Assembly (NCBI GenBank): GCA_026003195.1
Contig: BPGU01000004.1
Location: 382,317 to 446,316 of the forward strand
DNA length: 64,000 bases
Direction of reading: 5' to 3'
Source: Armatimonadota bacterium
GTDB lineage: Bacteria; Armatimonadota; HRBIN16
This document shows, piece after piece, positions 1 to 64,000 of the stretch. The translations under genes and the position numbers were made by a program. How positions within the stretch are numbered: the stretch's first letter is position 1; each line of letters begins with the position of its first letter. The notes under the pieces were generated by a model. That model had not been told where the DNA came from. It made no database searches and saw nothing but the letters and a program-made list of their open reading frames with translations.

Positions 1-888
1 GACTGGGTGCTGTTTGTGGATACGGTGGTGCCGCCCGAAGCCAAGCGGTTGACGACGGTAGAAGGTCTGTGGCGTCAGTGGCTGCGCCGCAAGTACGGCA
101 CGCTACAGGCAGTCAACGCCGCACACGGCACGTCGTGGACGCGCTGGGAGGAAGTGTATCCCCCTCGCGCCGAGACGGACGTGCTCACCTTCTGGCGCCA
201 GAAAGAGGAGATTCGGCGCGAATTCCTCACCCGCAACTATCGGCTGGTGCTGGACTACATCCTGTTTCACGGGCGCGCGCTGTGGAACACTTTCGTGCTG
301 GTGCTGATGACGGTGCTGGGGCATTTGACGGTGCAACCGCTGGCGGCGTACGGGCTATCGCGGTTTCACCTGCCTTACGCGCACAAGATTCTGCTCTTCC
401 TGCTGGCGACGATGGCGTTCCCCGCCGAGGTGGCGATGATTCCAAACTTCCTGCTGATTAAGGAGCTGGGCTTGCTGAACACCTACTGGGCGCTGGTGCT
501 GCCCGGTCTGGCGAGCGGAATGGGCATCTTCCTGCTCAAAGGCTACTTCGACAGCCTGCCACAGGAGCTGTACGAGGCGGCGATGCTGGACGGTGCAGGC
601 GAGCTGCGCATGTTCTGGAGCATCACTGTGCCGCTGTCTATGCCCATTCTGGCGGTGATTGCACTGGGTGCGTTTACCTCGGCGTATGGCGGGTTTATGT
701 GGGCGTTTCTGGTGGTGCAAAAGCCCGAGATGTGGACGATGATGGTCTTCCTGTGGCAGCTGGGTCGGGACAGTTACCCGTGGGTATGGATGGCAAGTCT
801 GGTCATCGCCGCCCTGCCCACCCTGCTGGTGTTCATCTTCGCGCAGAGGGTCATCCTGCGGGGCATCATCGTGCCGACGATGAAATGA
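1..888 (+). CDS. MalG-type carbohydrate ABC transporter permease, 5' end outside window
   Basis: Inner-membrane permease subunit of a binding-protein-dependent sugar importer. The reading frame is open to base 1, so the start lies upstream. The C-terminal ~200 residues carry the MalG fold: several hydrophobic segments and the ATPase-contacting loop 'YEAAMLDGAG' followed by 'VPLSMPIL'. The first ~75 visible residues are not membrane-like; they contain 'LRRKYGTLQAVNAAHGTS', which resembles a conserved stretch of GH42/GH35-type beta-galactosidases. I infer a glycosidase-like domain inserted in the periplasmic loop between the first and second membrane helices, of which only the end is visible. 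The partner binding protein, MalF and ATPase are not adjacent in this window. A hairpin terminator follows. Family assignment of the permease is secure; the insert's function is unknown. Confidence 0.9.
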   Translation, partial: DWVLFVDTVVPPEAKRLTTVEGLWRQWLRRKYGTLQAVNAAHGTSWTRWEEVYPPRAETDVLTFWRQKEEIRREFLTRNYRLVLDYILFHGRALWNTFVLVLMTVLGHLTVQPLAAYGLSRFHLPYAHKILLFLLATMAFPAEVAMIPNFLLIKELGLLNTYWALVLPGLASGMGIFLLKGYFDSLPQELYEAAMLDGAGELRMFWSITVPLSMPILAVIALGAFTSAYGGFMWAFLVVQKPEMWTMMVFLWQLGRDSYPWVWMASLVIAALPTLLVFIFAQRVILRGIIVPTMK

Positions 889-909
889 GGTCTGCTTTTT
901 GTCGCAAGC

Positions 910-958
910 GAGTCGTCTACCCCCGATTCGGTATCTCCACGAAGGAGGTAGACGACTC
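910..958 (+). terminator. Hairpin terminator after the MalG gene
   Basis: Perfect 12-bp inverted repeat: GAGTCGTCTACC at 910-921 pairs with GGTAGACGACTC at 947-958, followed by CTTTGG. It starts 22 bp after the MalG stop codon and separates that gene from the CRISPR leader. The U-tract is short, so efficiency is uncertain. Confidence 0.6.
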
Positions 959-962
959 TTTG

Positions 963-1114
963 GCGTAGCTACACAGAAAATTTTGCGCCCATGTGCCCCA
1001 AAGGCTTGCCTTTTGGCGGGGACTATGATAGAATAGAGGCAAAGCGTGGCGTTTTCCAGCGGGCGTTCCTTGACAACCAGTTTAATTTTCTCATCAAACG
1101 ACAAAAACTGTTTG
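963..1114 (+). promoter_or_regulatory. CRISPR leader with predicted promoter
   Basis: Non-coding stretch directly before the first repeat, on the side expected for the leader because the repeats end in ATTGAAAC in the plus direction. It holds a promoter-like pair, TTGCCT (1006-1011), 17 bp, TAGAAT (1029-1034), which would start transcription about 75 bp before repeat 1. The last ~45 bp are AT-rich (TTGACAACC then runs of T and A), as is usual next to a leader-repeat junction. The short open frames crossing this stretch are not coding. Confidence 0.6.
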
Positions 1115-2754
1115 GTTACGAGCCTACCTATAAGGGATTGAAACCCTCAGCGGCACGATCTGGTGGTAGCCAGAACAGCAGGTTACGAGCCTACCTATAA
1201 GGGATTGAAACGCAAGTCGTTCTGGTTTATTGTTGCGAACTTCACAGCGGTTACGAGCCTACCTATAAGGGATTGAAACACAGCTGCAGAAGCTGCCCGC
1301 AGTGGTATGTTCAATATGTTACGAGCCTACCTATAAGGGATTGAAACCTTTCTTAGCAAGCACGTGTATCTTCTTGATCTGCGCGTTACGAGCCTACCTA
1401 TAAGGGATTGAAACTAAAGTTGATGTCACTGTTCTGTTCGGGCTGTTCCGCGTTACGAGCCTACCTATAAGGGATTGAAACGTAGAACTGCCCATCGTAT
1501 CCGCTCTGTGGTAGGAAGTTACGAGCCTACCTATAAGGGATTGAAACTTCTCCGGAGTGATCGGAGTGTGCTTGTGTTCAGGTCGTTACGAGCCTACCTA
1601 TAAGGGATTGAAACTTTGGTATGTGTTACAGGCTCTGATGCAGTCTCCCAGTTACGAGCCTACCTATAAGGGATTGAAACGATCAACGAGAACGAGAACA
1701 AACACGTAGTCTATATGTTACGAGCCTACCTATAAGGGATTGAAACGTCACGCCGGAACGAACCGCCGGTGAAGGAACGCAAAGTTACGAGCCTACCTAT
1801 AAGGGATTGAAACTAAATTTCAATTCTACGCGAGCCCCATGCTCGTTCAACGTTACGAGCCTACCTATAAGGGATTGAAACGTATGAACGGTGACTTCAT
1901 AACCGTCTGGTAAACAGTTACGAGCCTACCTATAAGGGATTGAAACTTGAACGGTTATACGATGGGAAGAAGTTTCTCGTGGATAGTTACGAGCCTACCT
2001 ATAAGGGATTGAAACGAGGCAGTATTTCGACGGCAATGCTTCTGTTTCGCAGTTACGAGCCTACCTATAAGGGATTGAAACCACATCGGCAGCGGTGAGA
2101 GTGGATCGGGAGGAGATGGTTACGAGCCTACCTATAAGGGATTGAAACGCAGCATCTGGGCTGCCGCCTTCGCCCTCAATGCCGCCGGTTACGAGCCTAC
2201 CTATAAGGGATTGAAACTACCGATCGCGAACCGACCTCCCAATACGCGGAGGCGTTACGAGCCTACCTATAAGGGATTGAAACCCATTCCCACTGGGGTT
2301 GCCCCCGGCGAGATGGTGGGTTACGAGCCTACCTATAAGGGATTGAAACTCTTGCCGTCCACGCTTACGCGGATAGATGGACCGCTGGTTACGAGCCTAC
2401 CTATAAGGGATTGAAACCAGGTAAGATCCTGAGGCTGGAGGAAACCGTAACCCCGGTTACGAGCCTACCTATAAGGGATTGAAACATGTTCTTCATCGTC
2501 ACTGGTCTGTAGGCTTCCATGGGTTACGAGCCTACCTATAAGGGATTGAAACCGTCGCAGACCTCATCAGGGTAACAGCCTGCGACGAAGTTACGAGCCT
2601 ACCTATAAGGGATTGAAACACCGAACCTCGTTGAAATGTGACGACTCAATTCGGTGTTACGAGCCTACCTATAAGGGATTGAAACCTACGACAGCCTCGA
2701 CTTCAGACACGACCTCCTCCACAAGTTACGAGCCTACCTATAAGGGATTGAAAC
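1115..2754 (+). CRISPR. CRISPR array, 25 identical 30-bp repeats, 24 spacers
   Basis: The repeat starts GTTACGAGCC and ends GGGATTGAAAC; the first copy is 1115-1144 and the last 2725-2754. By eye all 25 copies are identical, including the last, which is often degenerate. Spacers are 35-39 bp and all look different. The ATTGAAAC end is the 5' handle known from crRNAs of type I-A/I-B and III systems, so transcription is from left to right. The reverse complement begins GTTTCAATCCC, a pattern common in thermophiles. No cas1, cas2, cas6 or effector gene lies within the window, so the processing and interference machinery must be elsewhere. Open frames reading the repeat as 'YEPTYKGLK' are artefacts. 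Confidence 0.98.
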
Positions 2755-3226
2755 AACGGTTACGGTATCGGTTACACGGTTTTCGCCATCCCATCGCTGC
2801 TGGCGCAAAACGAGCCGATTCGAATCGGTGCGGGAGACACTCTGGGCATCACCCTCGTCGGCGATAAGGACATCAGCGGACAGTATAAGGTGGACGACCA
2901 CGGCGACACCAAGATGCCGCTGCTGGGTTCCATCCGAGTCGCCGGTGAGACCGAAGAGGGGTTGACCAAGAAGCTCACCGAGATGCTGAAGAAGTACTAC
3001 GTAGACCCCGTGGTGACGGTGGTGATACTGGAGCGGTTCCCGCGCTATGTGACGGTAACCGGTGCAGTGCGCAAAGGTGGGAAGGTGCCTTTGCGAGAAA
3101 ACATGTCTGGAGCCGAACAACCAGATGGTGGTGGCAGAGCGGTCGCGGGAGCCGTTCAATCTGGGCACCGCACTGTCGATGCTATCGGCTATCGCCAGTC
3201 TCGCCTGGTTACCGAGGCGAAGGTAA
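2755..3226 (+). pseudogene. Remnant of a polysaccharide export (Wza/SLBB family) gene
   Basis: Right after the last CRISPR repeat an open frame encodes the end of a signal peptide ('FAIPSLLAQNEP'), then 'IRIGAGDTLGITLVGDKD' and 'KMPLLGSIRVAGETEEG', the start of a Poly_export domain, and 'VTVTGAVRKGGKVPL', the beginning of an SLBB repeat. There is no start codon: the frame meets a stop inside the repeat at 2749-2751. Around 3105 the coding sense shifts by one base to a frame reading 'EPNNQMVVAERSREPFNLG' and a hydrophobic tail ending at TAA 3224-3226, like the C-terminus of the same family. So the gene has lost its 5' end and most of its SLBB region and is frameshifted. Active members form the outer-membrane polysaccharide channel. 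Its loss may date from array growth or from a rearrangement at the array. Confidence 0.75.
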
Positions 3227-3236
3227 GAGCGAAAAG

Positions 3237-3268
3237 AACGCCTCCTCTTCCCAGGAAGGGGAGGCGTT
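3237..3268 (+). terminator. Long hairpin after the polysaccharide-export remnant
   Basis: AACGCCTCCTCTTCC (3237-3251) pairs with GGAAGGGGAGGCGTT (3254-3268) with one G-T wobble and almost no loop. It lies 10 bp after the remnant's stop, the position of a transcription terminator, though no strong U-tract follows. Confidence 0.6.
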
Positions 3269-3354
3269 GCTCATCTTCCTCCATCAGTCGCTCCTCCAAG
3301 AGGAATCTGCCCCCTGCCGGTGAATAAAACGGCAAGGACTTTGGGGGGGGGAGT

Positions 3355-4671
3355 ATGTCAAACATGGACGAATTCGCTTCTCTACGCCGGGGTTTCCTGA
3401 AGGGCATTGGTTCGCTGGCGGTTTTCGCCGCTTTCACAGAGGGAGCTGGTTTGCAGGTGGCTTCGGCGAGCGCGCGCTCGGAAGAAGAGCCGAAAGGCGT
3501 GTTGAGTGTGCGCGACTTCGGCGCGAAGGGGGACGGTAAAACTGATGACACGGTTGCCTTCCAGAAGGCGATAGACGCCGCGCACGAGATGGGCGGCAAC
3601 ATCGTCTTCGTGCCACGGGGAGACTACCTGATAGGGGGCACGCTGGAAGTACGCGAGCACGTGGTACTGGAAGGCGTTTTTCGGGGGCCTACCTACGGCT
3701 CCCAGAATCGAGGCTCTACACTACTGGCGATCGCGGGAAAAGAGCAGCTGGATGGTACGCCTTTCCTCACGCTGAGACAAAATGCTACCCTGCATGGGCT
3801 CACTATCTTCTATCCCGAGCAGATACAAAAAGACCCTCCCATTCCCTACCCCTGGACAGTTCGCGGCATCGGCGACAATTGCACACTGGTGGATGTGTTG
3901 CTGGTGAACCCCTATCAGGGCATTGACTTCGGCACGTTTCCTGCTGGTAGGCACTTCATCCGCAATGTGGGAATGCAGGCACTGTATCGCGGGCTGTATA
4001 TCGACCAGTGCTACGATATCGGCAGGGTGGAGAACCTGCACATCTGGCCCTTCTGGGAAGTGTGGCAAACACCGCTCAAGGGGTTCACCGAACGCGAGGG
4101 TATTGCGTTCATCATCGGACGCACCGACTGGGAATACATGAACAACTGTTTTTGCATCGGCTACAAAATCGGCTTCCAGTTCATCCGCACCCAAGCGGGT
4201 TCGCCGAACGTCGTGCTGACCCAGTGCGGTTCAGACGTCGGACCTGTGGCATTGCGCGTGGAAAGCGTACAGGAACATGCAGGCATCTCTTTCGTAAACG
4301 GACAGTTTATGGCGGGTGTCGAGATCGAGGAGACGAACACGGGCCCGGTGAAGTTCACCGCCTGCGGTTTCTGGGGCGTGGAGACCACCCAGAGCCACGT
4401 GGTGCTGAAAGGCAAAGGGCACACCTTCTTCAATGGCTGTCACTTCAACGGTTGGGACCGCCAGAAAACGGGGGCACCTTGCATCGATGCACAGCGCGGT
4501 GGCTTGACCGTTATCGGCTGTGACTTTATGGACCGGGGCAAAACGCATATCCGTCTGGGGGCAGATATCGACGCCGCCCTGATTACGGGCAACCGCTTGC
4601 GCGGGCAGGAAGGTATTCTCAACGAGGCGGGAGGGAAAGCCCAGGTGGGGATGAATGTGGTAACGCCATAG
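3355..4671 (+). CDS. Tat-exported right-handed beta-helix protein (pectate lyase superfamily)
   Basis: 438 residues. The N-terminus has a twin-arginine signal ('RRGFLKGIG' then a hydrophobic stretch), so it is probably exported folded. Residues ~50-85 hold 'DFGAKGDGKTDDTVAFQKAI', the hallmark of the Pectate_lyase_3/GH28-like beta-helix superfamily that acts on polysaccharides or forms phage-type tail fibres. The rest is a single beta-helix with repeated short strands. Catalytic residues could not be assigned, so lyase versus hydrolase is open. The ATG at 3355 follows a run of nine G and 'AG'; a second ATG at 3364 is possible. No dockerin module is present, unlike two other secreted proteins nearby. 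It stands alone, convergent with the GH99-like gene. Confidence 0.8.
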   Translation: MSNMDEFASLRRGFLKGIGSLAVFAAFTEGAGLQVASASARSEEEPKGVLSVRDFGAKGDGKTDDTVAFQKAIDAAHEMGGNIVFVPRGDYLIGGTLEVREHVVLEGVFRGPTYGSQNRGSTLLAIAGKEQLDGTPFLTLRQNATLHGLTIFYPEQIQKDPPIPYPWTVRGIGDNCTLVDVLLVNPYQGIDFGTFPAGRHFIRNVGMQALYRGLYIDQCYDIGRVENLHIWPFWEVWQTPLKGFTEREGIAFIIGRTDWEYMNNCFCIGYKIGFQFIRTQAGSPNVVLTQCGSDVGPVALRVESVQEHAGISFVNGQFMAGVEIEETNTGPVKFTACGFWGVETTQSHVVLKGKGHTFFNGCHFNGWDRQKTGAPCIDAQRGGLTVIGCDFMDRGKTHIRLGADIDAALITGNRLRGQEGILNEAGGKAQVGMNVVTP

Positions 4672-4679
4672 CCACTCAG

Positions 4680-4713
4680 GAGATTGCTTCGCCGTTTCAC
4701 GGCTCGCCATGAC
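4680..4713. repeat. Dispersed intergenic repeat, 'ATTGCGAG...AATCTC' type
   Basis: Starts GAGATTGCTTCGCC and ends GCTCGCCATGAC, with a GCCG/CGGC hairpin in the middle. In reverse complement it matches the common bacterial repeat running from GTCATNGCGAG to GAAGCAATCTC. A second copy is at 53436-53465. It lies between convergent genes. Confidence 0.5.
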
Positions 4714-4766
4714 ACTCGGGACGTAGCAGAGCGTGGCGTGCGGTGCTCTCTCTTGCGCCGGTGGCT

Positions 4767-5780
4767 CTACACCTTCCCCAACACCTCTCGAATCGCTTCC
4801 AGCTTCATGTATCCCTCGCCACGGGTGGGGGCGACGATACCGCCCTCGCCATACTCGTTCCAGGCGTATATCAACAGTGCCTTCTGCCTGCCACCGATCC
4901 GGGGATAGCCCAGTCTCTCAGACTTCTGCAAGGCGTCTTTCGCTCGGGTGAGGGCGTCTTTCCACTGCTCGCGGGTGGGAAAGGCAAAGCTGGCTCGCGG
5001 GTCCTTCCAGGGGCGAGGGTCCCACCCAGCAGGCAGATAGGGCACGTACGGCTTCTCGCTTTCCTCGGCATAACGTCGCCATGCTTCCTCCGCCATCGCC
5101 AGCAGCCAAGCATACGGGTAGGGCTCCTCTTGCTGAGGCAGGTTGGGCACGTCCATGTAGGTGGTGAGATAGTCAAAGGGCGCAACCAGCTCTCCTCTGG
5201 GCACTCCCGTTGCCATCACTCCTGCACCCACCAGCGGGTTCGGTACGCCCGCGCTTTGCACCAGCCGACGCAACCGTTCTACACGCTGCGCCATCTTGCG
5301 CACATCGCCCTCGTTTTGCTGGAGGAAATGGTGCAGACTGTGGATTTTGAACACAGGTCTACCCCCTACGCGCAGATAGCTGCGATGACGCAGGGCACCT
5401 GTCCACTCCACGCAGGCGGCGTCCCAGTCTGCGTCACTGGTCAGGCGGAAAGGGTCATGATTGACGTACTCCAGCGTGAAGGACATCTTGCTGGCGTTGC
5501 GGGCGGTGGTAAAGAAGCGCAGTCCATCGTTCAGATGGAAAAGGTGGGGGTGTATGTCGGGCTTGTTCTGCGGATACCAAAGTATTTGAAAAAAGTCTAT
5601 CCCATGGCTGGAGGCAGCCTCTATCTCGCGCTCCAGGGTAGAAGCTTCCACGTACTCTCCCAGCAGCGGCACCCGATCTGCATAGTCTGTCCGCCAGTCA
5701 CGCCCTTCGACAGTCCATTTGTTGGGTTGCTCACGCCACCAGCCGGCGAAATAGTACACCCCCACCAGAACGTCTTTCAC
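4767..5780 (-). CDS. Glycoside hydrolase family 99-like (WbsX) protein
   Basis: 337 residues without signal peptide. It begins 'VGVYYFAGWW' and ends with 'IYAWNEYGEGGIVAPT', the conserved strand ends of the WbsX/GH99-like TIM-barrel family, where the Glu of the N-E-Y/W-G-E-G motif is thought to be catalytic. 'IDFFQILWYPQNKPD' also fits. Known relatives act on mannose-containing glycans or occur in O-antigen loci; the substrate here is unknown. The start is GTG at 5780 after AGGGAG. The stop of the PEBP gene lies only 10 bp upstream on the same strand, so the two are probably co-transcribed, PEBP first. Confidence 0.8.
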   Translation of the reverse strand: MKDVLVGVYYFAGWWREQPNKWTVEGRDWRTDYADRVPLLGEYVEASTLEREIEAASSHGIDFFQILWYPQNKPDIHPHLFHLNDGLRFFTTARNASKMSFTLEYVNHDPFRLTSDADWDAACVEWTGALRHRSYLRVGGRPVFKIHSLHHFLQQNEGDVRKMAQRVERLRRLVQSAGVPNPLVGAGVMATGVPRGELVAPFDYLTTYMDVPNLPQQEEPYPYAWLLAMAEEAWRRYAEESEKPYVPYLPAGWDPRPWKDPRASFAFPTREQWKDALTRAKDALQKSERLGYPRIGGRQKALLIYAWNEYGEGGIVAPTRGEGYMKLEAIREVLGKV

Positions 5781-5790
5781 CCTTTTCTCC

Positions 5791-6339
5791 CTACCTGCCG
5801 TATTTGCCCATCAGCTGTCCTTCCGCCAGTACGTGCCCTTCCATTGCCTTCAGCAATTGTGCTTTCGAGATGCCTGCGGGAAGGTCCAGCATCGTGTCCA
5901 GCGCATACAGCTGAAAGTAGTAGCGGTGCGTGCCACCCGGCGGGCAGGGACCACCGTAGCCGATTTTGCGGAAGTCGTTCGTGCCCTGCCGTGCGCCATT
6001 GGGCAGTTGCTTGTCGGGGGGCACCGCTTCGGGCAGGCTTCGGGCGTCGGCTGGCAGGTTGAAAAGCACCCAGTGTACCCACGTGCCCATCGGCGCGTCG
6101 GGGTCGTCGCAGATGAGGGCGAAGCTCCTGGTGCCCTCAGGAACGTTGTCCCACGCGAGTGGAGGCGACACATCCGCGCCGTCGCAGGTGTACTTCTTGG
6201 GAATGGTGCCTCCTTCGGTAAAGGCGGTACTGGTCAGGCGGATGTCCATGAGACCACCTCCCTCTTGCACGGATGGCTGCTTGCTCTGGCACGAAGCCAG
6301 CAGCACCGCCAGCATGACCGCAACGATGAGTGTACGCAT
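5791..6339 (-). CDS. YbhB/YbcL-type PEBP lipoprotein
   Basis: 182 residues. The ATG at 6339, after AGAGGTG, gives a lipoprotein signal ending in the lipobox 'LLASC', so the mature protein is lipid-anchored on Cys 18. The frame extends 21 codons further upstream but that part is not signal-like and has no ribosome site. The PEBP fold is clear: 'YTCDGADVSPPLAW', 'ALICDDPDAPMGTWVHWVLFNLP', 'YGGPCPPGGTHRYYFQLYALD'. Bacterial members are called Raf-kinase-inhibitor-like from eukaryotic relatives; their ligand and role in bacteria are poorly known. It precedes the GH99-like gene with a 10-bp gap. Confidence 0.9.
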   Translation of the reverse strand: MRTLIVAVMLAVLLASCQSKQPSVQEGGGLMDIRLTSTAFTEGGTIPKKYTCDGADVSPPLAWDNVPEGTRSFALICDDPDAPMGTWVHWVLFNLPADARSLPEAVPPDKQLPNGARQGTNDFRKIGYGGPCPPGGTHRYYFQLYALDTMLDLPAGISKAQLLKAMEGHVLAEGQLMGKYGR

Positions 6340-6423
6340 GCTCTTGCACCTCTCGCGCGGATGGTGCTGTTTCCGAAGAGCAGCTTCGCGGGAAGTGTTC
6401 ACTTCTCCTGCAGTCAGTCCGCC

Positions 6424-7095
6424 TTACTCGCCTGACCAGTTGAACCGCGTAGTCAACGACAAGCCTGTCGTGCTCTCCTTGCTGGGATGGAACCACCACA
6501 ACCCAACCTGCCACTTGCCTACCCGTCGGATGAGCGCGAGGTTGTACAGGGTGGGTTCGCCCGGCATACTGCCTGTGTGCAGATAGAACATCAGCCCCGT
6601 ATCCTGCGACAGGATAAGCGACCCTGCCAGCACGCCGATGTTACGCCCGTTACGCAGTCGTTCGAAGCCGGTGACCAGCGAAAGAGCCCCAAAGGACTTG
6701 ACGGCGAAGGCATAAAAGCCCTCCTGCTCGCGCACATTAGAGGAAGAGAAGCCGTAGCCCATCAGCACGTCGAAGGGCAAACCCTCTCCACTGCGCAGCG
6801 GATGCCAGGTGAATATCAGCGAAAAGCGGTTGCCCATGCGGCTGTATCCCGCACCGACGTCCAGACGAGGCGTCACGCCCGTACGCAACCACACCTTTGC
6901 CCGGTTCTCCTCCGAATTGCCAGACACCATCCCGAAGAGCGACACCTGCCCCGGTGGCACGGTGAACTCCTGATACCCAACATCCAGCGACCCGCGCTGG
7001 TGTGACTGTATCACCGTTCAAGCGGGACAACCGCTATCCTGTGCACGAACCGTCACGGCAAACAAGAGCAGCCCAAGCCAGAACAGCTGACGCAT
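6424..7095 (-). pseudogene. Barrel-like secreted protein gene with in-frame TGA at codon 26
   Basis: A strong ribosome site (GGAGGGTGG) precedes ATG 7095, which opens a clear signal peptide, 'MRQLFWLGLLLFAVTVRAQ'. After 'DSGCPA' there is a TGA at 7018-7020, and the same frame then runs on for 195 codons. This distal part is rich in alternating polar/hydrophobic strands ('VDAGAGYSRMG'-like patterns, 'FSLIFTWHP', 'GLMFYLHTG', 'VGLWWFHP') and ends 'SLTTRFNW', typical of an outer-membrane beta-barrel. No family was recognised. Frame continuity makes a single nonsense change, for example CGA to TGA, the simplest explanation; a sequencing error or readthrough cannot be excluded. The distal frame could start at GTG 7014 but would lack a signal peptide. 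Confidence 0.65.
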
Positions 7096-7184
7096 AGTCC
7101 ACCCTCCCTTCTACTGGTTGTAGAAAATATACCTCGTATGAGCAGAAGAATGCAACCCCTCCTTGCACAGCGTCTTCCTGAGTG

Positions 7185-7213
7185 TTGCGTCTTGTTCCCG
7201 CGCCTGTTACAAT
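7185..7213 (+). promoter_or_regulatory. Promoter of the SBP-MalF fusion gene
   Basis: TTGCGT (7185-7190), 17 bp, TACAAT (7208-7213), about 33 bp before the ATG at 7246. One of several promoters in the window with a TTGC-type -35 box. Confidence 0.7.
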
Positions 7214-7245
7214 AGAGTCGCTGTGGGGAGGAAAGGCACGAGGAG

Positions 7246-9702
7246 ATGCGAGAGAGAGTACAAACTGTTCTTCCGTGGGCGATACTGTTTGCGGTGTTAC
7301 TGGGCGTCATCGCCGCATCGTGGACGCTGGCAAAACGCGCCCCGGAGTCACCGCGCAAGGTGAAACTGGTGGTGTGGGGACTGCAGCTGGGCGAGGAGAG
7401 CGCGGGACTGCGGGCGCAGGTGGAAGAGTTTGAGCGTCGCTACCCGTACATCGAGGTGAGCCTGCTGTCGATGGGCGCGGGACGGATGAACCCGCAGAAG
7501 CTGATGACCGCCATAGTGGGCAATGTTGCCCCAGACGTTATCTTCCAGGACCGCTTTACCATCGGTGACTGGGCATCGCGCGACGCCTTCCGTCCTCTGG
7601 ACGACCTCATTGCCCGCGACCGCAATCAGCCCGACGGCATCCGCCCGGAGGAGTTTTATAACGCCTGCTGGCAGGAGGCGTGTTACAAGGGCAAGGTGTA
7701 TGCCATCCCCGCCGGTACCGACGACCGCGCCCTTTACTACAATAAGCAGCTGTTCCGCGAGGCAGGGCTAGACCCCAACCGTCCGCCCCAAACATGGGAG
7801 GAGCTGCTAGAATACGCTAAAAAGCTCACCAGACGCAACCCCGACGGCACCTACCAGCGCATCGGGTTCATCCCCAACTATGGCAACTCGTGGCTGTATC
7901 TGTATTCGTGGCAGAACGGCGGCGAGTTCATGTCGCCCGATGGGCGCAAGTGCACGCTAAACAACCCGCGCACCGTCCAGGCGCTGGAATGGCTGGTGAA
8001 GGTGTATGACGAGCTGGGCGGCGCGAAAAACATCAACGCCTTCGCCTCCGGTTTCCAGACGAACGAGATGGACCCGTTCTTCATCGGCAAGGTGGCGATG
8101 AAGATAGACGGCAACTGGGTGCTGAACAACATCGCCCGCTACAAGCCTGACCTGGATTTCGGGGTGGCTCCGGCTCCTGTGCCCGCGGCGCGCCTGCGTG
8201 GGGAACCTCCTTTTGAAGGGCAGCCGAAGTTCATCACATGGTCTGGGGGGTTCTCGTTTGCCATTCCGCGTGGGGCGAAGCATGTGGAGGAAGCGTGGCT
8301 GTTCATCAAGTGGATGAGCAGTGTGGAGAGCAACCTGATTTCCGCTCGCGCGCAGAAAGCATGGAACGAAAGCAAGGGACGTCCCTTCGTGCCGGGGCTA
8401 TCCGCCAACCTGAAGGTGAACGAGGCGGTGTTCCGGGAGTTTGCGCCCCAATCCGCCAAGTTCCGCGAACCGTTACGGATGTTCATTGACCTGATGCAGG
8501 TGTCCAAGTTCCGCCCGGTGACCTTCGTGGGGCAGAGGTTGTGGGACGAGCATGTACGCGCTTTCGATATGGCTATCCTGCACGAGATGACCCCTAAACA
8601 GGCGTTGGACGCCGGGGCGTTGACGGTGCAGCGCGAGCTGGATAAGGTGTTCGCGCGCGAGAAGTACCCCATTCTGGACATCCGTCTGCCGATGGCACTG
8701 ATCGCGCTGGGGTTGCTGGCGTTCGTGGGTACGGTCGCGCTGCTGGCGAGACGGTCGGGTCCAGTGGGCAAGCTGGGGCGTCCCGAGGCGATCGCGGGAT
8801 ACCTGTTCGCTTCGCCGTGGATTATCGGTTTCTTCCTGTTTACGGCAGGACCCATTCTGGCGTCCATTGTGTTCAGCTTCTGTGACTATGACGTATTGCA
8901 TCCGCCGCGGTATATCGGCTTGCTGAACTATAAGGAGCTGCTAACGGTGGATTTCGGCTTCCTCAGCAAAGCCTTCTACAACGCGGGCTATCTGGCGTTT
9001 TTCGGCATTCCGCTGGGCATGACGACGGGCTTAGCCATCGCCATGCTGCTCAACACGCAGGTGCGCGGGATGAGCGGTTACCGCACCGCCTACTATATGC
9101 CTTCCATCGTGCCGGTGGTGGCATCGGCGGTATTGTGGGCGTGGGTACTGAACGGTGACCCCAATCGCGGCCTGATCAACGCTGCCTGGAAAGCCACGCT
9201 GGGGCAGTGGTTCGGCTGGGCGCCACCGGGATGGTTCGGCGTGCCGGAATGGAGCAAACCCGGTTTGATTGTGATGGGGCTATGGGGCGCAGGTGGCGGC
9301 ATGATTCTCTGGCTGGCGGGATTGCAGGGCGTGCCGGCGCACCTGTACGAAGCTGCTGAGCTGGACGGCGCGAGCAGCTGGGCGAAGTTTCGCCACGTGA
9401 CCCTGCCGATGCTTTCGCCGTACATCTTCTTCAATCTCATCATGGGCACCATCCATGCCTTGCAGGAGTTTGACCGCATCTATATTCTGGGTGGCGTCGG
9501 TGCAGGAACGAGCAGCACCGGTCCGGGCGACAGCCTGCTGGTGCCGGTGATGTATCTGTTCCACAACGCCTTCACCTACTTCAAGATGGGCTACGCCTCC
9601 GCGTTAGCATGGATTATCTTTATCATCATCCTCGCGCTGACGTTGATCCAGCTCAAGCTCGCCCCGCGCTGGGTGCACTACGAAGCGGAGAAGGGGAAAT
9701 GA
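7246..9702 (+). CDS. Fusion of extracellular solute-binding protein and MalF-type permease
   Basis: 818 residues that join two subunits of a sugar ABC importer. Residues ~10-30 form an uncleaved signal anchor. Residues ~35-470 are a family-1 solute-binding protein: 'KLVVWGLQLGEE', 'APDVIFQDRF', 'YKGKVYAIPAGTDDRALYYN', 'QTWEELLEYAKKLT', 'FIGKVAMKIDGNW'. A membrane helix ('MALIALGLLAFVGTVALLA') follows at ~487-505, then a MalF permease from ~525 with 'LFASPWIIGFFLFTAGP' and the ATPase-docking loop 'LYEAAELDGASSWAKF'. The binding domain is thus tethered to the channel instead of diffusing in the periplasm. No MalG or ATPase gene is adjacent. GAGGAG abuts the ATG and GGGAGG lies ~20 bp upstream. 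Substrate unknown. Confidence 0.93.
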   Translation: MRERVQTVLPWAILFAVLLGVIAASWTLAKRAPESPRKVKLVVWGLQLGEESAGLRAQVEEFERRYPYIEVSLLSMGAGRMNPQKLMTAIVGNVAPDVIFQDRFTIGDWASRDAFRPLDDLIARDRNQPDGIRPEEFYNACWQEACYKGKVYAIPAGTDDRALYYNKQLFREAGLDPNRPPQTWEELLEYAKKLTRRNPDGTYQRIGFIPNYGNSWLYLYSWQNGGEFMSPDGRKCTLNNPRTVQALEWLVKVYDELGGAKNINAFASGFQTNEMDPFFIGKVAMKIDGNWVLNNIARYKPDLDFGVAPAPVPAARLRGEPPFEGQPKFITWSGGFSFAIPRGAKHVEEAWLFIKWMSSVESNLISARAQKAWNESKGRPFVPGLSANLKVNEAVFREFAPQSAKFREPLRMFIDLMQVSKFRPVTFVGQRLWDEHVRAFDMAILHEMTPKQALDAGALTVQRELDKVFAREKYPILDIRLPMALIALGLLAFVGTVALLARRSGPVGKLGRPEAIAGYLFASPWIIGFFLFTAGPILASIVFSFCDYDVLHPPRYIGLLNYKELLTVDFGFLSKAFYNAGYLAFFGIPLGMTTGLAIAMLLNTQVRGMSGYRTAYYMPSIVPVVASAVLWAWVLNGDPNRGLINAAWKATLGQWFGWAPPGWFGVPEWSKPGLIVMGLWGAGGGMILWLAGLQGVPAHLYEAAELDGASSWAKFRHVTLPMLSPYIFFNLIMGTIHALQEFDRIYILGGVGAGTSSTGPGDSLLVPVMYLFHNAFTYFKMGYASALAWIIFIIILALTLIQLKLAPRWVHYEAEKGK

Positions 9703-9930
9703 GATGTGCAGGGGGACAGCCCTCTGGATAGCCAGGTATGCAGTGGGGATTGCTTCGCTTCCTGTTGCTTGACAGCGGGCGGTTCCCGGAGATTTTTCCG
9801 AAACTCCGCTCGCCAAAACCCCCAAATGCCCTTCTGTGGTACGAATCTTGCATATATAATGAAGTGAAAGCTCATGTTGTCTTTCCGTAGCCCAAAGGGA
9901 AAAGACGTTTGATGAAAGGAGGCGGTGATA

Positions 9931-12153
9931 GTGAAAAGGTCTGGGCACTACGGATGGATAAGCATGTTGTGCCTCATCCTGCTGGGCATGAGCAGTCCCC
10001 TGTTGGCGAAAGTGGTGTATGTCTCCCCCCAGGGCGATGACCTGCAGGACGGTCTCTCCTGGGCGACGGCGAAGCGCACGGTGACCGCCGCGTTACAGAC
10101 GGCATTGCCCGGCGACCAGATATGGGTGCGCTATGGGTTGTATCAGGAGCGCATCACCCTCAAGAACGGCGTGGCGCTGTATGGCGGCTTCCGGGGCACT
10201 GAGAGCAGCCTCTCGGAGCGTCCCACCTTTCCCCGTCCCCAGCCTGACCCGTATGAGACCGTTCTGGACGGTGGTCAGGGTGGCAGTGTGGTCACCTCGC
10301 CCACTACCGCCAACCGCGCCTATCGGCTGGATGGTTTCACCATCCGCAACGGCAGTGCAGAGTATGGTGGGGGATTATACCTGACCTCCAGTGCGAACCT
10401 GCTCACGGTGGCAAACTGCACCCTCTCGGGCAACCGCGCTTCCAGAGACGGTGGCGGGGTGTATTGCTACTCCTCCTCCCCGGCGTTGACAGGGTGCACC
10501 CTCTCGGGCAACAGCGCTTCCTCCGGTGGCGGGGTGTATTGCTACAACTCCTCCCCGAGGTTGACAGGGTGCACCCTCTCGGGCAACAGTGCTTCCGGAG
10601 ACGGTGGCGGGGTGTATTGCGAGTACAACTCCTCCCCGACGTTGAGCGGGTGCACCCTCTCGGGCAACAGCGCTTCCTTCGGTGGCGGGGTGTATTGCTA
10701 CAACTCCTCCTCCCCGACGTTGAGCGGGTGCACCCTCTCGGACAACCGCGCCTCCAGCGGTGGCGGGGTGGCTTGCTCGTCCTCCTCCCCGACGTTGACA
10801 GGGTGCACCCTCTCGGGCAACCGCGCTTCCAGAGACGGTGGCGGGGTGTATTGCTACTCCTCCTCCCCGGCGTTGACAGGGTGCACCCTCTCGGGCAACC
10901 GCGCTTCCGACGACGGTGGCGGGGTGTATTGCGACTCCTCCTCCCCGGCGTTGACAGGGTGCACCCTCTCGGACAATAGCGCTTCCTTCGGTGGCGGGGT
11001 GGCTTGCTGGTATAACTCCTCCCCGACGTTGACAGGGTGCACCCTCTCGGGCAACCGCGCTTCCGACGGTGGCGGGGTGTATTGCTACCGATCCTCCCCG
11101 ACGTTGACAGGGTGCACTATCGCCTACAACAGCGCTTCCGACGACGGTGGCGGGGTGGTTTGCTACGACTACTCCTCCCCGACGTTGACAGGGTGCACCC
11201 TCTCGGGCAACCACGCTTCCGACGACGGTGGCGGGGTGTCTTGCTACAACCCCTCCTCCCCGACGTTGAGCGGGTGCACCATCGCCTACAACAGCGCTTC
11301 CTCCGGTGGAGGGGTGGCTTGCTACTCCTCCCTGACATTGACAGGGTGCACGGTCATTTACAACATGGCGAACATTGCCGGAGGAGGCGTCCGGACGAGC
11401 AGCACCAGCACGCGGGTGCGCAACACCATCCTTGCCTTCAATGCAGGAGGCGGTATCTCCGCCCCTGCCCTGTCCGATTTCCGCCACAACTGCGTGTGGG
11501 GAAACATGCCCTATAACTTCCAGGGAAACATCGGCAACCCCATCGGCAGGGACGGCAATATCTCCGAAGACCCGCTGCTGGTGGCGGGACACCTGCTGCC
11601 CGGCTCGCCCTGCATCGACAGGGGAGACAACAGCGTGGTGGGCACCGACACCGACATGGACGGCGAGGCGCGCATCCGCAACAGCACGGTAGACATCGGT
11701 GCGGACGAGTGTCACCCGCCCATCGTGCAGGGCTACCTGCTGTTCAACGATTTCGGGGCAAGCCTGCCGCTGTTCGTGGACTGGGAGATACGTGCGGGGG
11801 GTGTGCAGGCACGCACACTGCTGCTGGACCCCGACGGCGGTTTCGTGGTGGCGAATGTGCCGATGGGGCAGTTTGCGCTGTCGGTGAAGCCGTTGAGTTA
11901 CCTGCGTCGCACGGTGGAGGTGGACATCAGCAGGGGCAGTGTGCTGGGGTTGATGGTTGGGCTCACCAACGGCGACATTGACGGCGACAACGAGGTGACG
12001 CTGTTTGATTTCGGCAGGCTGGTGGCGTCGTTCGGCAGTACATCTGGTGATGGCAACTGGGACGCTCGTGCGGACCTGGACGGTGACGGCGAGGTGACGC
12101 TATTTGACTTTGGCGTGCTGGTGCGCAACTTCGGCGAGATAGGGGACGATTAG
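9931..12153 (+). CDS. Secreted repeat-rich beta-helix protein with C-terminal dockerin-like module
   Basis: 740 residues. GTG 9931 is 8 bp after AAAGGAGG and gives a signal peptide ending 'SPLLAK'; a GTG two codons earlier is less well spaced. After 'VYVSPQGDDLQDGLSWATA' (a DUF1565-like beta-helix entry) come about 13 rungs of the pattern 'GCTLSGNxAS..GGGVYCY.SSP.LT', each with two Cys in fixed places. Residues ~590-670 form a beta-sandwich-like linker and ~675-740 a dockerin-like pair of Ca-binding loops, 'GDIDGDNEVTLFDFG' and 'ADLDGDGEVTLFDFG'. The same C-terminal pair occurs on the WD40 protein at 22007-23422. The protein is probably at or outside the cell surface; ligand unknown. A TATAAT box (9855-9860) with weak -35 lies upstream. 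Confidence 0.85.
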   Translation: MKRSGHYGWISMLCLILLGMSSPLLAKVVYVSPQGDDLQDGLSWATAKRTVTAALQTALPGDQIWVRYGLYQERITLKNGVALYGGFRGTESSLSERPTFPRPQPDPYETVLDGGQGGSVVTSPTTANRAYRLDGFTIRNGSAEYGGGLYLTSSANLLTVANCTLSGNRASRDGGGVYCYSSSPALTGCTLSGNSASSGGGVYCYNSSPRLTGCTLSGNSASGDGGGVYCEYNSSPTLSGCTLSGNSASFGGGVYCYNSSSPTLSGCTLSDNRASSGGGVACSSSSPTLTGCTLSGNRASRDGGGVYCYSSSPALTGCTLSGNRASDDGGGVYCDSSSPALTGCTLSDNSASFGGGVACWYNSSPTLTGCTLSGNRASDGGGVYCYRSSPTLTGCTIAYNSASDDGGGVVCYDYSSPTLTGCTLSGNHASDDGGGVSCYNPSSPTLSGCTIAYNSASSGGGVACYSSLTLTGCTVIYNMANIAGGGVRTSSTSTRVRNTILAFNAGGGISAPALSDFRHNCVWGNMPYNFQGNIGNPIGRDGNISEDPLLVAGHLLPGSPCIDRGDNSVVGTDTDMDGEARIRNSTVDIGADECHPPIVQGYLLFNDFGASLPLFVDWEIRAGGVQARTLLLDPDGGFVVANVPMGQFALSVKPLSYLRRTVEVDISRGSVLGLMVGLTNGDIDGDNEVTLFDFGRLVASFGSTSGDGNWDARADLDGDGEVTLFDFGVLVRNFGEIGDD
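10417..11346 (+). repeat. Twelve tandem ~75-84-bp coding repeats in the beta-helix gene
   Basis: Each unit starts at the Cys codon of TGCACCCTCTCGGGCAAC and contains the constant core GGTGGCGGGGTG followed by a variable TATTGCTAC-type segment and TCCTCCCCG. Units are near-identical in DNA, not only in protein. Length changes come from extra codons after 'AS' and before 'SSP'. The thirteenth rung, from 11347, is divergent. The pattern suggests recent copying between units or slippage. Confidence 0.9.
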
Positions 12154-12171
12154 CCTGCGCAGTTCCCATCT

Positions 12172-12206
12172 GGGGGGCGAGGCTCCCGCCGAGCCGTCAG
12201 CCCCCC
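12172..12206. repeat. Dispersed palindromic repeat, GGCGAGGCTC family
   Basis: Core GGCGAGGCTCCCGCCGAGCC flanked by GGGG and CCCCCC, forming a long imperfect hairpin. The same core, in either orientation, recurs at 16713-16736, 53190-53220, 53253-53276 and 53579-53604, always between genes. The remainder of this 305-bp gap (12154-12458) holds one more hairpin and no convincing gene. Confidence 0.6.
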
Positions 12207-12266
12207 TGTCGTCCCCCTGCCTGCGGGGAGAGCCAGAGAGGGGCTACCTGTTTTGTCACACCGATC

Positions 12267-12286
12267 GCCCGAGAAGCATCTCGGGC
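12267..12286. terminator. Hairpin between convergent genes
   Basis: GCCCGAGA (12267-12274), loop AGCA, TCTCGGGC (12279-12286): a perfect 8-bp stem between the beta-helix gene and the convergent ALDH gene. It could end transcripts from both sides. Confidence 0.45.
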
Positions 12287-12458
12287 AGGCAGGAAGGGGG
12301 TTCTTCCGAACATGCCCACTGCATCGTGGAGGCGATGAGCGACCTCATCCCCGAACGACGAGAGCGCCTGGTGCAGGTGTACGGCTGTAGCAGGTCGTAC
12401 GAGTTGCTGGATAGCCGTCTCGGTGTCCGCCCTGAGGCTGATTCTGGTGCCGTTGTCG

Positions 12459-13883
12459 CTACAGGGGGACGCCGTTCAGAACCACCAGCTTCTCCACCGT
12501 CATCTCACGCACTGCGTAATGGGGTCCCTCGCGGGTGTTGCCGCTGGCTTTCACTCCGCCGTAGGGCATCTGGTCGGTGCGATAGGTAGGAGCCTCGTTC
12601 ACCAGCACTCCACCGAAGTGCAGGCGGCGAGCCATCTCGAAGGCGGTAGGGATGGATGCGGTAAACACCCCTGCCTGCAAGCCATACTCGGTGGCGTTTG
12701 CCAGTTCCACCGCTTCGTCCAGCGTATGAAAGCGCGTGATGCCCACTACCGGACCGAATACCTCCTGACAAAACACCTTCATCTCCGGGGTGACATCCGC
12801 CAGCACCGTCGGCTGAAGCAGGGTTCCCTCTATCTCGCCTCCAATCAGCAACCGTGCCCCTGCAGATACCGCTTCGTCCATCCACGCCTTGACGCGGTCG
12901 CGGTCGGCAGCGGTGATCAGCGGTCCGACATGCGTCTTTTCGTCCAGCGGGTCACCGACCACCAGCTGGGATACCTTCTCCACCACCATCTGTTCGAAAT
13001 GCGCGGCTATCGCCTCCTGCACCAGTACCCGCTGCACGGAGATACAGCTCTGTCCCGCATGGGAGAAGCCGTGGGTAGCAACCGCCTGTGACGCCGCTTC
13101 TAAGTCGGCGTCCGCAAACACGATAAGCGGCGAACTATTGCCCAGCTCTAGCAACACTTTCTTGCGAGGCACGCGCGCCCGAATGCTCCAGCCCACCTCT
13201 GCGCTGCCTGTGAAAGAGATGAGGGGTACCTCTGGATGCTCCACCAGTAGATTGCCCACCTCGGTGCCAGAGCCGGGTATCACGTTCAGCCAGCCGCGCG
13301 GCAGGTCCGCTTCCAGGAACACCTCCGCCAGCTTGAGAGCGGTGATAGGCGTTGCACTGGCGGGTTTGAGCACTACGCCACACCCGGCAGCAAGCGCTGG
13401 AGCCACCTTGTGGCACACCAGGTTCAGCGGGAAGTTGAAGGGAGTGATCGCACCTACCACGCCCACAGGCTCGCGTACCGTGAAGGCGAACTTGCCCACT
13501 CCCGCTGCGGTACCCGACATGGGGATGACCTCTCCTGCGAGCGTACGCGCCTCGATGGAGGCGAAGGTGAGCGTGGAAACCGCCCGGGCGACCTCGATGC
13601 GAGCGGTACGGATGGGCTTGCCTGCCTCTAAGGCGATGGTACGGGCGAAGTCCTCGCGCCGTTGTTCCACCAGATGCGCCGCCCGCGCCAAAATCTCCGC
13701 GCGCTGGTAAGGAGTGAGAGGATGTGTCATGGCGCGACGCGCCGCTTCCACTGCCTGTTGTACCACCTGAGCATCACCCGCCGACACCATGCCCACCAGA
13801 GAACCATCATACGGCGAGCGCACCTCTATCCATCTGTCCGTCTCGTGCCATTTGCCATCCAGCCACAAACCGAAGCGTTGCAT
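12459..13883 (-). CDS. NAD(P)-dependent aldehyde dehydrogenase
   Basis: 474 residues from ATG 13883, which follows GGAAGGTGA; the longer open frame upstream overlaps the exchanger gene and is not part of the protein. It is a complete ALDH-superfamily enzyme oxidising an aldehyde to an acid: Asn 150 in 'ITPFNFPLNL', the dinucleotide-binding stretch around 'FTGSAEVG', general base Glu 246 in 'LLELGN' and nucleophile Cys 280 in 'AGQSCISVQR'. The end 'GGVKASGNTREGPHYAVREM' resembles lactaldehyde, succinate-semialdehyde and non-phosphorylating glyceraldehyde-3-phosphate dehydrogenases. Lactaldehyde would suit the rhamnosidase and sugar genes nearby, but that is a guess. It starts 5 bp after the stop of the exchanger gene, so they share a transcript. 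Confidence 0.93.
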   Translation of the reverse strand: MQRFGLWLDGKWHETDRWIEVRSPYDGSLVGMVSAGDAQVVQQAVEAARRAMTHPLTPYQRAEILARAAHLVEQRREDFARTIALEAGKPIRTARIEVARAVSTLTFASIEARTLAGEVIPMSGTAAGVGKFAFTVREPVGVVGAITPFNFPLNLVCHKVAPALAAGCGVVLKPASATPITALKLAEVFLEADLPRGWLNVIPGSGTEVGNLLVEHPEVPLISFTGSAEVGWSIRARVPRKKVLLELGNSSPLIVFADADLEAASQAVATHGFSHAGQSCISVQRVLVQEAIAAHFEQMVVEKVSQLVVGDPLDEKTHVGPLITAADRDRVKAWMDEAVSAGARLLIGGEIEGTLLQPTVLADVTPEMKVFCQEVFGPVVGITRFHTLDEAVELANATEYGLQAGVFTASIPTAFEMARRLHFGGVLVNEAPTYRTDQMPYGGVKASGNTREGPHYAVREMTVEKLVVLNGVPL

Positions 13884-13888
13884 GAGGG

Positions 13889-14992
13889 TCACCTTCCTTT
13901 CTGTGTGGCGCGGCGTGGTAGCCACACCTGTTTGCGCCAGGCAAGCGTGAGGGTCGTCACCAGAGTGACCCCCACGAAAGGCAACACGAACCAGCGCATG
14001 ACGAAAGTGTACTCCTCCAGCACATCGTGCTGGCTGGCTTTCAGGATCAGGTACACCACGTAGAAAATATAATACGCCACAAACAGGCTGCCTTCCCACC
14101 GCTTAATCTGGAAATCGTTGAAGAAGATGGGAAAGCACGCCAGCGAGACCGCAATCATCACGGGCGCATCGAAGCGGATGACCGCAGGAGCCACCTCCAG
14201 ACCGTTCGGAGAGGCCACCGTGCTGAAGCCAAGCACCGACAGGATATTGAAGATGTTGCTCCCGATGGCGTTGCCCACTGCGATGTCACGCTCGCCGCGT
14301 ACGCTGGCGATGACAGAAGTGACCAGCTCGGGCAGGGAGGTGCCTGCCGCCACGATGGTCAAGCCGATGACCAGCTCGCTCACGCCTATCTTGCGCGCCA
14401 GCGCGACGGCCCCATCAATCAGCCAGTTAGAGCCAAGCACCAACCCTGCCAGCCCGCCGATGACCAGACCGACCAGCCGCGCGTATCCCCACACTCCATC
14501 GGCAACGCCCTTGTTGGCAACCGAAATCTCCTGCTCGATCACGAGGTCTTTGCGCGCGGTGCGCGCCATCCACCAGATGTAGGCAAAGAAAATCGCCAGC
14601 AGTATCAGCCCGTCGCCATGCGAGAGACTTCCGTCGTAGCCTAGCACGAAGAACAACAAAGCGGTGGTGATCATCAGAGGCACTTCGATGCGGATGAGGC
14701 GCTTGCTGACCGCCAGCGGAGCAACCACAGCAGACATGCCCAGAATGAGCAGTACGTTCACGATATTGCTGCCCACCACATTACCGACCGCGATGCCGGA
14801 CTGCCCCTTGTAGCTGGACAGCACCGACACCGCCAGTTCGGGGGCGCTGGTGCCGAAAGCCACCAGCGTCAGACCGACCACCACCCGGGGGATGCCCAGC
14901 GCCAGCGCAAGGCGCGACGCTCCTCGCACCAGCCACTCCCCGCCGAGTAGCAACAGCGCCAATCCCACCACGAAGAGAAACGCTTTGTCCAA
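13889..14992 (-). CDS. Calcium/sodium antiporter of the CaCA family (YrbG-like)
   Basis: 367 residues, with about ten membrane helices. It carries the two alpha-repeat signatures of cation/Ca exchangers: 'VAFGTSAPELAVSVLSSYKG' with 'GNVVGSNIVNVLLILG', and in the second half 'AAGTSLPELVTSVIASVRG' with 'GNAIGSNIFNILSVLG'. The best start is TTG 14992 (ribosome site AGGTGG); the frame extends 17 codons further but without signal. It sits between the zinc permease gene and the ALDH gene on the same strand, 31 bp after the permease stop, so it may be read through from the zinc operon. Family is certain; the ion actually moved is not. Confidence 0.9.
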   Translation of the reverse strand: MDKAFLFVVGLALLLLGGEWLVRGASRLALALGIPRVVVGLTLVAFGTSAPELAVSVLSSYKGQSGIAVGNVVGSNIVNVLLILGMSAVVAPLAVSKRLIRIEVPLMITTALLFFVLGYDGSLSHGDGLILLAIFFAYIWWMARTARKDLVIEQEISVANKGVADGVWGYARLVGLVIGGLAGLVLGSNWLIDGAVALARKIGVSELVIGLTIVAAGTSLPELVTSVIASVRGERDIAVGNAIGSNIFNILSVLGFSTVASPNGLEVAPAVIRFDAPVMIAVSLACFPIFFNDFQIKRWEGSLFVAYYIFYVVYLILKASQHDVLEEYTFVMRWFVLPFVGVTLVTTLTLAWRKQVWLPRRATQKGR

Positions 14993-15023
14993 GTGACCAC
15001 CTGCCCTAAGAGACACTGGGTGC

Positions 15024-15839
15024 TTAGCGACTCCGCACAGCACCTACCACCGATTCTACCCCAGCGAGGGCACTCATGAAAACCAGCATCGTGGCGGTGG
15101 TGGGAAGATCAAAAAGGATAGAGACCAGCAGACCGGCAACGGTGGCGATGAGCGCGTTCGCTACGGCGACACCGACCACCTGCGTCATCCGCCGCGCCAG
15201 CATCAACCCGCCCAGCGCAGGCAGCACCAGATACCCGAAAATCAGCACCAGACCGACGAGATGTATCACCACGCCGATAAACCCGCCCAGCAAGAGATAG
15301 AAGGCAAACTCCCAGAGACGTGTGCGGTAGCCTAGCGCCTGCGCCGTTTCCGCGTCGAACGCCACCAGCAGGAACTCTTTGCGTAACAGGATGAAAACCG
15401 CCAGAACCACAACACCCAGTGCCCAGATACGCGCCACCTCTTCAGGAGAGACGGCGAGAATGTCCCCCGCGAGCAAGTGCTGTACCTCCTCCATGCCATG
15501 TGCGCCCTTGGATGCCAGCAGCACGGTCAGCGCGGAGAAGGTCAGGAACACCGCGCCGATGAGTGACTCCCGCGAGATACGTCGTTCACCCCAGGACTGG
15601 GCAAAGAAGACAGAACCCACCAGCGCGAACAGCGTGGCACTGAGCAGAGGGTTCCAGCCGACCAGAAACGCTAGTGCGACACCCGCTGCACTCACCTGCG
15701 CCAGCGCCGCGCCCACAAACACAATGCGCTTGAGCACCACATACACGCCCAGATAGCCGCCCACTATCGCCAGGATAATCCCCACGCGCAGGGCATCTTG
15801 CGCGATGGGAGAACGCCATGTCTCCAACCACTCAGGCAT
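15024..15839 (-). CDS. znuB: Metal ABC transporter permease, ZnuB/TroC (ABC-3) family
   Basis: 271 residues with eight or so membrane helices. 'GGYLGVYVVLKRIVFVGAALAQVSAAGVALAF' and 'GFIGVVIHLVGLVLIFGYLVLPAL' are typical of the ABC-3 family that imports Zn(II) or Mn(II). The likely start is ATG 15839 after GGAGGAATG; an upstream ATG at 15863 is possible. The start overlaps the end of the ATPase gene by 8 bp, so the two are translationally coupled. With the ATPase, the binding protein and a His-rich porin just upstream, zinc is the most likely substrate. Confidence 0.92.
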   Translation of the reverse strand: MPEWLETWRSPIAQDALRVGIILAIVGGYLGVYVVLKRIVFVGAALAQVSAAGVALAFLVGWNPLLSATLFALVGSVFFAQSWGERRISRESLIGAVFLTFSALTVLLASKGAHGMEEVQHLLAGDILAVSPEEVARIWALGVVVLAVFILLRKEFLLVAFDAETAQALGYRTRLWEFAFYLLLGGFIGVVIHLVGLVLIFGYLVLPALGGLMLARRMTQVVGVAVANALIATVAGLLVSILFDLPTTATMLVFMSALAGVESVVGAVRSR

Positions 15840-16611
15840 CGCCACATTCCTCCGCCATCTCACGCACCGCCACGATGTAATGATGGTTCAGCCTCTGCAC
15901 GCAAACAGGCACGCCATAAACCTCCTGAAGCACCTGCTCCTGCAGGAGCTGCTCTGCCTCACCTGCCAACAGACGCCCGTCCAGCAGCACCCCCATGCGT
16001 GTGGCGTAACGCGCCACCACGTTCAGCACATGACTCACCAGCACGATGGTCAGCCCGCTTTGCGAGTGCAGCTGTTCAATCAACCCCAGAATAGCCGCCT
16101 CCGTTGGCAGGTCCAGACCATTGGTGGGTTCATCCAGCACCAGCAGGTTGGGCTCCACTGCCAGCGCACGGGCGATTAACACCCGCTGTCGCTGCCCGCC
16201 GGATAGCTCGCGATAGAGCTTGTGTGCCGAATCTGCCAGCCCTACCTGCTGCAGGCATTGCAGGGCAAATTCCCGGTCGGCGCGTCGGGGGGAACGGAAG
16301 ACGCCTGCGTGCGGATACCGCCCCATCAGCACGATGTCCAGCGCAGTGAGCGGAAACAGGGTGTCCAGCATCTCCCGCTGGGGCACATAGCCGATGCGCA
16401 ACCCCGGCGCGCGGCTGACTTCCCCCCCCAAAGGCTTCAGGATGCCGAGCAGGCAACGCAACAGGGTGGTCTTGCCGGAGCCGTTGGGTCCCACAAGACC
16501 GAAGAAGTCGCCCTGGTAGATGTCCAGGTGGATGTTCTGCAGAACCACCTGCCGACCGTAGCCCAGCTGTACTTTTTGGAACCGAACGAGCGGTTCATAC
16601 GTCATGCCCAT
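15832..16611 (-). CDS. znuC: Metal ABC transporter ATP-binding protein, ZnuC type
   Basis: 259 residues. It powers the metal importer from the cytoplasmic side of the membrane. Walker A 'GPNGSGKTT' (residues ~39-47), Q-loop in 'GYVPQREML', signature 'LSGGQRQRVLIARAL', Walker B 'LLVLDEPTNGLD' and the H-loop His in 'VSHVLNVV' are all intact. I start it at ATG 16611, 10 bp after AGGAG; two nearby in-frame ATGs are alternatives. It is separated from the binding-protein gene by ~155 bp that hold two dispersed repeats, and overlaps the permease gene. Confidence 0.94.
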   Translation of the reverse strand: MGMTYEPLVRFQKVQLGYGRQVVLQNIHLDIYQGDFFGLVGPNGSGKTTLLRCLLGILKPLGGEVSRAPGLRIGYVPQREMLDTLFPLTALDIVLMGRYPHAGVFRSPRRADREFALQCLQQVGLADSAHKLYRELSGGQRQRVLIARALAVEPNLLVLDEPTNGLDLPTEAAILGLIEQLHSQSGLTIVLVSHVLNVVARYATRMGVLLDGRLLAGEAEQLLQEQVLQEVYGVPVCVQRLNHHYIVAVREMAEECGDA

Positions 16612-16683
16612 TTCATCCCATCTCCTCTGTGCCACCGAACGGAGTGGAGCATCCCGCCCTTCGCTCGAATCATCCCTATCGTC

Positions 16684-16736
16684 GCCGCGGGCTTTAGCCT
16701 GCGCGGTAGCTACGGCTCGGCAGGAGCCTCGCCCTC
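16684..16736. repeat. Two dispersed repeats inside the metal-transport operon
   Basis: Left part: CCGCGGGCTTTAGCCTGCG, nearly repeated at 37604-37620 as CCGCGGGCTTCAGCCTGTG. Right part (16713-16736): CGGCTCGGCAGGAGCCTCGC, the GGCGAGGCTC family in the opposite orientation. Both can form hairpins in the mRNA between znuA and znuC and could lower expression of the distal genes. Confidence 0.55.
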
Positions 16737-16766
16737 TAATCCGCGCGTGGAGGCTCGCCGGAGCCG

Positions 16767-17663
16767 CTACTTGCCTGCCAGCGCGGAAGCGACCCGGTTC
16801 ACCATCGCATCGATCATACTGAAATAGCTGGTGGTACCCTCCGCACCGACAGCGGCGGGCAGTACCACCACCTTTGCGCCCGTCTCACGCGCGATGGCGT
16901 CAGGGAAGCGACGGGAGCGAAAATGCTCCATCAGAATCACCCGACAGTTTGCGTTCTTCATCCGCGCGATGACCTCCCGCAAGTGCCCTGGCGATGGCGG
17001 GATACCCGGCTTGGGTTCTATTGTCGCCAGCTCCTGCAAGCCAAATCGCTGCAGGAAGTAGGGCAGGCTTTTGTGATAGACCACTACCGGCTCTCCCCGA
17101 TAGGGAGCAAGTATCTGTTGCCACCGTTTGAGGTGTTCGTCTATCTGACGCACGAACGCCTCGTAGTTTTGCTGATATGCCTGCGCGTTTGCCGGGTCCA
17201 CCCGTTTCAAGCCTTCCAGAATGTTTCGCGCGGCGATTTTGGCGTTGGCGGGGTCGAACAGGTAATGCGGGTTGCCGTAGATGTGGATGTCGCCCATGGA
17301 AGGGTCTACCCGCCCGGTGGGTATCTCCAGCTTTTTCATCCCTGCCGAGCAGTCTACGTATCCTGTCGCCCCGCGCAGGATGGAGGCGTTGCGTGCGCCA
17401 GCGAGCAGGTCGTCCGCCCAGAGGTCCAGGTCCATCCCCACGCGCACGAACAGTCTGGCGCGTGACAGCTCCAGAGCCATGCTGGGGCGCGGAGTGACCA
17501 GATGGAAGTCGTCCTGTGGGCGTGCCAGTGCACTCACCTGCACATGGTTGCCTCCAATCTGCTTCACGATGTCCGCCAGGTCGGTGAAGGTAGCCACCAC
17601 ACGCACCTGCGCCATAGCAGGCAGGGTGATCAGTATCCAGAATGCGGTCAGTATTTGCTTCAT
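16767..17663 (-). CDS. znuA: Metal ABC transporter substrate-binding protein, ZnuA/TroA family
   Basis: 298 residues with a signal peptide ending 'LPAMAQ'. The body follows the cluster A-I metal-binding fold: 'VVATFTDLADIVKQIGG', 'VRVGMDLDLWADDLL', 'GNPHYLFDPANAKIAARNI', 'VVVYHKSLPYFLQRFGL' and 'NCRVILMEHFRSRRFPDAIA'. Likely metal ligands are the His of 'DDFHLVTPRP', His of 'NPHYLFDP' and His of 'YHKSLPYF'. It lacks the long His-rich loop of many ZnuA proteins, but the outer-membrane partner 10 bp upstream carries a His-rich loop instead. Periplasmic receptor of the metal importer encoded downstream. Confidence 0.92.
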   Translation of the reverse strand: MKQILTAFWILITLPAMAQVRVVATFTDLADIVKQIGGNHVQVSALARPQDDFHLVTPRPSMALELSRARLFVRVGMDLDLWADDLLAGARNASILRGATGYVDCSAGMKKLEIPTGRVDPSMGDIHIYGNPHYLFDPANAKIAARNILEGLKRVDPANAQAYQQNYEAFVRQIDEHLKRWQQILAPYRGEPVVVYHKSLPYFLQRFGLQELATIEPKPGIPPSPGHLREVIARMKNANCRVILMEHFRSRRFPDAIARETGAKVVVLPAAVGAEGTTSYFSMIDAMVNRVASALAGK

Positions 17664-17673
17664 CGCTCTCCTC

Positions 17674-18912
17674 CTATTGGGTGCTCTCCAACGGATGGGA
17701 ATGCGGACCGAAGCCGAACATCAGCTGCAGCAACAGTTCGTTGCGCACGCTGTCGTCGGCTGGCTTCAGGTTGCGCCACTGCAGTCGGATGAACGACTGC
17801 TCGTTGAGGCGATAGGTGAGTATCGCGCTCAGTGCCCTGTCCGCTCCAGCCACGTCTTCGTCCGCTGTCAGGAAGGCACGTTTGGACCAGTCGTAGCGCA
17901 CACCGTACTCCCAGTAGCGGTCGGGCTTGTAGGAGGCGAGCAGGTAGTAGCCGTCCCGGTTGACGCCAGCGCCGCCGCTCTCGCGCCGATGCTGGAGCCA
18001 TTCTCCTGCCAGTAGCAGCCGCTGTGCCGCCCCGAAGAAACGACGGTACTGAAAATCTATTCCCAGCAGGCGCAAATTGTCGCCGTTCTGTGCGCGAGTG
18101 GTCGCTCCCGAAAAGCCGATTTCCAGCTCATTGTCTCGGTTGAGGACGGGTGCCAAGGTCAGACGTGCCATTCGAAGCAGTTGTCCCTGTGCGCTCAAGG
18201 CAGCAGGGTCGTCGTGTTCTGCCCCTTCCTCTTCGTGCGTGTGCTCGTGAGCATGGGGCACACCCAGCGCGGCGTGGTCGTTCAGGGTGAATAGCCCTAC
18301 CTGCAGTTCCGCGTACAGGTTGCTGGATGGCGCAAGGTACTTCAGCACGCCTCCATTGGAAATGGCTCCGTGCTCGCCCAGCAGGTTCACCACTGGCAGA
18401 GGGTAGTCCCGATACAACAGCTGGTGGGGGTGGATGGGGTTCACCCTTCCGAAAGGCAAACGCATTCTGCCCAGTCTGGCTCCAAACGGCGTATTGCCCA
18501 GCTGGATGACGGTAGCGTACGCCTCTTCGACCGATGCCGAGAAGTCTTCCTCTTTGTCAAAGGCAACGATGGCGTCGAAGCGGATGCTGGGGTAGACGTA
18601 GCTCTGGAATGCCATCTCCAGCTCGTCCTGCTCGAAGCGGTTGCGGTTGTCATTGCGCTTGCGGTCCTGGAACAACGCGCCGCCGTTAGCAACCACGCTG
18701 ATTTGAGGTAAGTTCGTCGCGGGTGCGGCTGGTGCAGCTTGCTGGGCTTCCTGTTCCGCCAGCTTCTGCTCCAGTTCGCGCAGTCGCTCGGTCATCTGCT
18801 GAATCTGCGCCTTCAGGTCGTCAATCTCCCTTTGCAGGGCAGGGTCGGGCGCGGACAGCACCGCGCTCCACGTACAGCACAGCAGTACAAGCGTTATGAC
18901 AAATACGCGCAT
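17674..18912 (-). CDS. Outer-membrane porin-like protein with His-rich loop, zinc-uptake associated
   Basis: 412 residues. Signal peptide, then a coiled coil at ~28-58 ('IDDLKAQIQQMTERLRELEQ'), an Ala/Pro linker and a beta-barrel C-terminus with alternating strands. The arrangement resembles trimeric porins that anchor to the cell wall through a coiled coil. Residues ~223-240 read 'HAHEHTHEEEGAEHDD', a loop well suited to bind zinc. The stop is 10 bp before znuA, so it is first or second in the zinc operon. I infer passive or facilitated entry of zinc through the outer membrane. A general porin with an incidental His loop cannot be ruled out. Confidence 0.75.
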   Translation of the reverse strand: MRVFVITLVLLCCTWSAVLSAPDPALQREIDDLKAQIQQMTERLRELEQKLAEQEAQQAAPAAPATNLPQISVVANGGALFQDRKRNDNRNRFEQDELEMAFQSYVYPSIRFDAIVAFDKEEDFSASVEEAYATVIQLGNTPFGARLGRMRLPFGRVNPIHPHQLLYRDYPLPVVNLLGEHGAISNGGVLKYLAPSSNLYAELQVGLFTLNDHAALGVPHAHEHTHEEEGAEHDDPAALSAQGQLLRMARLTLAPVLNRDNELEIGFSGATTRAQNGDNLRLLGIDFQYRRFFGAAQRLLLAGEWLQHRRESGGAGVNRDGYYLLASYKPDRYWEYGVRYDWSKRAFLTADEDVAGADRALSAILTYRLNEQSFIRLQWRNLKPADDSVRNELLLQLMFGFGPHSHPLESTQ

Positions 18913-18951
18913 GAGTCGTCACACCTCCCGGATAGAGTAGTATGGAACAGT

Positions 18952-18971
18952 CATCGTCTTGCGCGACGATG
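18952..18971. promoter_or_regulatory. Inverted repeat upstream of the porin gene
   Basis: CATCGTC (18952-18958) and GACGATG (18965-18971) around a 6-bp spacer, 40 bp before the porin start. It could be an operator for a metal-responsive repressor or a weak attenuator hairpin; the sequence does not match the usual Zur box. Confidence 0.35.
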
Positions 18972-19000
18972 CACGACAGGTTGGATGGACACAGAGGCAG

Positions 19001-19312
19001 CTATCCCTGAGGAGGCGCGCGTGGAGAGAAGGCACTCGTGACGATGCGGTGGTTGAGAAGGGCAACGGGGAAAAGCCGTTCGGCATCATGCGGCGGTGTG
19101 GGAGTGTTTGGAGCCGCTTCTACCTCAGCAGTACTCACCGTTTCCCACTGACATGCCACGCACTGTACCGAACAGGATTGCTCCCGGTAGTGGATGCCCG
19201 TTCCCTCCCGAGGTGCGCGCACAAGGTGGTGGTGTGCAAAAGGCAACATCACCACCCACGCTATCCAGAAAAGGGCAAATATGGTACAGCGTGCGCGCAG
19301 CATCGGTAGCAC
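19001..19312 (-). CDS. Small membrane protein with His/Cys cluster, head of zinc operon
   Basis: About 103 residues. One N-terminal membrane helix ('IFALFWIAWVVMLPF') is followed directly by 'AHHHL' and then 'HYREQSCSVQCVACQWE', a His/Cys cluster likely to bind a metal; the rest is Pro-rich and low-complexity. A promoter at 19328-19356 puts the transcript start near 19321, so the ATG at 19348 is excluded; the start is GTG 19312 (GGGAG 3 bp before it) or ATG 19303. It points toward the porin and znuA genes, 88 bp away. No family was recognised with confidence; it recalls the small H/C-rich DUF2946-type proteins of metal loci. Confidence 0.55.
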   Translation of the reverse strand: MLPMLRARCTIFALFWIAWVVMLPFAHHHLVRAPREGTGIHYREQSCSVQCVACQWETVSTAEVEAAPNTPTPPHDAERLFPVALLNHRIVTSAFSPRAPPQG

Positions 19313-19327
19313 AAACTCCCTTCTTCC

Positions 19328-19356
19328 ATAATACCATACGCTGTTCATCTACGCAA
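19328..19356 (-). promoter_or_regulatory. Promoter of the small His/Cys protein and probably the zinc operon
   Basis: Read on the minus strand: TTGCGT (19356-19351), 17 bp, TATTAT (19333-19328). It lies just upstream of the His/Cys protein and is the only clear promoter before the zinc genes. Confidence 0.65.
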
Positions 19357-19521
19357 CGTGTGGTGTGTCTTTGACAGGCACGAAGAGGGGGGCACACAGT
19401 GTGACTGCTGGGTGGCGGAGACACGTGAAGGTTGTAAACTTCATATATACCCGCACAAAACTGCGATTTGCCAACCGCCTTACCGATAATAAAAACACGC
19501 CATAGTACGGGGGTGATAGTG

Positions 19522-20181
19522 ATGAAACAGTGGTGTGGCGCAGCAGGGTTTCTGGTTGTGCTGGGCATCGTGTTTCTGGTAGGCTGTGGGGGAGGTGTTT
19601 TCAGCACCAGCAAAACGCTCACGGACCCGCTCGGTCTGCAGGGCAAAAGTGCGAACATGGACGCCGAGGTTGCTGTGGACGGCCTCACGACGCAGATCTC
19701 TGCGAGTCAGCAGGATGCCCTGCGATTCACCCTCAATAACCTGACAACCCCGAGCAGTTTTTACGAGGGTATGAGCACGATGGAGGTTTCCCAGCAGGCA
19801 ACTCTGACCCTCTCCATCGCCTCCAACAGCGCACTGCCGTCCACCCTCGTCCTGCGTGATGTGGACCTGCGCGTGGTGGTACGCGCATCCGAGGGCACCT
19901 CCCGCACTTCACCGCCAGTAGAGTTCCGGTACACTGGCTTCCTCACCCTGGACCGCCAGCCGGATGGCAGCTACAGGGCACGGGAGAACCTATCTTTTGC
20001 GGACGAACTGGACAGGTTCGACGGCTCCGCGCTGATAGCCATTCTGGTTGGAGGGAGCGCCAATACGGTGATTGCGGACATCTCCTTCACCGCGAATACC
20101 AGTTCGCCCAACATACCCTCCGGCAGTACGGTGAGATTCGCCTTACAGTTCGGCAGCAGCAGCGCCCTCATCCGATGGTAG
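19522..20181 (+). CDS. Lipoprotein of unknown function
   Basis: 219 residues from ATG 19522. The signal peptide 'FLVVLGIVFLVGCGGG' has a lipobox Cys. 'TLTDPLGLQGKSANMD' follows; the remainder is beta-rich and Thr/Ser-rich without recognisable domain, with 'LVLRDVDLRVVVRASEG' and 'NTVIADISFTANTSS'. It shares general architecture (short Gly tail after the Cys, '(D/N)PLG' motif, beta-sandwich-like body) with the lipoprotein at 39086-39736. The upstream in-frame codons are not signal-like. It precedes the ribulokinase gene by 85 bp; no functional link is evident. Confidence 0.7.
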   Translation: MKQWCGAAGFLVVLGIVFLVGCGGGVFSTSKTLTDPLGLQGKSANMDAEVAVDGLTTQISASQQDALRFTLNNLTTPSSFYEGMSTMEVSQQATLTLSIASNSALPSTLVLRDVDLRVVVRASEGTSRTSPPVEFRYTGFLTLDRQPDGSYRARENLSFADELDRFDGSALIAILVGGSANTVIADISFTANTSSPNIPSGSTVRFALQFGSSSALIRW

Positions 20182-20266
20182 GCGGTTGCTTTCTCGTCCA
20201 GAGGAACCCCTGCCCTCCCTGTCGAAGCTGCTACTGACAAGCGAGCACTGTCAGGAGGCTCAAGCG

Positions 20267-21964
20267 ATGCAACCGAAATATGTGATTGGGCTGGACTACG
20301 GAACCAATTCGGTGCGTACGCTCGTCGTGCGGGTGCACGATGGCTTTGAGGCTGGCACCTACGTGTTTGAATATCCCCATGGCGACGCGGGCATCCTGCT
20401 GGATAGCGCAGACCCCAATCTCGCCCGACAGCACCCCGCCGACTACCTTCAAGGAGCGGAGGTCTCGGTGCGTGCGGCATTAGAAGATGCCCGTCGCAAC
20501 GACCCCGATTTCGCCCCGGAGCGCATCATCGGCATCGGGGTAGACACCACCGGAAGCACGCCCCTGCCTGTGGACGAGAACGGCGTGCCCCTTGCCTTCC
20601 AGGAGCGATTTCACAATAATCTGAACGCGATGGCGTGGCTGTGGAAGGACCATACTTCTACCGAAGAGGCGGTCACCATCACCGAAACCGCGGCGAAGAT
20701 GCGTCCGCAATACCTTGCCAAGTGCGGCAACTCCTACTCGTCCGAGTGGTTCTGGGCGAAGATATGGCACTGCCTCCGCACCGACCCCGAGGTGTTCGAA
20801 GCGGCGTATACCTGGGTAGAGTGCGCGGACTGGATACCTGCTGTGCTGACAGGCAATGACCATCCCTCTCGCATCCTGCGGGGCGTGTGCGCCGCCGGAC
20901 ACAAGGCGCTGTACAATCCGCAGTGGGGCGGCTTGCCCGACAAGGAGTTCCTTTCCGCCCTGCACCCGAAGCTGGCGCTACTGCGCGATCGGCTATACGA
21001 TGTCGCCTACACTTCCGACCATCCCGCCGGACGCCTGACCGCCGAGTGGGCGGCGAAGCTGGGCTTGCCAGAGGGTATTCCGGTGGCGGTAGGAGCGTTC
21101 GACGCGCATCTGGGTGGTGTGGGCGCAGGCATCCGGCCGGGCACGCTGGTCAAAATCATCGGCACCTCCTGCTGCGATATGATGGTGGTTCCCAACACCG
21201 AGCCGCTGGCAGATATTCCCGGCACCACCGGCATCGTGGACGGCTCCATCCTGCCGGGCTACTTCGGCATCGAGTTGGGGCAAAGCGCGTTCGGCGACAT
21301 CTATAACTGGTTCGTCAACTACATCGAGCCGGGCGGACCCGACCTTGGCTCGCACGAGGCGTTGACGGTGAAGGCACGGCAGCTCAAACCGGGGCAATCG
21401 GGCTTGCTTGCGCTGGACTGGAACAACGGCAACCGCTCCATCCTGGGCGACCAGCGGCTGGTGGGCTTATTAGTGGGGCAAACCCTGCATACCACTCCCC
21501 AAGAGATTTACCGCGCGCTGATTGAAGCCACCTGCTTCGGCTCGCTGGTGATTATGAACCAGCTGGAAAATTACGGCGTGGCGATCAAGGATGTGATTGC
21601 CTGCGGCGGCGTGGCGGAGAAGAACCCGCTGGTGATGCAGATTCTGGCGGACGTGAGTGGTCGCACCATCCGGCTGGCTCGTTCCTCACAGACCTGCGCG
21701 CTGGGCGCGGCGATCGCGGGCGCGGTAGTGGCTGGTAAAGAGGCTGGCGGTTATGCGACTTTTGAAGAGGCACAGGCGGCGATGTGCGGGCTGAAAGATG
21801 TCGCTTACGAGCCGAACCCGCAGGCGCAGGCGGTGTACCGCGAGCTGTTCGCGCTGTACAAAGACCTGCACGACGCCTTCGGCACGCGCGAGTGGCGGGG
21901 CAACCTGCACCATGTAATGAAACGGCTGATCGACATCCGCAACACTGCAAGGCAGGGTGCATAG
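20267..21964 (+). CDS. araB: Ribulokinase (FGGY family)
   Basis: 565 residues from ATG 20267, 8 bp after AGGAGG. It phosphorylates L-ribulose with ATP to L-ribulose 5-phosphate in L-arabinose breakdown. Family marks: N-terminal phosphate loop 'GLDYGTNSVRTLVV', 'GVDTTGSTPLPVDENG', 'YSSEWFWAKIWHCL', and the C-terminal FGGY lobe with 'EATCFGSLVIMNQLENYG', 'ACGGVAEKNPLVMQILADV' and 'CALGAAIAGAVVAG'. Length is as expected. araA and araD are not in the window. A strong bidirectional hairpin follows the stop. Confidence 0.95.
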   Translation: MQPKYVIGLDYGTNSVRTLVVRVHDGFEAGTYVFEYPHGDAGILLDSADPNLARQHPADYLQGAEVSVRAALEDARRNDPDFAPERIIGIGVDTTGSTPLPVDENGVPLAFQERFHNNLNAMAWLWKDHTSTEEAVTITETAAKMRPQYLAKCGNSYSSEWFWAKIWHCLRTDPEVFEAAYTWVECADWIPAVLTGNDHPSRILRGVCAAGHKALYNPQWGGLPDKEFLSALHPKLALLRDRLYDVAYTSDHPAGRLTAEWAAKLGLPEGIPVAVGAFDAHLGGVGAGIRPGTLVKIIGTSCCDMMVVPNTEPLADIPGTTGIVDGSILPGYFGIELGQSAFGDIYNWFVNYIEPGGPDLGSHEALTVKARQLKPGQSGLLALDWNNGNRSILGDQRLVGLLVGQTLHTTPQEIYRALIEATCFGSLVIMNQLENYGVAIKDVIACGGVAEKNPLVMQILADVSGRTIRLARSSQTCALGAAIAGAVVAGKEAGGYATFEEAQAAMCGLKDVAYEPNPQAQAVYRELFALYKDLHDAFGTREWRGNLHHVMKRLIDIRNTARQGA

Positions 21965-21968
21965 TACC

Positions 21969-22001
21969 ACCCCCTCTCCCGAGGGATTCGGGAGAGGGGG
22001 T
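21969..22001. terminator. Bidirectional terminator between araB and the WD40 gene
   Basis: Perfect 14-bp stem: ACCCCCTCTCCCGA (21969-21982), loop GGGAT, TCGGGAGAGGGGGT (21988-22001). It lies between the two convergent stop codons, 5 bp from each. Confidence 0.8.
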
Positions 22002-22006
22002 GAGGG

Positions 22007-23422
22007 TTACTCATCTCCAATTGCGCCGAAGTTGCGCACGAGGATACCGAAGTCAAACAGCGTGACCTCTTCGTCCCCGTCCAGGTCGGCGTCGGGGTTC
22101 CAGTTATCGTCGCCGGGCATGCTTCCGAAAGCGGCAACCAGCACGCCGAAGTCGAATAGAGTCACCTCATTATCGCCATCGATGTCGCCGTTGAGCAGTT
22201 CGATACTCAGGTTGGTAACGCTGCCACCGCTGGTGTCTACCGAAAGCGTACGCCGCAGCCAGTGGCTCACCTTCACCGACAGGTCAAACGCTCCGCGGCG
22301 CGGTGCGGTAAAGCGGAAAACACCGCCCTCGCCGATGGCAACATCCACCCTCTGGAAAGGCTCGGTCTGTCCGGGCTCGCGCAGTTCAAAGGTCACGGAT
22401 GGCGGAAGCGTGCCTGCGTAATCGCCAAAGGTGATGGTGCCGCCTACTTTGGGCAGCGCGAAGGGGTTTCGCGCCAGCACCACACGCCCATCCGCACCGC
22501 CGTAGGCAAACGTCTCCCCATCCGGCGAGAAAGCCACCGAGTACACCGCTGAACTGGTCTCCTGATTGTACATCGCCAGCGGCGCGCCGTCGGAAACCCG
22601 CCACAGGCGCACTGTGCCATCCCGACCGCCGGAGACCAGCGTCTGACCGTCGGGCGAGAAGCTCACCCCGTACACCCAGTTGGTGTGACCGGTCAGGGTG
22701 CGCAACAGAGCGCCGTCGGAAACCCGCCACAGGCGCACGGTGTTGTCGAAGCTGGACGAGGCGAGCAGGCTGCCGTCGGGTGAGAAGTCCACCGCGGTGA
22801 TGCCGCTGGTATGCCCGGTCAGGGTACGCAACAGCACTCCATCCGACACACGCCAGACGCGGATGCCGCCGTTCTGCCCACCCGACGCCACCAGACTGCC
22901 ATCCGGCGAGAAGGCGATACAGCGTATCCACTCCGGGCTGCTGATGGTTTTGACGGGTGTATTGTTCGGTATCTGCCAGAACTTGATGAGACCATCGGTG
23001 CCGCCAGTGGCGACCAGACTGCCGTCCGGCAGGTAACGCACCGCGTACATGTACGCGCTGTGGCCCAGAAAGCTGGCAAGCAGAGTGCCATCCGTCACGC
23101 TCCAGAACTGTACCGTTCGTTCGAACAGCACATCGGTGAGGGTGCTTCCGTCGGGGGAGATGGCCAGTCCACGCACTGCGGTGCCTGCTGAGAAGTTTCT
23201 GACGAGCGCACCATCGGAAGCGCGGTACACCTTAGCGGTGGTGTCCTCACTGCCCGATGCCAGCAGACTGCCGTCCGCCGTAAAACTGAGCACGTTCACC
23301 CAGCTGGTATGCTGTTTGGTCATCCACACGATGTCGGGGCTTCCTTGGGCAAGTGCGGGAAGTATCAGGGCATACCAGAGGACACTCAGCGCGGCGAACC
23401 GAGAGACATGATGTGACCACAT
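22007..23422 (-). CDS. Secreted seven-bladed WD40 protein with dockerin-like C-terminus
   Basis: 471 residues from ATG 23422 (AAAGGAG 9 bp upstream). Signal peptide ending 'LPALAQ'. Residues ~33-315 hold seven WD40 repeats, with units such as 'TLTGHTSGITAVDFSPDGSL' and 'FDNTVRLWRVSDGALL', enough for one closed propeller. Then a ~75-residue beta module ('VGGTITFGDYAGTLPPSV' to 'LSVDTSGGSVTNLS') and two dockerin-like Ca loops, 'GDIDGDNEVTLFDFG' and 'ADLDGDEEVTLFDFG', ending 'VRNFGAIGDE'. The last ~140 residues are homologous to the C-terminus of the beta-helix protein at 9931-12153. WD40 propellers bind other proteins or glycans; here the partner is outside the cytoplasm and unknown. A consensus promoter precedes it. 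Confidence 0.88.
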   Translation of the reverse strand: MWSHHVSRFAALSVLWYALILPALAQGSPDIVWMTKQHTSWVNVLSFTADGSLLASGSEDTTAKVYRASDGALVRNFSAGTAVRGLAISPDGSTLTDVLFERTVQFWSVTDGTLLASFLGHSAYMYAVRYLPDGSLVATGGTDGLIKFWQIPNNTPVKTISSPEWIRCIAFSPDGSLVASGGQNGGIRVWRVSDGVLLRTLTGHTSGITAVDFSPDGSLLASSSFDNTVRLWRVSDGALLRTLTGHTNWVYGVSFSPDGQTLVSGGRDGTVRLWRVSDGAPLAMYNQETSSAVYSVAFSPDGETFAYGGADGRVVLARNPFALPKVGGTITFGDYAGTLPPSVTFELREPGQTEPFQRVDVAIGEGGVFRFTAPRRGAFDLSVKVSHWLRRTLSVDTSGGSVTNLSIELLNGDIDGDNEVTLFDFGVLVAAFGSMPGDDNWNPDADLDGDEEVTLFDFGILVRNFGAIGDE

Positions 23423-23470
23423 GACTTTCACTCCTTTCTCCTCTCGAAAAATGGGTTGCGAACCGTGCTC

Positions 23471-23499
23471 ATTGTAGATTTTCGCCCCAGATTTGTCAA
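23471..23499 (-). promoter_or_regulatory. Consensus promoter of the WD40/dockerin gene
   Basis: On the minus strand TTGACA (23499-23494), 17 bp, TACAAT (23476-23471), ~48 bp before the ATG. It is the closest match to the sigma-70 consensus in the window. Confidence 0.8.
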
Positions 23500-23542
23500 G
23501 CAATTTGAGCGACCAGGTGGGTCAATTTGTCAAAGTTGTCAA
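23493..23542 (+). promoter_or_regulatory. Cluster of TTGTCAA direct repeats in divergent promoter region
   Basis: TTGTCAA occurs at 23493-23499, 23527-23533 and 23536-23542, with GGGTCAA at 23519-23525. One copy overlaps the -35 box of the WD40 promoter. The spacing of 8-9 bp between the last three suggests a protein-binding array controlling the WD40 gene, the rhamnosidase gene, or both. Confidence 0.4.
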
Positions 23543-23612
23543 CGGGGAGGAACTTCTCGCTTTGTGGAGAACATCTGTAGCGGATTCTTCTCATCGGTGG
23601 AGGTTGAACAAC

Positions 23613-26600
23613 ATGCGCACGGTCAAGATGGCATGGGTAGTACTGTGTTTGACTGCTGCACTCTGTATGGCGGATTCGCTGGAAGAAGGCTTTCGCAACC
23701 CGCCGAATTCCGCCAAACCGCATACCTGGTGGCACTGGGTCAACGATAACATCAGCAAGGAGGGTATCACCGCCGACCTGGAGGCAATGAAGCGTGCAGG
23801 CATTGGCGGGGCACAGATATTTCACGTGGATGTGGGCGTGCCATCAGGTGGCGTGACCTTCATGAGCGACCGCTGGCGCGAGATGATAGTGCACGCCGTC
23901 AAAGAGGCAAATCGGCTGGGCATCGAACTGTGTATTCACAACTGCGCGGGCTGGTCCAGCAGTGGCGGACCGTGGGTGAAGCCAGAACACGCCATGTTGA
24001 TAGTCGTCACACGGGCAGTGCAGGTGCAGGGACCCCGACGCTTTTCCGAACAGTTACCTCAACCGGAAAGAAGGGCGGGGTTCTATCGGGACATCGCCGT
24101 GCTTGCCTTTCCCACCCCCAGAGGCAACCTGCGCATCCAGAACCTGCGGGGCAAGGCGGCTTACGATCGTCATGACAATATCCAGCCTGTTGCGGAATCA
24201 GATGCTCCTGCCGAAAGCGTCGTTGCCCGGGAGGGGGTGTTGAACCTTACTGCGTTGCTGGAGGTGGATGGGCGACTGACCTGGGATGTGCCAGAGGGCG
24301 ACTGGACGATTTTGCGCGTCGGCTACACCCCTACCGGCAAAGATAACCATCCGGCGACCCCCGAAGGGCGGGGGCTGGAAGTAGACAAGATGAGCAAAGA
24401 GGCGCTGGATGCCTTCTGGAACGACGGCATGATGGCGACCGTGCTGCGCGATGTGGGTGTGCTGGCAGGCAAAACACTCAACAACGCGCTGGTGGACAGC
24501 TACGAGGTAGGCAGTCAGAACTGGACGCCCCGCTTCCGCGAGGAGTTTCAACGGAGACGTGGCTATGACCCGCTGCCCTTCCTGCCGGTGTTCGCAGGGT
24601 ACGTGGTCGGCTCGCCGGAAATCTCCGAGCGGTTCCTGTGGGATGTGCGCCAGACCGTTTCGGAACTGTTCGTGGAGAACTACTACGGGCACTTCGCCAG
24701 CCTCTGCCGGAAGCATGGACTGCTCTTTTCCACCGAGCCATACGGCAATGGCACGTTTGATGACCTCGCCGCGGGTGGACGTGCCGATATCCCCATGGGC
24801 GAGTTCTGGATAGGCGGTGGAGCGCAGGAGACCGCTAAACTGGCGGCATCCTCGGCGCACATCTATGGCAGGAGCATTGTCGGAGCAGAGTCCTTTACGG
24901 CCACCCCCGAGATGGGCAGGTGGCAGAACGACCCCTACTCCATGAAAGCGCTGGGCGACCACATCTTCTGCCTAGGCGTCAATCGCTTCATCTTCCACCG
25001 TTACGCGCATCAACCCTGGTTGAACGTCCAGCCGGGCATGACAATGGGACCCTGGGGCTTCCACTTTGAGCGCACTAATACCTGGTGGGAGCAGGGCAGA
25101 GCATGGCTGAAATACCTTGCCCGATGCCAGTACCTGCTGCAACAGGGGCGATTCGTGGCGGATGTCGCATTCTACGTGGGTGAACACCAGCCGATTTCCG
25201 CGACCTTCCGTCCCGACCTGCGGGCGAGGGGTTACGACTACGATAGCCTGAACAGGGAGGTGTTGCTGAGAGCCACAGTGCGCGACGGCAGGATCGCTCT
25301 ACCCAGCGGGATGACCTATCGTCTGCTGGTATTGCCGGAGAGCCGTTTCATGACACCACGTGTGCTGCGCAAGGTGGCGGAGCTGGTACGAGCGGGTGCG
25401 GTCGTTCTCGGACCGAAACCCGAGAAATCGCCCAGTCTGAGCAGATATCCCCGGTGCGACGAAGAGGTTCGCCGACTGGCGGAGGAGGTGTGGGGAAACT
25501 GCGACGGCGTGAATGTCCAGGAGCACGCTTACGGCAAGGGCAAGGTCGTGTGGGGCAAGAGCGTGGAGCAGGTGCTTGCCGAGATGAAAGTGCTCCCCGA
25601 CTTTGTGGGTTCGCCGGGCAGTCGGCTAGATTTTATTCATCGCGTCGTGGGCGATACGGATATCTACTTTGTGTCCAATCAGCGACAGCGCACCGAGGAG
25701 GTAGAAGCTATCTTCCGCGTGAGCGGCAAAATACCCCAGCTCTGGCATCCCGATACCGGTGTGATAGAACCCGCGCCTGTATACCGTGTGCAGGGAGGAC
25801 GCACTATAGTGCCGTTGCGACTGGACCCGTCGGGTTCGGTGTTTGTGGTGTTCCGCAAGTCGGCGCAGCCAGCACAGCATTTCACCATGGTTCGCGCTCC
25901 CGGCGCCGTCCAGCGCAAGCCGAGTCAGCTGGTTATCCGTCGCGCGGTGTATGAGGCGGTAGACGGTGCTGGCGGTGCAGATGTCACGGAACGCCTGCGA
26001 ACGTTCGTCCAGAACGGCACGCTGTCGCTCAACGTGAACAATACCACCATGGGCGGCGATCCTACTCCCCAGCACTACAAACGCCTGCGCGTGGAGTATA
26101 CCCTAGATGGCAAAGAATACACTCTCATCGTCAACGAGAACGCCGATCTGGAAATCCCCGAACGCGAAGGGGCGGGGGTGTTGCCTGCGTACGAACTGCG
26201 GGTGGATCCCAGGGGCAAAGCGGAGTTGCTGGCATGGCGAGCGGGTACCTACGAACTGCGAATGCCCAGCGGGAAGACACTGCGCATCCAGGCGAGTAGC
26301 CCGGTGCAAACGCTCAAGGTGCAGGGTGCATGGAGCGTGCATTTCCCCAAAGGATGGGGTGCGCCGGAAAAGGTGGTGTTTGACCGCCTGATTTCGTGGA
26401 CAGAACATCCCGACCCCGGCGTGCGCTACTTCTCGGGTACCGCTCGCTATGAGAAGACCCTGGAGATACCGTCTTCCCTGATTGCGCCGGATCGCAGGTT
26501 ATACCTCTCTCTGGGCGAGGTGAAAAACCTGTGCGAGGTATGGCTAAACGGCAAGTATCTGGGCATTCTGTGGAAGCCACCGTTCCGTGTGGATATTACC

Positions 26601-26885
26601 AGTGCAGTGCGCCCGGGGCAGAACAAGCTGGAAGTGCATGTCACCAACCTGTGGGTCAACCGCCTCATCGGCGATGAGCAGTATCCTGATGACTGCGAGT
26701 GGCAAGGAAGTCAGTTGAAAGCCTTCCCGCAGTGGTTTATCGAGGGCAAGCCGCGTCCCGTGCCTCAGCGGTTGACCTTCACTACCTGGAAGCACTGGAA
26801 CCGGGATGCTCCCCTGCGCCCATCGGGTTTGCTGGGCGAGGTGGAGGTGTATGCTGTTCGCAAGATGATGCTCCGATTGCGGTGA
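23613..26885 (+). CDS. Alpha-L-rhamnosidase, glycoside hydrolase family 106
   Basis: 1090 residues from ATG 23613 (GGAGGTT 8 bp before). Signal peptide ending 'LCMAD', so secreted. The start of the mature protein, 'GFRNPPNSAKPHTWWHWVND' then 'ITADLEAMKRAGIGG' and 'ELCIHNCAGWSSSGGPWV', is the GH106 signature; the (beta/alpha)8 barrel continues with 'SYEVGSQNWTPRFREEF' and 'VGAESFTATPEMG'. The C-terminal ~180 residues form a GH2-like sugar-binding beta sandwich ('LGEVKNLCEVWLNGKYLG', 'GQNKLEVHVTNLWVNRLIG'). GH106 enzymes release terminal L-rhamnose from pectins and other glycans. A lipobox is not evident, so it is probably periplasmic or released. The coiled-coil gene follows 22 bp later on the same strand. 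Confidence 0.9.
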   Translation: MRTVKMAWVVLCLTAALCMADSLEEGFRNPPNSAKPHTWWHWVNDNISKEGITADLEAMKRAGIGGAQIFHVDVGVPSGGVTFMSDRWREMIVHAVKEANRLGIELCIHNCAGWSSSGGPWVKPEHAMLIVVTRAVQVQGPRRFSEQLPQPERRAGFYRDIAVLAFPTPRGNLRIQNLRGKAAYDRHDNIQPVAESDAPAESVVAREGVLNLTALLEVDGRLTWDVPEGDWTILRVGYTPTGKDNHPATPEGRGLEVDKMSKEALDAFWNDGMMATVLRDVGVLAGKTLNNALVDSYEVGSQNWTPRFREEFQRRRGYDPLPFLPVFAGYVVGSPEISERFLWDVRQTVSELFVENYYGHFASLCRKHGLLFSTEPYGNGTFDDLAAGGRADIPMGEFWIGGGAQETAKLAASSAHIYGRSIVGAESFTATPEMGRWQNDPYSMKALGDHIFCLGVNRFIFHRYAHQPWLNVQPGMTMGPWGFHFERTNTWWEQGRAWLKYLARCQYLLQQGRFVADVAFYVGEHQPISATFRPDLRARGYDYDSLNREVLLRATVRDGRIALPSGMTYRLLVLPESRFMTPRVLRKVAELVRAGAVVLGPKPEKSPSLSRYPRCDEEVRRLAEEVWGNCDGVNVQEHAYGKGKVVWGKSVEQVLAEMKVLPDFVGSPGSRLDFIHRVVGDTDIYFVSNQRQRTEEVEAIFRVSGKIPQLWHPDTGVIEPAPVYRVQGGRTIVPLRLDPSGSVFVVFRKSAQPAQHFTMVRAPGAVQRKPSQLVIRRAVYEAVDGAGGADVTERLRTFVQNGTLSLNVNNTTMGGDPTPQHYKRLRVEYTLDGKEYTLIVNENADLEIPEREGAGVLPAYELRVDPRGKAELLAWRAGTYELRMPSGKTLRIQASSPVQTLKVQGAWSVHFPKGWGAPEKVVFDRLISWTEHPDPGVRYFSGTARYEKTLEIPSSLIAPDRRLYLSLGEVKNLCEVWLNGKYLGILWKPPFRVDITSAVRPGQNKLEVHVTNLWVNRLIGDEQYPDDCEWQGSQLKAFPQWFIEGKPRPVPQRLTFTTWKHWNRDAPLRPSGLLGEVEVYAVRKMMLRLR

Positions 26886-26907
26886 GGTATAATAGGAGCG
26901 GTGGCAG

Positions 26908-28152
26908 ATGATGGAAATACACACCGTTGACGATCTGATACAGATTCTGCGTGAACACCCGGAGTGGCGAGACCGCTTGCGGGACGTGCTCTTCACGGAA
27001 GAGGAGAAGCAGGCGCCCGATCGCTTGCGTCGGGTGGAGGAAGCCCTCGATCGTCTGACCCACAGCCACGAGCGAGCGATTTCGCGTTTAGAACGCCTGG
27101 AGGCGAGTGTGGAGAAACTGTGGGAGAGCCACCAGCAGGCGTTGGCGCGTTTGGAGAGGCTGGAGGCGAGTGTGGAGAAACTGTGGGAGAGCCACCAGCA
27201 GGCGTTGGCGCGTTTGGAGAGGCTGGAGGCGAGTGTGGAGAAACTGTGGGAGAGCCACCAGCAGGCGTTGGCGCGTTTGGAGAGGCTGGAGGCGAGCGTT
27301 GAGAAGTTATGGGAGAGCCACCAGCAGGCGTTGGCGCGTTTGGAGAGGCTGGAGGCGAGTGTGGAGAAACTGTGGGAGAGCCACCAGCAGGCGTTGGCGC
27401 GTTTGGAGAGGCTGGAGGCGAGCGTTGAGAAGTTATGGGAGAGCCACCAGCAGGCGTTGGCGCGTTTGGAGAGGCTGGAGGCGAGTGTGGAGAAACTGTG
27501 GGAGAGCCACCAGCAGGCGTTGGCGCGTTTGGAGAGGCTGGAGGCGAGCGTTGAGAAGTTATGGGAGAGCCACCAGCAGGCGTTGGCGCGTTTGGAGAGG
27601 CTGGAGGCGAGTGTGGAGAAACTGTGGGAGAGCCACCAGCAGCTTCTGGAGGAAGTTCGTGAACTCAAGCAGACTGTCGAACGCCTGACCAACTGGGTAG
27701 AGAGACTGAGCACCGAAGTTGGCAAATGGCGTGGCTACACGCTGGAGCTGCGCTTTCACCAGAGAGCCAGTGCGATACTGGGCTATTACGTCAAGCGTCC
27801 ACGTGTTGTGGACCTGGGGCTGTTTGTGGAGGACTTGTTGGATGCAGGCACACAGCTCACAGACAAGGAGAAGCAGGAACTACTGCAGATAGATGAGCTG
27901 GTCTCGGCAAAACATCCCCATACGGGAGAGCCTATCCACATCGCGATAGAAGTTTCGTGGATGATATTTCCCGCGGACGTGGAGCGCATCAGCAAGCGTG
28001 CTGCTATCCTGACACAGCACGGGGTGCAGACCTTTCCGGCGGTGGCAGGCGAAGGGATTACCCCCGATGCCAAAGAACTCGCCCAGCGAGAGAAAGTGCT
28101 GGTCATCCTGGACGGTGCGGTGGATATGTCTGACTATTCGTGGGTGCGGTGA
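26908..28152 (+). CDS. Repeat-expanded coiled-coil protein with nuclease-like C-terminal domain
   Basis: 414 residues. The N-terminal ~60 residues ('IHTVDDLIQILREHPEWRDRL') are helical. Residues 65-245 are eight perfect copies of a 21-residue heptad unit starting 'EASVEKLWESHQQALAR' plus a partial ninth, a long coiled coil. After 'RLSTEVGKWRG' the last ~140 residues form a compact alpha/beta domain with 'GLFVEDLLDAGT', 'IHIAIEVSWMIF' and 'KVLVILDGAVDM'. The order resembles DUF3782-type PD-(D/E)XK proteins, but the usual Lys after the Glu appears as Ser in 'EVS', so activity is doubtful. ATG ATG follows AGGAGCGG. Its TGA overlaps the folB start. Function unknown. Confidence 0.8.
   Translation: MMEIHTVDDLIQILREHPEWRDRLRDVLFTEEEKQAPDRLRRVEEALDRLTHSHERAISRLERLEASVEKLWESHQQALARLERLEASVEKLWESHQQALARLERLEASVEKLWESHQQALARLERLEASVEKLWESHQQALARLERLEASVEKLWESHQQALARLERLEASVEKLWESHQQALARLERLEASVEKLWESHQQALARLERLEASVEKLWESHQQALARLERLEASVEKLWESHQQLLEEVRELKQTVERLTNWVERLSTEVGKWRGYTLELRFHQRASAILGYYVKRPRVVDLGLFVEDLLDAGTQLTDKEKQELLQIDELVSAKHPHTGEPIHIAIEVSWMIFPADVERISKRAAILTQHGVQTFPAVAGEGITPDAKELAQREKVLVILDGAVDMSDYSWVR
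27100..27642 (+). repeat. Nine tandem 63-bp repeats encoding the coiled coil
   Basis: Units start at 27100, 27163, 27226, 27289, 27352, 27415, 27478, 27541 and 27604 (the last partial). Two DNA variants encode the same peptide: A (GAGTGTGGAGAAACTG) and B (GAGCGTTGAGAAGTTA), in order A A A B A B A B A. The alternating tail points to duplication of a 126-bp AB block. Copy number should change easily by slippage without shifting the frame. Confidence 0.95.
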
Positions 28153-28541
28153 TGGGAAGTGAAGCGAAGCCTGACACTATCCTGATAGAGGGCATCACCT
28201 TTCACGCCTATCATGGTGCCTCCGATGAGGAGCAGGCGATAGGTCATCGCTACAGCGTGGATGTGGTGCTGGAATACGACATCCTTCCTGCTGCCCAGAG
28301 CGATGACCTGTCGCGCACCATCAACTATTCGGCGGTGGCGAAGCGCGTGTTAGCCATCAGCACGGAGAACCAGTTTCGGCTGATAGAGACCTTAGCCGAA
28401 CGTATCGCCGAAGACATCCTGCAGAACTTTCCTGCATCGGCAGTAGAGGTCACCGTGCGTAAGGTGCTACCCCCCATGAAAGTACCCGCGCAAGCGACGG
28501 GGGTGAGGATCCGGAGGGAAAGACAGGGGGCGAGTAGATAA
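28152..28541 (+). CDS. folB: Dihydroneopterin aldolase
   Basis: 129 residues. It cleaves 7,8-dihydroneopterin to 6-hydroxymethyl-7,8-dihydropterin and glycolaldehyde in folate synthesis. Family marks: 'ILIEGITFHAYHGASDEEQ' with the substrate-binding Glu, 'TINYSAVAKRVLAI', 'LIETLAERIAEDIL' and the catalytic Lys in 'VTVRKVLPPM'. The ATG at 28152 shares its A with the TGA of the coiled-coil gene (TGATG), so translation is coupled. No other folate gene is near, though glyA, a folate user, lies 1.4 kb on. ORF upstream codons from 28140 are unlikely to be used. Confidence 0.93.
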   Translation: MGSEAKPDTILIEGITFHAYHGASDEEQAIGHRYSVDVVLEYDILPAAQSDDLSRTINYSAVAKRVLAISTENQFRLIETLAERIAEDILQNFPASAVEVTVRKVLPPMKVPAQATGVRIRRERQGASR

Positions 28542-28571
28542 GCCTGTGGCTACGTCAGGATGGACGCACTG

Positions 28572-29033
28572 CTATTCTTCCTGCTCCCCATACGACTCGA
28601 ACCGTTCGTCTGTCTCCTCGATATCCTCTTCGTCAAAAGGCTCCTCGCCGCGTAGGGCTAAGCGCACCAGGTACCAGCTGAACAGTCCGCAGGCAGTGCC
28701 CAGCGCAGATTTCGCCGGAATCCCTGAGGCAGAGACCAGCCACCTTGCATCCCAACGCAATCGGAGTAGCATCCACAAGATACCGCCCCAGATTAGAACG
28801 GTGGACACGATACCCACTACCCCTGCTAGCAGAACAATCACACGAAGTGCACCTTGGACCACAGGCGTGTGGACGCGGCGGTATCGAAGGTAGTCCACAG
28901 CGGTCAGGATACCTGCGGGCAGTACCAGAATAGTCCACACAATGATTAGCACGGCGGATATGGTATCGTGATTCAACCAGAATGCCAGGGCTGGGATGAA
29001 AACCAGCGCTAACAGCAACAGGGTGACTCGCAT
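28572..29033 (-). CDS. Small integral membrane protein of unknown function
   Basis: 153 residues from ATG 29033, 8 bp after AGAAGG. Four hydrophobic segments ('LLLLALVFIPALAFWL', 'VLIIVWTILVLPAGILT', 'LRVIVLLAGVVGIVSTVLIW', 'LGTACGLFSWYLVRLAL') and a very acidic C-terminal tail of ~20 residues ('EEPFDEEDIEETDERF'), probably cytoplasmic. No family recognised. It is convergent with folB and has no neighbour on its own strand. Confidence 0.65.
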   Translation of the reverse strand: MRVTLLLLALVFIPALAFWLNHDTISAVLIIVWTILVLPAGILTAVDYLRYRRVHTPVVQGALRVIVLLAGVVGIVSTVLIWGGILWMLLRLRWDARWLVSASGIPAKSALGTACGLFSWYLVRLALRGEEPFDEEDIEETDERFESYGEQEE

Positions 29034-29160
29034 TAGACTCACCTTCTCTGGGCGAGTTTAACCCTACCAAGCGTTGCTTCACACTGTTCTCTAGTGCTCT
29101 GTCAAGTCTCAATTTATTATAGACCACCCGTCGACTGGAAGTCGCTGGCACGTGCACAAA

Positions 29161-29197
29161 ACCCCTTTCGGGGGTGGATAACCTGCGCTAGCAGGTT
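29161..29197. other. Pair of hairpins in the gap before rpiB
   Basis: ACCCC/GGGGT (29161-29175, loop TTTCG) followed by AACCTGC/GCAGGTT (29180-29197, loop GCTA). They sit in a 422-bp gap (29034-29455) between divergent genes that otherwise holds only the rpiB promoter. A structured upstream RNA or two terminators of unseen transcripts are possible. Confidence 0.4.
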
Positions 29198-29395
29198 GCG
29201 TTCCCTGTTGCCCGCGATTTCCATCGCTGGGGCAATACCAACACCTTAAGGAAAAGATTTGACAAAGTACTACTATCTTGAGTGAGCAAATAGGAAGGAT
29301 AGCGGCTCCTGCGGTGGAGCAGCTACATACCCTGCTGGCACAGATGACGGGGCGTGCCGGGAGCGGAGAATAACCTGCCCATCAGATTCTCGTGC

Positions 29396-29425
29396 TTGCA
29401 ACACCTCCCCTTCTCATGTTACAAT
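29396..29425 (+). promoter_or_regulatory. Promoter of the rpiB-uppP gene run
   Basis: TTGCAA (29396-29401), 18 bp, TACAAT (29420-29425), about 24 bp before the rpiB ribosome site. It is the only evident promoter before seven closely packed genes ending at 35736. Confidence 0.7.
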
Positions 29426-29455
29426 AAACCTGCACTTCTTGGGGGAGGGCTTTCT

Positions 29456-29935
29456 ATGGTTATCGGCTTAGGCGCGGACCACGCTGGCTACCACTTAAAA
29501 AACATTGTGCGCTCTTACCTGCAGCAGCAAGGTATCACCGTACGCGACTTTGGCACTCACACCGACTCCCCCTGCGATTACCCCGATTTCGCTCTGATGG
29601 TGGCGAACGCGGTTGCGCAGGGGGAATGTGATTTGGGTATACTCATCTGCGGCACGGGAGTGGGCATGAGCATCAGCGCGAACAAAGTCAAAGGCATTCG
29701 TGCCGCACATGCGCAGGACCCTGTCACTGCCCGGCTGGCGCGTCAGCATAACGACGCGAATGTGTTGTGTATGGGCGGACGCATTATCGGTGCCGAATTG
29801 GCGATGGAGATTGTGAATGCATTTCTCAACGCTTCGTTTACCAGTGAGGAGCGACATGCTCGTCGGGTACACAAGGTGAAGATGTTGGAGAAACGTTATT
29901 CTGAGGGAGACAGCGAACGTGAATCTGCAGAGTAA
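29456..29935 (+). CDS. rpiB: Ribose 5-phosphate isomerase B
   Basis: 159 residues from ATG 29456 after GGGGGAGG. It interconverts ribose 5-phosphate and ribulose 5-phosphate in the pentose phosphate pathway. The signature is complete: '[10 protein letters not shown]' with Asp 8 and His 9, and '[14 protein letters not shown]' with the base Cys 65. The tail is slightly long and charged. Its end overlaps the possible GTG start of glyA by 17 bp. First gene of the run to uppP; the rpiB-glyA pairing is seen in several phyla. Confidence 0.95.
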
Positions 29936-31196
29936 TCGCCTCACGATGCAATACCATCGAACTGCTCCGCTCTCGGAAGTGGACCCGGAAGTCTTTGCCG
30001 CGATTGAGAACGAGAAAAAACGCCAGCATAATCACCTGGAACTCATCGCCTCCGAGAACATTGCCAGCAAGGCAGTACTCGAAGCGATGGGTTCGGTGAT
30101 GACTGATAAATACGCCGAAGGCTATCCCGCTAAACGCTATTACGGTGGCTGTGAGAACATGGATGTCGTAGAAACGCTTGCCATTGAGCGGGCAAAGCAA
30201 CTGTTCGGGGCGGAACACGTCAATGTACAGCCTCACTCCGGTGCGCAGGCGAATCAGGCGGTGTACAGTGTGGTGCTCCAGCCAGGTGATACCTTCCTCG
30301 CGATGGACTTGTCGATGGGAGGGCACTTGACGCACGGTAGCCCAGTGAACTTTTCGGGGACGCTGTATCGCGCGGTACACTACGGCGTGCGTGCCGATAC
30401 GGAGGAGATAGATTACGACCAGGTGCGCGACCTCGCCCGACAGTATCGTCCTCAGTTGATTGTGGCGGGAGCGAGTTGCTATCCGCGCCTCATCGACTTC
30501 GCTCTCTTTCGCGAGATTGCCGACGAGGTCGGCGCGAAGTTCATGGTAGATATGGCGCATATCGCGGGGCTGGTAGCAGCAGGGGAACATCCTTCGCCCA
30601 TCCCCTACGCGGATTTCGTCACCACCACCACCCACAAGACCCTGCGGGGTCCGCGCGGGGGGATGATACTGTGCAGGGCGGAGTACGCTCAGGCTATCGA
30701 CAAGGCGGTTTTCCCCGGAATGCAGGGTGGACCACTGATGCATATGATTGCCGCCAAGGCAGTCTGTTTCAAAGAAGCCTTGCAGCCGGAGTTCCGGCTG
30801 TATCAAGCGCAGATTCGCCGCAACGCACGCGCCCTGGCGGATGGGCTGGCACGACGTGGTTTCCGGCTTGTCTCCGGAGGGACGGATAATCACCTGATGC
30901 TGATAGACTTGCGCCCCCAGAAGCTGACCGGTCGCAAAGCGCAGGTGGTGCTGGACAGTGTGCACATCACCGTCAACCGCAACATGATACCCTTTGACCC
31001 CGAGAAGCCCTTCGTCACCAGCGGCATTCGCCTGGGCACGCCGGCGGTGACCACGCGCGGTATGGCGGAGCCGGAGATGGAACGCATCGCCGAGTGGATT
31101 GCCCGTGCTCTGGAGGCACCGGAAGACGAAGCAACACTGGGCGCGATCCGTCAAGAGGTGCTTACCCTCTGCGACCAGTTCCCGGTTCTGGCATAA
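29919..31196 (+). CDS. glyA: Serine hydroxymethyltransferase
   Basis: 425 residues if started at GTG 29919, which has GAGGGAG 9 bp upstream inside rpiB; ATG 29946 lacks a ribosome site but would also give a full-length enzyme. It converts serine and tetrahydrofolate to glycine and methylene-tetrahydrofolate using PLP. Marks: '[17 protein letters not shown]', '[15 protein letters not shown]', '[14 protein letters not shown]' and the PLP Lys 240 in '[14 protein letters not shown]'. The methylene donor feeds thymidylate synthesis, which agrees with the dCMP deaminase gene directly downstream. Confidence 0.96.
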
Positions 31197-31214
31197 TGAT
31201 GAGTGGAGAGGAAG

Positions 31215-31697
31215 ATGGCGGATACCAGACCTTCGTGGGATGAGTATTTCATGCGTATCGCCAAGGAGGTTGCCACCCGTGCAACCTGTCCCAGGCGTTC
31301 GGTAGGTGCGGTCATCGTGCTGGACAGGCGCATTTTGACTACCGGTTACAACGGCGCGCCGCACGGACTGGCGCACTGTACCGAGGTGGGCTGTAAAATC
31401 GTGGACGGACATTGCCAGCGCGCCCTGCACGCGGAGCAGAACGCCATCCTGCAGGCAGCGCTGAACGGGGTCTCCACACGCGGCGCGACGGTGTACGTCA
31501 CCTGCCAACCGTGCAATGCCTGTGCCAAAATGATTATCAATGCCGGTATTGAGCGCGTGGTGTTCGAAGGAGATTACCCCGACCCCTTCGCCATGGAGCT
31601 GTTCGAAGAGGCGGGGCTGGAGCTGGTGCGGCTGCGCGATGGTGTGGTGGAAGTGTTGCAGCCCGGCAGAAAGAGGAGAGAACGCGCGTGCGAGTAG
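31215..31697 (+). CDS. dCMP deaminase (cytidine/deoxycytidylate deaminase family)
   Basis: 160 residues from ATG 31215, with GGAG 6 bp before; a GTG at 31203 lacks a ribosome site. It deaminates dCMP to dUMP, the substrate of thymidylate synthase. The zinc site is intact: 'HAEQNAIL' (His ligand and catalytic Glu) and '[10 protein letters not shown]' (Cys pair). '[20 protein letters not shown]' and 'GLAHC' match deoxycytidylate deaminases more than ComEB-like guanine enzymes. It overlaps the following WecA/TagO-like gene by 10 bp. Confidence 0.92.
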
Positions 31698-32656
31698 CCT
31701 TCTTCGCTTTTCTCATCTCGATGATAGTTGCCGCCCTGGTGACCCCTGCAGTGCGGGCGTTTGCCAGACGCATGGGCGTGATGGACCAGCCCGATGAGCG
31801 TCGTGTGCATCGTCAGCCCACGCCACGCTGGGGCGGTATCGCCATCTACCTCGCTTTCTGGACGGCGGTCATCCCCATATCGCTCTGGCTGGGAATCTGG
31901 AGCAACGCGCTGACGGCGATACTGGTGCTGGGAACGGTTATCGCGCTGTTTGGCATGTTCGATGATAAGCGTCCCATCACCCCTCTCTGGCAGATGGTGG
32001 TATTGCTGGGGGCAGGCATGGCGCTAACGCTGTTCGGCATCCGCATCGAGGGAGTGACTCACCCTCTTGCCCCGCTGATGCCCGGCGACTACCGCCCGGA
32101 GTACTGGGTGCCGCTGGGGTGGTGGAGCCTTCCGGTAACAGCGTTGTGGGTGTTTGTGGTGACCAAAACAGTGGACGCTATCGACGGGCTGGACGGACTG
32201 GCAGCCGGGGTGGTGGCGATCTCTGCCAGCACGATTACGCTGATGGCTGTTTCAGAGAAGCAACCAGCCATAGTCATCCCTGCAGCAGCGCTGGCGGGCG
32301 CCTGTGTGGGCTTCCTGAGGCACAACATGAATCCTGCTTCCATCTTCATGGGAACGGTGGGAGCACAGTTTATCGGTTTCGTGCTGGCGACGCTGGCAGC
32401 GGTTGGCACGTTCAAGGTTGCAGCGACCGTTTCGGTGCTGGTGCCGTTGCTGGTGCTTGGGGTACCGTTCTTCGATGCCTTTTTTGTGGTGTCACGCCGC
32501 GTACTTGCCCGACAACCTCTACATAAGGCGGATATGAGGCACTTCCACCATTGGCTGGTGGGGCGGCTGGGGCATCGACGGGCTGTCGTCGTGATATGGT
32601 GCATCGGGCTGATATTCAGTGCTGCCGCCTTCACCCTCTATCGGATGACGAGGTAA
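31688..32656 (+). CDS. WecA/TagO-like undecaprenyl-phosphate sugar-1-phosphate transferase
   Basis: 322 residues, about ten membrane helices. GTG 31688 lies inside the dCMP deaminase gene after AGAGGAG. It transfers a HexNAc-1-phosphate, usually GlcNAc-1-P, from UDP-sugar to undecaprenyl phosphate, starting O-antigen, teichoic acid or related glycan synthesis. Marks: '[19 protein letters not shown]', 'GMFDDKRPI', '[15 protein letters not shown]' with the catalytic Asp residues, and '[13 protein letters not shown]'. The adjacent UDP-GlcNAc 2-epimerase and undecaprenyl diphosphatase genes support this role. Confidence 0.93.
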
Positions 32657-32660
32657 GCCT

Positions 32661-33794
32661 ATGTCCACCCCTCTGCAGGTGATGACGGTCTTCGGCACGC
32701 GCCCCGATGCGGTGAAGATGGCTCCGGTCGTGCTGGAGCTGCAACGCTACGAACCGCACGTACGGGTAACTGTTGTGGTGACTGGGCAGCACCGCGAGAT
32801 GCTGGATCAGGTGCTGCAGGTGTTCCACATGGCTCCCCACCATGACCTGAACATCATGCAACACGGGCAAACGCTCACGCAGATTACCGTGCGGGTGCTG
32901 GAGGGGCTGGATGCTCTGCTTCGGGAGCAGAAGCCACATGTTCTACTGGCTCAGGGCGATACCACCACCACCTTTGTCGCCGCGCTGGCGGCGTTCTACC
33001 ATCAGGTAGCCTTTGGGCATGTAGAAGCAGGTTTGCGTACCTATCAAAAGTACAATCCTTTTCCCGAAGAGATGAACCGCAGGCTCGCTGGGGTCCTTGC
33101 CGACTTCCACTTTGCGCCCACTCCCAAAGCGCGTGAAAACCTCTTGCAGGAAGGTGTGAACCCCGAAAGGGTGTGGGTCACGGGCAACACCGGTATCGAC
33201 GCTTTGCTGATGGTGGCAGAGCAGCCCTATCCTGTGACCGACCCCCTGCTGCAACGGGCGATGGCATCGCCTTTGCGCACCATACTGCTCACCGCGCACC
33301 GCCGTGAGAACTGGGGGGAGCCTCTGCACCGTATCTGTACAGCTGTCAAGCAGCTGGTGGAACGCTTTCAGGACATTCAGGTGGTCTTTCCTATGCACCG
33401 CAATCCGCTGGTGCGTCAGATGGCGACCGAGGTGCTGGGCAGGGTGTCTCGCGTGATTCTCACCGACCCGCCCGACTACGCGCCTTTCGTGAAGTTAATG
33501 CAGCACTCTACCCTGATTCTCACCGACTCGGGCGGTGTGCAGGAGGAAGCGCCCAGCCTGGGCAAGCCGGTGCTGGTGCTCCGTGAGACCACCGAGCGAC
33601 CAGAAGGTGTGGAAGCGGGTACCGCGAAGCTGGTAGGCACGGATATCGAACGCATTGTCGAAGAGGCGAGCCGCTTGTTGACGGACGAAGAGGCTTATGC
33701 GCAGATGGCACGCGCGGTCAACCCGTATGGCGACGGCAAGGCGGCACAGCGCATTCGACAGGTTCTGTTCGAGCATTTCGGGGTGAACGCATGA
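32661..33794 (+). CDS. wecB: UDP-N-acetylglucosamine 2-epimerase (non-hydrolysing)
   Basis: 377 residues. It interconverts UDP-GlcNAc and UDP-ManNAc in the cytoplasm. The family marks are 'VFGTRPDAVKMAPVV', 'VTGQHREMLDQVL', 'AQGDTTTTFVAALAAFY', 'HVEAGLRTYQKYNPFPEEMNR', 'LLTAHRRENWGEPL' and 'LTDSGGVQEEAPSLGKPVL'. It starts 4 bp after the WecA/TagO-like gene, and its ATGA junction overlaps the next gene by 4 bp. UDP-ManNAc could be oxidised by the dehydrogenase at 42094-43401 or used directly in a linkage unit. Confidence 0.95.
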   Translation: MSTPLQVMTVFGTRPDAVKMAPVVLELQRYEPHVRVTVVVTGQHREMLDQVLQVFHMAPHHDLNIMQHGQTLTQITVRVLEGLDALLREQKPHVLLAQGDTTTTFVAALAAFYHQVAFGHVEAGLRTYQKYNPFPEEMNRRLAGVLADFHFAPTPKARENLLQEGVNPERVWVTGNTGIDALLMVAEQPYPVTDPLLQRAMASPLRTILLTAHRRENWGEPLHRICTAVKQLVERFQDIQVVFPMHRNPLVRQMATEVLGRVSRVILTDPPDYAPFVKLMQHSTLILTDSGGVQEEAPSLGKPVLVLRETTERPEGVEAGTAKLVGTDIERIVEEASRLLTDEEAYAQMARAVNPYGDGKAAQRIRQVLFEHFGVNA

Positions 33795-34921
33795 ACGACT
33801 GGTACTCGTGGCAGAACAGGATTCGGTTCATTGCGCGCACCGCAGGGGTGTTTCTCCTGCGCATACTGGCGATTGTTCTGGCGGTGTATGTGGTGGTGCG
33901 CATCCGTTCCATCCTGGTCACGTTGATTGTGGCTGGGCTGTTTGCCTATCCTGCAGGCTGGCTGGTTCATCTGCTGTTTCGTCTGCTGCCCCCACGTGTG
34001 CCTCGCAAGGTGGCGCGCCCGCTCGTCACGCTGGCGGTGTTTATACTATACGGCTACCTGACCTATCTCAGCGTGCGCGTGCTGATTATCCCATTTCAGG
34101 CGGAGTTGCGTGCGCTATCAGCCAACTGGCCGCAGTATCAGCAAGAGGTGCAGCAGTTTGTTGAGGATGTGCAGGTTTGGTACAAGACCTTACCACCAGA
34201 TGTGCGCCGCATGGTGGAGAGCCAGAATGTCGGCGGTATCGTGGAGATGTCGCGCCAGTGGATGAGCGGTCTGGTCGCCGGTACGGCAGCGGTAATAGGA
34301 CATATCGTGGAGATCGTACTGATACCCGTGCTGGCTTTTTACTTCCTTACCGACTCGCGCCATCTCAAGCAAGAGTTTGTGGCGTTGATTCCCCGTCGCT
34401 GGTGGAAGGATGCCTTGTGGCTGATGCGGCAGGCGAACCTGATACTGGAAAACTACGTGATCGGACAGATTATCCTGTGTCTGATTGCTGGCGTGGTCGT
34501 GGGCATCGGGCTGGCTTTGCTGGGCGTCAAATATGTGCTGGTGCTAGCGGTGCTGGCGGGCATTACTCGCGCTATCCCCATCATCGGTCCGATACTGGGG
34601 GGCATTCCGATTGTGTTGCTGGTGGCACTGCAGTTTCCACACAACCTGATGGTGGCGGTGCATGTGTTGGTTTTCTTTAGCGCCCTTCATTTCATCGAGA
34701 GTAAGCTCATTTTGCCCATACTTATCGGTGAGCGGGTGAAACTGCATCCGGTGACGGTGATCCTGGTGCTGCTTATCGGTGCGCAGTTCTTCGGGCTCAT
34801 GGGGATGTTTCTCGCCCCGCCGGTGGCAGCGATTATCCGCGTGGTTTTGCATCGCTATTATATCGCTCCTCAACGCGCGAGGCGTCTAACCCCACGAGCG
34901 GAGGAAATGGTGAGAACATGA
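33791..34921 (+). CDS. AI-2E family transporter (PerM/UPF0118)
   Basis: 376 residues with about seven membrane helices and a large central soluble region at ~95-165. Marks: 'IPVLAFYFLTDSRHLKQEF', 'NYVIGQIILCLIAGVVVGIG', 'AGITRAIPIIGPILGGIPI' and 'LPILIGERVKLHPVTVIL'. Members include TqsA, exporters of autoinducer-2, and sodium/proton antiporters; which applies here is open. Overlaps both neighbours by ATGA, so expression is coupled to wecB and uppP, which hints at an envelope-related role. Confidence 0.9.
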   Translation: MNDWYSWQNRIRFIARTAGVFLLRILAIVLAVYVVVRIRSILVTLIVAGLFAYPAGWLVHLLFRLLPPRVPRKVARPLVTLAVFILYGYLTYLSVRVLIIPFQAELRALSANWPQYQQEVQQFVEDVQVWYKTLPPDVRRMVESQNVGGIVEMSRQWMSGLVAGTAAVIGHIVEIVLIPVLAFYFLTDSRHLKQEFVALIPRRWWKDALWLMRQANLILENYVIGQIILCLIAGVVVGIGLALLGVKYVLVLAVLAGITRAIPIIGPILGGIPIVLLVALQFPHNLMVAVHVLVFFSALHFIESKLILPILIGERVKLHPVTVILVLLIGAQFFGLMGMFLAPPVAAIIRVVLHRYYIAPQRARRLTPRAEEMVRT

Positions 34922-35736
34922 ATCTGGTAGAGGCTGTCGTGCTGGGCGTCTTGCAAGGACTGGGTGAGTTTTTGCCCATTTCCAGCTCCGCCCATCTGTT
35001 AATCGCACCCTGGCTATTCGGCTGGCAGGAGGGCACTCCGCAGGAGAAGCTGGTGTTTGACGTGGCGCTTCATCTGGGCACCACAGTGGCGGTTATCGGC
35101 TACTTTCGGCACGACCTGTGGAGGCTGTTCCGAGCGTTGTTTCGCCCTGCTAACCCGCACCCTGAAGACCGTCGGATGGCGTGGATGATTGTGCTGGCGT
35201 GCCTGCCGGGAGCGGCGGCGGGTGCGCTTTTGGAAGATGTCATTGAGCAGAGTGTTCGCACACGGATTGCACTGATTGCCGTCTTGCTGATGCTGATGGG
35301 GGTAGTGCTGTACCTTGCCGACCGCTTTGGCAGGCGCGAGCGCTCGGTGGATTCGCTACGCACCTTTGAAGGCTTTCTGATAGGCTGTGCGCAGGCGCTA
35401 GCGTTGATACCGGGTGTGTCGCGTTCGGGGGCGACCCTTACCGCCGGGCTACTGCTGGGGTTAACGCGCGAGGCGGCAGCAAGGTTCTCCTTCTTGCTGT
35501 CTGCGCCGATTACCTTGGGAGCCACGCTGTGGACGTTCCGCCACTTGGTTACCTCGCCCCCTACTGGCGGGCAGCTGCAGGCGTTGGTGGTGGGCGTGCT
35601 CACCTCCGGCGTCGTCGGTTACCTCTCCATCGCATTCCTGTTGCGCTACCTGCGCACACACTCGGTGAACCTGTTCCTGTGGTATCGGCTGGCTCTTGGC
35701 TTGCTGGTGCTGGCGGTGTGGTGGATAAGGAGATAG
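34918..35736 (+). CDS. uppP: Undecaprenyl-diphosphatase
   Basis: 272 residues, polytopic. It dephosphorylates undecaprenyl diphosphate to recycle the lipid carrier used by the WecA/TagO-like enzyme and by peptidoglycan synthesis; overproduction is known to give bacitracin resistance. Marks: 'GVLQGLGEFLPISSSAHLL' with the catalytic Glu, 'DVALHLGTTVAVIGYF', and 'IPGVSRSGATLTAGLLLGLT' with the catalytic Arg/Ser loop. ATG overlaps the previous stop by 4 bp. Last gene of the run that starts with rpiB. Confidence 0.95.
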   Translation: MNLVEAVVLGVLQGLGEFLPISSSAHLLIAPWLFGWQEGTPQEKLVFDVALHLGTTVAVIGYFRHDLWRLFRALFRPANPHPEDRRMAWMIVLACLPGAAAGALLEDVIEQSVRTRIALIAVLLMLMGVVLYLADRFGRRERSVDSLRTFEGFLIGCAQALALIPGVSRSGATLTAGLLLGLTREAAARFSFLLSAPITLGATLWTFRHLVTSPPTGGQLQALVVGVLTSGVVGYLSIAFLLRYLRTHSVNLFLWYRLALGLLVLAVWWIRR

Positions 35737-35847
35737 TGTAGACAGACCAAGCAGTCACAGGGAATGATGGGCAACAGGCATTTTGCTGCTCCAGGTGATT
35801 GTGCCTGTAACCGAGCGCAAGGCGCACTACTCTATGACACCTTATCC

Positions 35848-36768
35848 CTAGAGCCGTGATGATCTGTACTGCCCCATCTCCCTCAATGCCAGTCGCGCCA
35901 GCCCTGCCGCAGGTGACACATCGGGCAGGATCACCTGAGCCCTTGGGAACTCTGGCAGCACCCTTTCGCGCAGCGGGGCTATCACCCACTCGCCCGCCCG
36001 GAACACCCCGCCTCCCAGCACCACCGGAAAGGTCTCGTCGGGGGTGAACAGCTTGCGTGCTACCACCAGCACATCGTTGCCTAACGTCTCGCCCGCTTCG
36101 CGCAGGATGCGTTGCGCTACCCGGTCACCTGCGTCCGCCGCCCTGCTGACTCGCACCGAAAAGCCCGCCAGCACATGGCGAGGCAGGTTGTCGCGGTACA
36201 CCAGTCGAGTGATTTCCCACAGATGCTTTAACCCGAAATAATCTATCATCTCCTCACGCAGGCTCGTTTCCTCTCCACGTCCGTCGGAGGCGCGGAGCAC
36301 CGCGCGCAGCGCCTGTATCGCGATGTCGGTCGCGCTGCCTTCATCTCCTAACAGCATCCCCCAGCCGCCCACAGAGGCGTGCTTCTCTGCCCCTCGCCAG
36401 CCCACCGTGCTGGAACCTGTGCCTGCCACCACGCCGATACCATACGGCTCCAGCACGCCGCCCGCCGCCAGCACCGCGCGATGCTCCGCCTGATGCTGCC
36501 AGAGTGCGTTGGGGAAAACCGTTTGCATTTCGGTGCGAATGCTGGGCAGGTCGGGAATAAAGGTGGAGTATACCCGAACCACCTGCGCATGGTCTACTGA
36601 CTCCGCAAGGCGCGAAAGCACCTCCAGCACCGACCGCTCACACTCTTCGAACGGCACGAAATTGAGGTTGGTGCCGCCGCTTCGTGCCGAAGCCACCACC
36701 TCGCCCGCCTCGTTCATGACGACCCCTTCGGTCTTGGTGCCTCCACCGTCTAACCCTGCGACCAGCAC
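35848..36768 (-). CDS. BadF/BadG-type ATPase, probable N-acetylglucosamine kinase
   Basis: 306 residues from GTG 36768, about 7 bp after GGAGGTG. ASKHA-fold sugar kinase: phosphate loop 'GLDGGGTKTEGVV', 'GIGVVAGTGSSTVGW' and 'GGWGMLLGDEGSATDIAIQA', the pattern of N-acetylglucosamine kinases of the BcrAD_BadFG family. It would phosphorylate recovered amino sugars to feed the UDP-GlcNAc pool used by genes upstream. Substrate is inferred only from the family. Its start is 1 bp after the stop of the pseudopilin-like gene, so the two are coupled. Confidence 0.88.
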   Translation of the reverse strand: MLVAGLDGGGTKTEGVVMNEAGEVVASARSGGTNLNFVPFEECERSVLEVLSRLAESVDHAQVVRVYSTFIPDLPSIRTEMQTVFPNALWQHQAEHRAVLAAGGVLEPYGIGVVAGTGSSTVGWRGAEKHASVGGWGMLLGDEGSATDIAIQALRAVLRASDGRGEETSLREEMIDYFGLKHLWEITRLVYRDNLPRHVLAGFSVRVSRAADAGDRVAQRILREAGETLGNDVLVVARKLFTPDETFPVVLGGGVFRAGEWVIAPLRERVLPEFPRAQVILPDVSPAAGLARLALREMGQYRSSRL

Positions 36769-36769
36769 C

Positions 36770-37537
36770 TCAGTACACCTCCGACTGCGGCAGATATGCG
36801 CTCCACGGGGAGAGCACTTTGCCGTCCGTGTCGCGCTGCACGGCTATCACGCTGGCAGGCACTTCGCCCACGTGACCGTCTGCGAACAGCATGTTGATTG
36901 TGCTGCCATGTCGCGTGCGCAGCTCGCGATAGTCTTCCCACTTGCCGTTGCGTGAGAATACAGCCAGTCTCTGCACGTAGCGGGCATCCTTGTCGCTCTG
37001 GTTGTCCGGTGTATCAAAGCCGATGAACAGCGCCTGTTGCTCGGTGGGAATATCAGGCAAGGGATGCGTGTTCAATCCATCAGGTGCGCTATCGGCAATG
37101 ACCGCCAGTTGCGAGCCGTTGGCAGGCAGTCTGCTGGGGCGCACCCCCGACGCAGGCAAGAAGAAGCCGTACGAGACGTGCCGCTTCTCGTCCGAGTCGG
37201 GGTCCATGTACGGTGGCTCTTGCTTCGCAGGGTCTGCCGGGCAGTAAAAACGTTTGGCGTCCAGATATCCGCCGATGAGCATGGGCCAGGTAACCAGCTT
37301 GTTGTCCCGCTGCTTATCGCGGTAGTATGCCAGAGGCAGGGTTTCGTCCCAGTCCAGCATATAGGTGCGCAGCGCGCTGGACATTTCCCGCATATTGCTC
37401 AAGCAGCTGGCATTGAGCGACCTCCGGCGCAGGTCTAAGTAGCCCGGCACCAGTATCGCCAGCACCACCAGCGCGATACCGACTACCCACAATCGTTCCC
37501 GAAAGGTTGGTGCTTGTTTCTGCTGTTCTTCCTGCAA
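36770..37537 (-). CDS. Pseudopilin-like membrane protein with H-X9-DG motif
   Basis: 255 residues. One membrane helix at ~17-33 ('VVGIALVVLAILVPGYLDL') followed by 'LNASCLSNMREMSSALRTYMLDWDE', like the N-terminal helix of DUF1559 pseudopilins, but without the usual 'FTLIE' cleavage motif. The C-terminal third has 'RHGSTINMLFADGHVG', the H-X9-DG motif found in Planctomycetes and Armatimonadota proteins of this type. It may be a permanently membrane-anchored relative; its role is unknown. Directly upstream of, and coupled to, the BadF-type kinase gene. Confidence 0.78.
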   Translation of the reverse strand: MQEEQQKQAPTFRERLWVVGIALVVLAILVPGYLDLRRRSLNASCLSNMREMSSALRTYMLDWDETLPLAYYRDKQRDNKLVTWPMLIGGYLDAKRFYCPADPAKQEPPYMDPDSDEKRHVSYGFFLPASGVRPSRLPANGSQLAVIADSAPDGLNTHPLPDIPTEQQALFIGFDTPDNQSDKDARYVQRLAVFSRNGKWEDYRELRTRHGSTINMLFADGHVGEVPASVIAVQRDTDGKVLSPWSAYLPQSEVY

Positions 37538-37611
37538 GTGATGCCTCCTCTGAATCTCATTCTAATGGATGAGCAAGGCTCTGTCCGAGCCGTTGTTTGT
37601 CACCGCGGGCT

Positions 37612-38853
37612 TCAGCCTGTGCTGACAGCCGTCCACAGTGCGGAGATGGGCTGCGCCCACAGTCCCTCACCGAATGACAGGGTGTGTTCACCCCTGTATA
37701 ATACGATACCACACACGAAACGGTTGCCCGCTAACTTCTGCAAGCTGCGAAGCCCCTTAAAGTGCTCGGAATGCACTGTTGCACCGGGTTTCACCTCTAT
37801 GCCCACCAGTGTGCCCTGCGCGTCCTCAATGACAAAATCCACCTCTTCTCCTCGATCGGTTCGGAAGTGGTGCAATCGCAGGCGACGGCTGCTGAACCCA
37901 ATTTGCTTGAGCAGCTCCGTTCCCACGAAGTTTTCCACCAATCTTCCTTGCAGCAGGGGGTCGCGTGCCAGGCGCTCCTCATCGCACCCCAGCAGGGCGC
38001 AGGCAAGCCCGGTATCGTTGAGCAGTATCTTCGGCGATTTCAGCAACCGCTTGCCCACGCTGGTGTACCAGGCGGGTATGCGCACCAGCAGGAACAACGT
38101 CTCCAGCAAAGCCAGATAGCGCTGCAGTGTGCTCTGGGGAATCCCGGTCTCTCGCGAGAGATTGGCTACGTTCAGCGTCTGGCACGCCTGAGCTGCAAGC
38201 AGTTGCAGGAGACGGGGCACTTCCGTCAACCGTTCGATATCTGCGATCTCCCGCACATCTCGTGCCAGCAGGGTATCCACGTACGAGAGGAGCCAGTCTG
38301 TCCTGTGGCGCGGTTCGGAGCACAATACCGCCTCAGGATAGCCACCCCGTACCACCCGGGAAAGCAAGTCGTGCGGTGGGGGAAAGTTGCCCGTTGACAG
38401 ACCATTGGAAAACACTCTTTCCAGCCAGCTGTCTTCTTCCCCCTCTATTTCCCCTTGCGACAGCGGCATCAAGGTAATCACTGCCATGCGCCCTACCAGT
38501 GTTTCAGAGAGGTGGGGAAGCATCAGGGGATTCGCAGAGCCAGTCAGCAGCAGGTCACCAGCCTCCCGATGTGCGTCCACGCGCATCTTTAACAGGGGCA
38601 TGATAGCCGGTGCACGCTGCACCTCGTCCAGCACCGTGTGCAACGGCAGTGTACGCACGAAGCCGACAGGGTCCTGTCCTGCTGCAGAAAGCACAGCCGG
38701 GTCGTCAAAACTGAAATAGTGCTTCATGATGCCAGCCTGAATCAGCTGCCTCGCCAGCGTGGTTTTACCCACCTGACGCGCTCCCTGCAGGTACACTACC
38801 GGCATCGTACTCAGCAGGTCTACAACTCGCCTGTGAAGCGTTCTGGGAAACAT
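37612..38853 (-). CDS. AAA-family ATPase with DUF4143 C-terminal domain
   Basis: 413 residues from ATG 38853 (ATG 38856 is also possible). N-terminal AAA_14 ATPase with Walker A 'LQGARQVGKTTLARQLI', Walker B region 'LHTVLDEVQRAPAIMPLL', sensor 'LLLTGSANPLML', then a helical winged-helix segment ('LSRETGIPQSTLQRYLALLE') and the DUF4143 domain ending 'EEVDFVIEDAQGTLVGIEVK', which has the D-ExK layout of PD-(D/E)XK folds. Such proteins are very common singletons in prokaryotes, often suspected of defence or mobile functions, but none is well characterised. It stands alone, with an unusual promoter (see 38862-38917). Confidence 0.9.
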   Translation of the reverse strand: MFPRTLHRRVVDLLSTMPVVYLQGARQVGKTTLARQLIQAGIMKHYFSFDDPAVLSAAGQDPVGFVRTLPLHTVLDEVQRAPAIMPLLKMRVDAHREAGDLLLTGSANPLMLPHLSETLVGRMAVITLMPLSQGEIEGEEDSWLERVFSNGLSTGNFPPPHDLLSRVVRGGYPEAVLCSEPRHRTDWLLSYVDTLLARDVREIADIERLTEVPRLLQLLAAQACQTLNVANLSRETGIPQSTLQRYLALLETLFLLVRIPAWYTSVGKRLLKSPKILLNDTGLACALLGCDEERLARDPLLQGRLVENFVGTELLKQIGFSSRRLRLHHFRTDRGEEVDFVIEDAQGTLVGIEVKPGATVHSEHFKGLRSLQKLAGNRFVCGIVLYRGEHTLSFGEGLWAQPISALWTAVSTG

Positions 38854-38861
38854 CATGGATG

Positions 38862-38917
38862 ATTATACACTGCTTTGTGGTGGATTTTCCACCATAAAAT
38901 GACAGATTTTCCACCAT
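38862..38917 (-). promoter_or_regulatory. Compact promoter and repeat operator of the AAA/DUF4143 gene
   Basis: On the minus strand TATAAT (38867-38862) ends only 5 bp before ATG 38856, so the predicted transcript starts at or within the first codons: a leaderless mRNA. Upstream the motif ATGGTGGAAAATC occurs twice (38917-38905 and 38895-38883, 22 bp apart), and the second copy is half of the palindrome TGGTGGA-TTT-TCCACCA (38878-38894), which overlaps the expected -35 position. This looks like a regulator-binding site, possibly autoregulatory. Confidence 0.6.
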
Positions 38918-39085
38918 CATCGTGATTGCGCACAACATCGCCTGGATTCCTCTCCGTTTCGAAGCAAAAATCGCCATAATAGTAGAGAAGGGGTGCCCTG
39001 AACAGGTTCATTGCGCAGGGATCCACGTTACAGAGCACGAAAAAATACCGGAAATACATTCTCCAGAGGAGGTGTTCTCACAGGC

Positions 39086-39736
39086 ATGTCACGAAGCATC
39101 TGGCTGTTACTGCTGATTGCGCCGTTGCTGGCGGGCTGCGGCGCAGGGCTAAAGGAGGAAGGACGCCTGCCCGTCTCCAATCCGTTAGGGCGATCCGAGG
39201 GCGAGACCATGGAACTGCTCATCGGGGCGGTGCCAGTCTCGCGCAATGGTGGAGCCGTTACCAGGCAGGCGTACGCCAGCTACACTGGCTCCTTTTCCAA
39301 CACCAGCACCGACGTGACCATCGGCAACGTGCGCCGGTTCATCATCTGCCAGCGAATCCAGTCGGCGCAGGTGCAGGTTCCCGACGGTGCATCCCTACCC
39401 CAAACCATTACCCTGAACAACTTCCACCTCAACGCTACCTTTTCCGACAATCAGGCACAGGTGACCTTTGACGTATCCGTCACCGGCACTGTCATCCTCA
39501 CGCACGCTGACGGCAACAACTACACGGTCACGGTGCAGGGAGCAGGAGATGACCCCTGTCTGGGGGCAACGGTAGAGTCCGGCGACTTAAACACGCTGGC
39601 GCAGATCGTCACGCAAGGTGGAGAGAATACCGTTGGGGTTACTCTGACCGCGGAGGTCACCAGCGACCCGGGCTTGCCGGACGGCACACGAATCATCCTC
39701 ACGACCGGCTTGGGCACCGGCACTCTGGAACTTTAG
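39086..39736 (+). CDS. Lipoprotein of unknown function
   Basis: 216 residues from ATG 39086 (GAGGAGGTG ~11 bp before). The signal 'LLLLIAPLLAGCGAG' has a lipobox Cys. 'LPVSNPLGRSEGETMELL' follows, then a Thr/Asn-rich beta structure with a pair of Cys ('RFIICQRI' and 'DDPCLG'). It resembles the lipoprotein at 19522-20181 in architecture. It is followed after 11 bp by an outer-membrane protein gene, so the pair is probably an operon and may form one envelope complex. Confidence 0.72.
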   Translation: MSRSIWLLLLIAPLLAGCGAGLKEEGRLPVSNPLGRSEGETMELLIGAVPVSRNGGAVTRQAYASYTGSFSNTSTDVTIGNVRRFIICQRIQSAQVQVPDGASLPQTITLNNFHLNATFSDNQAQVTFDVSVTGTVILTHADGNNYTVTVQGAGDDPCLGATVESGDLNTLAQIVTQGGENTVGVTLTAEVTSDPGLPDGTRIILTTGLGTGTLEL

Positions 39737-39747
39737 GAGGAGATGCG

Positions 39748-40866
39748 ATGAGAAGATGTCTCTGGATTACTCTGGCGACACTGGCAGCAGCATCTGTCAG
39801 CACCTGGGCGGATGAAGTCTCCCTCTTTGGCTCACCTAGCCGGGGCATGGCAGGTGCTGGCATCGCGCTGATGCGCAACCCATCGGAACAAATGTACCTG
39901 AACCCGGCAGCGGTGGCATACGTGCGCGGGGTGCAGTTTGGCTTGAGCAACCTGAATCTGGATACGGAGGGGGCTACCCTGCGTCAGCTGAGCGACACCG
40001 TGACCATCGGGCAGAAAGGAGTGGTGGACCTCGCGGACGCCGCGCGCATCGTTCGTACCTTTGGCGAGAAGGAGAAAGTGCAGGCGGTGCTGCATGCGGA
40101 CGCCGGGCTGGTGTTCAACGGTATTGCCGTCACCGCAGGGGCAGTGGGTGATTTTCGCCTTTACCCCAACACTCCGTTGCAGCGCTGGGCGCGCGGCGAG
40201 AGCAACGACCTCACGGGCGCGCAAGGCGACATCTACGGAATGGTTGCCTTCAGCCTGCCAGATGTCACTGTGGGCGCGCGCCTGTCAGCGGGAGACTCTG
40301 AGAGCGAGATAGCCATCGGGGCGCGAGTGCGCTTCCTGCGGGTGTTCTATACCCACTACTTCGCCGACCAGACCGACCTCTCCTCGGGAAACGCGGGTAG
40401 CCGGGCGGTGGAGCTGGGCACGGCGGACTATCTGGACAAGCGCGGTACCGCCGTAGACGTAGGTGTCATCTGGAAGCCCAACAAGGAAGTGCCCCTCTCC
40501 TACGCGCTGGTGGTGGAGAACTTGATCGAGCCGAACATCGAGTTCCCCTTCACCGCCCCCAATACGTTGCAGGTGCCCGGTGCATCCCAGAGCACCGTGA
40601 AACCTATCAAGCGGGCTATCCACATGGGAGTGGCTATGGAGGGGATGATGGGCATTACTTACGTGGCGGACTGGATAGACATTACCAACAACCTCGGCAA
40701 GCGCGAGCTGCGTTTTGGTGCCGAGAAACGGCTGGCGGGCGGTCTGGCGATACGTGCTGGCTACGGTACGAAAAACGGTTGGGCGATAGGCGGGCAGATT
40801 TTCGGCATCAACATCGCCGTCGCGCAGAAGTTCCCCTTGCAGGTGTCGCGCTCTCTGCAGTTCTGA
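39748..40866 (+). CDS. Outer-membrane protein with FadL/TraF-like features
   Basis: 372 residues, ATG after AGGAGGAG. Signal peptide ending 'VSTWAD', then 'LFGSPSRGMAGAGIALMRNP' and 'MYLNPAAVAYVRGVQFGLSN', the opening of FadL/PorV/TraF-type barrels, where the N-terminal 'GMAGAG...NPAA' segment plugs the pore. The remainder is strand-rich and ends with aromatic Phe. Substrate unknown. Paired with the lipoprotein gene 11 bp upstream and followed by a hairpin. Confidence 0.72.
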   Translation: MRRCLWITLATLAAASVSTWADEVSLFGSPSRGMAGAGIALMRNPSEQMYLNPAAVAYVRGVQFGLSNLNLDTEGATLRQLSDTVTIGQKGVVDLADAARIVRTFGEKEKVQAVLHADAGLVFNGIAVTAGAVGDFRLYPNTPLQRWARGESNDLTGAQGDIYGMVAFSLPDVTVGARLSAGDSESEIAIGARVRFLRVFYTHYFADQTDLSSGNAGSRAVELGTADYLDKRGTAVDVGVIWKPNKEVPLSYALVVENLIEPNIEFPFTAPNTLQVPGASQSTVKPIKRAIHMGVAMEGMMGITYVADWIDITNNLGKRELRFGAEKRLAGGLAIRAGYGTKNGWAIGGQIFGINIAVAQKFPLQVSRSLQF

Positions 40867-40890
40867 GCCAGCCTGTCGCCTGTGTGGTCA

Positions 40891-40915
40891 TCCCCTCTCC
40901 CATCAGGAGAGGGGA
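40891..40915 (+). terminator. Hairpin terminator after the outer-membrane protein gene
   Basis: TCCCCTCTCC (40891-40900), loop CATCA, GGAGAGGGGA (40906-40915), then TTCGT. A perfect 10-bp stem 24 bp after the stop codon. Confidence 0.7.
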
Positions 40916-41047
40916 TTCGTGCTTGCTGACCGCCAGGCATGAGTCGTGCGATGATACGGAAAGGAACCGTGCAGGAACCCTGCCCCTCTACAGTGAAGAG
41001 GCTTCACGGGGGAAGTTCTCTCATCCATCCAAGAGGTGTGTTCTTCG

Positions 41048-42079
41048 ATGCGACGAGTTCTGGTAACCGGCGGCGCCGGATTCATCGGCAGTCACTTTGC
41101 GCGTTACGTGCTGAGCCACCACCCCGATTACCGGGTCACGGTGCTGGATGTGCTCACCTACGCGGGCAACCTGTCCAACCTCGCCGATCTGATGGACGAT
41201 CCGCGCTTTGCCTTCTACCACGGCGATGTGCGCGACCCGGTGGTGGTGCGCAACCTGGTGCGCAATCACGACTGGGTGGTCAACTTCGCGGCGGAGACAC
41301 ATGTAGACCGCTCTATCCTGAACCCGGGCAGCTTCCTGCAAACCGATGTGTACGGGGTGTATGTGCTGCTGGAGGCATGTCGTGAGTTCGGCGGCAGGCG
41401 ATTCCTGCAGGTATCTACAGACGAAGTGTACGGTGAGGTACTGGAAGGTTTCGCCAGCGAGGAGGCACCTTTACGCCCGCGCAGTCCCTACTCCGCCAGC
41501 AAAGCGTCAGCCGATTTGCTCACGCAGGCATACTATCACACCTACGGGCTGGACGTGGTGGTGACGCGCGGTTCCAATACCTACGGACCCAACCAGTACC
41601 CCGAAAAGATGATACCGCTGTTCATCACCAATGCACTGGAAGACCGCCCTCTGCCCCTCTATGGTGACGGCTCACAGGTGCGAGACTGGATTTACGTGGA
41701 AGACCACTGCGCGGGTATCGATACGGTACTGCATCGCGGCAAATCGGGCGAGGCATATAACGTCGGCGCGGGCAACCTGTGGAAAAACCGCGCCGTTGCC
41801 GAAAAAATACTGGAGATACTGGGCAAACCCCTTTCGCTCATCCAGTCGGTAGCGGACCGCCCGGGGCACGACCGACGCTACGCGGTAGATACCTCGAGGC
41901 TGCGTGCGCTGGGCTGGTCGCCGCGCTGGGAGTTCGAGCAGGGCTTGCAGCAGACTATCGAGTGGTACCGCACGCATGCCGACTGGTGGCAGGAAATCAA
42001 GCGCAAAAAAGAGTATCAGCAATTTGCCACGCAATGGTATGCGCAGCGTGGGGGAGACACTCCCGCGCAGGAGGAATGA
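41048..42079 (+). CDS. rfbB: dTDP-glucose 4,6-dehydratase family enzyme
   Basis: 343 residues from ATG 41048. Extended SDR: NAD-binding 'VTGGAGFIGSHFARYVL', active-site 'STDEVYGE' (Asp-Glu pair) and Tyr-x3-Lys in 'PYSASKASADL', with 'VTRGSNTYGPNQYPEKMIPL' and 'VRDWIYVEDHCAGI'. Known members turn dTDP-glucose into dTDP-4-keto-6-deoxyglucose, the precursor of dTDP-L-rhamnose and other deoxysugars. rfbA, rfbC and rfbD are not in the window, so the exact end sugar is unknown. The nucleotide-sugar dehydrogenase gene follows 14 bp later. Confidence 0.9.
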   Translation: MRRVLVTGGAGFIGSHFARYVLSHHPDYRVTVLDVLTYAGNLSNLADLMDDPRFAFYHGDVRDPVVVRNLVRNHDWVVNFAAETHVDRSILNPGSFLQTDVYGVYVLLEACREFGGRRFLQVSTDEVYGEVLEGFASEEAPLRPRSPYSASKASADLLTQAYYHTYGLDVVVTRGSNTYGPNQYPEKMIPLFITNALEDRPLPLYGDGSQVRDWIYVEDHCAGIDTVLHRGKSGEAYNVGAGNLWKNRAVAEKILEILGKPLSLIQSVADRPGHDRRYAVDTSRLRALGWSPRWEFEQGLQQTIEWYRTHADWWQEIKRKKEYQQFATQWYAQRGGDTPAQEE

Positions 42080-42093
42080 AGGAGGTTCGAGAG

Positions 42094-43401
42094 ATGCAAC
42101 AGCTGCAGCAGCGGATACAGTCCCGCACGGCGAAGGTGGGCGTGATTGGACTGGGCTACGTCGGACTGCCGATGGCGGTCGGCGCGGCGGTGGCGGGTTA
42201 TCCCGTCATCGGATTCGATATCGACAGGCGCAAGATTGACGCGATTGCTGCGGGCGAGCGATACATCGAGGATGTAGAGCCAGACGAATGGAAAATCGCC
42301 ATCGAGAGCGGACGGCTGATTGCTACGGCGGATTTCGTGCGCCTGCGCGAATGCGATGTGGTGCTGGTATGCGTGCCTACACCTATCAACCGCGCTAAAG
42401 AGCCCGACATGAGCGCCGTGGAAGCCGCTACCGACTCCATTGCGCGTGCCCTGCGGGCAGAGCAGCTGATTATCGTGGAAAGCACCACTTACCCAGGCAC
42501 AACTATTGAACTGGTCAAGCCCCGTCTGGAAGCCACCGGATTGCGGGCAGGCATCGACTTCGCGCTGGTGTTTTCCCCGGAGCGCATTGACCCCGGCAAC
42601 AAGCGTTTCAAACTGCGCCAGGTGCCCAAAGTGGTGGGTGGCTTGACGGAGCGTTGCACGCAGCTGGCGATAGAGTTTTACAGCGCGTTCATCGACCAGC
42701 TGGTTCCCGTCTCGTCCCCGACCGCGGCAGAGATGACCAAGATTTACGAGAACGTCTTCCGCAGCGTCAATATCGCACTGGTGAACGAGCTCGCCCTGCT
42801 GTGCAACCGCATGGGGCTGAATGTATGGGAAGTGATTGAAGCGGCGTCCACCAAACCATACGGCTTCATGACCTTCTACCCCGGTCCCGGTCTGGGTGGG
42901 CACTGCATCCCGGTAGACCCGTACTATCTGGCATGGAAGGCACGACACTACGACTTCCATGTGAAGTTCGTGGAGCTCTCCGCGACCATCAACGACAGTA
43001 TGCCCTACTACGTCTGCTCGCGGGTGAACGACGCGCTCAACTCGCACTTTAAGAGCGTCAACGGCTCCGACATCCTGATACTGGGCGTCACCTACAAGCG
43101 TGATGTGGCAGACCTGCGCGAGTCGCCTGCACTGAAGATTATCGAGATTTTGCACCAGCGCGGGGCGAAGGTGAGCTATCACGACCCCTACATACCGACC
43201 CTGCATGTTCAGGACCATGTAGACCTTCACCTGCAGAGCGAGACACTAACGTCAGAACGTCTCCAGCAGGCGGACTGCGTGGTGGTGGTAGCGGACCACA
43301 GCAGTTACGACTGGGCGATGATCGCGGAGAACGCGAAGCTGATTGTGGACACGCGCAACGCACTCAAGGCGTTTTCTGCGCCCCACATCTGGAAACTGTA
43401 G
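42094..43401 (+). CDS. Nucleotide-sugar dehydrogenase, UDP-GlcNAc/UDP-ManNAc type
   Basis: 435 residues from ATG 42094 after AAGGAGG; the open frame extends back through rfbB but that part is a shadow. NAD-binding 'KVGVIGLGYVGLPMAVGAAV', 'VESTTYPGTTIELVKPRLE', 'FSPERIDPGNKRFKL', and nucleophile Cys 271 in 'PGPGLGGHCIPVDPYYL'. It oxidises C6 of a UDP-sugar to the uronic acid with two NAD. The 'YPGPGLGGHCIPVDPYYLxWKAR' pattern fits WbpA/TviB UDP-GlcNAc dehydrogenases; UDP-ManNAc, made by the epimerase at 32661, is the other candidate. Co-transcribed with rfbB. Confidence 0.9.
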   Translation: MQQLQQRIQSRTAKVGVIGLGYVGLPMAVGAAVAGYPVIGFDIDRRKIDAIAAGERYIEDVEPDEWKIAIESGRLIATADFVRLRECDVVLVCVPTPINRAKEPDMSAVEAATDSIARALRAEQLIIVESTTYPGTTIELVKPRLEATGLRAGIDFALVFSPERIDPGNKRFKLRQVPKVVGGLTERCTQLAIEFYSAFIDQLVPVSSPTAAEMTKIYENVFRSVNIALVNELALLCNRMGLNVWEVIEAASTKPYGFMTFYPGPGLGGHCIPVDPYYLAWKARHYDFHVKFVELSATINDSMPYYVCSRVNDALNSHFKSVNGSDILILGVTYKRDVADLRESPALKIIEILHQRGAKVSYHDPYIPTLHVQDHVDLHLQSETLTSERLQQADCVVVVADHSSYDWAMIAENAKLIVDTRNALKAFSAPHIWKL

Positions 43402-43408
43402 GATAGAA

Positions 43409-43447
43409 GGCTGTCTGCCACGCGGAGTGTGAGCCAGGCAGACAGCC
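43409..43447. terminator. Bidirectional hairpin after the dehydrogenase gene
   Basis: GGCTGTCTGCC (43409-43419) pairs with GGCAGACAGCC (43437-43447) over a 17-nt loop. It lies between convergent stop codons of the dehydrogenase and the Uma2 gene. Confidence 0.65.
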
Positions 43448-43451
43448 CGTG

Positions 43452-44099
43452 TTACACCTGCTCAGGGTCCACCCCTAACTCGCGCAGGCGTTGCGCCAAA
43501 CGTTCCGCTCGCCGGGTCGCCTCGTCCAAACGCCTGCGCAACTCCACATAAGGCACAAAACGCTCTCCGTCAGGGCGATACAACACCAGCTCGCCATCCT
43601 CCAGAGTGAAACGTACGCCCAAACGAGGACTCACCCAGCCTTGCATCTCCCGAACCGGCGAAAAGTGCCCGTCCGAACGTAACCAGCCCTCCAAAATGCC
43701 CCGGTCCGGGTCATACAGGTAATACTCCTCCACACCATACCGCTCGTAAAAACCGAACTTCTCTATTAATTCCGAAGGACGGTTGCCCGGTGAGAGCATC
43801 TCAAACACCACCTGCGGTGCGATGTCTCCCTCCTCCCACTGCTTGTAGCTGCCGCGATGCCCTTTGGGACGCCCGAACACCACCATCACATCGGGGGCAG
43901 TGCGGATGTCGGGTCTGCCCTCTACGGGATACCACAGCAGGTCGGCGGCGACGAACACATCTTCGCGGTCGGCAAACAGGGCACAGAGGTTGTCATAGAG
44001 GTAGACGATGGTTTCCAGTTGCTTCGTATTGTCCGCCATGGGCTTGCCATCGCTTTCTGGGTAGACAGTCTCGCTTCTAGGTATCGGTTGTACTGCCAT
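43452..44099 (-). CDS. Uma2-family (DUF820) putative endonuclease
   Basis: 215 residues. PD-(D/E)XK fold of the Uma2 type: 'RTAPDVMVVFGRPKGHRGSY', 'APQVVFEMLSPGNRPSELIEKFGFYERYGVEEYYLYDP' spread over residues ~65-135, giving the Asp, Glu and the K-x-x-F-Y helix. The C-terminal ~45 residues are a charged coiled coil ('LRRRLDEATRRAERLAQRL'), common in this family. These genes are amplified in Cyanobacteria and Armatimonadota; their function is unproven. ATG 44099 versus the internal ATG 44039 is uncertain. It stands alone, convergent with the sugar genes. Confidence 0.85.
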   Translation of the reverse strand: MAVQPIPRSETVYPESDGKPMADNTKQLETIVYLYDNLCALFADREDVFVAADLLWYPVEGRPDIRTAPDVMVVFGRPKGHRGSYKQWEEGDIAPQVVFEMLSPGNRPSELIEKFGFYERYGVEEYYLYDPDRGILEGWLRSDGHFSPVREMQGWVSPRLGVRFTLEDGELVLYRPDGERFVPYVELRRRLDEATRRAERLAQRLRELGVDPEQV

Positions 44100-44241
44100 A
44101 TCGCATCACCAGCGTTATTATACCAGATGCGTCCAGGAAGATATTCGAGATCCCCCTTCAGGTGCAGGTGCACCCGTCCATGATGAATCCCTAGCATTTT
44201 GGAGTATAGTTGTGCTAAATGCAGTGTAATAGGGGGGTGCA

Positions 44242-44295
44242 ATGCATCACCATCACTCAGACGATAGCCATTCCCATACGCAACCGTGCATGTAG
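44242..44295 (+). other. Possible His-rich 17-codon open frame
   Basis: ATG 44242 is preceded by GGGGGGTGC and encodes MHHHHSDDSHSHTQPCM, six His in 17 codons, then TAG. It lies in a 464-bp gap (44100-44563) whose only other signal is the LacI promoter. It could be a leader peptide or a metal-binding micropeptide, or chance; there is no his operon downstream and no clear attenuator. Confidence 0.25.
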
Positions 44296-44472
44296 ACTCC
44301 GAACATCCGTCAGGTGAGGCACACCACGCTATCGGGAAACACGCACACGGCGAGATGGGGACACACCTGCACCCTTGAGGGGCACGTACCCTATGCGAAG
44401 CTGACACCGTTGCGTCTACCGGCAGTCCCTGGCATTTTCACGAGTTTCTCTCCAAAAATCGTGCGAAACCTC

Positions 44473-44533
44473 TTGACAAACACGGCGGAGAAGAGTATTC
44501 TAAAGATAGTTAATCGTTTACCGTTAGACGATT
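44473..44533 (+). promoter_or_regulatory. Promoter and operator-like palindrome of the LacI-family gene
   Basis: TTGACA (44473-44478), 17 bp, TATTCT (44496-44501). Just downstream AATCGT (44512-44517) and ACGATT (44528-44533) form a 22-bp inverted repeat with a 10-bp centre, placed where a bound repressor would block elongation or initiation. Autorepression by the LacI-type protein encoded next is likely. Confidence 0.6.
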
Positions 44534-44563
44534 GCTGTTAATCTTTTACTTAATGGTGGAACG

Positions 44564-45559
44564 ATGCGAGTCACCATCAAGGACATTGCGAATCGGTTAA
44601 ATCTGTCCACGGCAACGGTGTCGAAGGTGCTGAGCGGACGGGAAAGCGCGTTCATCTCGGAGGCGACGAGGCAAAAGGTGCTGGAAACGGCGCGAGAAAT
44701 GGGCTACCGCCCGAACCGGGTAGCGCGTGCGTTAGTCACAGGCAAGACCGACATCATCTCGTTATGGGCAGAGACACTGGCGCCTTACCATACGGAAGTG
44801 GTGAACCTGTTGATGGACCAGATGCGCCCCTACGGCTTTGAGCTCATTGTAACGGATATGGTGAAACATCCCGACTGGCGTGCCTACTGTGAGAAGTTTC
44901 CACAATGGCAGGTGGACGGCATCATCGCGCTGGATTCGCCGCGCTGTGTGCGCGCGTATCGCGAGGCGAATCCGATGGTGCGCACCCCGCTGGTAAGCAT
45001 CGGCGCGTACTACGTGGAAGAGGGCGACTTTGTTGGAGTGGACCTGTACTCGGGTGCGACAGAGGCAGTGCAACATCTGTTGCAGACAGGGTGTCGGCGT
45101 CCGGCTTATCTGGTGTGTGAGTACGGTAACCACGTTGGCGACGCCCGCTATGATGGTTATACCTTCGTGATGCAGCAGTCGGGGCTGGAGCCGTTAGTCA
45201 TTGTGGCGGAGCAGTCCTCACGTCCCAGCGCGCGCCAGCGCATGCATGAGTATCTGGACGAGTACCCCTGTCCCGACGGCTTGTTCTGTTTCAACGATGA
45301 GATGGCAATCGGCGCGTACCGTGCTCTGTGCGAGCGTGGCATCCGCGTGCCAGACGATGTAGCCATCGTGGGCTGTGACGGCATCATGGACACCGAATAC
45401 CTGGAGCGTCCATTGAGCACAGTGGTACAGCCGGTCGCGGAGATGTGCCGATTGGGATGGGAGTTTTTGCTCCGACGTATCGAGAACCCATCGGTCGCCC
45501 CCCAGCAGGTGTTGCTGAAGGCGCATCTGGTGGTGCGTGATTCGTCACGGAGGGGTTAG
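44564..45559 (+). CDS. LacI-family transcriptional regulator
   Basis: 331 residues. N-terminal helix-turn-helix 'TIKDIANRLNLSTATVSKVL' and hinge helix 'YRPNRVARAL' bind DNA; the rest is a periplasmic-binding-like sensor domain with 'DGIIALDSPR', 'GDFVGVDLYSGATEAVQHLL', 'PDGLFCFNDEMAIGAYRAL' and 'PDDVAIVGCDGIMDTEYL'. Family members usually repress sugar genes until a sugar or sugar phosphate binds. The effector here is unknown. Its ribosome site (GGTGGAA) is weak. The nearest downstream gene is a pseudopilin, so its sugar targets are probably elsewhere, such as the sugar-use genes scattered in this window. Confidence 0.93.
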   Translation: MRVTIKDIANRLNLSTATVSKVLSGRESAFISEATRQKVLETAREMGYRPNRVARALVTGKTDIISLWAETLAPYHTEVVNLLMDQMRPYGFELIVTDMVKHPDWRAYCEKFPQWQVDGIIALDSPRCVRAYREANPMVRTPLVSIGAYYVEEGDFVGVDLYSGATEAVQHLLQTGCRRPAYLVCEYGNHVGDARYDGYTFVMQQSGLEPLVIVAEQSSRPSARQRMHEYLDEYPCPDGLFCFNDEMAIGAYRALCERGIRVPDDVAIVGCDGIMDTEYLERPLSTVVQPVAEMCRLGWEFLLRRIENPSVAPQQVLLKAHLVVRDSSRRG

Positions 45560-45573
45560 CATCCTGGTAATTC

Positions 45574-45590
45574 CGGCAGGTACCCTGCCG
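45574..45590 (+). terminator. Short perfect hairpin between lacI-type gene and pseudopilin gene
   Basis: CGGCAGG (45574-45580), TAC, CCTGCCG (45584-45590), then TCCAATCTG. It could end the regulator transcript before the pseudopilin gene. Confidence 0.4.
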
Positions 45591-45624
45591 TCCAATCTGA
45601 TACATCCTAAGGAGGTTGAGACCT

Positions 45625-46524
45625 ATGAAGCGCGCGTTTACACTCATCGAGCTGCTTGTGGTCATCGCGATTATCGCGATACTGGCAGCCATCCTCTTCC
45701 CCGTGTTCGCACAGGCACGGGAGAAAGCCCGTCAGTCTGCTTGTCTGAGCAACGTGAAGCAGATTGGTCTGGGCGTCATCATGTATACCCAGGACTATGA
45801 CGAAACCCTTCCGCGTGACCACTCCATCTGGCCCAACCCCGGCGGCGCTCTGGGGCACTACGGTCCCTGCGGACGGCGCAACGTGAACGCCCGCATCGAG
45901 ACCAAAATCGCCCCGTACCTGAAGAACCTGGACATCTTCTGGTGCAACAGCGCCAACGTGCAGGCAACGGGCATAGTGGTGTGGACAGCGGACGGCAATG
46001 TGCCCGCAGGTGGTCAGTGCCGGTGGAACGGCTGGGCATATCCAGACTTCATGTGTTTCCCCGGCGACACCGGTAAAGGACGTCCGTTCAGCTACGGCTG
46101 GAACGTGTATACGCTCACCAACCCCAACCACGTGGAGTCCGCCGCGCAGGGCGAACTGGGCTGCCTGAGTGTCTTCCCGCCTGCCCCGCTGGCGGCGGTG
46201 GTCTCACCGGCGACAAAAGTAATGTTGATGGACGGTCAGCATAAGGATATGGACGCCTGGCGCGCACCTTTTGCTAACTATCCGGGTTATCCCCTGCAAG
46301 CAATCAACTGCGACGAGTGTTGGCAGGGCATCAGTAGCATTGGCGCCTGCGTAGGCAACCCAACCCCTATCAACCCGAACAGCCACACACGCCATACGCA
46401 GGGGCAAAACTGGGCATATCTGGATGGACATGCGAAGTTCATGCCCTACCGCGAACTGTGCAAGCCCTGGCCCACCGTGTGGACAGACGTGTGGGTGAAG
46501 TACTGGTGGCACGACCAGCCGTGA
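45625..46524 (+). CDS. DUF1559-type prepilin-like protein with H-X9-DG motif
   Basis: 299 residues from ATG 45625, 9 bp after AAGGAGGT. It begins '[20 protein letters not shown]', a class III prepilin signal cut after Ala by a prepilin peptidase, followed by the helix '[20 protein letters not shown]' and '[12 protein letters not shown]'. The C-terminal motif '[16 protein letters not shown]' is the H-X9-DG signature. Large paralogous families of such proteins occur in Planctomycetes and Armatimonadota; they may be minor pilins or pseudopilins of a type II secretion or type IV pilus apparatus, but function is unproven. Standalone, followed by a bidirectional hairpin. Confidence 0.9.
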
Positions 46525-46539
46525 ACCAGAGCATGACCA

Positions 46540-46567
46540 CCCCCTTCTCCCCTATGGGAGAAGGGGG
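46540..46567. terminator. Bidirectional terminator between pseudopilin and purine permease genes
   Basis: Perfect 12-bp stem: CCCCCTTCTCCC (46540-46551), loop CTAT, GGGAGAAGGGGG (46556-46567), between convergent stop codons. Confidence 0.8.
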
Positions 46568-46572
46568 CTCAC

Positions 46573-47925
46573 TTAAGCTCCCCACGCGAAGCTGATGGCG
46601 AACAGCAGGGCGATACCGTACATCCAGGGGGATACCTCGCGCCCCCTGCCGCGCAACAGCATCACCACCACGTGCGAGATAAAGCCCACGCCAATGCCGA
46701 AGGAGATGCTCTGGGTGAACGGGATGAGCAGCATCGTCAGGAAGGCAGGGATACCGTGTTCTGGCGTCTCGAATTCCATCTCCCGCACGACGCTCATCAT
46801 CAGGTAGCCGACAATGATTAACGCTGGAGCAGTAGCCACCGAAGGAACAGCTCCCACCAAAGGGGCAAAGAGCAGGCTCAGCAGGAACAGCACACCCACT
46901 ACCACTGCAGTGAGCCCTGTGCGCCCGCCTTCGCTGATGCCCGCCGCGCTTTCGATGTAGGTGGTGACAGAACTTGCGCCGCACAACCCGCCCCACACCG
47001 CTGCCAGCGAGTCGGTAAGCAGTACGCGGTTGAGGCGGGGCAAATTGCCGCGCTCGTCCAGAAAACCCGCCTGTCCCCCGATGCCGATGACCGTGCCCAT
47101 CGTATCGAAGAAGTCAGTGATGAGAAAAGCGAAAATGACGCCCACCAGCGCAGGCTGCAACGCCCCCACAACGTTCGCCTGCCCGAAGGTAGAGAAATCG
47201 GGCATCGCCAGCCACCGTTCGGGCAGGGTGGTCAATCGGGTAGCTCCCGGCGTGAGCACATCGGCTACCCACGCCACCACCGCCGTGCCCAAAATACCCA
47301 GCAATATCGCCCCGCGCACTCGAAAGGCTAACAGCAGCATCATCAACAGCACACCCATCGTGGAAACCAGCGTGCCTTTGGTGGTAAACGCGCCGTGTGT
47401 CAGGTAGACGCTTTCGGGTCCTTTCAGCACCCAGCCTGCATGCTGCAGCCCTAGAAAGGCGATAAAGATGCCGATACCTACGCCGATAGCGCGTTTGAGG
47501 TTCATGGGGATCGCCTGCATCACCTGTTCACGCACCCGGGTAAGCACCAGCACGGTCACGATTGCCCCCTCTACCACGATGACGCCCATCATGGTCTGCC
47601 AGTCCATGCCCGGTTGCGTAGCGTGCATAGCGAGCGCGGCGTTCAAGCCCATGCCGCTGGCGAGGGCAAAGGGGTAGTTCGCCCACAAACCCATGAGAAG
47701 CGTGGGGATGGCAGCGGCGACACAGGTGGCGGCGGCAACCGCCTCGACGGGCATTCCTGCCGTCTTCAGTACCAGCGGGTTCACGAAGATGATGTACGCC
47801 ATCGTCATGAACGTGGCAAGCCCGGCGATAACCTCACGCTCTACCGTGCTGCCGCGTTCGTCCAGCGCAAAAAGGCGGTTCAGGATGCTACGGGAAGCGG
47901 ATGAGGGTGAATACGTCGTAGCCAT
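46573..47925 (-). CDS. NCS2/AzgA-type adenine/guanine/hypoxanthine permease
   Basis: 450 residues with ~12-14 membrane segments. Start '[32 protein letters not shown]' and '[12 protein letters not shown]', '[19 protein letters not shown]' and '[20 protein letters not shown]' are typical of the AzgA branch of purine:proton symporters. The ATG at 47925 (GGAAGGTG before it) lies inside the apt gene, a 38-bp overlap, so uptake of purine base and its phosphoribosylation are expressed together. Last gene of the mtnP-mtnA-apt operon, which points to adenine as the main substrate. Confidence 0.93.
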
Positions 47926-48412
47926 GCAGCACCTTCCGTCCCTTCAGAAACTCTAGCTCAATCAGGAAGTCAAAGCCGGCGACCACTCCGCCCAGGCGCT
48001 CCACCAGCCGTGCCGCCGCAGCGGCGGTGCCACCGGTTGCCAGCAAGTCATCTACAATCACCACACGTTGTCCGGGCTGTACGGCGTCGATGTGTATCTC
48101 CATCGCGTTGGTGCCGTACTCCAGCGCATACTCCTCCACAATCTTCTTGTAGGGCAACTTGCCCAGTTTGCGCACCGGCACGAACCCCACGCCCAGCTCC
48201 AGCGCAATCGGGATGCCGAACACGAAACCGCGCGACTCGATGCCCACAATCACATCGGGCTGGCGACTGCGAGCATACTCGGTCATCTGCTCCACCACTT
48301 CGCGCAACGCCTGCGGGTTCTGCAGCACAGGCGTGATGTCGCGGAAGAGCACCCCGGGCTGTGGAAAATCGGGAATATTGCGTATCAGCTTCTCAGCGAG
48401 CAGTTCCCCCAT
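47888..48412 (-). CDS. apt: Adenine phosphoribosyltransferase
   Basis: 174 residues from ATG 48412, whose A is shared with the mtnA stop (TGATG); GGGAGG lies 7 bp before. It makes AMP and pyrophosphate from adenine and PRPP. Marks: '[19 protein letters not shown]', '[18 protein letters not shown]', '[13 protein letters not shown]' and the PRPP loop '[20 protein letters not shown]'. It recovers the adenine released by the MtnP enzyme encoded first in the operon and adenine brought in by the overlapping permease. Confidence 0.96.
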
Positions 48413-49464
48413 CACCGAACCTCCCCCGAACGTTTTGCCACTATCTGAGCCAGTGAATCAGCATACGGCGGTCGGGCGATGCCCCCCTCGGTGACGATGG
48501 CGCTTATCAGCTCTGCAGGCGTCACATCGAAGGCAGGATTCATCACCTTCACCCCTTCGGGCGCGATACGCACCCCCGCGATGTGCGTCACCTCCTCAGG
48601 CGACCGCTCTTCAATCGGGATGCCCGAACCGTCCGCCACCGACAGGTCAATCGTCGAAACAGGTGCTGCTACGTAGAACGGGATACCGTGCCACTTCGCC
48701 AGCACCGCCACGCTGTAGGTTCCCACCTTGTTTGCCACGTCGCCGTTGGCGGCGATTCGGTCCGCCCCGACCACCACCGCATCGATTTCGCCCCGACGCA
48801 TCAGCATCCCTGCCATGTTGTCGGTAATCACCGTAACGGGAATGCCTTCCTGCACCAGCTCCCACGCGGTGAGCTGCATCCCCTGCAGACGTGGGCGGGT
48901 TTCGTCGGCGTACACATGCACGCGCTTGCCCGCCTCCACCGCGGCACGAATGACGCCCAGTGCGGTGCCGTATCCCACCGTCGCCAGCGCGCCCGCGTTG
49001 CAATGGGTGAGGATGCGTGCGCCGTCGGGTATCAGCGTTTGCCCATGCCGACCGATGGCGCGGTTGGCTTCCACGTCCTCTCGCAGGATGGCTTCGCTCT
49101 CCTCGCGCAGGCGACGACGCACCTCGCCAGGGGTGTCGCACCCCTGTACCACACGCTTCATGCGCTCAATCGCCCAGAAGAGGTTGACCGCCGTCGGGCG
49201 GGTGGAAGCCAAAGCGTCTGCCGCTTTCTGCCACTGCTCACGGAAGGCTGGCATGTCCGATGCCTCTATCGCCTCCGCCGCCAGCACCAGTCCACACGCC
49301 GCCGCCGCACCGATAGCTGGCGCCCCGCGTACCACCATGCGCCGAATCGCCTCGGCGACCTCGCGCCAGTCGGTGTAGATCACCTCCACCAAGCGGTGCG
49401 GCAACTGCGTCTGGTCTATCAGCACCAGCGCTCTGCCTTCCCAGCGGACGGGGCGAATCTCCAT
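48412..49464 (-). CDS. mtnA: S-methyl-5-thioribose-1-phosphate isomerase
   Basis: 350 residues from ATG 49464, one base after the mtnP stop; the longer upstream frame overlaps mtnP and is not used. It isomerises methylthioribose 1-phosphate to methylthioribulose 1-phosphate in methionine salvage. Marks of the aIF2B-like family: '[19 protein letters not shown]', '[20 protein letters not shown]', '[12 protein letters not shown]', '[20 protein letters not shown]' with the catalytic Asp, and '[12 protein letters not shown]'. Later methionine-salvage genes (mtnB, C, D) are not present in the window. Confidence 0.95.
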
Positions 49465-49465
49465 C

Positions 49466-50275
49466 TCACACCTCGATGCGCGCATGGTCCAGCACGTGCG
49501 GACAGGGGCACTCCCGGGCATCGGGAATGCGCCGGATCATCTCCAGCACCACGTTCTTGATGCGCTCGGAATTGCGCTGGAACACCTCCAGCACCTCTTT
49601 CGTGGTGACCGGAGGAACCTGTCCGCCCATCACCAGCCCGCTATCGTAATCGGTAATCAGCGAGATGCCCACCACGCACATCGCCAGCTCTCGCGCCAGA
49701 TACGCCTCCGGGTACTGCGTCATGCTGATCACCTCCCAGCCCATGGAGGTGTACCACTGGCTCTCTGCTTTGGTGGAGAAGCGCGGTCCCTGAATCACCA
49801 CCACCGTACCGCGCTCATGGCAGGTGATGCCCTGCTCACGAATGACATCAACCGCTATCTGGCGCAGTACGGGGCAATAGGGGTCAGCTGGCGAGACGTG
49901 CGTGACAACGGGACCTTCATAGAAGGTATCCGCCCGTCCGTGCGTACGGTCTACGTACTGGTCCACCACCACGAAGTCGCCCGGGTGGATATGCGCCTGC
50001 AGGCTGCCCGCTGCGAAGGGGCTGATGATGCGCGTGACGCCCAGCTCCTTCATCGCCCACAGGTTGGCACGGAAGTTAATCTTATGGGGAGGAATGCTGT
50101 GGTGTCGCCCGTGTCGGGGCAGGAAGGCGACCCGCTTGCCGTGTACCTCCGCGAGGGCGATGTGGTCGCTGGGCGCGCCGTAGGGTGTTTCTATCTTGAT
50201 TTCCTGAACGTTGTCTAAGAAGCGGTAAAACCCCGAACCGCCAAACACACCGATATCCGCCTGTGGCTTGCTCAT
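49466..50275 (-). CDS. mtnP: S-methyl-5'-thioadenosine phosphorylase
   Basis: 269 residues from ATG 50275 after GAGGGGAGAG. It splits methylthioadenosine with phosphate into adenine and methylthioribose 1-phosphate. Marks of PNP family 2: '[16 protein letters not shown]', '[24 protein letters not shown]' (spread over ~45-75), '[20 protein letters not shown]', '[20 protein letters not shown]' and '[19 protein letters not shown]'. The products feed mtnA and apt downstream. First gene of the operon, with its own promoter at 50312-50341. Confidence 0.96.
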
Positions 50276-50311
50276 AGGCTCTCCCCTCAATCCGTCGTGA
50301 TGCCGAAGCTC

Positions 50312-50341
50312 ATTATAACTGTCTGAGAGCGTTTTTTGCAA
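50312..50341 (-). promoter_or_regulatory. Promoter of the mtnP-mtnA-apt operon
   Basis: On the minus strand TTGCAA (50341-50336), 18 bp, TATAAT (50317-50312), ~37 bp before the mtnP ATG. Identical boxes and spacing to the divergent rpsF promoter. Confidence 0.75.
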
Positions 50342-50461
50342 ATGGGAAGAGCCAACGCGCCAGACCACTGAGGGAGAGTTCGAGCGAGCCACCTCCGATA
50401 GATGGTGACAAAGTTGCTGTAGACACCAGTCAGGCGATTGCTGTGCTCAATAATGCGCCCC

Positions 50462-50491
50462 TTGCAAACTGCACCCCGGCGATAGTATAAT
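50462..50491 (+). promoter_or_regulatory. Promoter of the rpsF-ssb-rpsR operon
   Basis: TTGCAA (50462-50467), 18 bp, TATAAT (50486-50491), 80 bp before the rpsF start, leaving a leader that could carry autoregulation by S6/S18. Confidence 0.75.
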
Positions 50492-50571
50492 AACCTGAGG
50501 CTTAAAAAGCACCCTTCCTGCTCCCCCAACGAGGGCGGAGCCCAATCAGTCCAGAGGGAGGAAACACGACA

Positions 50572-51072
50572 GTGCCGTTTTATGAAGCCATGTACCTCGT
50601 CCACCCCAGCGTGGACGATGAGCGATTAGCGGAGATTATCGCTCGCTACAATCAGGTGGTGGAAAGCGCAGGAGGCGTCATCGAACACTCCGGCAAGTGG
50701 GATCGCCGTCGTCTGGCGTATCCCATCCAAAAGGTGCAGGAAGCCACCTATGTACTGATGTACTTCCGCGCCGCCCCACAGGTTCCTGCGGAGTTAGACA
50801 GGCTGTTCCGAATCAGTGATGAGGTGATACGTCATCTCATCATTCGTCACGATAAACCGCACCTGGTGCTGACCGTTCCCCCGACAGAAGAGGTCCCCGA
50901 AGAGGCTCCCGAGGAAATGGCAGAAGGGGCTGTTTCCGAGCAGGTGGCAGAAGAAGCCGCCGCCGAGCCGATGGAGGCTCCGCAGGTGGAGCCTGCGCCT
51001 GAAGAGACGGGCGAAGAGGAAAACGTTCCTGAGGGCGAGGGGACAGCCAGCACCGAGCAAGAGCAAGCGTAA
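50572..51072 (+). CDS. rpsF: 30S ribosomal protein S6 with long acidic tail
   Basis: 166 residues from GTG 50572 (GGGAGGAAA before it). Residues 1-97 are a normal S6: 'YEAMYLVHPSVDDERLAEI', 'GKWDRRRLAYPIQKVQEATYVLMYF', 'FRISDEVIRHLIIR'. It binds 16S rRNA together with S18 on the platform of the small subunit. Residues ~98-166 are an extra Glu/Pro/Ala-rich tail ('EEVPEEAPEEMAEG' and more), probably disordered. Standard bacterial S6 is ~100-135 residues. Operon order rpsF-ssb-rpsR is conserved, but rplI does not follow. Confidence 0.95.
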   Translation: MPFYEAMYLVHPSVDDERLAEIIARYNQVVESAGGVIEHSGKWDRRRLAYPIQKVQEATYVLMYFRAAPQVPAELDRLFRISDEVIRHLIIRHDKPHLVLTVPPTEEVPEEAPEEMAEGAVSEQVAEEAAAEPMEAPQVEPAPEETGEEENVPEGEGTASTEQEQA

Positions 51073-51105
51073 ACACCACTTCGCGCTCAGGAAGGGGAAG
51101 GCACC

Positions 51106-51612
51106 ATGTACAACCGCGTTATCCTTATCGGGCGACTCGTGCGAGACCCGGAGTACCGTTCTACTCCAGAGGGAGTGACTCTGGCGAGAATGACTATCGC
51201 GGTGGACCGCATGCGCAGCCGCGAGACTGGGGAACGCCAGACGGATTTCATCGACCTTGTGGCGTGGCGACAGCAGGCGGAGTTCGCTATCAACTACCTG
51301 AAGAAAGGGCGGTTGATTATGGTGGAAGGACGCCTGCAGGTGCGTGATTGGCTCTCTCCGCAGGGCGAACGCCGCCGTGCGTATGAAGTGGTAGTAGACC
51401 GGCTGGAAGGGCTGGACCGTCCTAAAGAGGCAGCTGGCGTATCCGAAGAGGAACCTGCGCCCGTTGTGAGCGCCGCCACCGCAGCACCCAGAGCCTCTAT
51501 GCCACCCGTACAGACGGTGCCAGAGGACGTCAGCGACCCCTTCCTGGGTGACGAAGAGTTCCCCGAAGAGGAAGATGAGTACGACCCGTTTGCGGACACC
51601 GAAGAGGAATAA
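51106..51612 (+). CDS. ssb: Single-stranded DNA-binding protein
   Basis: 168 residues. Residues 1-105 are the OB fold: 'MYNRVILIGRLVRDPEYRST', 'TIAVDRMRSRETGERQTDFIDLVAWRQQAEFAINYL', 'KKGRLIMVEGRLQVRDW'. It coats single-stranded DNA as a tetramer and recruits repair proteins through its C-terminal tip. That tip is unusual: the last residues are 'EYDPFADTEEE', so the family's terminal DDDIPF-like motif is replaced by an internal DPF followed by six more residues. Between rpsF and rpsR as usual. Confidence 0.94.
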   Translation: MYNRVILIGRLVRDPEYRSTPEGVTLARMTIAVDRMRSRETGERQTDFIDLVAWRQQAEFAINYLKKGRLIMVEGRLQVRDWLSPQGERRRAYEVVVDRLEGLDRPKEAAGVSEEEPAPVVSAATAAPRASMPPVQTVPEDVSDPFLGDEEFPEEEDEYDPFADTEEE

Positions 51613-51624
51613 ATGGAGGAAGTG

Positions 51625-51855
51625 ATGACCAGTAAACCGCGCTATCGGAGACGCCGCAAGGTATGCGGCTTCTGCGTAGAGAAAATCGCCTATATTGACT
51701 ACAAGAACGCGTCGCGCCTGCGCCGCTACATCACCGATAGAGGCAAAATTATTGCCCGGCGTACCAGCGGCAACTGTGCCAAACACCAGCGCCAGCTGGC
51801 AAAGGCGATTAAGCGGGCGCGACATCTGGCTCTGCTGCCCTTTGTGGCAGAGTGA
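51625..51855 (+). CDS. rpsR: 30S ribosomal protein S18, zinc-binding (C+) form
   Basis: 76 residues from ATG 51625, which has GGAGG 6 bp before; an ATG at 51613 directly after the ssb stop would add four residues and lacks such a site. '[19 protein letters not shown]' and '[20 protein letters not shown]' include a CxxC and a CxxH pair, the zinc-ribbon form of S18, whereas many bacteria have a form without these Cys. It partners S6 in the ribosome. A hairpin 115 bp downstream probably ends the operon. Confidence 0.96.
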
Positions 51856-51969
51856 CTCGCGGTTCGCAATCACATGTCCACGCGGGAGGAGAGGCTTCGT
51901 CGCATTCTGAGTGCCGTTGCCGCGGCGGAGCATCACCTTGCCTGAAAGGAAAGGGGTTCGGAGAATGGA

Positions 51970-51991
51970 AGGGCACGTTCCACCGTGCCCT
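51970..51991 (+). terminator. Hairpin after the rpsF-ssb-rpsR operon
   Basis: AGGGCACG (51970-51977), loop TTCCAC, CGTGCCCT (51984-51991), then TGTCTACACTTTT. A perfect 8-bp stem between rpsR and the isomerase gene; it may only attenuate transcription. Confidence 0.5.
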
Positions 51992-52024
51992 TGTCTACAC
52001 TTTTGCGGAGGAGGAAATCGGCGA

Positions 52025-53170
52025 ATGTCTGACCGAATGTCGGTAGATACCAGCGTGCTGGACGATGCTGCAGGTCGCGCTGCGCTGGATGCACAGAACA
52101 TGATCCCCCTGACCCACGAGTTCCCCGAACAGTGCCGAAAGGCTCTGGAAATCGCAAAGCAGTTCCATCCTCCTACCCCCCGTATGCCTGTCCAGAACGT
52201 CGTCGTGACGGGTTTGGGAGGATCTGCGGTAGGGGGCGACCTGTTGCGCGTGCTGGTGGAAGATAACGGCGAGGTGCCTCTGGTAGTGAACAGAGACTAC
52301 CAGATGCCCGCGTTCGTGAACGACCGTACCTTCGTCATTGCCGCCAGCTATTCCGGCAACACCGAGGAGACCTTGAGCGCCTTTGAGGACGCGCAGGATA
52401 GGGGCGCGTTGCTGGCGTGCGTCACCAGCGGAGGCGAGCTGGCTCAGCGCGCCGCACACTATGGAACCCCTGTGGCTTTTATCCCCAAGGGACAGCCTCC
52501 GCGCAGTGCCATGGGTTACCTGTTTATCCCCATGCTGATGGCAGCGCACCAGGTGGGGGTCATTCGTCGCGATCCTACCGGCGACCTGCAAAACGCCATT
52601 GCCCTGCTGGAAAAGGCGCGTGAAGCGTGGCACGCCGATGTGCCTTTCGAGAAAAACCCTGCCAAGCAGCTCGCCGCCAAACTGTATGGCAAGCTGCCCA
52701 TCCTCTACGGCTCGCAGGCGTACTCCACCGTCGTTGCCTTCCGCTGGAAGACGCAGCTGAACGAGAACACCAAGATTCACGCCTATTCCAACGGCTATCC
52801 CGAGATGAACCATAACGAAATCCTGGGGTGGGTGTTGGCGAAGCAACAGGTTCCCAATCTGGCGGTAGTGCTGCTGCGCGACCGGATGGAGCGACCGAAA
52901 ATCGTGGCGCGCGTGGAGACTACGAAACGGCTCTTTGCACGTGCCGCGGAGGTGCATGAGGTCTTCGCGGAGGGGCAAAGCCTTTTGGCACGTATGCTTC
53001 ATGCTATCTATCTGGGCGACTGGGTCAGCTGCTACCTCGCTTTGCTGTACGGCATGAACCCCACCGACATCAGCTACATCAACCTGCTGAAGGCGGTACT
53101 GGAAAAGATTGACGAAGAAGATCCTGCCTACGCTGAGGTGCTGCAGAAGGAACTGCAGGCGATAGGTTAG
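52025..53170 (+). CDS. Bifunctional phosphoglucose/phosphomannose isomerase
   Basis: 381 residues from ATG 52025 (GGAGGAGG ~12 bp before; ATG 52037 is an alternative). Two SIS domains: 'VVTGLGGSAVGGDLLRVL', 'FVIAASYSGNTEETLSAFED', 'PVAFIPKGQPPRSAMGYLF', and in the second half 'ILYGSQAYSTVVAFRWKTQLNEN', 'AYSNGYPEMNHNEILGW'. This is the PGI/PMI family of archaea and some bacteria, interconverting glucose-6-P, fructose-6-P and mannose-6-P. It may serve as the sole phosphoglucose isomerase, and it supplies mannose-6-P handling that suits the alpha-mannosidase encoded downstream on the other strand. Confidence 0.92.
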   Translation: MSDRMSVDTSVLDDAAGRAALDAQNMIPLTHEFPEQCRKALEIAKQFHPPTPRMPVQNVVVTGLGGSAVGGDLLRVLVEDNGEVPLVVNRDYQMPAFVNDRTFVIAASYSGNTEETLSAFEDAQDRGALLACVTSGGELAQRAAHYGTPVAFIPKGQPPRSAMGYLFIPMLMAAHQVGVIRRDPTGDLQNAIALLEKAREAWHADVPFEKNPAKQLAAKLYGKLPILYGSQAYSTVVAFRWKTQLNENTKIHAYSNGYPEMNHNEILGWVLAKQQVPNLAVVLLRDRMERPKIVARVETTKRLFARAAEVHEVFAEGQSLLARMLHAIYLGDWVSCYLALLYGMNPTDISYINLLKAVLEKIDEEDPAYAEVLQKELQAIG

Positions 53171-53691
53171 TCTTCTGCAAAGTTTCCCCGAGGGCGCGGC
53201 TCTTGCCAAGCCGTGCCCTCCAGAGGATGGCACACCATACAAAGGATACCAGCGGCTCGGCAGGGGTATCGCCCTCTACAGGGTGAAGGCAGGAATCGCG
53301 CTGGACAGACTAATAACTTTGTCGTCCGCACACCCGCTACCCCACGCTCTGCGCCTTCACAAGGCGGCTTTTGACTAGTAGTCTGTCAATCGTCAATCTT
53401 GTCCACGGTTGTGCTCCGCCACCATCCGGGTGTCCTTGCGAGCCGCGCAGCGGCGAAGCCATCTCCTGCGCTAGAGCAACCGCACCCCTGTCCCCTCTCC
53501 GATGAGGAGAGGGGTGATTACGGTTCCCCCTTCCCTCGCAGGGAAGGGGGCCAGGGGGTTAGGTGGAGGGCACACCAGCGGCTTTGCAGGAACCTCGCCC
53601 TCCAGATGTGACAGTTCACGAAACCCATCCGTAGGGGCAGACCTGCGTGTCTGCCCCCTCAACGCCGTACCGAAACCTGCCCCCCAACGCC
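53171..53691. repeat. Intergenic cluster of dispersed repeats and hairpins
   Basis: A 521-bp gap between convergent genes with no gene. It contains three copies of the GGCGAGGCTC family (53190-53220, a hairpin; 53253-53276; 53579-53604), one 'TTGCGAG...GAAGCCATCTC' repeat (53436-53465), a CCCCTCTCC/GGAGAGGGG hairpin near 53492-53514, a CCCCTTCCCT/AGGGAAGGGG hairpin near 53527-53549, and a GGGGCAGAC/GTCTGCCCC hairpin near 53633-53658. The pile-up suggests an insertion sink for small non-autonomous repeats and ends transcription from both sides. Confidence 0.7.
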
Positions 53692-56600
53692 TTATTGTAC
53701 CTTCCGGTACTCTACCTTGCCGTGCGCCATCACCTTGACGATGAGGAACCCTCGCCCCGGCGGTCGTTCGCCCTCAAAGCGGATCTCCGCACGCTCGTCG
53801 GGTCGTAAGTGGAACCCTTGTGTGTGCCTTCCTCCAGCAGTCAGGCGATACATGCCCACCGCATCGCCCCAGGTCTCCAGCGGGGTGATGACCTGTACCA
53901 CTCCCTCTATCAGGTCGTCCGTGCCGTTACGCAGATGCACCACCAGCGCGTGGCGATCGATATGTACCTCCCACTCCGGGAAGTACTCCCGACCGACCTC
54001 CAGAATATCCTCGTAACTCTGCCCGTCCCATTCCAGCTGGGCACGCACCACTCCAGTGCGCCGCGGCGTGTCGAAGCACAACAGCACTTTCCATGTCTGC
54101 GCCTCGCCGGGCGGCAGGTCAAACGGAATCTCCGCTGGAACGGTGTGCCATCCTTCGGGAACCACCAGACGTACCACGCCAGCGGCATTGCGGTCGCGCA
54201 GGTTGTTGACCACCCCCACCTCTATGGTGTTGATGGTAACGCCTCCCTGAGGGATGTGGATACCCGTTTTGACGTCACCGCGCACGCTCACCGCGACGGG
54301 CAGATAGCCGATGGGGTCTGCACCCAGATTGTGCTGCCAGTAGCGCACAGTCACCGGCTGCACAGGCTCGGTGACGGCTCCTAGCACACGGCGCCCTCCC
54401 TTCGGAGCAAACGGTTTGGGTTTCAGCAGGAAGGTCTCGATGGCGAAGCTATCCAGGGGAAACTCCACCCCGCCGTCCTGCAGAGCGACAGGCTGCAGAG
54501 GCTCCTCCAGCAGGTTCGCGTGGTGCGCCTCCAGAACGCCTGAATGCCACTGCAGGCGCACCCTGTCGCCAAAGCCGGTGGGGTCGTACAGACGCACCGC
54601 GATGCCCTTGCTTTCGGCGTCCACCGGGTGCGATTCGAAACGCCCCGTCGGGTTATCCGCAGGCTTGAGGGCGGTGAGGATAGCCTGCTGTGCCTCTACC
54701 TGCAGAAAGGAGTAGTCCAGAGGTAACGCACCGCCGTGCAGCATTCCCTGCACCGTCTGCAGCGGGTTGTTCACCTCCCAGCCCACGCGAGCAACCCCTC
54801 CTCTCCGCCAGTCGCCAGCATGGGGATACAGGCTGTAGCGGAAGAGATGGGTCTTGTGTTCGGGGATGAACACAAAGGGCAGTCTATCGGGTTGACCCCA
54901 CGGTGTGCCTCCCCACGCCGCGGTGTGCATCAGGAACAGCACCATCGTGTCGTCGTTTTCTACCGAGTTCAACACGTTGCCCGTGTTCACCAGCGCGACG
55001 CCGTAGTCGTCAGCAGGCAGGGGATGCTCTACGATGTTGGCATCGGCAGGCAGAACCACCGCGGCGGAGTGCTCTATCTGCGCTGCCATCTGCTCTACCA
55101 TCTCCTGCAGGGAGGTTTCATCCTTCGCTGCAATCACCAGCACGGGCAGAGGCTGCCAGCCATCGGGCATGTCGGGGTCTTCCACGAGAGCAATGCCCTG
55201 CCCCTCCTGCAAGATGGCTTGCAATCGCGATGCCTGTGCTTTGGGCAAGCGAGCCAGCAGGTCCGCAAGCAGGGTGTTATCGCCGTTCAGGCTGAGCAGC
55301 ACCCGCAAAGACATGCCCAGCGACAGGTCTTCATTGGGGTTGTGGGGGAAGGGCAGGATGGTATCTTCCACAGGCAGTTGCAGGCGGCGCGGGGCGTCGA
55401 AGTCGTCGTAAACGGGAGTGCAGGGCACGCCTTTGCGAATCAATGCGCGCTGCAGGGTGTATGCCGCCTGCACGCTGGCGGGATGGTGGGAAGTGACCAG
55501 ATGGCACATACCGAAGGGGCGTTGCTGACCGTCGGCGAAGCGCACCCACGCCGCACCCGACAGGTCGCCCCACTGGCAGGCGTGTCGCGCTCCGCACTCC
55601 GAATAGTTGCGCCACTGGTGGAAGCGGAAGTCCAGCTTGCCCTTGCTCTTGCGTTTGGTAATGGCTCCGAACCGCTCCTCGAACACCGGCTCGGCGTTCT
55701 GCACGTTCACCGGGAAGGTCACCACGAACAGCTCGTTTTCGCCGCGATAGCGTTGTAGCTGCGTGGCGAAGTCGATTCGGCACACGCCCTGCGTGAGGCT
55801 GACCACCTGCTCGCGCTCACAGGAGCGCATCTCGCCGCGAATCACCAGCCGTGACTGCACGGGTCCCTGCCACGCCTGCACGTTCGCCGCATAGTCGCGC
55901 GAGAACCACTTCGGTCCCAGCGTGTAGCACTCCCACGCCGGCTCGGCGCGGTCTGCTTTCTCCAACAGGGCGACGATTTCGTTACCGGGTCCGGCTTGCA
56001 GGTTCAGCACCTCGCGCCCCGCCTGCTTGTCGTAGATACTGCTCAGCCCACCGCCCAGCTGTGGGTCGGCGGTCACGCGGAAGAACTCGTTTTCGATGGT
56101 ATACCCGGGTATCCGTTTGGGCGCAGGGGGCAGGGTGTCGGTCTCCACCACGCGGTAGGTGCGGAAGCCCATCGGCGGGATGTCGCGCGCCAGCAGGGTC
56201 ACCTCCGCCTCGTGCAGGGGCAGGCGCGGCGGTAATGGCGATTCCAGCTGGCAGGGTACCGGATTGCCCTCCGAGTCCTCGATACGGAAACCGCTGACCG
56301 GTTTGGGGAAGCGCAAGGTCACGCGCACGGCGTCGGTTCGGCTCCAGTTGAGCGCATTGTGCACCTGCAGGGTGATGACTGTGGGCGGAGGAGCCGTGTA
56401 AGCAGTGTCGGTCTGGTCGCAGATGTAGCGCAGGCTGCGGGAACGCACATCATGCGCCAGCTCCAGTGCTTCACGGAAGCCCGCCATCATGTCCAGGAAA
56501 GCACGGTCGCACAGAGGACCCGCAATGCCGTCATGATGCTGGTTGAACAGGAGCTGTCGCCATGCCTTATCCAGAGCCTTATCGGGGTATTCCGCGCCCA

Positions 56601-57507
56601 GCAGATGCGCGACGGTGGCGAAGAACTCCGCCTGGTGCAGGCTCTGTTCCGCCAGTCGGTTGGCGATTTTGAGCTCGATGCGCGATAGCCCCGTGCCCTG
56701 ATGGTGCCACTCGTAGTCGCGCGAGGTGACAGGGATGGAGACGGTGTGCTGCTCATGCTGGCGGAAGGCATGTTCGAACCACTGCTCATGCCCGATACCG
56801 CTGAGGATGACCGCATGTTCGCGCTGTGCCAGCTCTTCGCCGCGTCCTGCCATCCACGCGGTAGGCGGTTTGAAGTCCACGCAGTCCAGCCTGCAATCGG
56901 CGGTAAAGCCCAGCGAGCGCATCTCCTGGAAGAAATCATCTATTGCCTTTAGGAAGGTGTCGGGGTCACTATTGGGAAACCAGTATCCCATGCGTTTGAA
57001 CAGCAGTGGCTCGCCGTCCAGCGCAAGGTGCCAGAACACCGCCAGCGCACCGCGGATGTCTTTGCTCCAGATGCACCCCCGGAAGCGCGACTTGCGCAGA
57101 ATCTGCCCCAGCTGCGCACTGTGCCCGAACACATCCCACGGCATGTATATCCATGGCTGGTCACCCAGCACGCCCTCGTGATACCAGCGTCCGTACAGGA
57201 TGTTGCGCACGATGCCCTCGCCACCGATGACCGTCTCGGTGGGCTGGCTGTGTGAGCCTCCCGTGCCGATTCGCCCTTCCTGCACCCACCGACGCACTTC
57301 AGACAGGGCTTCGGGGTGCGTATCCAGATAGGGTTTGAGGTAGGTTAGCTCGTGCAGGAAGACGCCATAGTGCGGGTCCATGCGCAGGATTTGCAGATTC
57401 TGGTGCATATCGCCCAGCAAGCTCACCGCGTAATCGCGCTGGTCCTCCAGCCACACCACGTCGGAATGAAAACCGGGCACCACGTAGGTGCAGGTGCGTT
57501 GCGCCAT
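53692..57507 (-). CDS. Alpha-mannosidase, glycoside hydrolase family 38
   Basis: 1271 residues, no signal peptide, so probably cytoplasmic. The zinc site and catalytic core are present: 'PGFHSDVVWLEDQ' (His 14, Asp 16), nucleophile Asp 125 in 'MPWDVFGHSAQLGQIL', and a third-ligand region 'LLFNQHHDGIAG' near 320. A central helical bundle and beta-sandwich domains follow, with 'GYTIENEFFRVTADPQLGGGL' typical of the GH38 C-terminal part, and a C-terminal extension with extra beta domains makes it longer than the usual 850-1050 residues. It should release mannose from glycans or mannosylglycerate-like compounds; the linkage is unknown. Confidence 0.9.
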   Translation of the reverse strand: MAQRTCTYVVPGFHSDVVWLEDQRDYAVSLLGDMHQNLQILRMDPHYGVFLHELTYLKPYLDTHPEALSEVRRWVQEGRIGTGGSHSQPTETVIGGEGIVRNILYGRWYHEGVLGDQPWIYMPWDVFGHSAQLGQILRKSRFRGCIWSKDIRGALAVFWHLALDGEPLLFKRMGYWFPNSDPDTFLKAIDDFFQEMRSLGFTADCRLDCVDFKPPTAWMAGRGEELAQREHAVILSGIGHEQWFEHAFRQHEQHTVSIPVTSRDYEWHHQGTGLSRIELKIANRLAEQSLHQAEFFATVAHLLGAEYPDKALDKAWRQLLFNQHHDGIAGPLCDRAFLDMMAGFREALELAHDVRSRSLRYICDQTDTAYTAPPPTVITLQVHNALNWSRTDAVRVTLRFPKPVSGFRIEDSEGNPVPCQLESPLPPRLPLHEAEVTLLARDIPPMGFRTYRVVETDTLPPAPKRIPGYTIENEFFRVTADPQLGGGLSSIYDKQAGREVLNLQAGPGNEIVALLEKADRAEPAWECYTLGPKWFSRDYAANVQAWQGPVQSRLVIRGEMRSCEREQVVSLTQGVCRIDFATQLQRYRGENELFVVTFPVNVQNAEPVFEERFGAITKRKSKGKLDFRFHQWRNYSECGARHACQWGDLSGAAWVRFADGQQRPFGMCHLVTSHHPASVQAAYTLQRALIRKGVPCTPVYDDFDAPRRLQLPVEDTILPFPHNPNEDLSLGMSLRVLLSLNGDNTLLADLLARLPKAQASRLQAILQEGQGIALVEDPDMPDGWQPLPVLVIAAKDETSLQEMVEQMAAQIEHSAAVVLPADANIVEHPLPADDYGVALVNTGNVLNSVENDDTMVLFLMHTAAWGGTPWGQPDRLPFVFIPEHKTHLFRYSLYPHAGDWRRGGVARVGWEVNNPLQTVQGMLHGGALPLDYSFLQVEAQQAILTALKPADNPTGRFESHPVDAESKGIAVRLYDPTGFGDRVRLQWHSGVLEAHHANLLEEPLQPVALQDGGVEFPLDSFAIETFLLKPKPFAPKGGRRVLGAVTEPVQPVTVRYWQHNLGADPIGYLPVAVSVRGDVKTGIHIPQGGVTINTIEVGVVNNLRDRNAAGVVRLVVPEGWHTVPAEIPFDLPPGEAQTWKVLLCFDTPRRTGVVRAQLEWDGQSYEDILEVGREYFPEWEVHIDRHALVVHLRNGTDDLIEGVVQVITPLETWGDAVGMYRLTAGGRHTQGFHLRPDERAEIRFEGERPPGRGFLIVKVMAHGKVEYRKVQ

Positions 57508-57787
57508 CGCCTTTCCCCCTTCGTGTCCGCGTTGATGCTGTTATCGAGTTGGGCATGAGGGGCACGGTGTCCTGCCGGGTATACTGCGGTTGTGCATCAC
57601 GGACCGCCTGCTACTCCCTCTGGAAGTTTGCACTCCGTCCAGTATCCCATTGGGCTGACGATAGCCTCTCTGGCTATCCGAAACCTCTTCGCTTACCCGG
57701 TGTCTGAATAGGAAGTCTGAGCGTTCGCAGTGAAGACGCTTCCAGACAGCGAAATAAGCATCACAACATGTTCGACAGGAGAGGAGT

Positions 57788-60700
57788 ATGAAAAGCAGAC
57801 TCACCGCACGGCTGATTGTCGTTGGAATGTGGCTGTGTCTGACGGTGAGCCGGGTCGCCGTTGCACAGGAGACTACCCTTCCCCATCCCGGCATGCTGCG
57901 CTATCCTGATGTGAGCGCCACTCACATCGTTTTCGTCTACGCCAATGACCTGTGGCTGGTACCGAAGTCAGGCGGACTGGCAGTGCCTCTGGCAAACCCG
58001 CCGGGGCAAGAATCCTTCCCCCGTTTCAGCCCGGACGGCAAGACGGTCGCTTTCGTCGGCAACTACGACGGCAATCGCGACATCTACACGGTGCCGGTGG
58101 AGGGAGGTATCCCCTACCGGATCACACACCATCCGTCCTTCGAGTGGCTGAGCGAGTGGACGCCCGACGGCAACAGGCTGATTTTCTCTGCGTCCAACCT
58201 GAGCGGTTTTGGGCCGGGCATGAAGATGTACACCGTCTCCGCGAATGGTGGTCTGCCGGAGAAACTGCCTATCCCCTACGGGGTGAACGGCAGTCTGAGC
58301 AGCGATGGAGTGTGGCTTGCTTATACCCCGCATTCCACGGACAACGCCACGTGGAAACGCTATCGTGGCGGTATGGCCACGGATATCTGGCTGTTCAACC
58401 TGCGCACCAAACAGTCCAAACGCATTACAGACTGGGAGGGAACCGACACCCTGCCCATGTGGCATGGCGAGAAGGTGTACTACCTGTCCGATGCCGGACC
58501 CGAGCATCGCCTGAACATCTGGGTGTATGACACACGTACCGGCAAGCGCGAGCAGGTGACCCACTTCCAAGATTTTGACGTCAAGTGGCCCTCCATCGGA
58601 CCCGGAGACAAGGGCGAGGGCGAAATCGTCTTCCAGCAGGGTTCGCACCTGTACCTGCTGAACCTCGCCACCCGCAAGGCACAGCCGGTGCAGGTGAAGA
58701 TTCCGGGCGCGCGCCCTACGTTGCGCCCGCGAGCAGTGGATGTCAGCCGGTTTATCTTTGGCTGGGGCATCTCACCGACCGGCAAGCGTGCAGTGGTAGA
58801 GGCACGCGGTGACATCTGGACACTTCCCGCCAAGAACGGCTCCCCGCGCAACCTCACTCGCACCAGCGGTGTGGCGGAGCGCGATCCTTCCTGGAGCCCG
58901 GATGGGCAGTGGATTGCCTACTTCTCCGATGCCACCGGGGAGTATGAACTGTACATCATGCAGTCCGACGGCAAAGGCGAGCCGAAACGCCTGACCACCG
59001 ACGGCGCGTGCTTCCGGTACAACCCCGTCTGGTCACCCAACTCGAAGTTCATCGCCTTCTCCGACAAGACAGGCGCGCTGTACATCTACGGCATGGACAG
59101 CGGTAGAGTGAGGCTGGTAGACAAAGACCCCTGGGCAGAAGCGCCTTCGCCCAGCTGGTCATCCGACAGCCAGTGGATCGCCTATGCCAAGAATGGCGAC
59201 CGGAGCCGCAATGCCGCGATATGGCTGTACAACGTGGACACGGAGCAGAAGGTGCAGGTCACCAGCGGGATGTTCCATGACATCTCGCCCGTGTTTGACC
59301 GCAAGGGCGACTACCTGTACTTCGTGAGCCATCGCAACTTCCGTCCTTTCTACGAGGATCTGGGCACCACGTGGATATACACGGGCACCCAGGTGCTGCT
59401 GGCAGTGCCTCTACGGGCAGACATTGCCTCACCCTATCTGCCCAGGACCGATGAGGAGAAATGGGGCGAGAAGGGCAAAGAGCAGCCGAAAGAGGGACAG
59501 CCTGAAAAGCGTGAAGAAAAGCCCGCAGCCCCTACTCAGTCAACAGACGAGGTGAGCGGCGAGTGGAGCGGAACGGTATCGGGAAGCATGATACCGGGCG
59601 GCAGCCTCGGCATCAGGGCAAAGCTGCAGTTGCAACCCGATCGCACGGTCACCGGCACAGTGGAAAGTCCGATGGGCAGTGCAGCAGTGAACGGAACCTA
59701 TAACCCCGCTACGAAAGAACTGATGCTGATCATCACCCTGCCTGATGGCACTACGCTGAATCTGAACGCGAAGATTTCCGGTAACACACTGGAAGGCGTG
59801 GTGACCGCACCCACCGGAGAGAAGCTGCAACTCAAGGCGGAGAAGGTCGGCGGTGCTCCTGCAGCTCCTGCTCAGCCTGCAAAAGCAGAGGGCGCACCAA
59901 CCACTAAACCCGACGGCAAGGTGCACATCGACTTCGCAGGTTTCGAGGCACGCGCGATCCAGTTGCCAGTCAAACCCGGGCGTTTCGGCAGGCTGGCGGT
60001 GAACGACCGCGGGCAGCTGATTTTCGTGCGGATGCCTGTCGCTGGAAGCGAGGAGCCTCCCGCCATTAAGCTCTTCGACCTCAACGACGAAAAGCGGGAG
60101 GAGAAAGTCGTTGCCAGCGGAGCGAGCGCTTTGGACATCTCCGCTGACGGCAAGAAGCTGCTGGTCATTCGTGGCAATACAGCGAGCATTCAGGATGCCG
60201 CACCGGGCGCATCTGGCGATGCGGTAGTCACGAGCGGCATGACCGCGATGATAGACCCCCGCGCCGAGTGGAAGCAGATATTTATCGACGCCTGGCGCAT
60301 CCAGCGCGACTTCTTCTATGACCCCAACATGCACGGCGTGGACTGGAAAGCCATGCGCGACCACTACATGCCGATGCTGGAAGACTGTGTGAGCCGTGAA
60401 GACGTGAGCTTCGTCATCGGCGAGATGATTGCCGAGCTGAACGTCGGGCACGCCTACTACATGGGCGGCGACACCGAGCAAGCCCCCTCGGTATCGGTCG
60501 GTTTGCTGGGCTGCGATTTCGAACTGCACCGCGGCGCGTATCGCATCAGCAAAATCTATCGGGGTGCGCCATGGGACTCGGATGCGCGCGGACCGCTGAG
60601 CGAGCCGGGCGTGAAGGTCAAAGAAGGCGACTATCTGCTGGCGGTGAACGGCGTGCCAATAGACACCACCAAAGACCCCTGGGCGGCGTTTCAAGGTATG

Positions 60701-61483
60701 GCAGACCGTGTGGTTACCCTCACGGTGAACGATCAGCCGGTAATAGATGCGAACGCCCGCGAGGTCGCAGTGCGCTTGCTGGGTAGCGATAGCAACCTGC
60801 GCTACCGCGCGTGGGTGGAAAGCAAACGAGCCATCGTGGAGCAGAAGACCAACGGACGTGTGGGCTACATCTACGTGCCCAACACCGGAACCGACGGACA
60901 GAACGAGCTGGTTCGGCAGTTCGTCGGGCAAATCGGCAAGGAGGCGCTGATTATCGACGAGCGGTGGAACGGCGGTGGGCAGATACCCACTCGCTTTATC
61001 GAACTGCTGAGCCGTCCGCTCACGAACTACTGGGCGCGACGCGATGGCAACGACTGGCCCTGGCCACCCGATGCGCACTTCGGTCCCAAGTGTATGCTGA
61101 TAAACGGACTGGCAGGTTCTGGCGGCGACGCCTTCCCCTACTACTTCCGCCAGGCGAAGCTGGGCAAGCTCATCGGCACGCGCACATGGGGTGGTCTGGT
61201 AGGCATCTCCGGGAACCCGCGCCTGATGGACGGCGGCTACACCTCCGCCCCCACCTTCGCCTTCTACGAGAAGGACGGCACCTGGGGCATCGAAGGGCAC
61301 GGGGTAGACCCCGATATCGAGGTCATTGACGACCCCGCGCTGATGGTGAACGGTGAAGACCCGCAACTGGACGCGGCAATCCAGCTGATGCTGGACGAAC
61401 TGAAGCGCAACCCGTACGTTCCGCCGAAGCGACCGGCGTACCCGAACCGCAGAGGCATGGGCATTCGCCCGGAGGATAAGTAA
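57788..61483 (+). CDS. Secreted tricorn-like serine protease with inserted beta domain
   Basis: 1231 residues, ATG after AGGAGAGGAG, signal peptide ending 'VAVAQ'. Residues ~35-555 form the two beta-propellers of tricorn ('FPRFSPDGKTVAFVGNYDGN', 'RDPSWSPDGQWIAYFSDATG'). Residues ~556-583 are a Lys/Glu/Pro linker and ~584-690 an extra beta domain ('GEWSGTVSGSMIPGG', 'GTLEGVV'-like strands), then an Ala/Pro linker. The catalytic half has His 888 in 'LNVGHAYYMGG', a PDZ domain near 900-990, and nucleophile Ser 1111 in 'GLAGSGGDAFPYYF' with Glu in 'GIEGHGVDPD'. Tricorn cuts peptides into short oligopeptides; here probably in the periplasm. The extra domain is not part of the standard family. Confidence 0.9.
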   Translation: MKSRLTARLIVVGMWLCLTVSRVAVAQETTLPHPGMLRYPDVSATHIVFVYANDLWLVPKSGGLAVPLANPPGQESFPRFSPDGKTVAFVGNYDGNRDIYTVPVEGGIPYRITHHPSFEWLSEWTPDGNRLIFSASNLSGFGPGMKMYTVSANGGLPEKLPIPYGVNGSLSSDGVWLAYTPHSTDNATWKRYRGGMATDIWLFNLRTKQSKRITDWEGTDTLPMWHGEKVYYLSDAGPEHRLNIWVYDTRTGKREQVTHFQDFDVKWPSIGPGDKGEGEIVFQQGSHLYLLNLATRKAQPVQVKIPGARPTLRPRAVDVSRFIFGWGISPTGKRAVVEARGDIWTLPAKNGSPRNLTRTSGVAERDPSWSPDGQWIAYFSDATGEYELYIMQSDGKGEPKRLTTDGACFRYNPVWSPNSKFIAFSDKTGALYIYGMDSGRVRLVDKDPWAEAPSPSWSSDSQWIAYAKNGDRSRNAAIWLYNVDTEQKVQVTSGMFHDISPVFDRKGDYLYFVSHRNFRPFYEDLGTTWIYTGTQVLLAVPLRADIASPYLPRTDEEKWGEKGKEQPKEGQPEKREEKPAAPTQSTDEVSGEWSGTVSGSMIPGGSLGIRAKLQLQPDRTVTGTVESPMGSAAVNGTYNPATKELMLIITLPDGTTLNLNAKISGNTLEGVVTAPTGEKLQLKAEKVGGAPAAPAQPAKAEGAPTTKPDGKVHIDFAGFEARAIQLPVKPGRFGRLAVNDRGQLIFVRMPVAGSEEPPAIKLFDLNDEKREEKVVASGASALDISADGKKLLVIRGNTASIQDAAPGASGDAVVTSGMTAMIDPRAEWKQIFIDAWRIQRDFFYDPNMHGVDWKAMRDHYMPMLEDCVSREDVSFVIGEMIAELNVGHAYYMGGDTEQAPSVSVGLLGCDFELHRGAYRISKIYRGAPWDSDARGPLSEPGVKVKEGDYLLAVNGVPIDTTKDPWAAFQGMADRVVTLTVNDQPVIDANAREVAVRLLGSDSNLRYRAWVESKRAIVEQKTNGRVGYIYVPNTGTDGQNELVRQFVGQIGKEALIIDERWNGGGQIPTRFIELLSRPLTNYWARRDGNDWPWPPDAHFGPKCMLINGLAGSGGDAFPYYFRQAKLGKLIGTRTWGGLVGISGNPRLMDGGYTSAPTFAFYEKDGTWGIEGHGVDPDIEVIDDPALMVNGEDPQLDAAIQLMLDELKRNPYVPPKRPAYPNRRGMGIRPEDK

Positions 61484-61490
61484 CCACGTC

Positions 61491-61513
61491 GGGGCAACCC
61501 TTGTGGTTGCCCC
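61491..61513. terminator. Bidirectional terminator between protease and VanW genes
   Basis: GGGGCAACC (61491-61499), loop CTTGT, GGTTGCCCC (61505-61513), directly between the convergent stop codons, 7 and 2 bp away. Confidence 0.75.
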
Positions 61514-61515
61514 CC

Positions 61516-62121
61516 CTATTTACCCAGGTAATAGACGTCCTCCGACACCCTCTCGCGCCGGTTGTCCGGGAGGACGCGCCACACCGTTACCTGCAGGGCG
61601 GGCACACCGTCGCGCAGACAGCGACTGGCGTAACGCGAAAGGCGCACCTGGGTGGGCAGCGGTTTTTCACTCCAAATCTCCACCAGCAACCGCCGCTCCT
61701 CCATGCGGGCGCGTATCTGCACCGCGAAAGGGTGAGGGTTCTTTATCCGGAGGTCTAAAGTATTGCTCACTGTCGCATCCAGACCGGGTTCCAGGTAGGG
61801 CACGGGCATAGCGTGCGGGTGTCTCTCTATCACCTGCAGGTCAGTGCGTAACACCGCGGCGTACAGCGTGCTGGACACCTGACAAACCCCTCCTCCTAAA
61901 GCACGCACGCGCCCCTTGTCTGTGAACACGGGAGCCGCTTCAAAACCGGCTTCAGGAGCCTGGCGCGATCCGACTACCTGATTGAACGAAAGGGTACTCC
62001 CTGGCAAGAGCACCTTGCCGTCCAGCCTTTGCGCTGCGAGGCGAATGTTCTGCGTTCGAGCGCGGTCGGCAGGGTCCAAACGGGTGAAGACCCGTACCCA
62101 CAAGTAGCGGAACTCCGGCAT
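61516..62121 (-). CDS. VanW family protein
   Basis: 201 residues from ATG 62121 after GGGAGA. The VanW core is clear: 'KVLLPGSTLSFNQVVGSRQ', 'GGGVCQVSSTLYAAVL', 'ERHPHAMPVPYLEPGLDATV' and 'LRIKNPHPFAVQI'. No signal peptide is visible at this start; the frame offers none upstream. VanW was named from vancomycin-resistance clusters but its function is unknown; the conserved Cys-containing motif suggests a peptidoglycan-related catalytic role. It starts 12 bp after the stop of the histidine kinase gene and is probably on its transcript. Confidence 0.88.
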   Translation of the reverse strand: MPEFRYLWVRVFTRLDPADRARTQNIRLAAQRLDGKVLLPGSTLSFNQVVGSRQAPEAGFEAAPVFTDKGRVRALGGGVCQVSSTLYAAVLRTDLQVIERHPHAMPVPYLEPGLDATVSNTLDLRIKNPHPFAVQIRARMEERRLLVEIWSEKPLPTQVRLSRYASRCLRDGVPALQVTVWRVLPDNRRERVSEDVYYLGK

Positions 62122-62133
62122 GGCGATCTCCCG

Positions 62134-64000
62134 TTACGCAGAATCCAGTACCTCACGCACCCGGTGGGCCAGATCAGCAGGGCGGTATGGCTTGGGCAAA
62201 AAAGCGACGCCTTCCTCCAGCACTCCGTGATGCATAATCACATTCTCGGTGTAGCCGGAAGTGTAGAGCACTTTCACGTAGGGGTACCGCTCCCGTAGCT
62301 GGTGAGCCAGTGCGGCACCGCTCATGCCCGGCATCACCACATCGGTCAGCAGGAGATGCACCGGCTCTTCCATGTCCCTCATCAATTGCAGCGCTTCCTC
62401 GCCGTCCGCCGCCTGCAGCACACGATACCCATGCACCTGCAACGCCGCCACAGCAACCTCCCGCACAGCGTCGTTATCTTCCACCACCAGAACGGTTTCG
62501 TGCCCTCCGACAGCTTTCCTGCGCACAGGACGCTCGGGCAGGTTGTCCGCAGCCTTCTGCGCACGCGGTAGATACACTTTGAAGGTCGTACCCTTGCCCG
62601 GCTCGCTGTACACCCAGATAATGCCCCCAGCTTGCTTCACGATGCCGTAACAGGTGGACAGCCCCAAACCGGTGCCTTTACCCACCTCTTTGGTGGTGAA
62701 AAAAGGCTCAAACACACGGGCGAGAGTGTGCTCATCCATGCCTATACCCGTATCACTGATTGCCAGCAGTACATACTCGCCCGCCTGTGCTTCCGCGTGG
62801 TGGGCAACGTATGCGTCGTCCAGAGTGACGTTCGCCGTCTCGATGGTCAGCGTGCCACCTTCAGGCATGGCATCCCGTGCATTAATGGCCAGATTCAGGA
62901 TAACCTGTTCCACCTGGGTAGGGTCCGCGTAAACGTGCCACAGGTCCGGCTGCAACACCGTCTTCATCTGGATGTTTTCGGGAAGCAGGCGTTGCAGAAA
63001 TGTCTCTGTTTCACGCACCAGGTCGTTCAGAGGGAACACCTGCGGGGAGATAATGCGCCTTCGCGCAAAAGCCAGCATCTGGTTGGTGAGATTGCTTGCC
63101 TGTTCGGAAGCCTTCAGGATTTGCTCTACATGTTGATACGCCGGATGCTCACTGGGCAGAGCAGACTGCACCATTTCGGCGTAGCTCTGGATAACGGTGA
63201 GCAGGTTGTTGAAATCATGCGCGACCCCACCCGCCAACCTGCCCAAGCTTTCCAAGTTGGAGGAGCGTATCAGCTGCTCACTCAACCGCCGTGATTCGGT
63301 GACATCCAAAGCCACGCCCAGCAACTGTCGTGCGCTGCCATCGGGGAACCGGTCAAACACCGTCGCACGCAGTAGCAGCCACCTCCAGTCGCCAGTGCGG
63401 TGTCGTACCCGGCATTCCGCTTCCACCATAAACCCATCCGCCGCCTTTTGCAGTTTCGTCATCTCCTCTCGCACGCCGAACAGGTCATCAGGATGAAGTA
63501 TCTCCTCCAGTGCCACTTCCCCGTCGGTCAATTCGCCCGGCAGGTATCCCGTAATCGCCAGCGACTCGCGGCTGGCATAGCGCAATTGGCCCGCCTCCAG
63601 ATCGTAGATGAACAGCACCGCCGGCAAGGTATCCGAGATATGCTGCAGCAGGCGCTCGTTTCGTCGCAGGGCATCCTCCACGCGCCAGACGTCCGTGACA
63701 TCACGCAGTATCGCCATCACGTAGGTGATTCTGCCTGAAGGATCGCGCAGGGGAGAAAGAGAAGCCTCCATCAGGAACTCCTCACCCCCTTTGCGGTAGT
63801 GAAGAGCACGCCAGGAGGAGATGATTTCTCCCTGTATCGTTGCCTGCAGTTCGTCCTGCAGGGAACGTTGCGTGTTCGCTCCTTCCAGAAGGTGCGGAGT
63901 GCGCCCCAATACCTCCTCTGGAGAGTAGCCGGTCAAACGGGTAAAAGCGGAATTCACATACACGATGGTGGGACCAGGTGGGTTCGGGTCAGCAGTGGCT
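62134..64000 (-). CDS. Hybrid PAS sensor histidine kinase with receiver domain, 5' end outside window
   Basis: At least 621 residues are visible; the frame is open to the window edge. Order: a PAS domain cut at its start ('IVYVNSAFTRLTGYSPEEVLG'), a second PAS with PAC ('LFIYDLEAGQLRYASRES', 'RHRTGDWRWLLLRA'), HisKA with phosphorylated His in 'GGVAHDFNNLLTVIQSYAEM', an ATPase domain with N-box 'NLAINARDAMPEGG', 'ISDTGIGMDEHTL', 'GKGTGLGLSTCYGIVKQ', and a C-terminal receiver with phospho-acceptor Asp in 'LLLTDVVMPGMSG'. Phosphate probably passes His to Asp within the protein; the next partner is not visible. The ligand of the PAS domains is unknown. GTG 63963 is an internal codon, not the start. 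Confidence 0.95.
   Translation of the reverse strand, partial: ATADPNPPGPTIVYVNSAFTRLTGYSPEEVLGRTPHLLEGANTQRSLQDELQATIQGEIISSWRALHYRKGGEEFLMEASLSPLRDPSGRITYVMAILRDVTDVWRVEDALRRNERLLQHISDTLPAVLFIYDLEAGQLRYASRESLAITGYLPGELTDGEVALEEILHPDDLFGVREEMTKLQKAADGFMVEAECRVRHRTGDWRWLLLRATVFDRFPDGSARQLLGVALDVTESRRLSEQLIRSSNLESLGRLAGGVAHDFNNLLTVIQSYAEMVQSALPSEHPAYQHVEQILKASEQASNLTNQMLAFARRRIISPQVFPLNDLVRETETFLQRLLPENIQMKTVLQPDLWHVYADPTQVEQVILNLAINARDAMPEGGTLTIETANVTLDDAYVAHHAEAQAGEYVLLAISDTGIGMDEHTLARVFEPFFTTKEVGKGTGLGLSTCYGIVKQAGGIIWVYSEPGKGTTFKVYLPRAQKAADNLPERPVRRKAVGGHETVLVVEDNDAVREVAVAALQVHGYRVLQAADGEEALQLMRDMEEPVHLLLTDVVMPGMSGAALAHQLRERYPYVKVLYTSGYTENVIMHHGVLEEGVAFLPKPYRPADLAHRVREVLDSA

Follow-up and report, generated by a model that had tools for sequence, protein, structure and literature searches.

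We propose that the gene lying between a GH106 gene and folB in this stretch of 64,000 nucleotides (the window) encodes a stalked PD-(D/E)XK-type paralog, in which an N-terminal module and a coiled coil that has grown in phase precede a C-terminal domain with an E-x-S motif, and for which the position beside folB is a local matter. Taken as a whole, we consider this explanation moderately probable. Its directly supported parts are the fold (from a structural model and a profile alignment), the E-x-S motif, purifying selection and the in-phase duplication of the stalk repeats. The elements of the locus are as follows.

26888..26893, +: TATAAT, a probable -10 box just 3' of the stop of the upstream GH106 gene, judged from conservation only
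26908..28152, +: open reading frame of the stalked protein, 414 aa; conserved start codon probably 26911
26911..27048, +: helical module at the N-terminus, about 45 aa long (DLIQILREHPEWRDRLRDVLFTEE), common to E-x-S and E-x-K paralogs of the same genome
27013..27780, +: coiled-coil stalk, predicted by AlphaFold as a helix over residues 36-291 with a low-confidence break near residue 170; 3.5-residue periodicity
27088..27654, +: array of nine 63-bp units in the order A A A B A B A B A, each encoding 21 residues (TRF and unit-by-unit comparison)
27733..28149, +: predicted C-terminal PD-(D/E)XK-fold domain (AlphaFold, Foldseek against the PDB, hhalign)
27892..27894, +: D329, motif II in beta-2; D in 63 of the 66 family members with a residue there
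27949..27957, +: E348-V349-S350, motif III with Ser for Lys; E in 68/68 and S in 66/68 members, aligned on EVK/ESK
27976..27999, +: D357, R360 and R364, helix after beta-3, motif IV; D in 68/68, R in 67/68 and R in 68/68 members
28150..28154, +: TGATG, the stop of the stalked gene overlapping the folB start; the same in genus genomes G005, G003 and G009
28152..28541, +: folB, dihydroneopterin aldolase (PF02152, E 4e-33; TIGR00525, E 1.4e-29)

The gene and its repeat-bearing stalk

The start codon conserved among the orthologs is more likely to be the second ATG, at 26911, because the first ATG is missing in the closest ortholog. Directly after the GH106 stop, GGTATAAT is found in six loci, namely those of all five genomes with an intact stalked gene and that of a remnant in G001, and GGTACAAT occupies the corresponding place in the pseudogene of G004. 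Because GGTATAAT is kept in the six loci, the conserved TATAAT suggests that the stalked gene and folB, as a pair, have a promoter of their own; a sigma-70 scan returned no -35 element paired with the TATAAT. The protein appears from codon comparisons to be under purifying selection outside the repeat array, with dN/dS values of 0.05-0.11 for the conserved parts of the gene relative to G003 and G009 (folB is equally low) and a higher value of 0.21-0.23 relative to the G005 ortholog.

The N-terminal module matches paralogs of its own genome at E 3e-12 to 3e-6 and has no Pfam match. In the stalk that follows, the hydrophobicity period of 3.5 residues has a power of 411, whereas none of 1000 shuffles exceeded 74, in agreement with the heptad coiled coil that an earlier note on this DNA had read from its letters. 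Matches of the full protein in Pfam and NCBIfam (SMC, Rad50, ZapB and similar) were rejected as coiled-coil background, since they were gone once the coil was omitted.

Within the stalk, TRF detects 8.9 copies of a 63-bp period at 27083-27642 (score 987), and comparison of the units one by one gives nine in-frame copies of the peptide LERLEASVEKLWESHQQ[ALAR], starting at 27088 + 63n. The same count, and the same order of two synonymous variants, had been given by the earlier note. Variants A and B differ at 5 nucleotides, all synonymous (AGT/AGC, GTG/GTT, AAA/AAG, CTG/TTA); the inner A copies are mutually identical, as are the three B copies. The two outermost units deviate, the first from A at 4 nucleotides close to the 5' end and the ninth over its final 4 codons, as is usual at the ends of an array. 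Because the inner units are identical the array is recent, and its alternating AB part looks like a recent duplication of a 126-bp unit; the array probably grew as units of 63 bp and 126 bp recombined unequally. In the assembled sequence, the repeat expansion in the stalk is therefore both real and recent, and four other genomes share the locus and its order, with a smaller number of repeats.

These four genomes of the genus carry orthologs between GH106 and folB (L007 in G003, HRbin16; L008 in G009; L009 in G005; L012 in G006), with 0-2 units each compared with nine in the window, so that the repeat number varies among relatives as the earlier note had anticipated. Two of them show tandem traces, which are single 21-bp duplications. 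Measured from one fixed anchor to the other, the coil has 255 residues in the window, compared with 80, 108, 115 and 115 in the orthologs; all five lengths, which were checked by eye, equal 3 modulo 7 and differ only by multiples of 7, and the earlier claim that length changes leave the frame unbroken holds in this stricter form. A family-wide modulo-7 count is approximate, with at least one anchor distance (L030) derived from a misplaced motif match. The window and the G005 ortholog differ by 525 bp (25 x 21 bp exactly), between flanks that are 92-98% identical. More widely, tandem arrays occur in 37 of 53 family genes, with periods of 7, 11, 14, 18, 21, 25, 28, 29, 35, 47 or 50 residues, and every period can be written as 7a+11b residues (heptads plus hendecads), that is, as a coiled-coil period. 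Around half of the integers in this range would qualify and related genes are non-independent, and we take the pattern as supporting evidence and not as a formal test.

Judged from these alignments, the coil is a loosely constrained spacer with a conserved helix phase, and a ruler of fixed length is unsupported. The kept phase could come from a repeat mechanism that works in heptad multiples or from selection for an unbroken coil, two causes that are inseparable with these data. With coil lengths that differ in exact heptad or hendecad steps, the family is a natural series in which one can ask whether length or phase is selected.

Other repeats were seen in the window. A second large array lies at 10417-11351 (78-bp period, 12.1 copies, 82% matches, 5% indels), and a 498-aa open reading frame at 22007-23503 on the minus strand, inside which TRF found a 126-bp repeat, has WD40-like repeats (SPDGSLLASG) and a C-terminal dockerin-like stretch.

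The C-terminal domain and its motifs

Direct searches assigned the C-terminal domain of the window protein to no Pfam, NCBIfam or PADLOC family, and its relatives to none consistently; searches of PDB sequences with the domain or its profile returned only chance or coil matches. AlphaFold models the domain with confidence (pLDDT 88, and 93-98 over most of the core), the elements following one another as helix, strand, helix, helix, strand, strand, helix, strand, helix, strand. The top five Foldseek matches of this model in the PDB are NucS/EndoMS and MspJI (probability 0.99-1.00, E 4e-3 to 8e-3), followed closely by PaqCI, and with Can2, NucC and BbvCI among the weaker matches. With TM-scores of 0.25-0.48 and no E value below 1e-3, the Foldseek result alone is suggestive of a PD-(D/E)XK fold, and profile alignment is the stronger test.

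For this alignment, 38 members of the window family were compared by hhalign with 12 lysine-bearing (E-x-K) stalked nucleases, a set made up of L117, L118, DUF3782-type proteins of the phylum and relatives. The two profiles align with a probability of 94.6 and an E value of 6.6e-8, pairing the motif II D with D, EVS with EVK (ESK in some) and DVER with DVYR; against two smaller sets the probabilities are 64.5 and 69.8, with the same pairing at motif III. One of the 12, L117, passes the Pfam cut-off for UPF0102/YraN, and homology to PD-(D/E)XK proteins at the profile level is found by way of these relatives. Between the AlphaFold model, the Foldseek matches and the profile alignment, the predicted placement of the domain in the PD-(D/E)XK fold is well supported.

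The catalytic motif is a different matter. The string IAIEVS, noted earlier and located at 27940-27957, corresponds by this alignment to motif III, its catalytic Lys exchanged for Ser. Over 69 distinct members, motif I has E in 63 (and one Q) and Lys occurs at the Ser position in none, the exceptions to Ser being one A and one P; in the G005 ortholog the motif reads EVP. The catalytic signature D...(D/E)-x-K is accordingly incomplete in this family, which keeps the D (63/66) and the E (68/68) and replaces the Lys with Ser. The suggestion of a nuclease-like C-terminus is thus borne out for the fold and fails for the catalytic Lys, and nuclease activity cannot be assumed because IAIEVS has Ser at that position.

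Published PD-(D/E)XK variants do relax the D...(D/E)-x-K signature (PMC1913061, PMC1189080). A 2007 survey describes DUF1626, with an N-terminal coiled coil and the same topology, in which the motif III Lys is often Thr, and which has a basic patch in motif IV to which the function of the Lys was proposed to have moved, often as Arg (PMC1913061). An earlier survey lists PD-(D/E)XK proteins with a replaced or migrated Lys as well as inactivated domains, which may keep nucleic-acid binding (PMC1189080). The arginines of the window family need not replace the Lys in this way, because the same D-x-x-R-x-x-x-R helix pattern is also present in the lysine-bearing relative L117/L122. The E-x-S family provides a test case for whether cutting survives in a nuclease fold that carries E-x-S.

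The folB junction and the paralog family

The overlap of stop and start reported earlier is present as TGATG, which recurs in 4 of the 5 intact loci; in the fifth (G006), the folB ATG lies 2 nucleotides after a TAG stop. Among ten genomes of the genus, the stalked gene beside folB is intact in five, decayed in two and absent in three, so that the order GH106, stalked gene, folB, for which a check in relatives had been proposed, is kept in half of the genus and decayed or missing in the remainder. G004 has a pseudogene with stops, in which the second half of the domain is missing; G001 (L099) retains an in-frame remnant of 44 codons, which ends a few nucleotides before a GTG start of folB and may keep the translational coupling; and G002, G007 and G008 have other DNA upstream of folB. 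The stalked gene is dispensable, given its decay in G004, its reduction to 44 codons in G001 and its absence beside folB in three genomes. A ribosome site of the GGAG type precedes folB in G002 and G007, and because none is visible before the folB ATG of the window, folB may here depend on the reading of the stalked gene upstream. The surrounding region has probably recombined as a block, because 26801-29400 is 92-98% identical to G005 (L036) while the DNA upstream is 75-92% identical, a pattern that would be the signature of recombination between species.

The window gene is one of about nine stalked PD-(D/E)XK-type paralogs in its own genome. Three further loci there match the N-terminal module at E 4e-7 to 3e-6, and two of the three, L117 and L118, encode a coil and a C-terminal domain with EVK or ESK. 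At L117/L122, L118/L133 and L123, stalked paralogs combine the lysine signature with the same N-terminal module, and relatives of these E-x-K paralogs, with open frames of 199-579 aa, match in all ten genus genomes. Paralogs in the window's genome lie beside rph-rdgB, near selD and aroA, and elsewhere (neighbors named from sequence), and the neighbors at five paralog loci, judged by sequence without profile search, are mostly metabolic or housekeeping genes. The link to folB is therefore local or incidental, folB being one of several housekeeping neighbors, and its coupling as a functional requirement, as first suggested, is unsupported, given the loss or absence of the arrangement in half of the genus and the placement of paralogs beside other housekeeping genes.

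Some of these loci show turnover of their own. At L111 (7008-9340 in G005), two tandem E-x-S paralogs have selD and aroA-like neighbors where the window's genome has one (L107), which reflects recent duplication or loss. At L106/L121 (G000:C2 near 766100-766900), the N-terminal module of paralog L002 lies upstream in another frame, in a 60-aa open reading frame, and L002 may be frameshifted or split.

Of 291 genomes searched in the phylum, 33 carry the E-x-S family, mostly those of this genus and of one other family and usually with several copies each; two further genomes outside the phylum have it as well. On the megaplasmid of Thermomicrobium roseum it occurs in three places, the best of which is annotated as a hypothetical protein. 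A family with no Pfam, NCBIfam or PADLOC model is present in 33 of 291 genomes of a phylum and reaches Thermomicrobium.

Interpretation and comparison with known families

In the explanation we prefer, the long coiled coil probably forms a dimer and would pair two C-terminal domains, distancing them from the partner of the N-terminal module. The C-terminal domain would bind nucleic acid, with D329 and E348 forming a metal site in which R360 or R364 perhaps stands in for the missing Lys, and the outcome would be either an altered nuclease or a non-cutting binding domain. It is plausible that folB came to lie downstream through lineage-specific gene order and became translationally coupled in four genomes.

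The two outcomes for the domain can be weighed against each other. That it is an active metal-dependent nuclease with a rearranged site, in which D329 and E348 hold the metal, R360 or R364 replaces the Lys and dimerization through the stalk allows both strands to be cut, is a real possibility, though short of probable. The near-invariance of D, E, D, R and R over 69 members would be unusual for a dead site, and there are published families in which the Lys has migrated into motif IV, frequently as Arg (PMC1913061); however, the D..R...R helix pattern is shared by the lysine-bearing L117/L122, and in two members the Ser is replaced by A or P. As the family has no canonical Lys, the domain may instead be catalytically dead. 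We regard as possible, if somewhat doubtful, the proposal that it is a nuclease fold turned nucleic-acid-binding or adaptor domain, with the cutting left to Lys-bearing paralogs and possibly with hetero-oligomers formed through the coils and the N-terminal module. The absence of Lys from 69/69 members, the presence in the genome of E-x-K paralogs with the same N-terminal module (with relatives in 10/10 genus genomes) and the description of inactivated PD-(D/E)XK domains that possibly still bind nucleic acid (PMC1189080) all speak for this proposal, whereas the metal-binding acids are kept (63/66 and 68/68) more than would be expected after catalysis was lost, and the E-x-S and E-x-K classes are not co-localized in the loci read.

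Either reading of the domain would be compatible with an array that is a nearly neutral product of slippage in a dispensable gene, its in-phase lengths reflecting the units available. The threefold range of coil length among orthologs, the decay of the gene in two genomes and the identical, hence recent, inner units are consistent with this, but purifying selection outside the array and the fact that the arrays of other paralogs are built from other units (7-50 residues), all of them coiled-coil periods, argue against it, and we think it rather unlikely. The molecular ruler of the earlier note, in which the repeat number sets a working distance and coupling to folB secures constant expression, is very improbable. 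In its favor are the in-frame changes of repeat number and a TGATG shared by four genomes; against it, the same anchors enclose ortholog coils of 80 to 255 residues, adjacency to folB is absent or decayed in 5/10 genomes, a conserved TATAAT precedes the gene, and paralogs sit beside rph-rdgB, selD-aroA and others. An extension of the preferred explanation, in which the E-x-S and lysine-bearing stalked paralogs form a combinatorial set whose shared module and coils pair different C-terminal domains and in which phase, not length, is selected, seems to us improbable.

NucS/EndoMS (PF01939) is the best fold match of the predicted domain, at about 15% identity over about 73 columns. We know of no coiled-coil stalk in NucS/EndoMS, and the NucS_C profile has no match in the window's own genome. 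Nor does the profile of PF07788 match in any of 31 genomes, including the window's own, or in any of 38 C-terminal domains, and PF12644 has no match in the window's own genome or for the window family; at other loci of the genus, PF12644 finds L087 over its cut-off and L088, L090 and L091 below it. The proposed comparison of the C-terminus with PD-(D/E)XK profiles had a divided result, with no direct match to PF07788, PF12644 or NucS_C and clear homology to the E-x-K relatives. An identity as DUF3782, DUF1626 or NucS was rejected, these profiles being without a match to the window protein. A role in a defense system likewise found no support in PADLOC, with 0 matches for the window protein and a single weak match (LeoA, E 0.006) over 38 members.

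The resemblances lie in anatomy. Like the window protein, DUF1626 (PDDEXK_10, PF07788; PMC1913061) has an N-terminal coiled coil and basic residues in the motif IV helix, and in both the motif III Lys is replaced, often by Thr in DUF1626 and by Ser in the window family; the window protein therefore shows a DUF1626-type anatomy, in which an N-terminal coiled coil precedes a nuclease-fold domain with a replaced Lys. DUF3782 (PF12644; PMC4786415) likewise has a coiled-coil stalk before a PD-(D/E)XK domain, with nonad or beta-layer stalks described in its crenarchaeal members, and its C-terminal domain is homologous to that of the window family by profile alignment, although the DUF3782 proteins examined here have E-x-K where the window family has E-x-S. 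The stalked UPF0102/YraN-like paralogs (L117/L122 and L118/L133) share the N-terminal module and a tandem-repeat coiled coil with the window protein, and their C-terminal domain is homologous to its own with D and E kept; they differ in that the Lys is present (EVK or ESK). A family with a fixed E-x-S is absent from the libraries searched (Pfam, NCBIfam and PADLOC). The kind of protein, a coiled coil joined to a PD-(D/E)XK domain as in DUF1626 and DUF3782, is known, and the window protein is an unnamed E-x-S variant of it.
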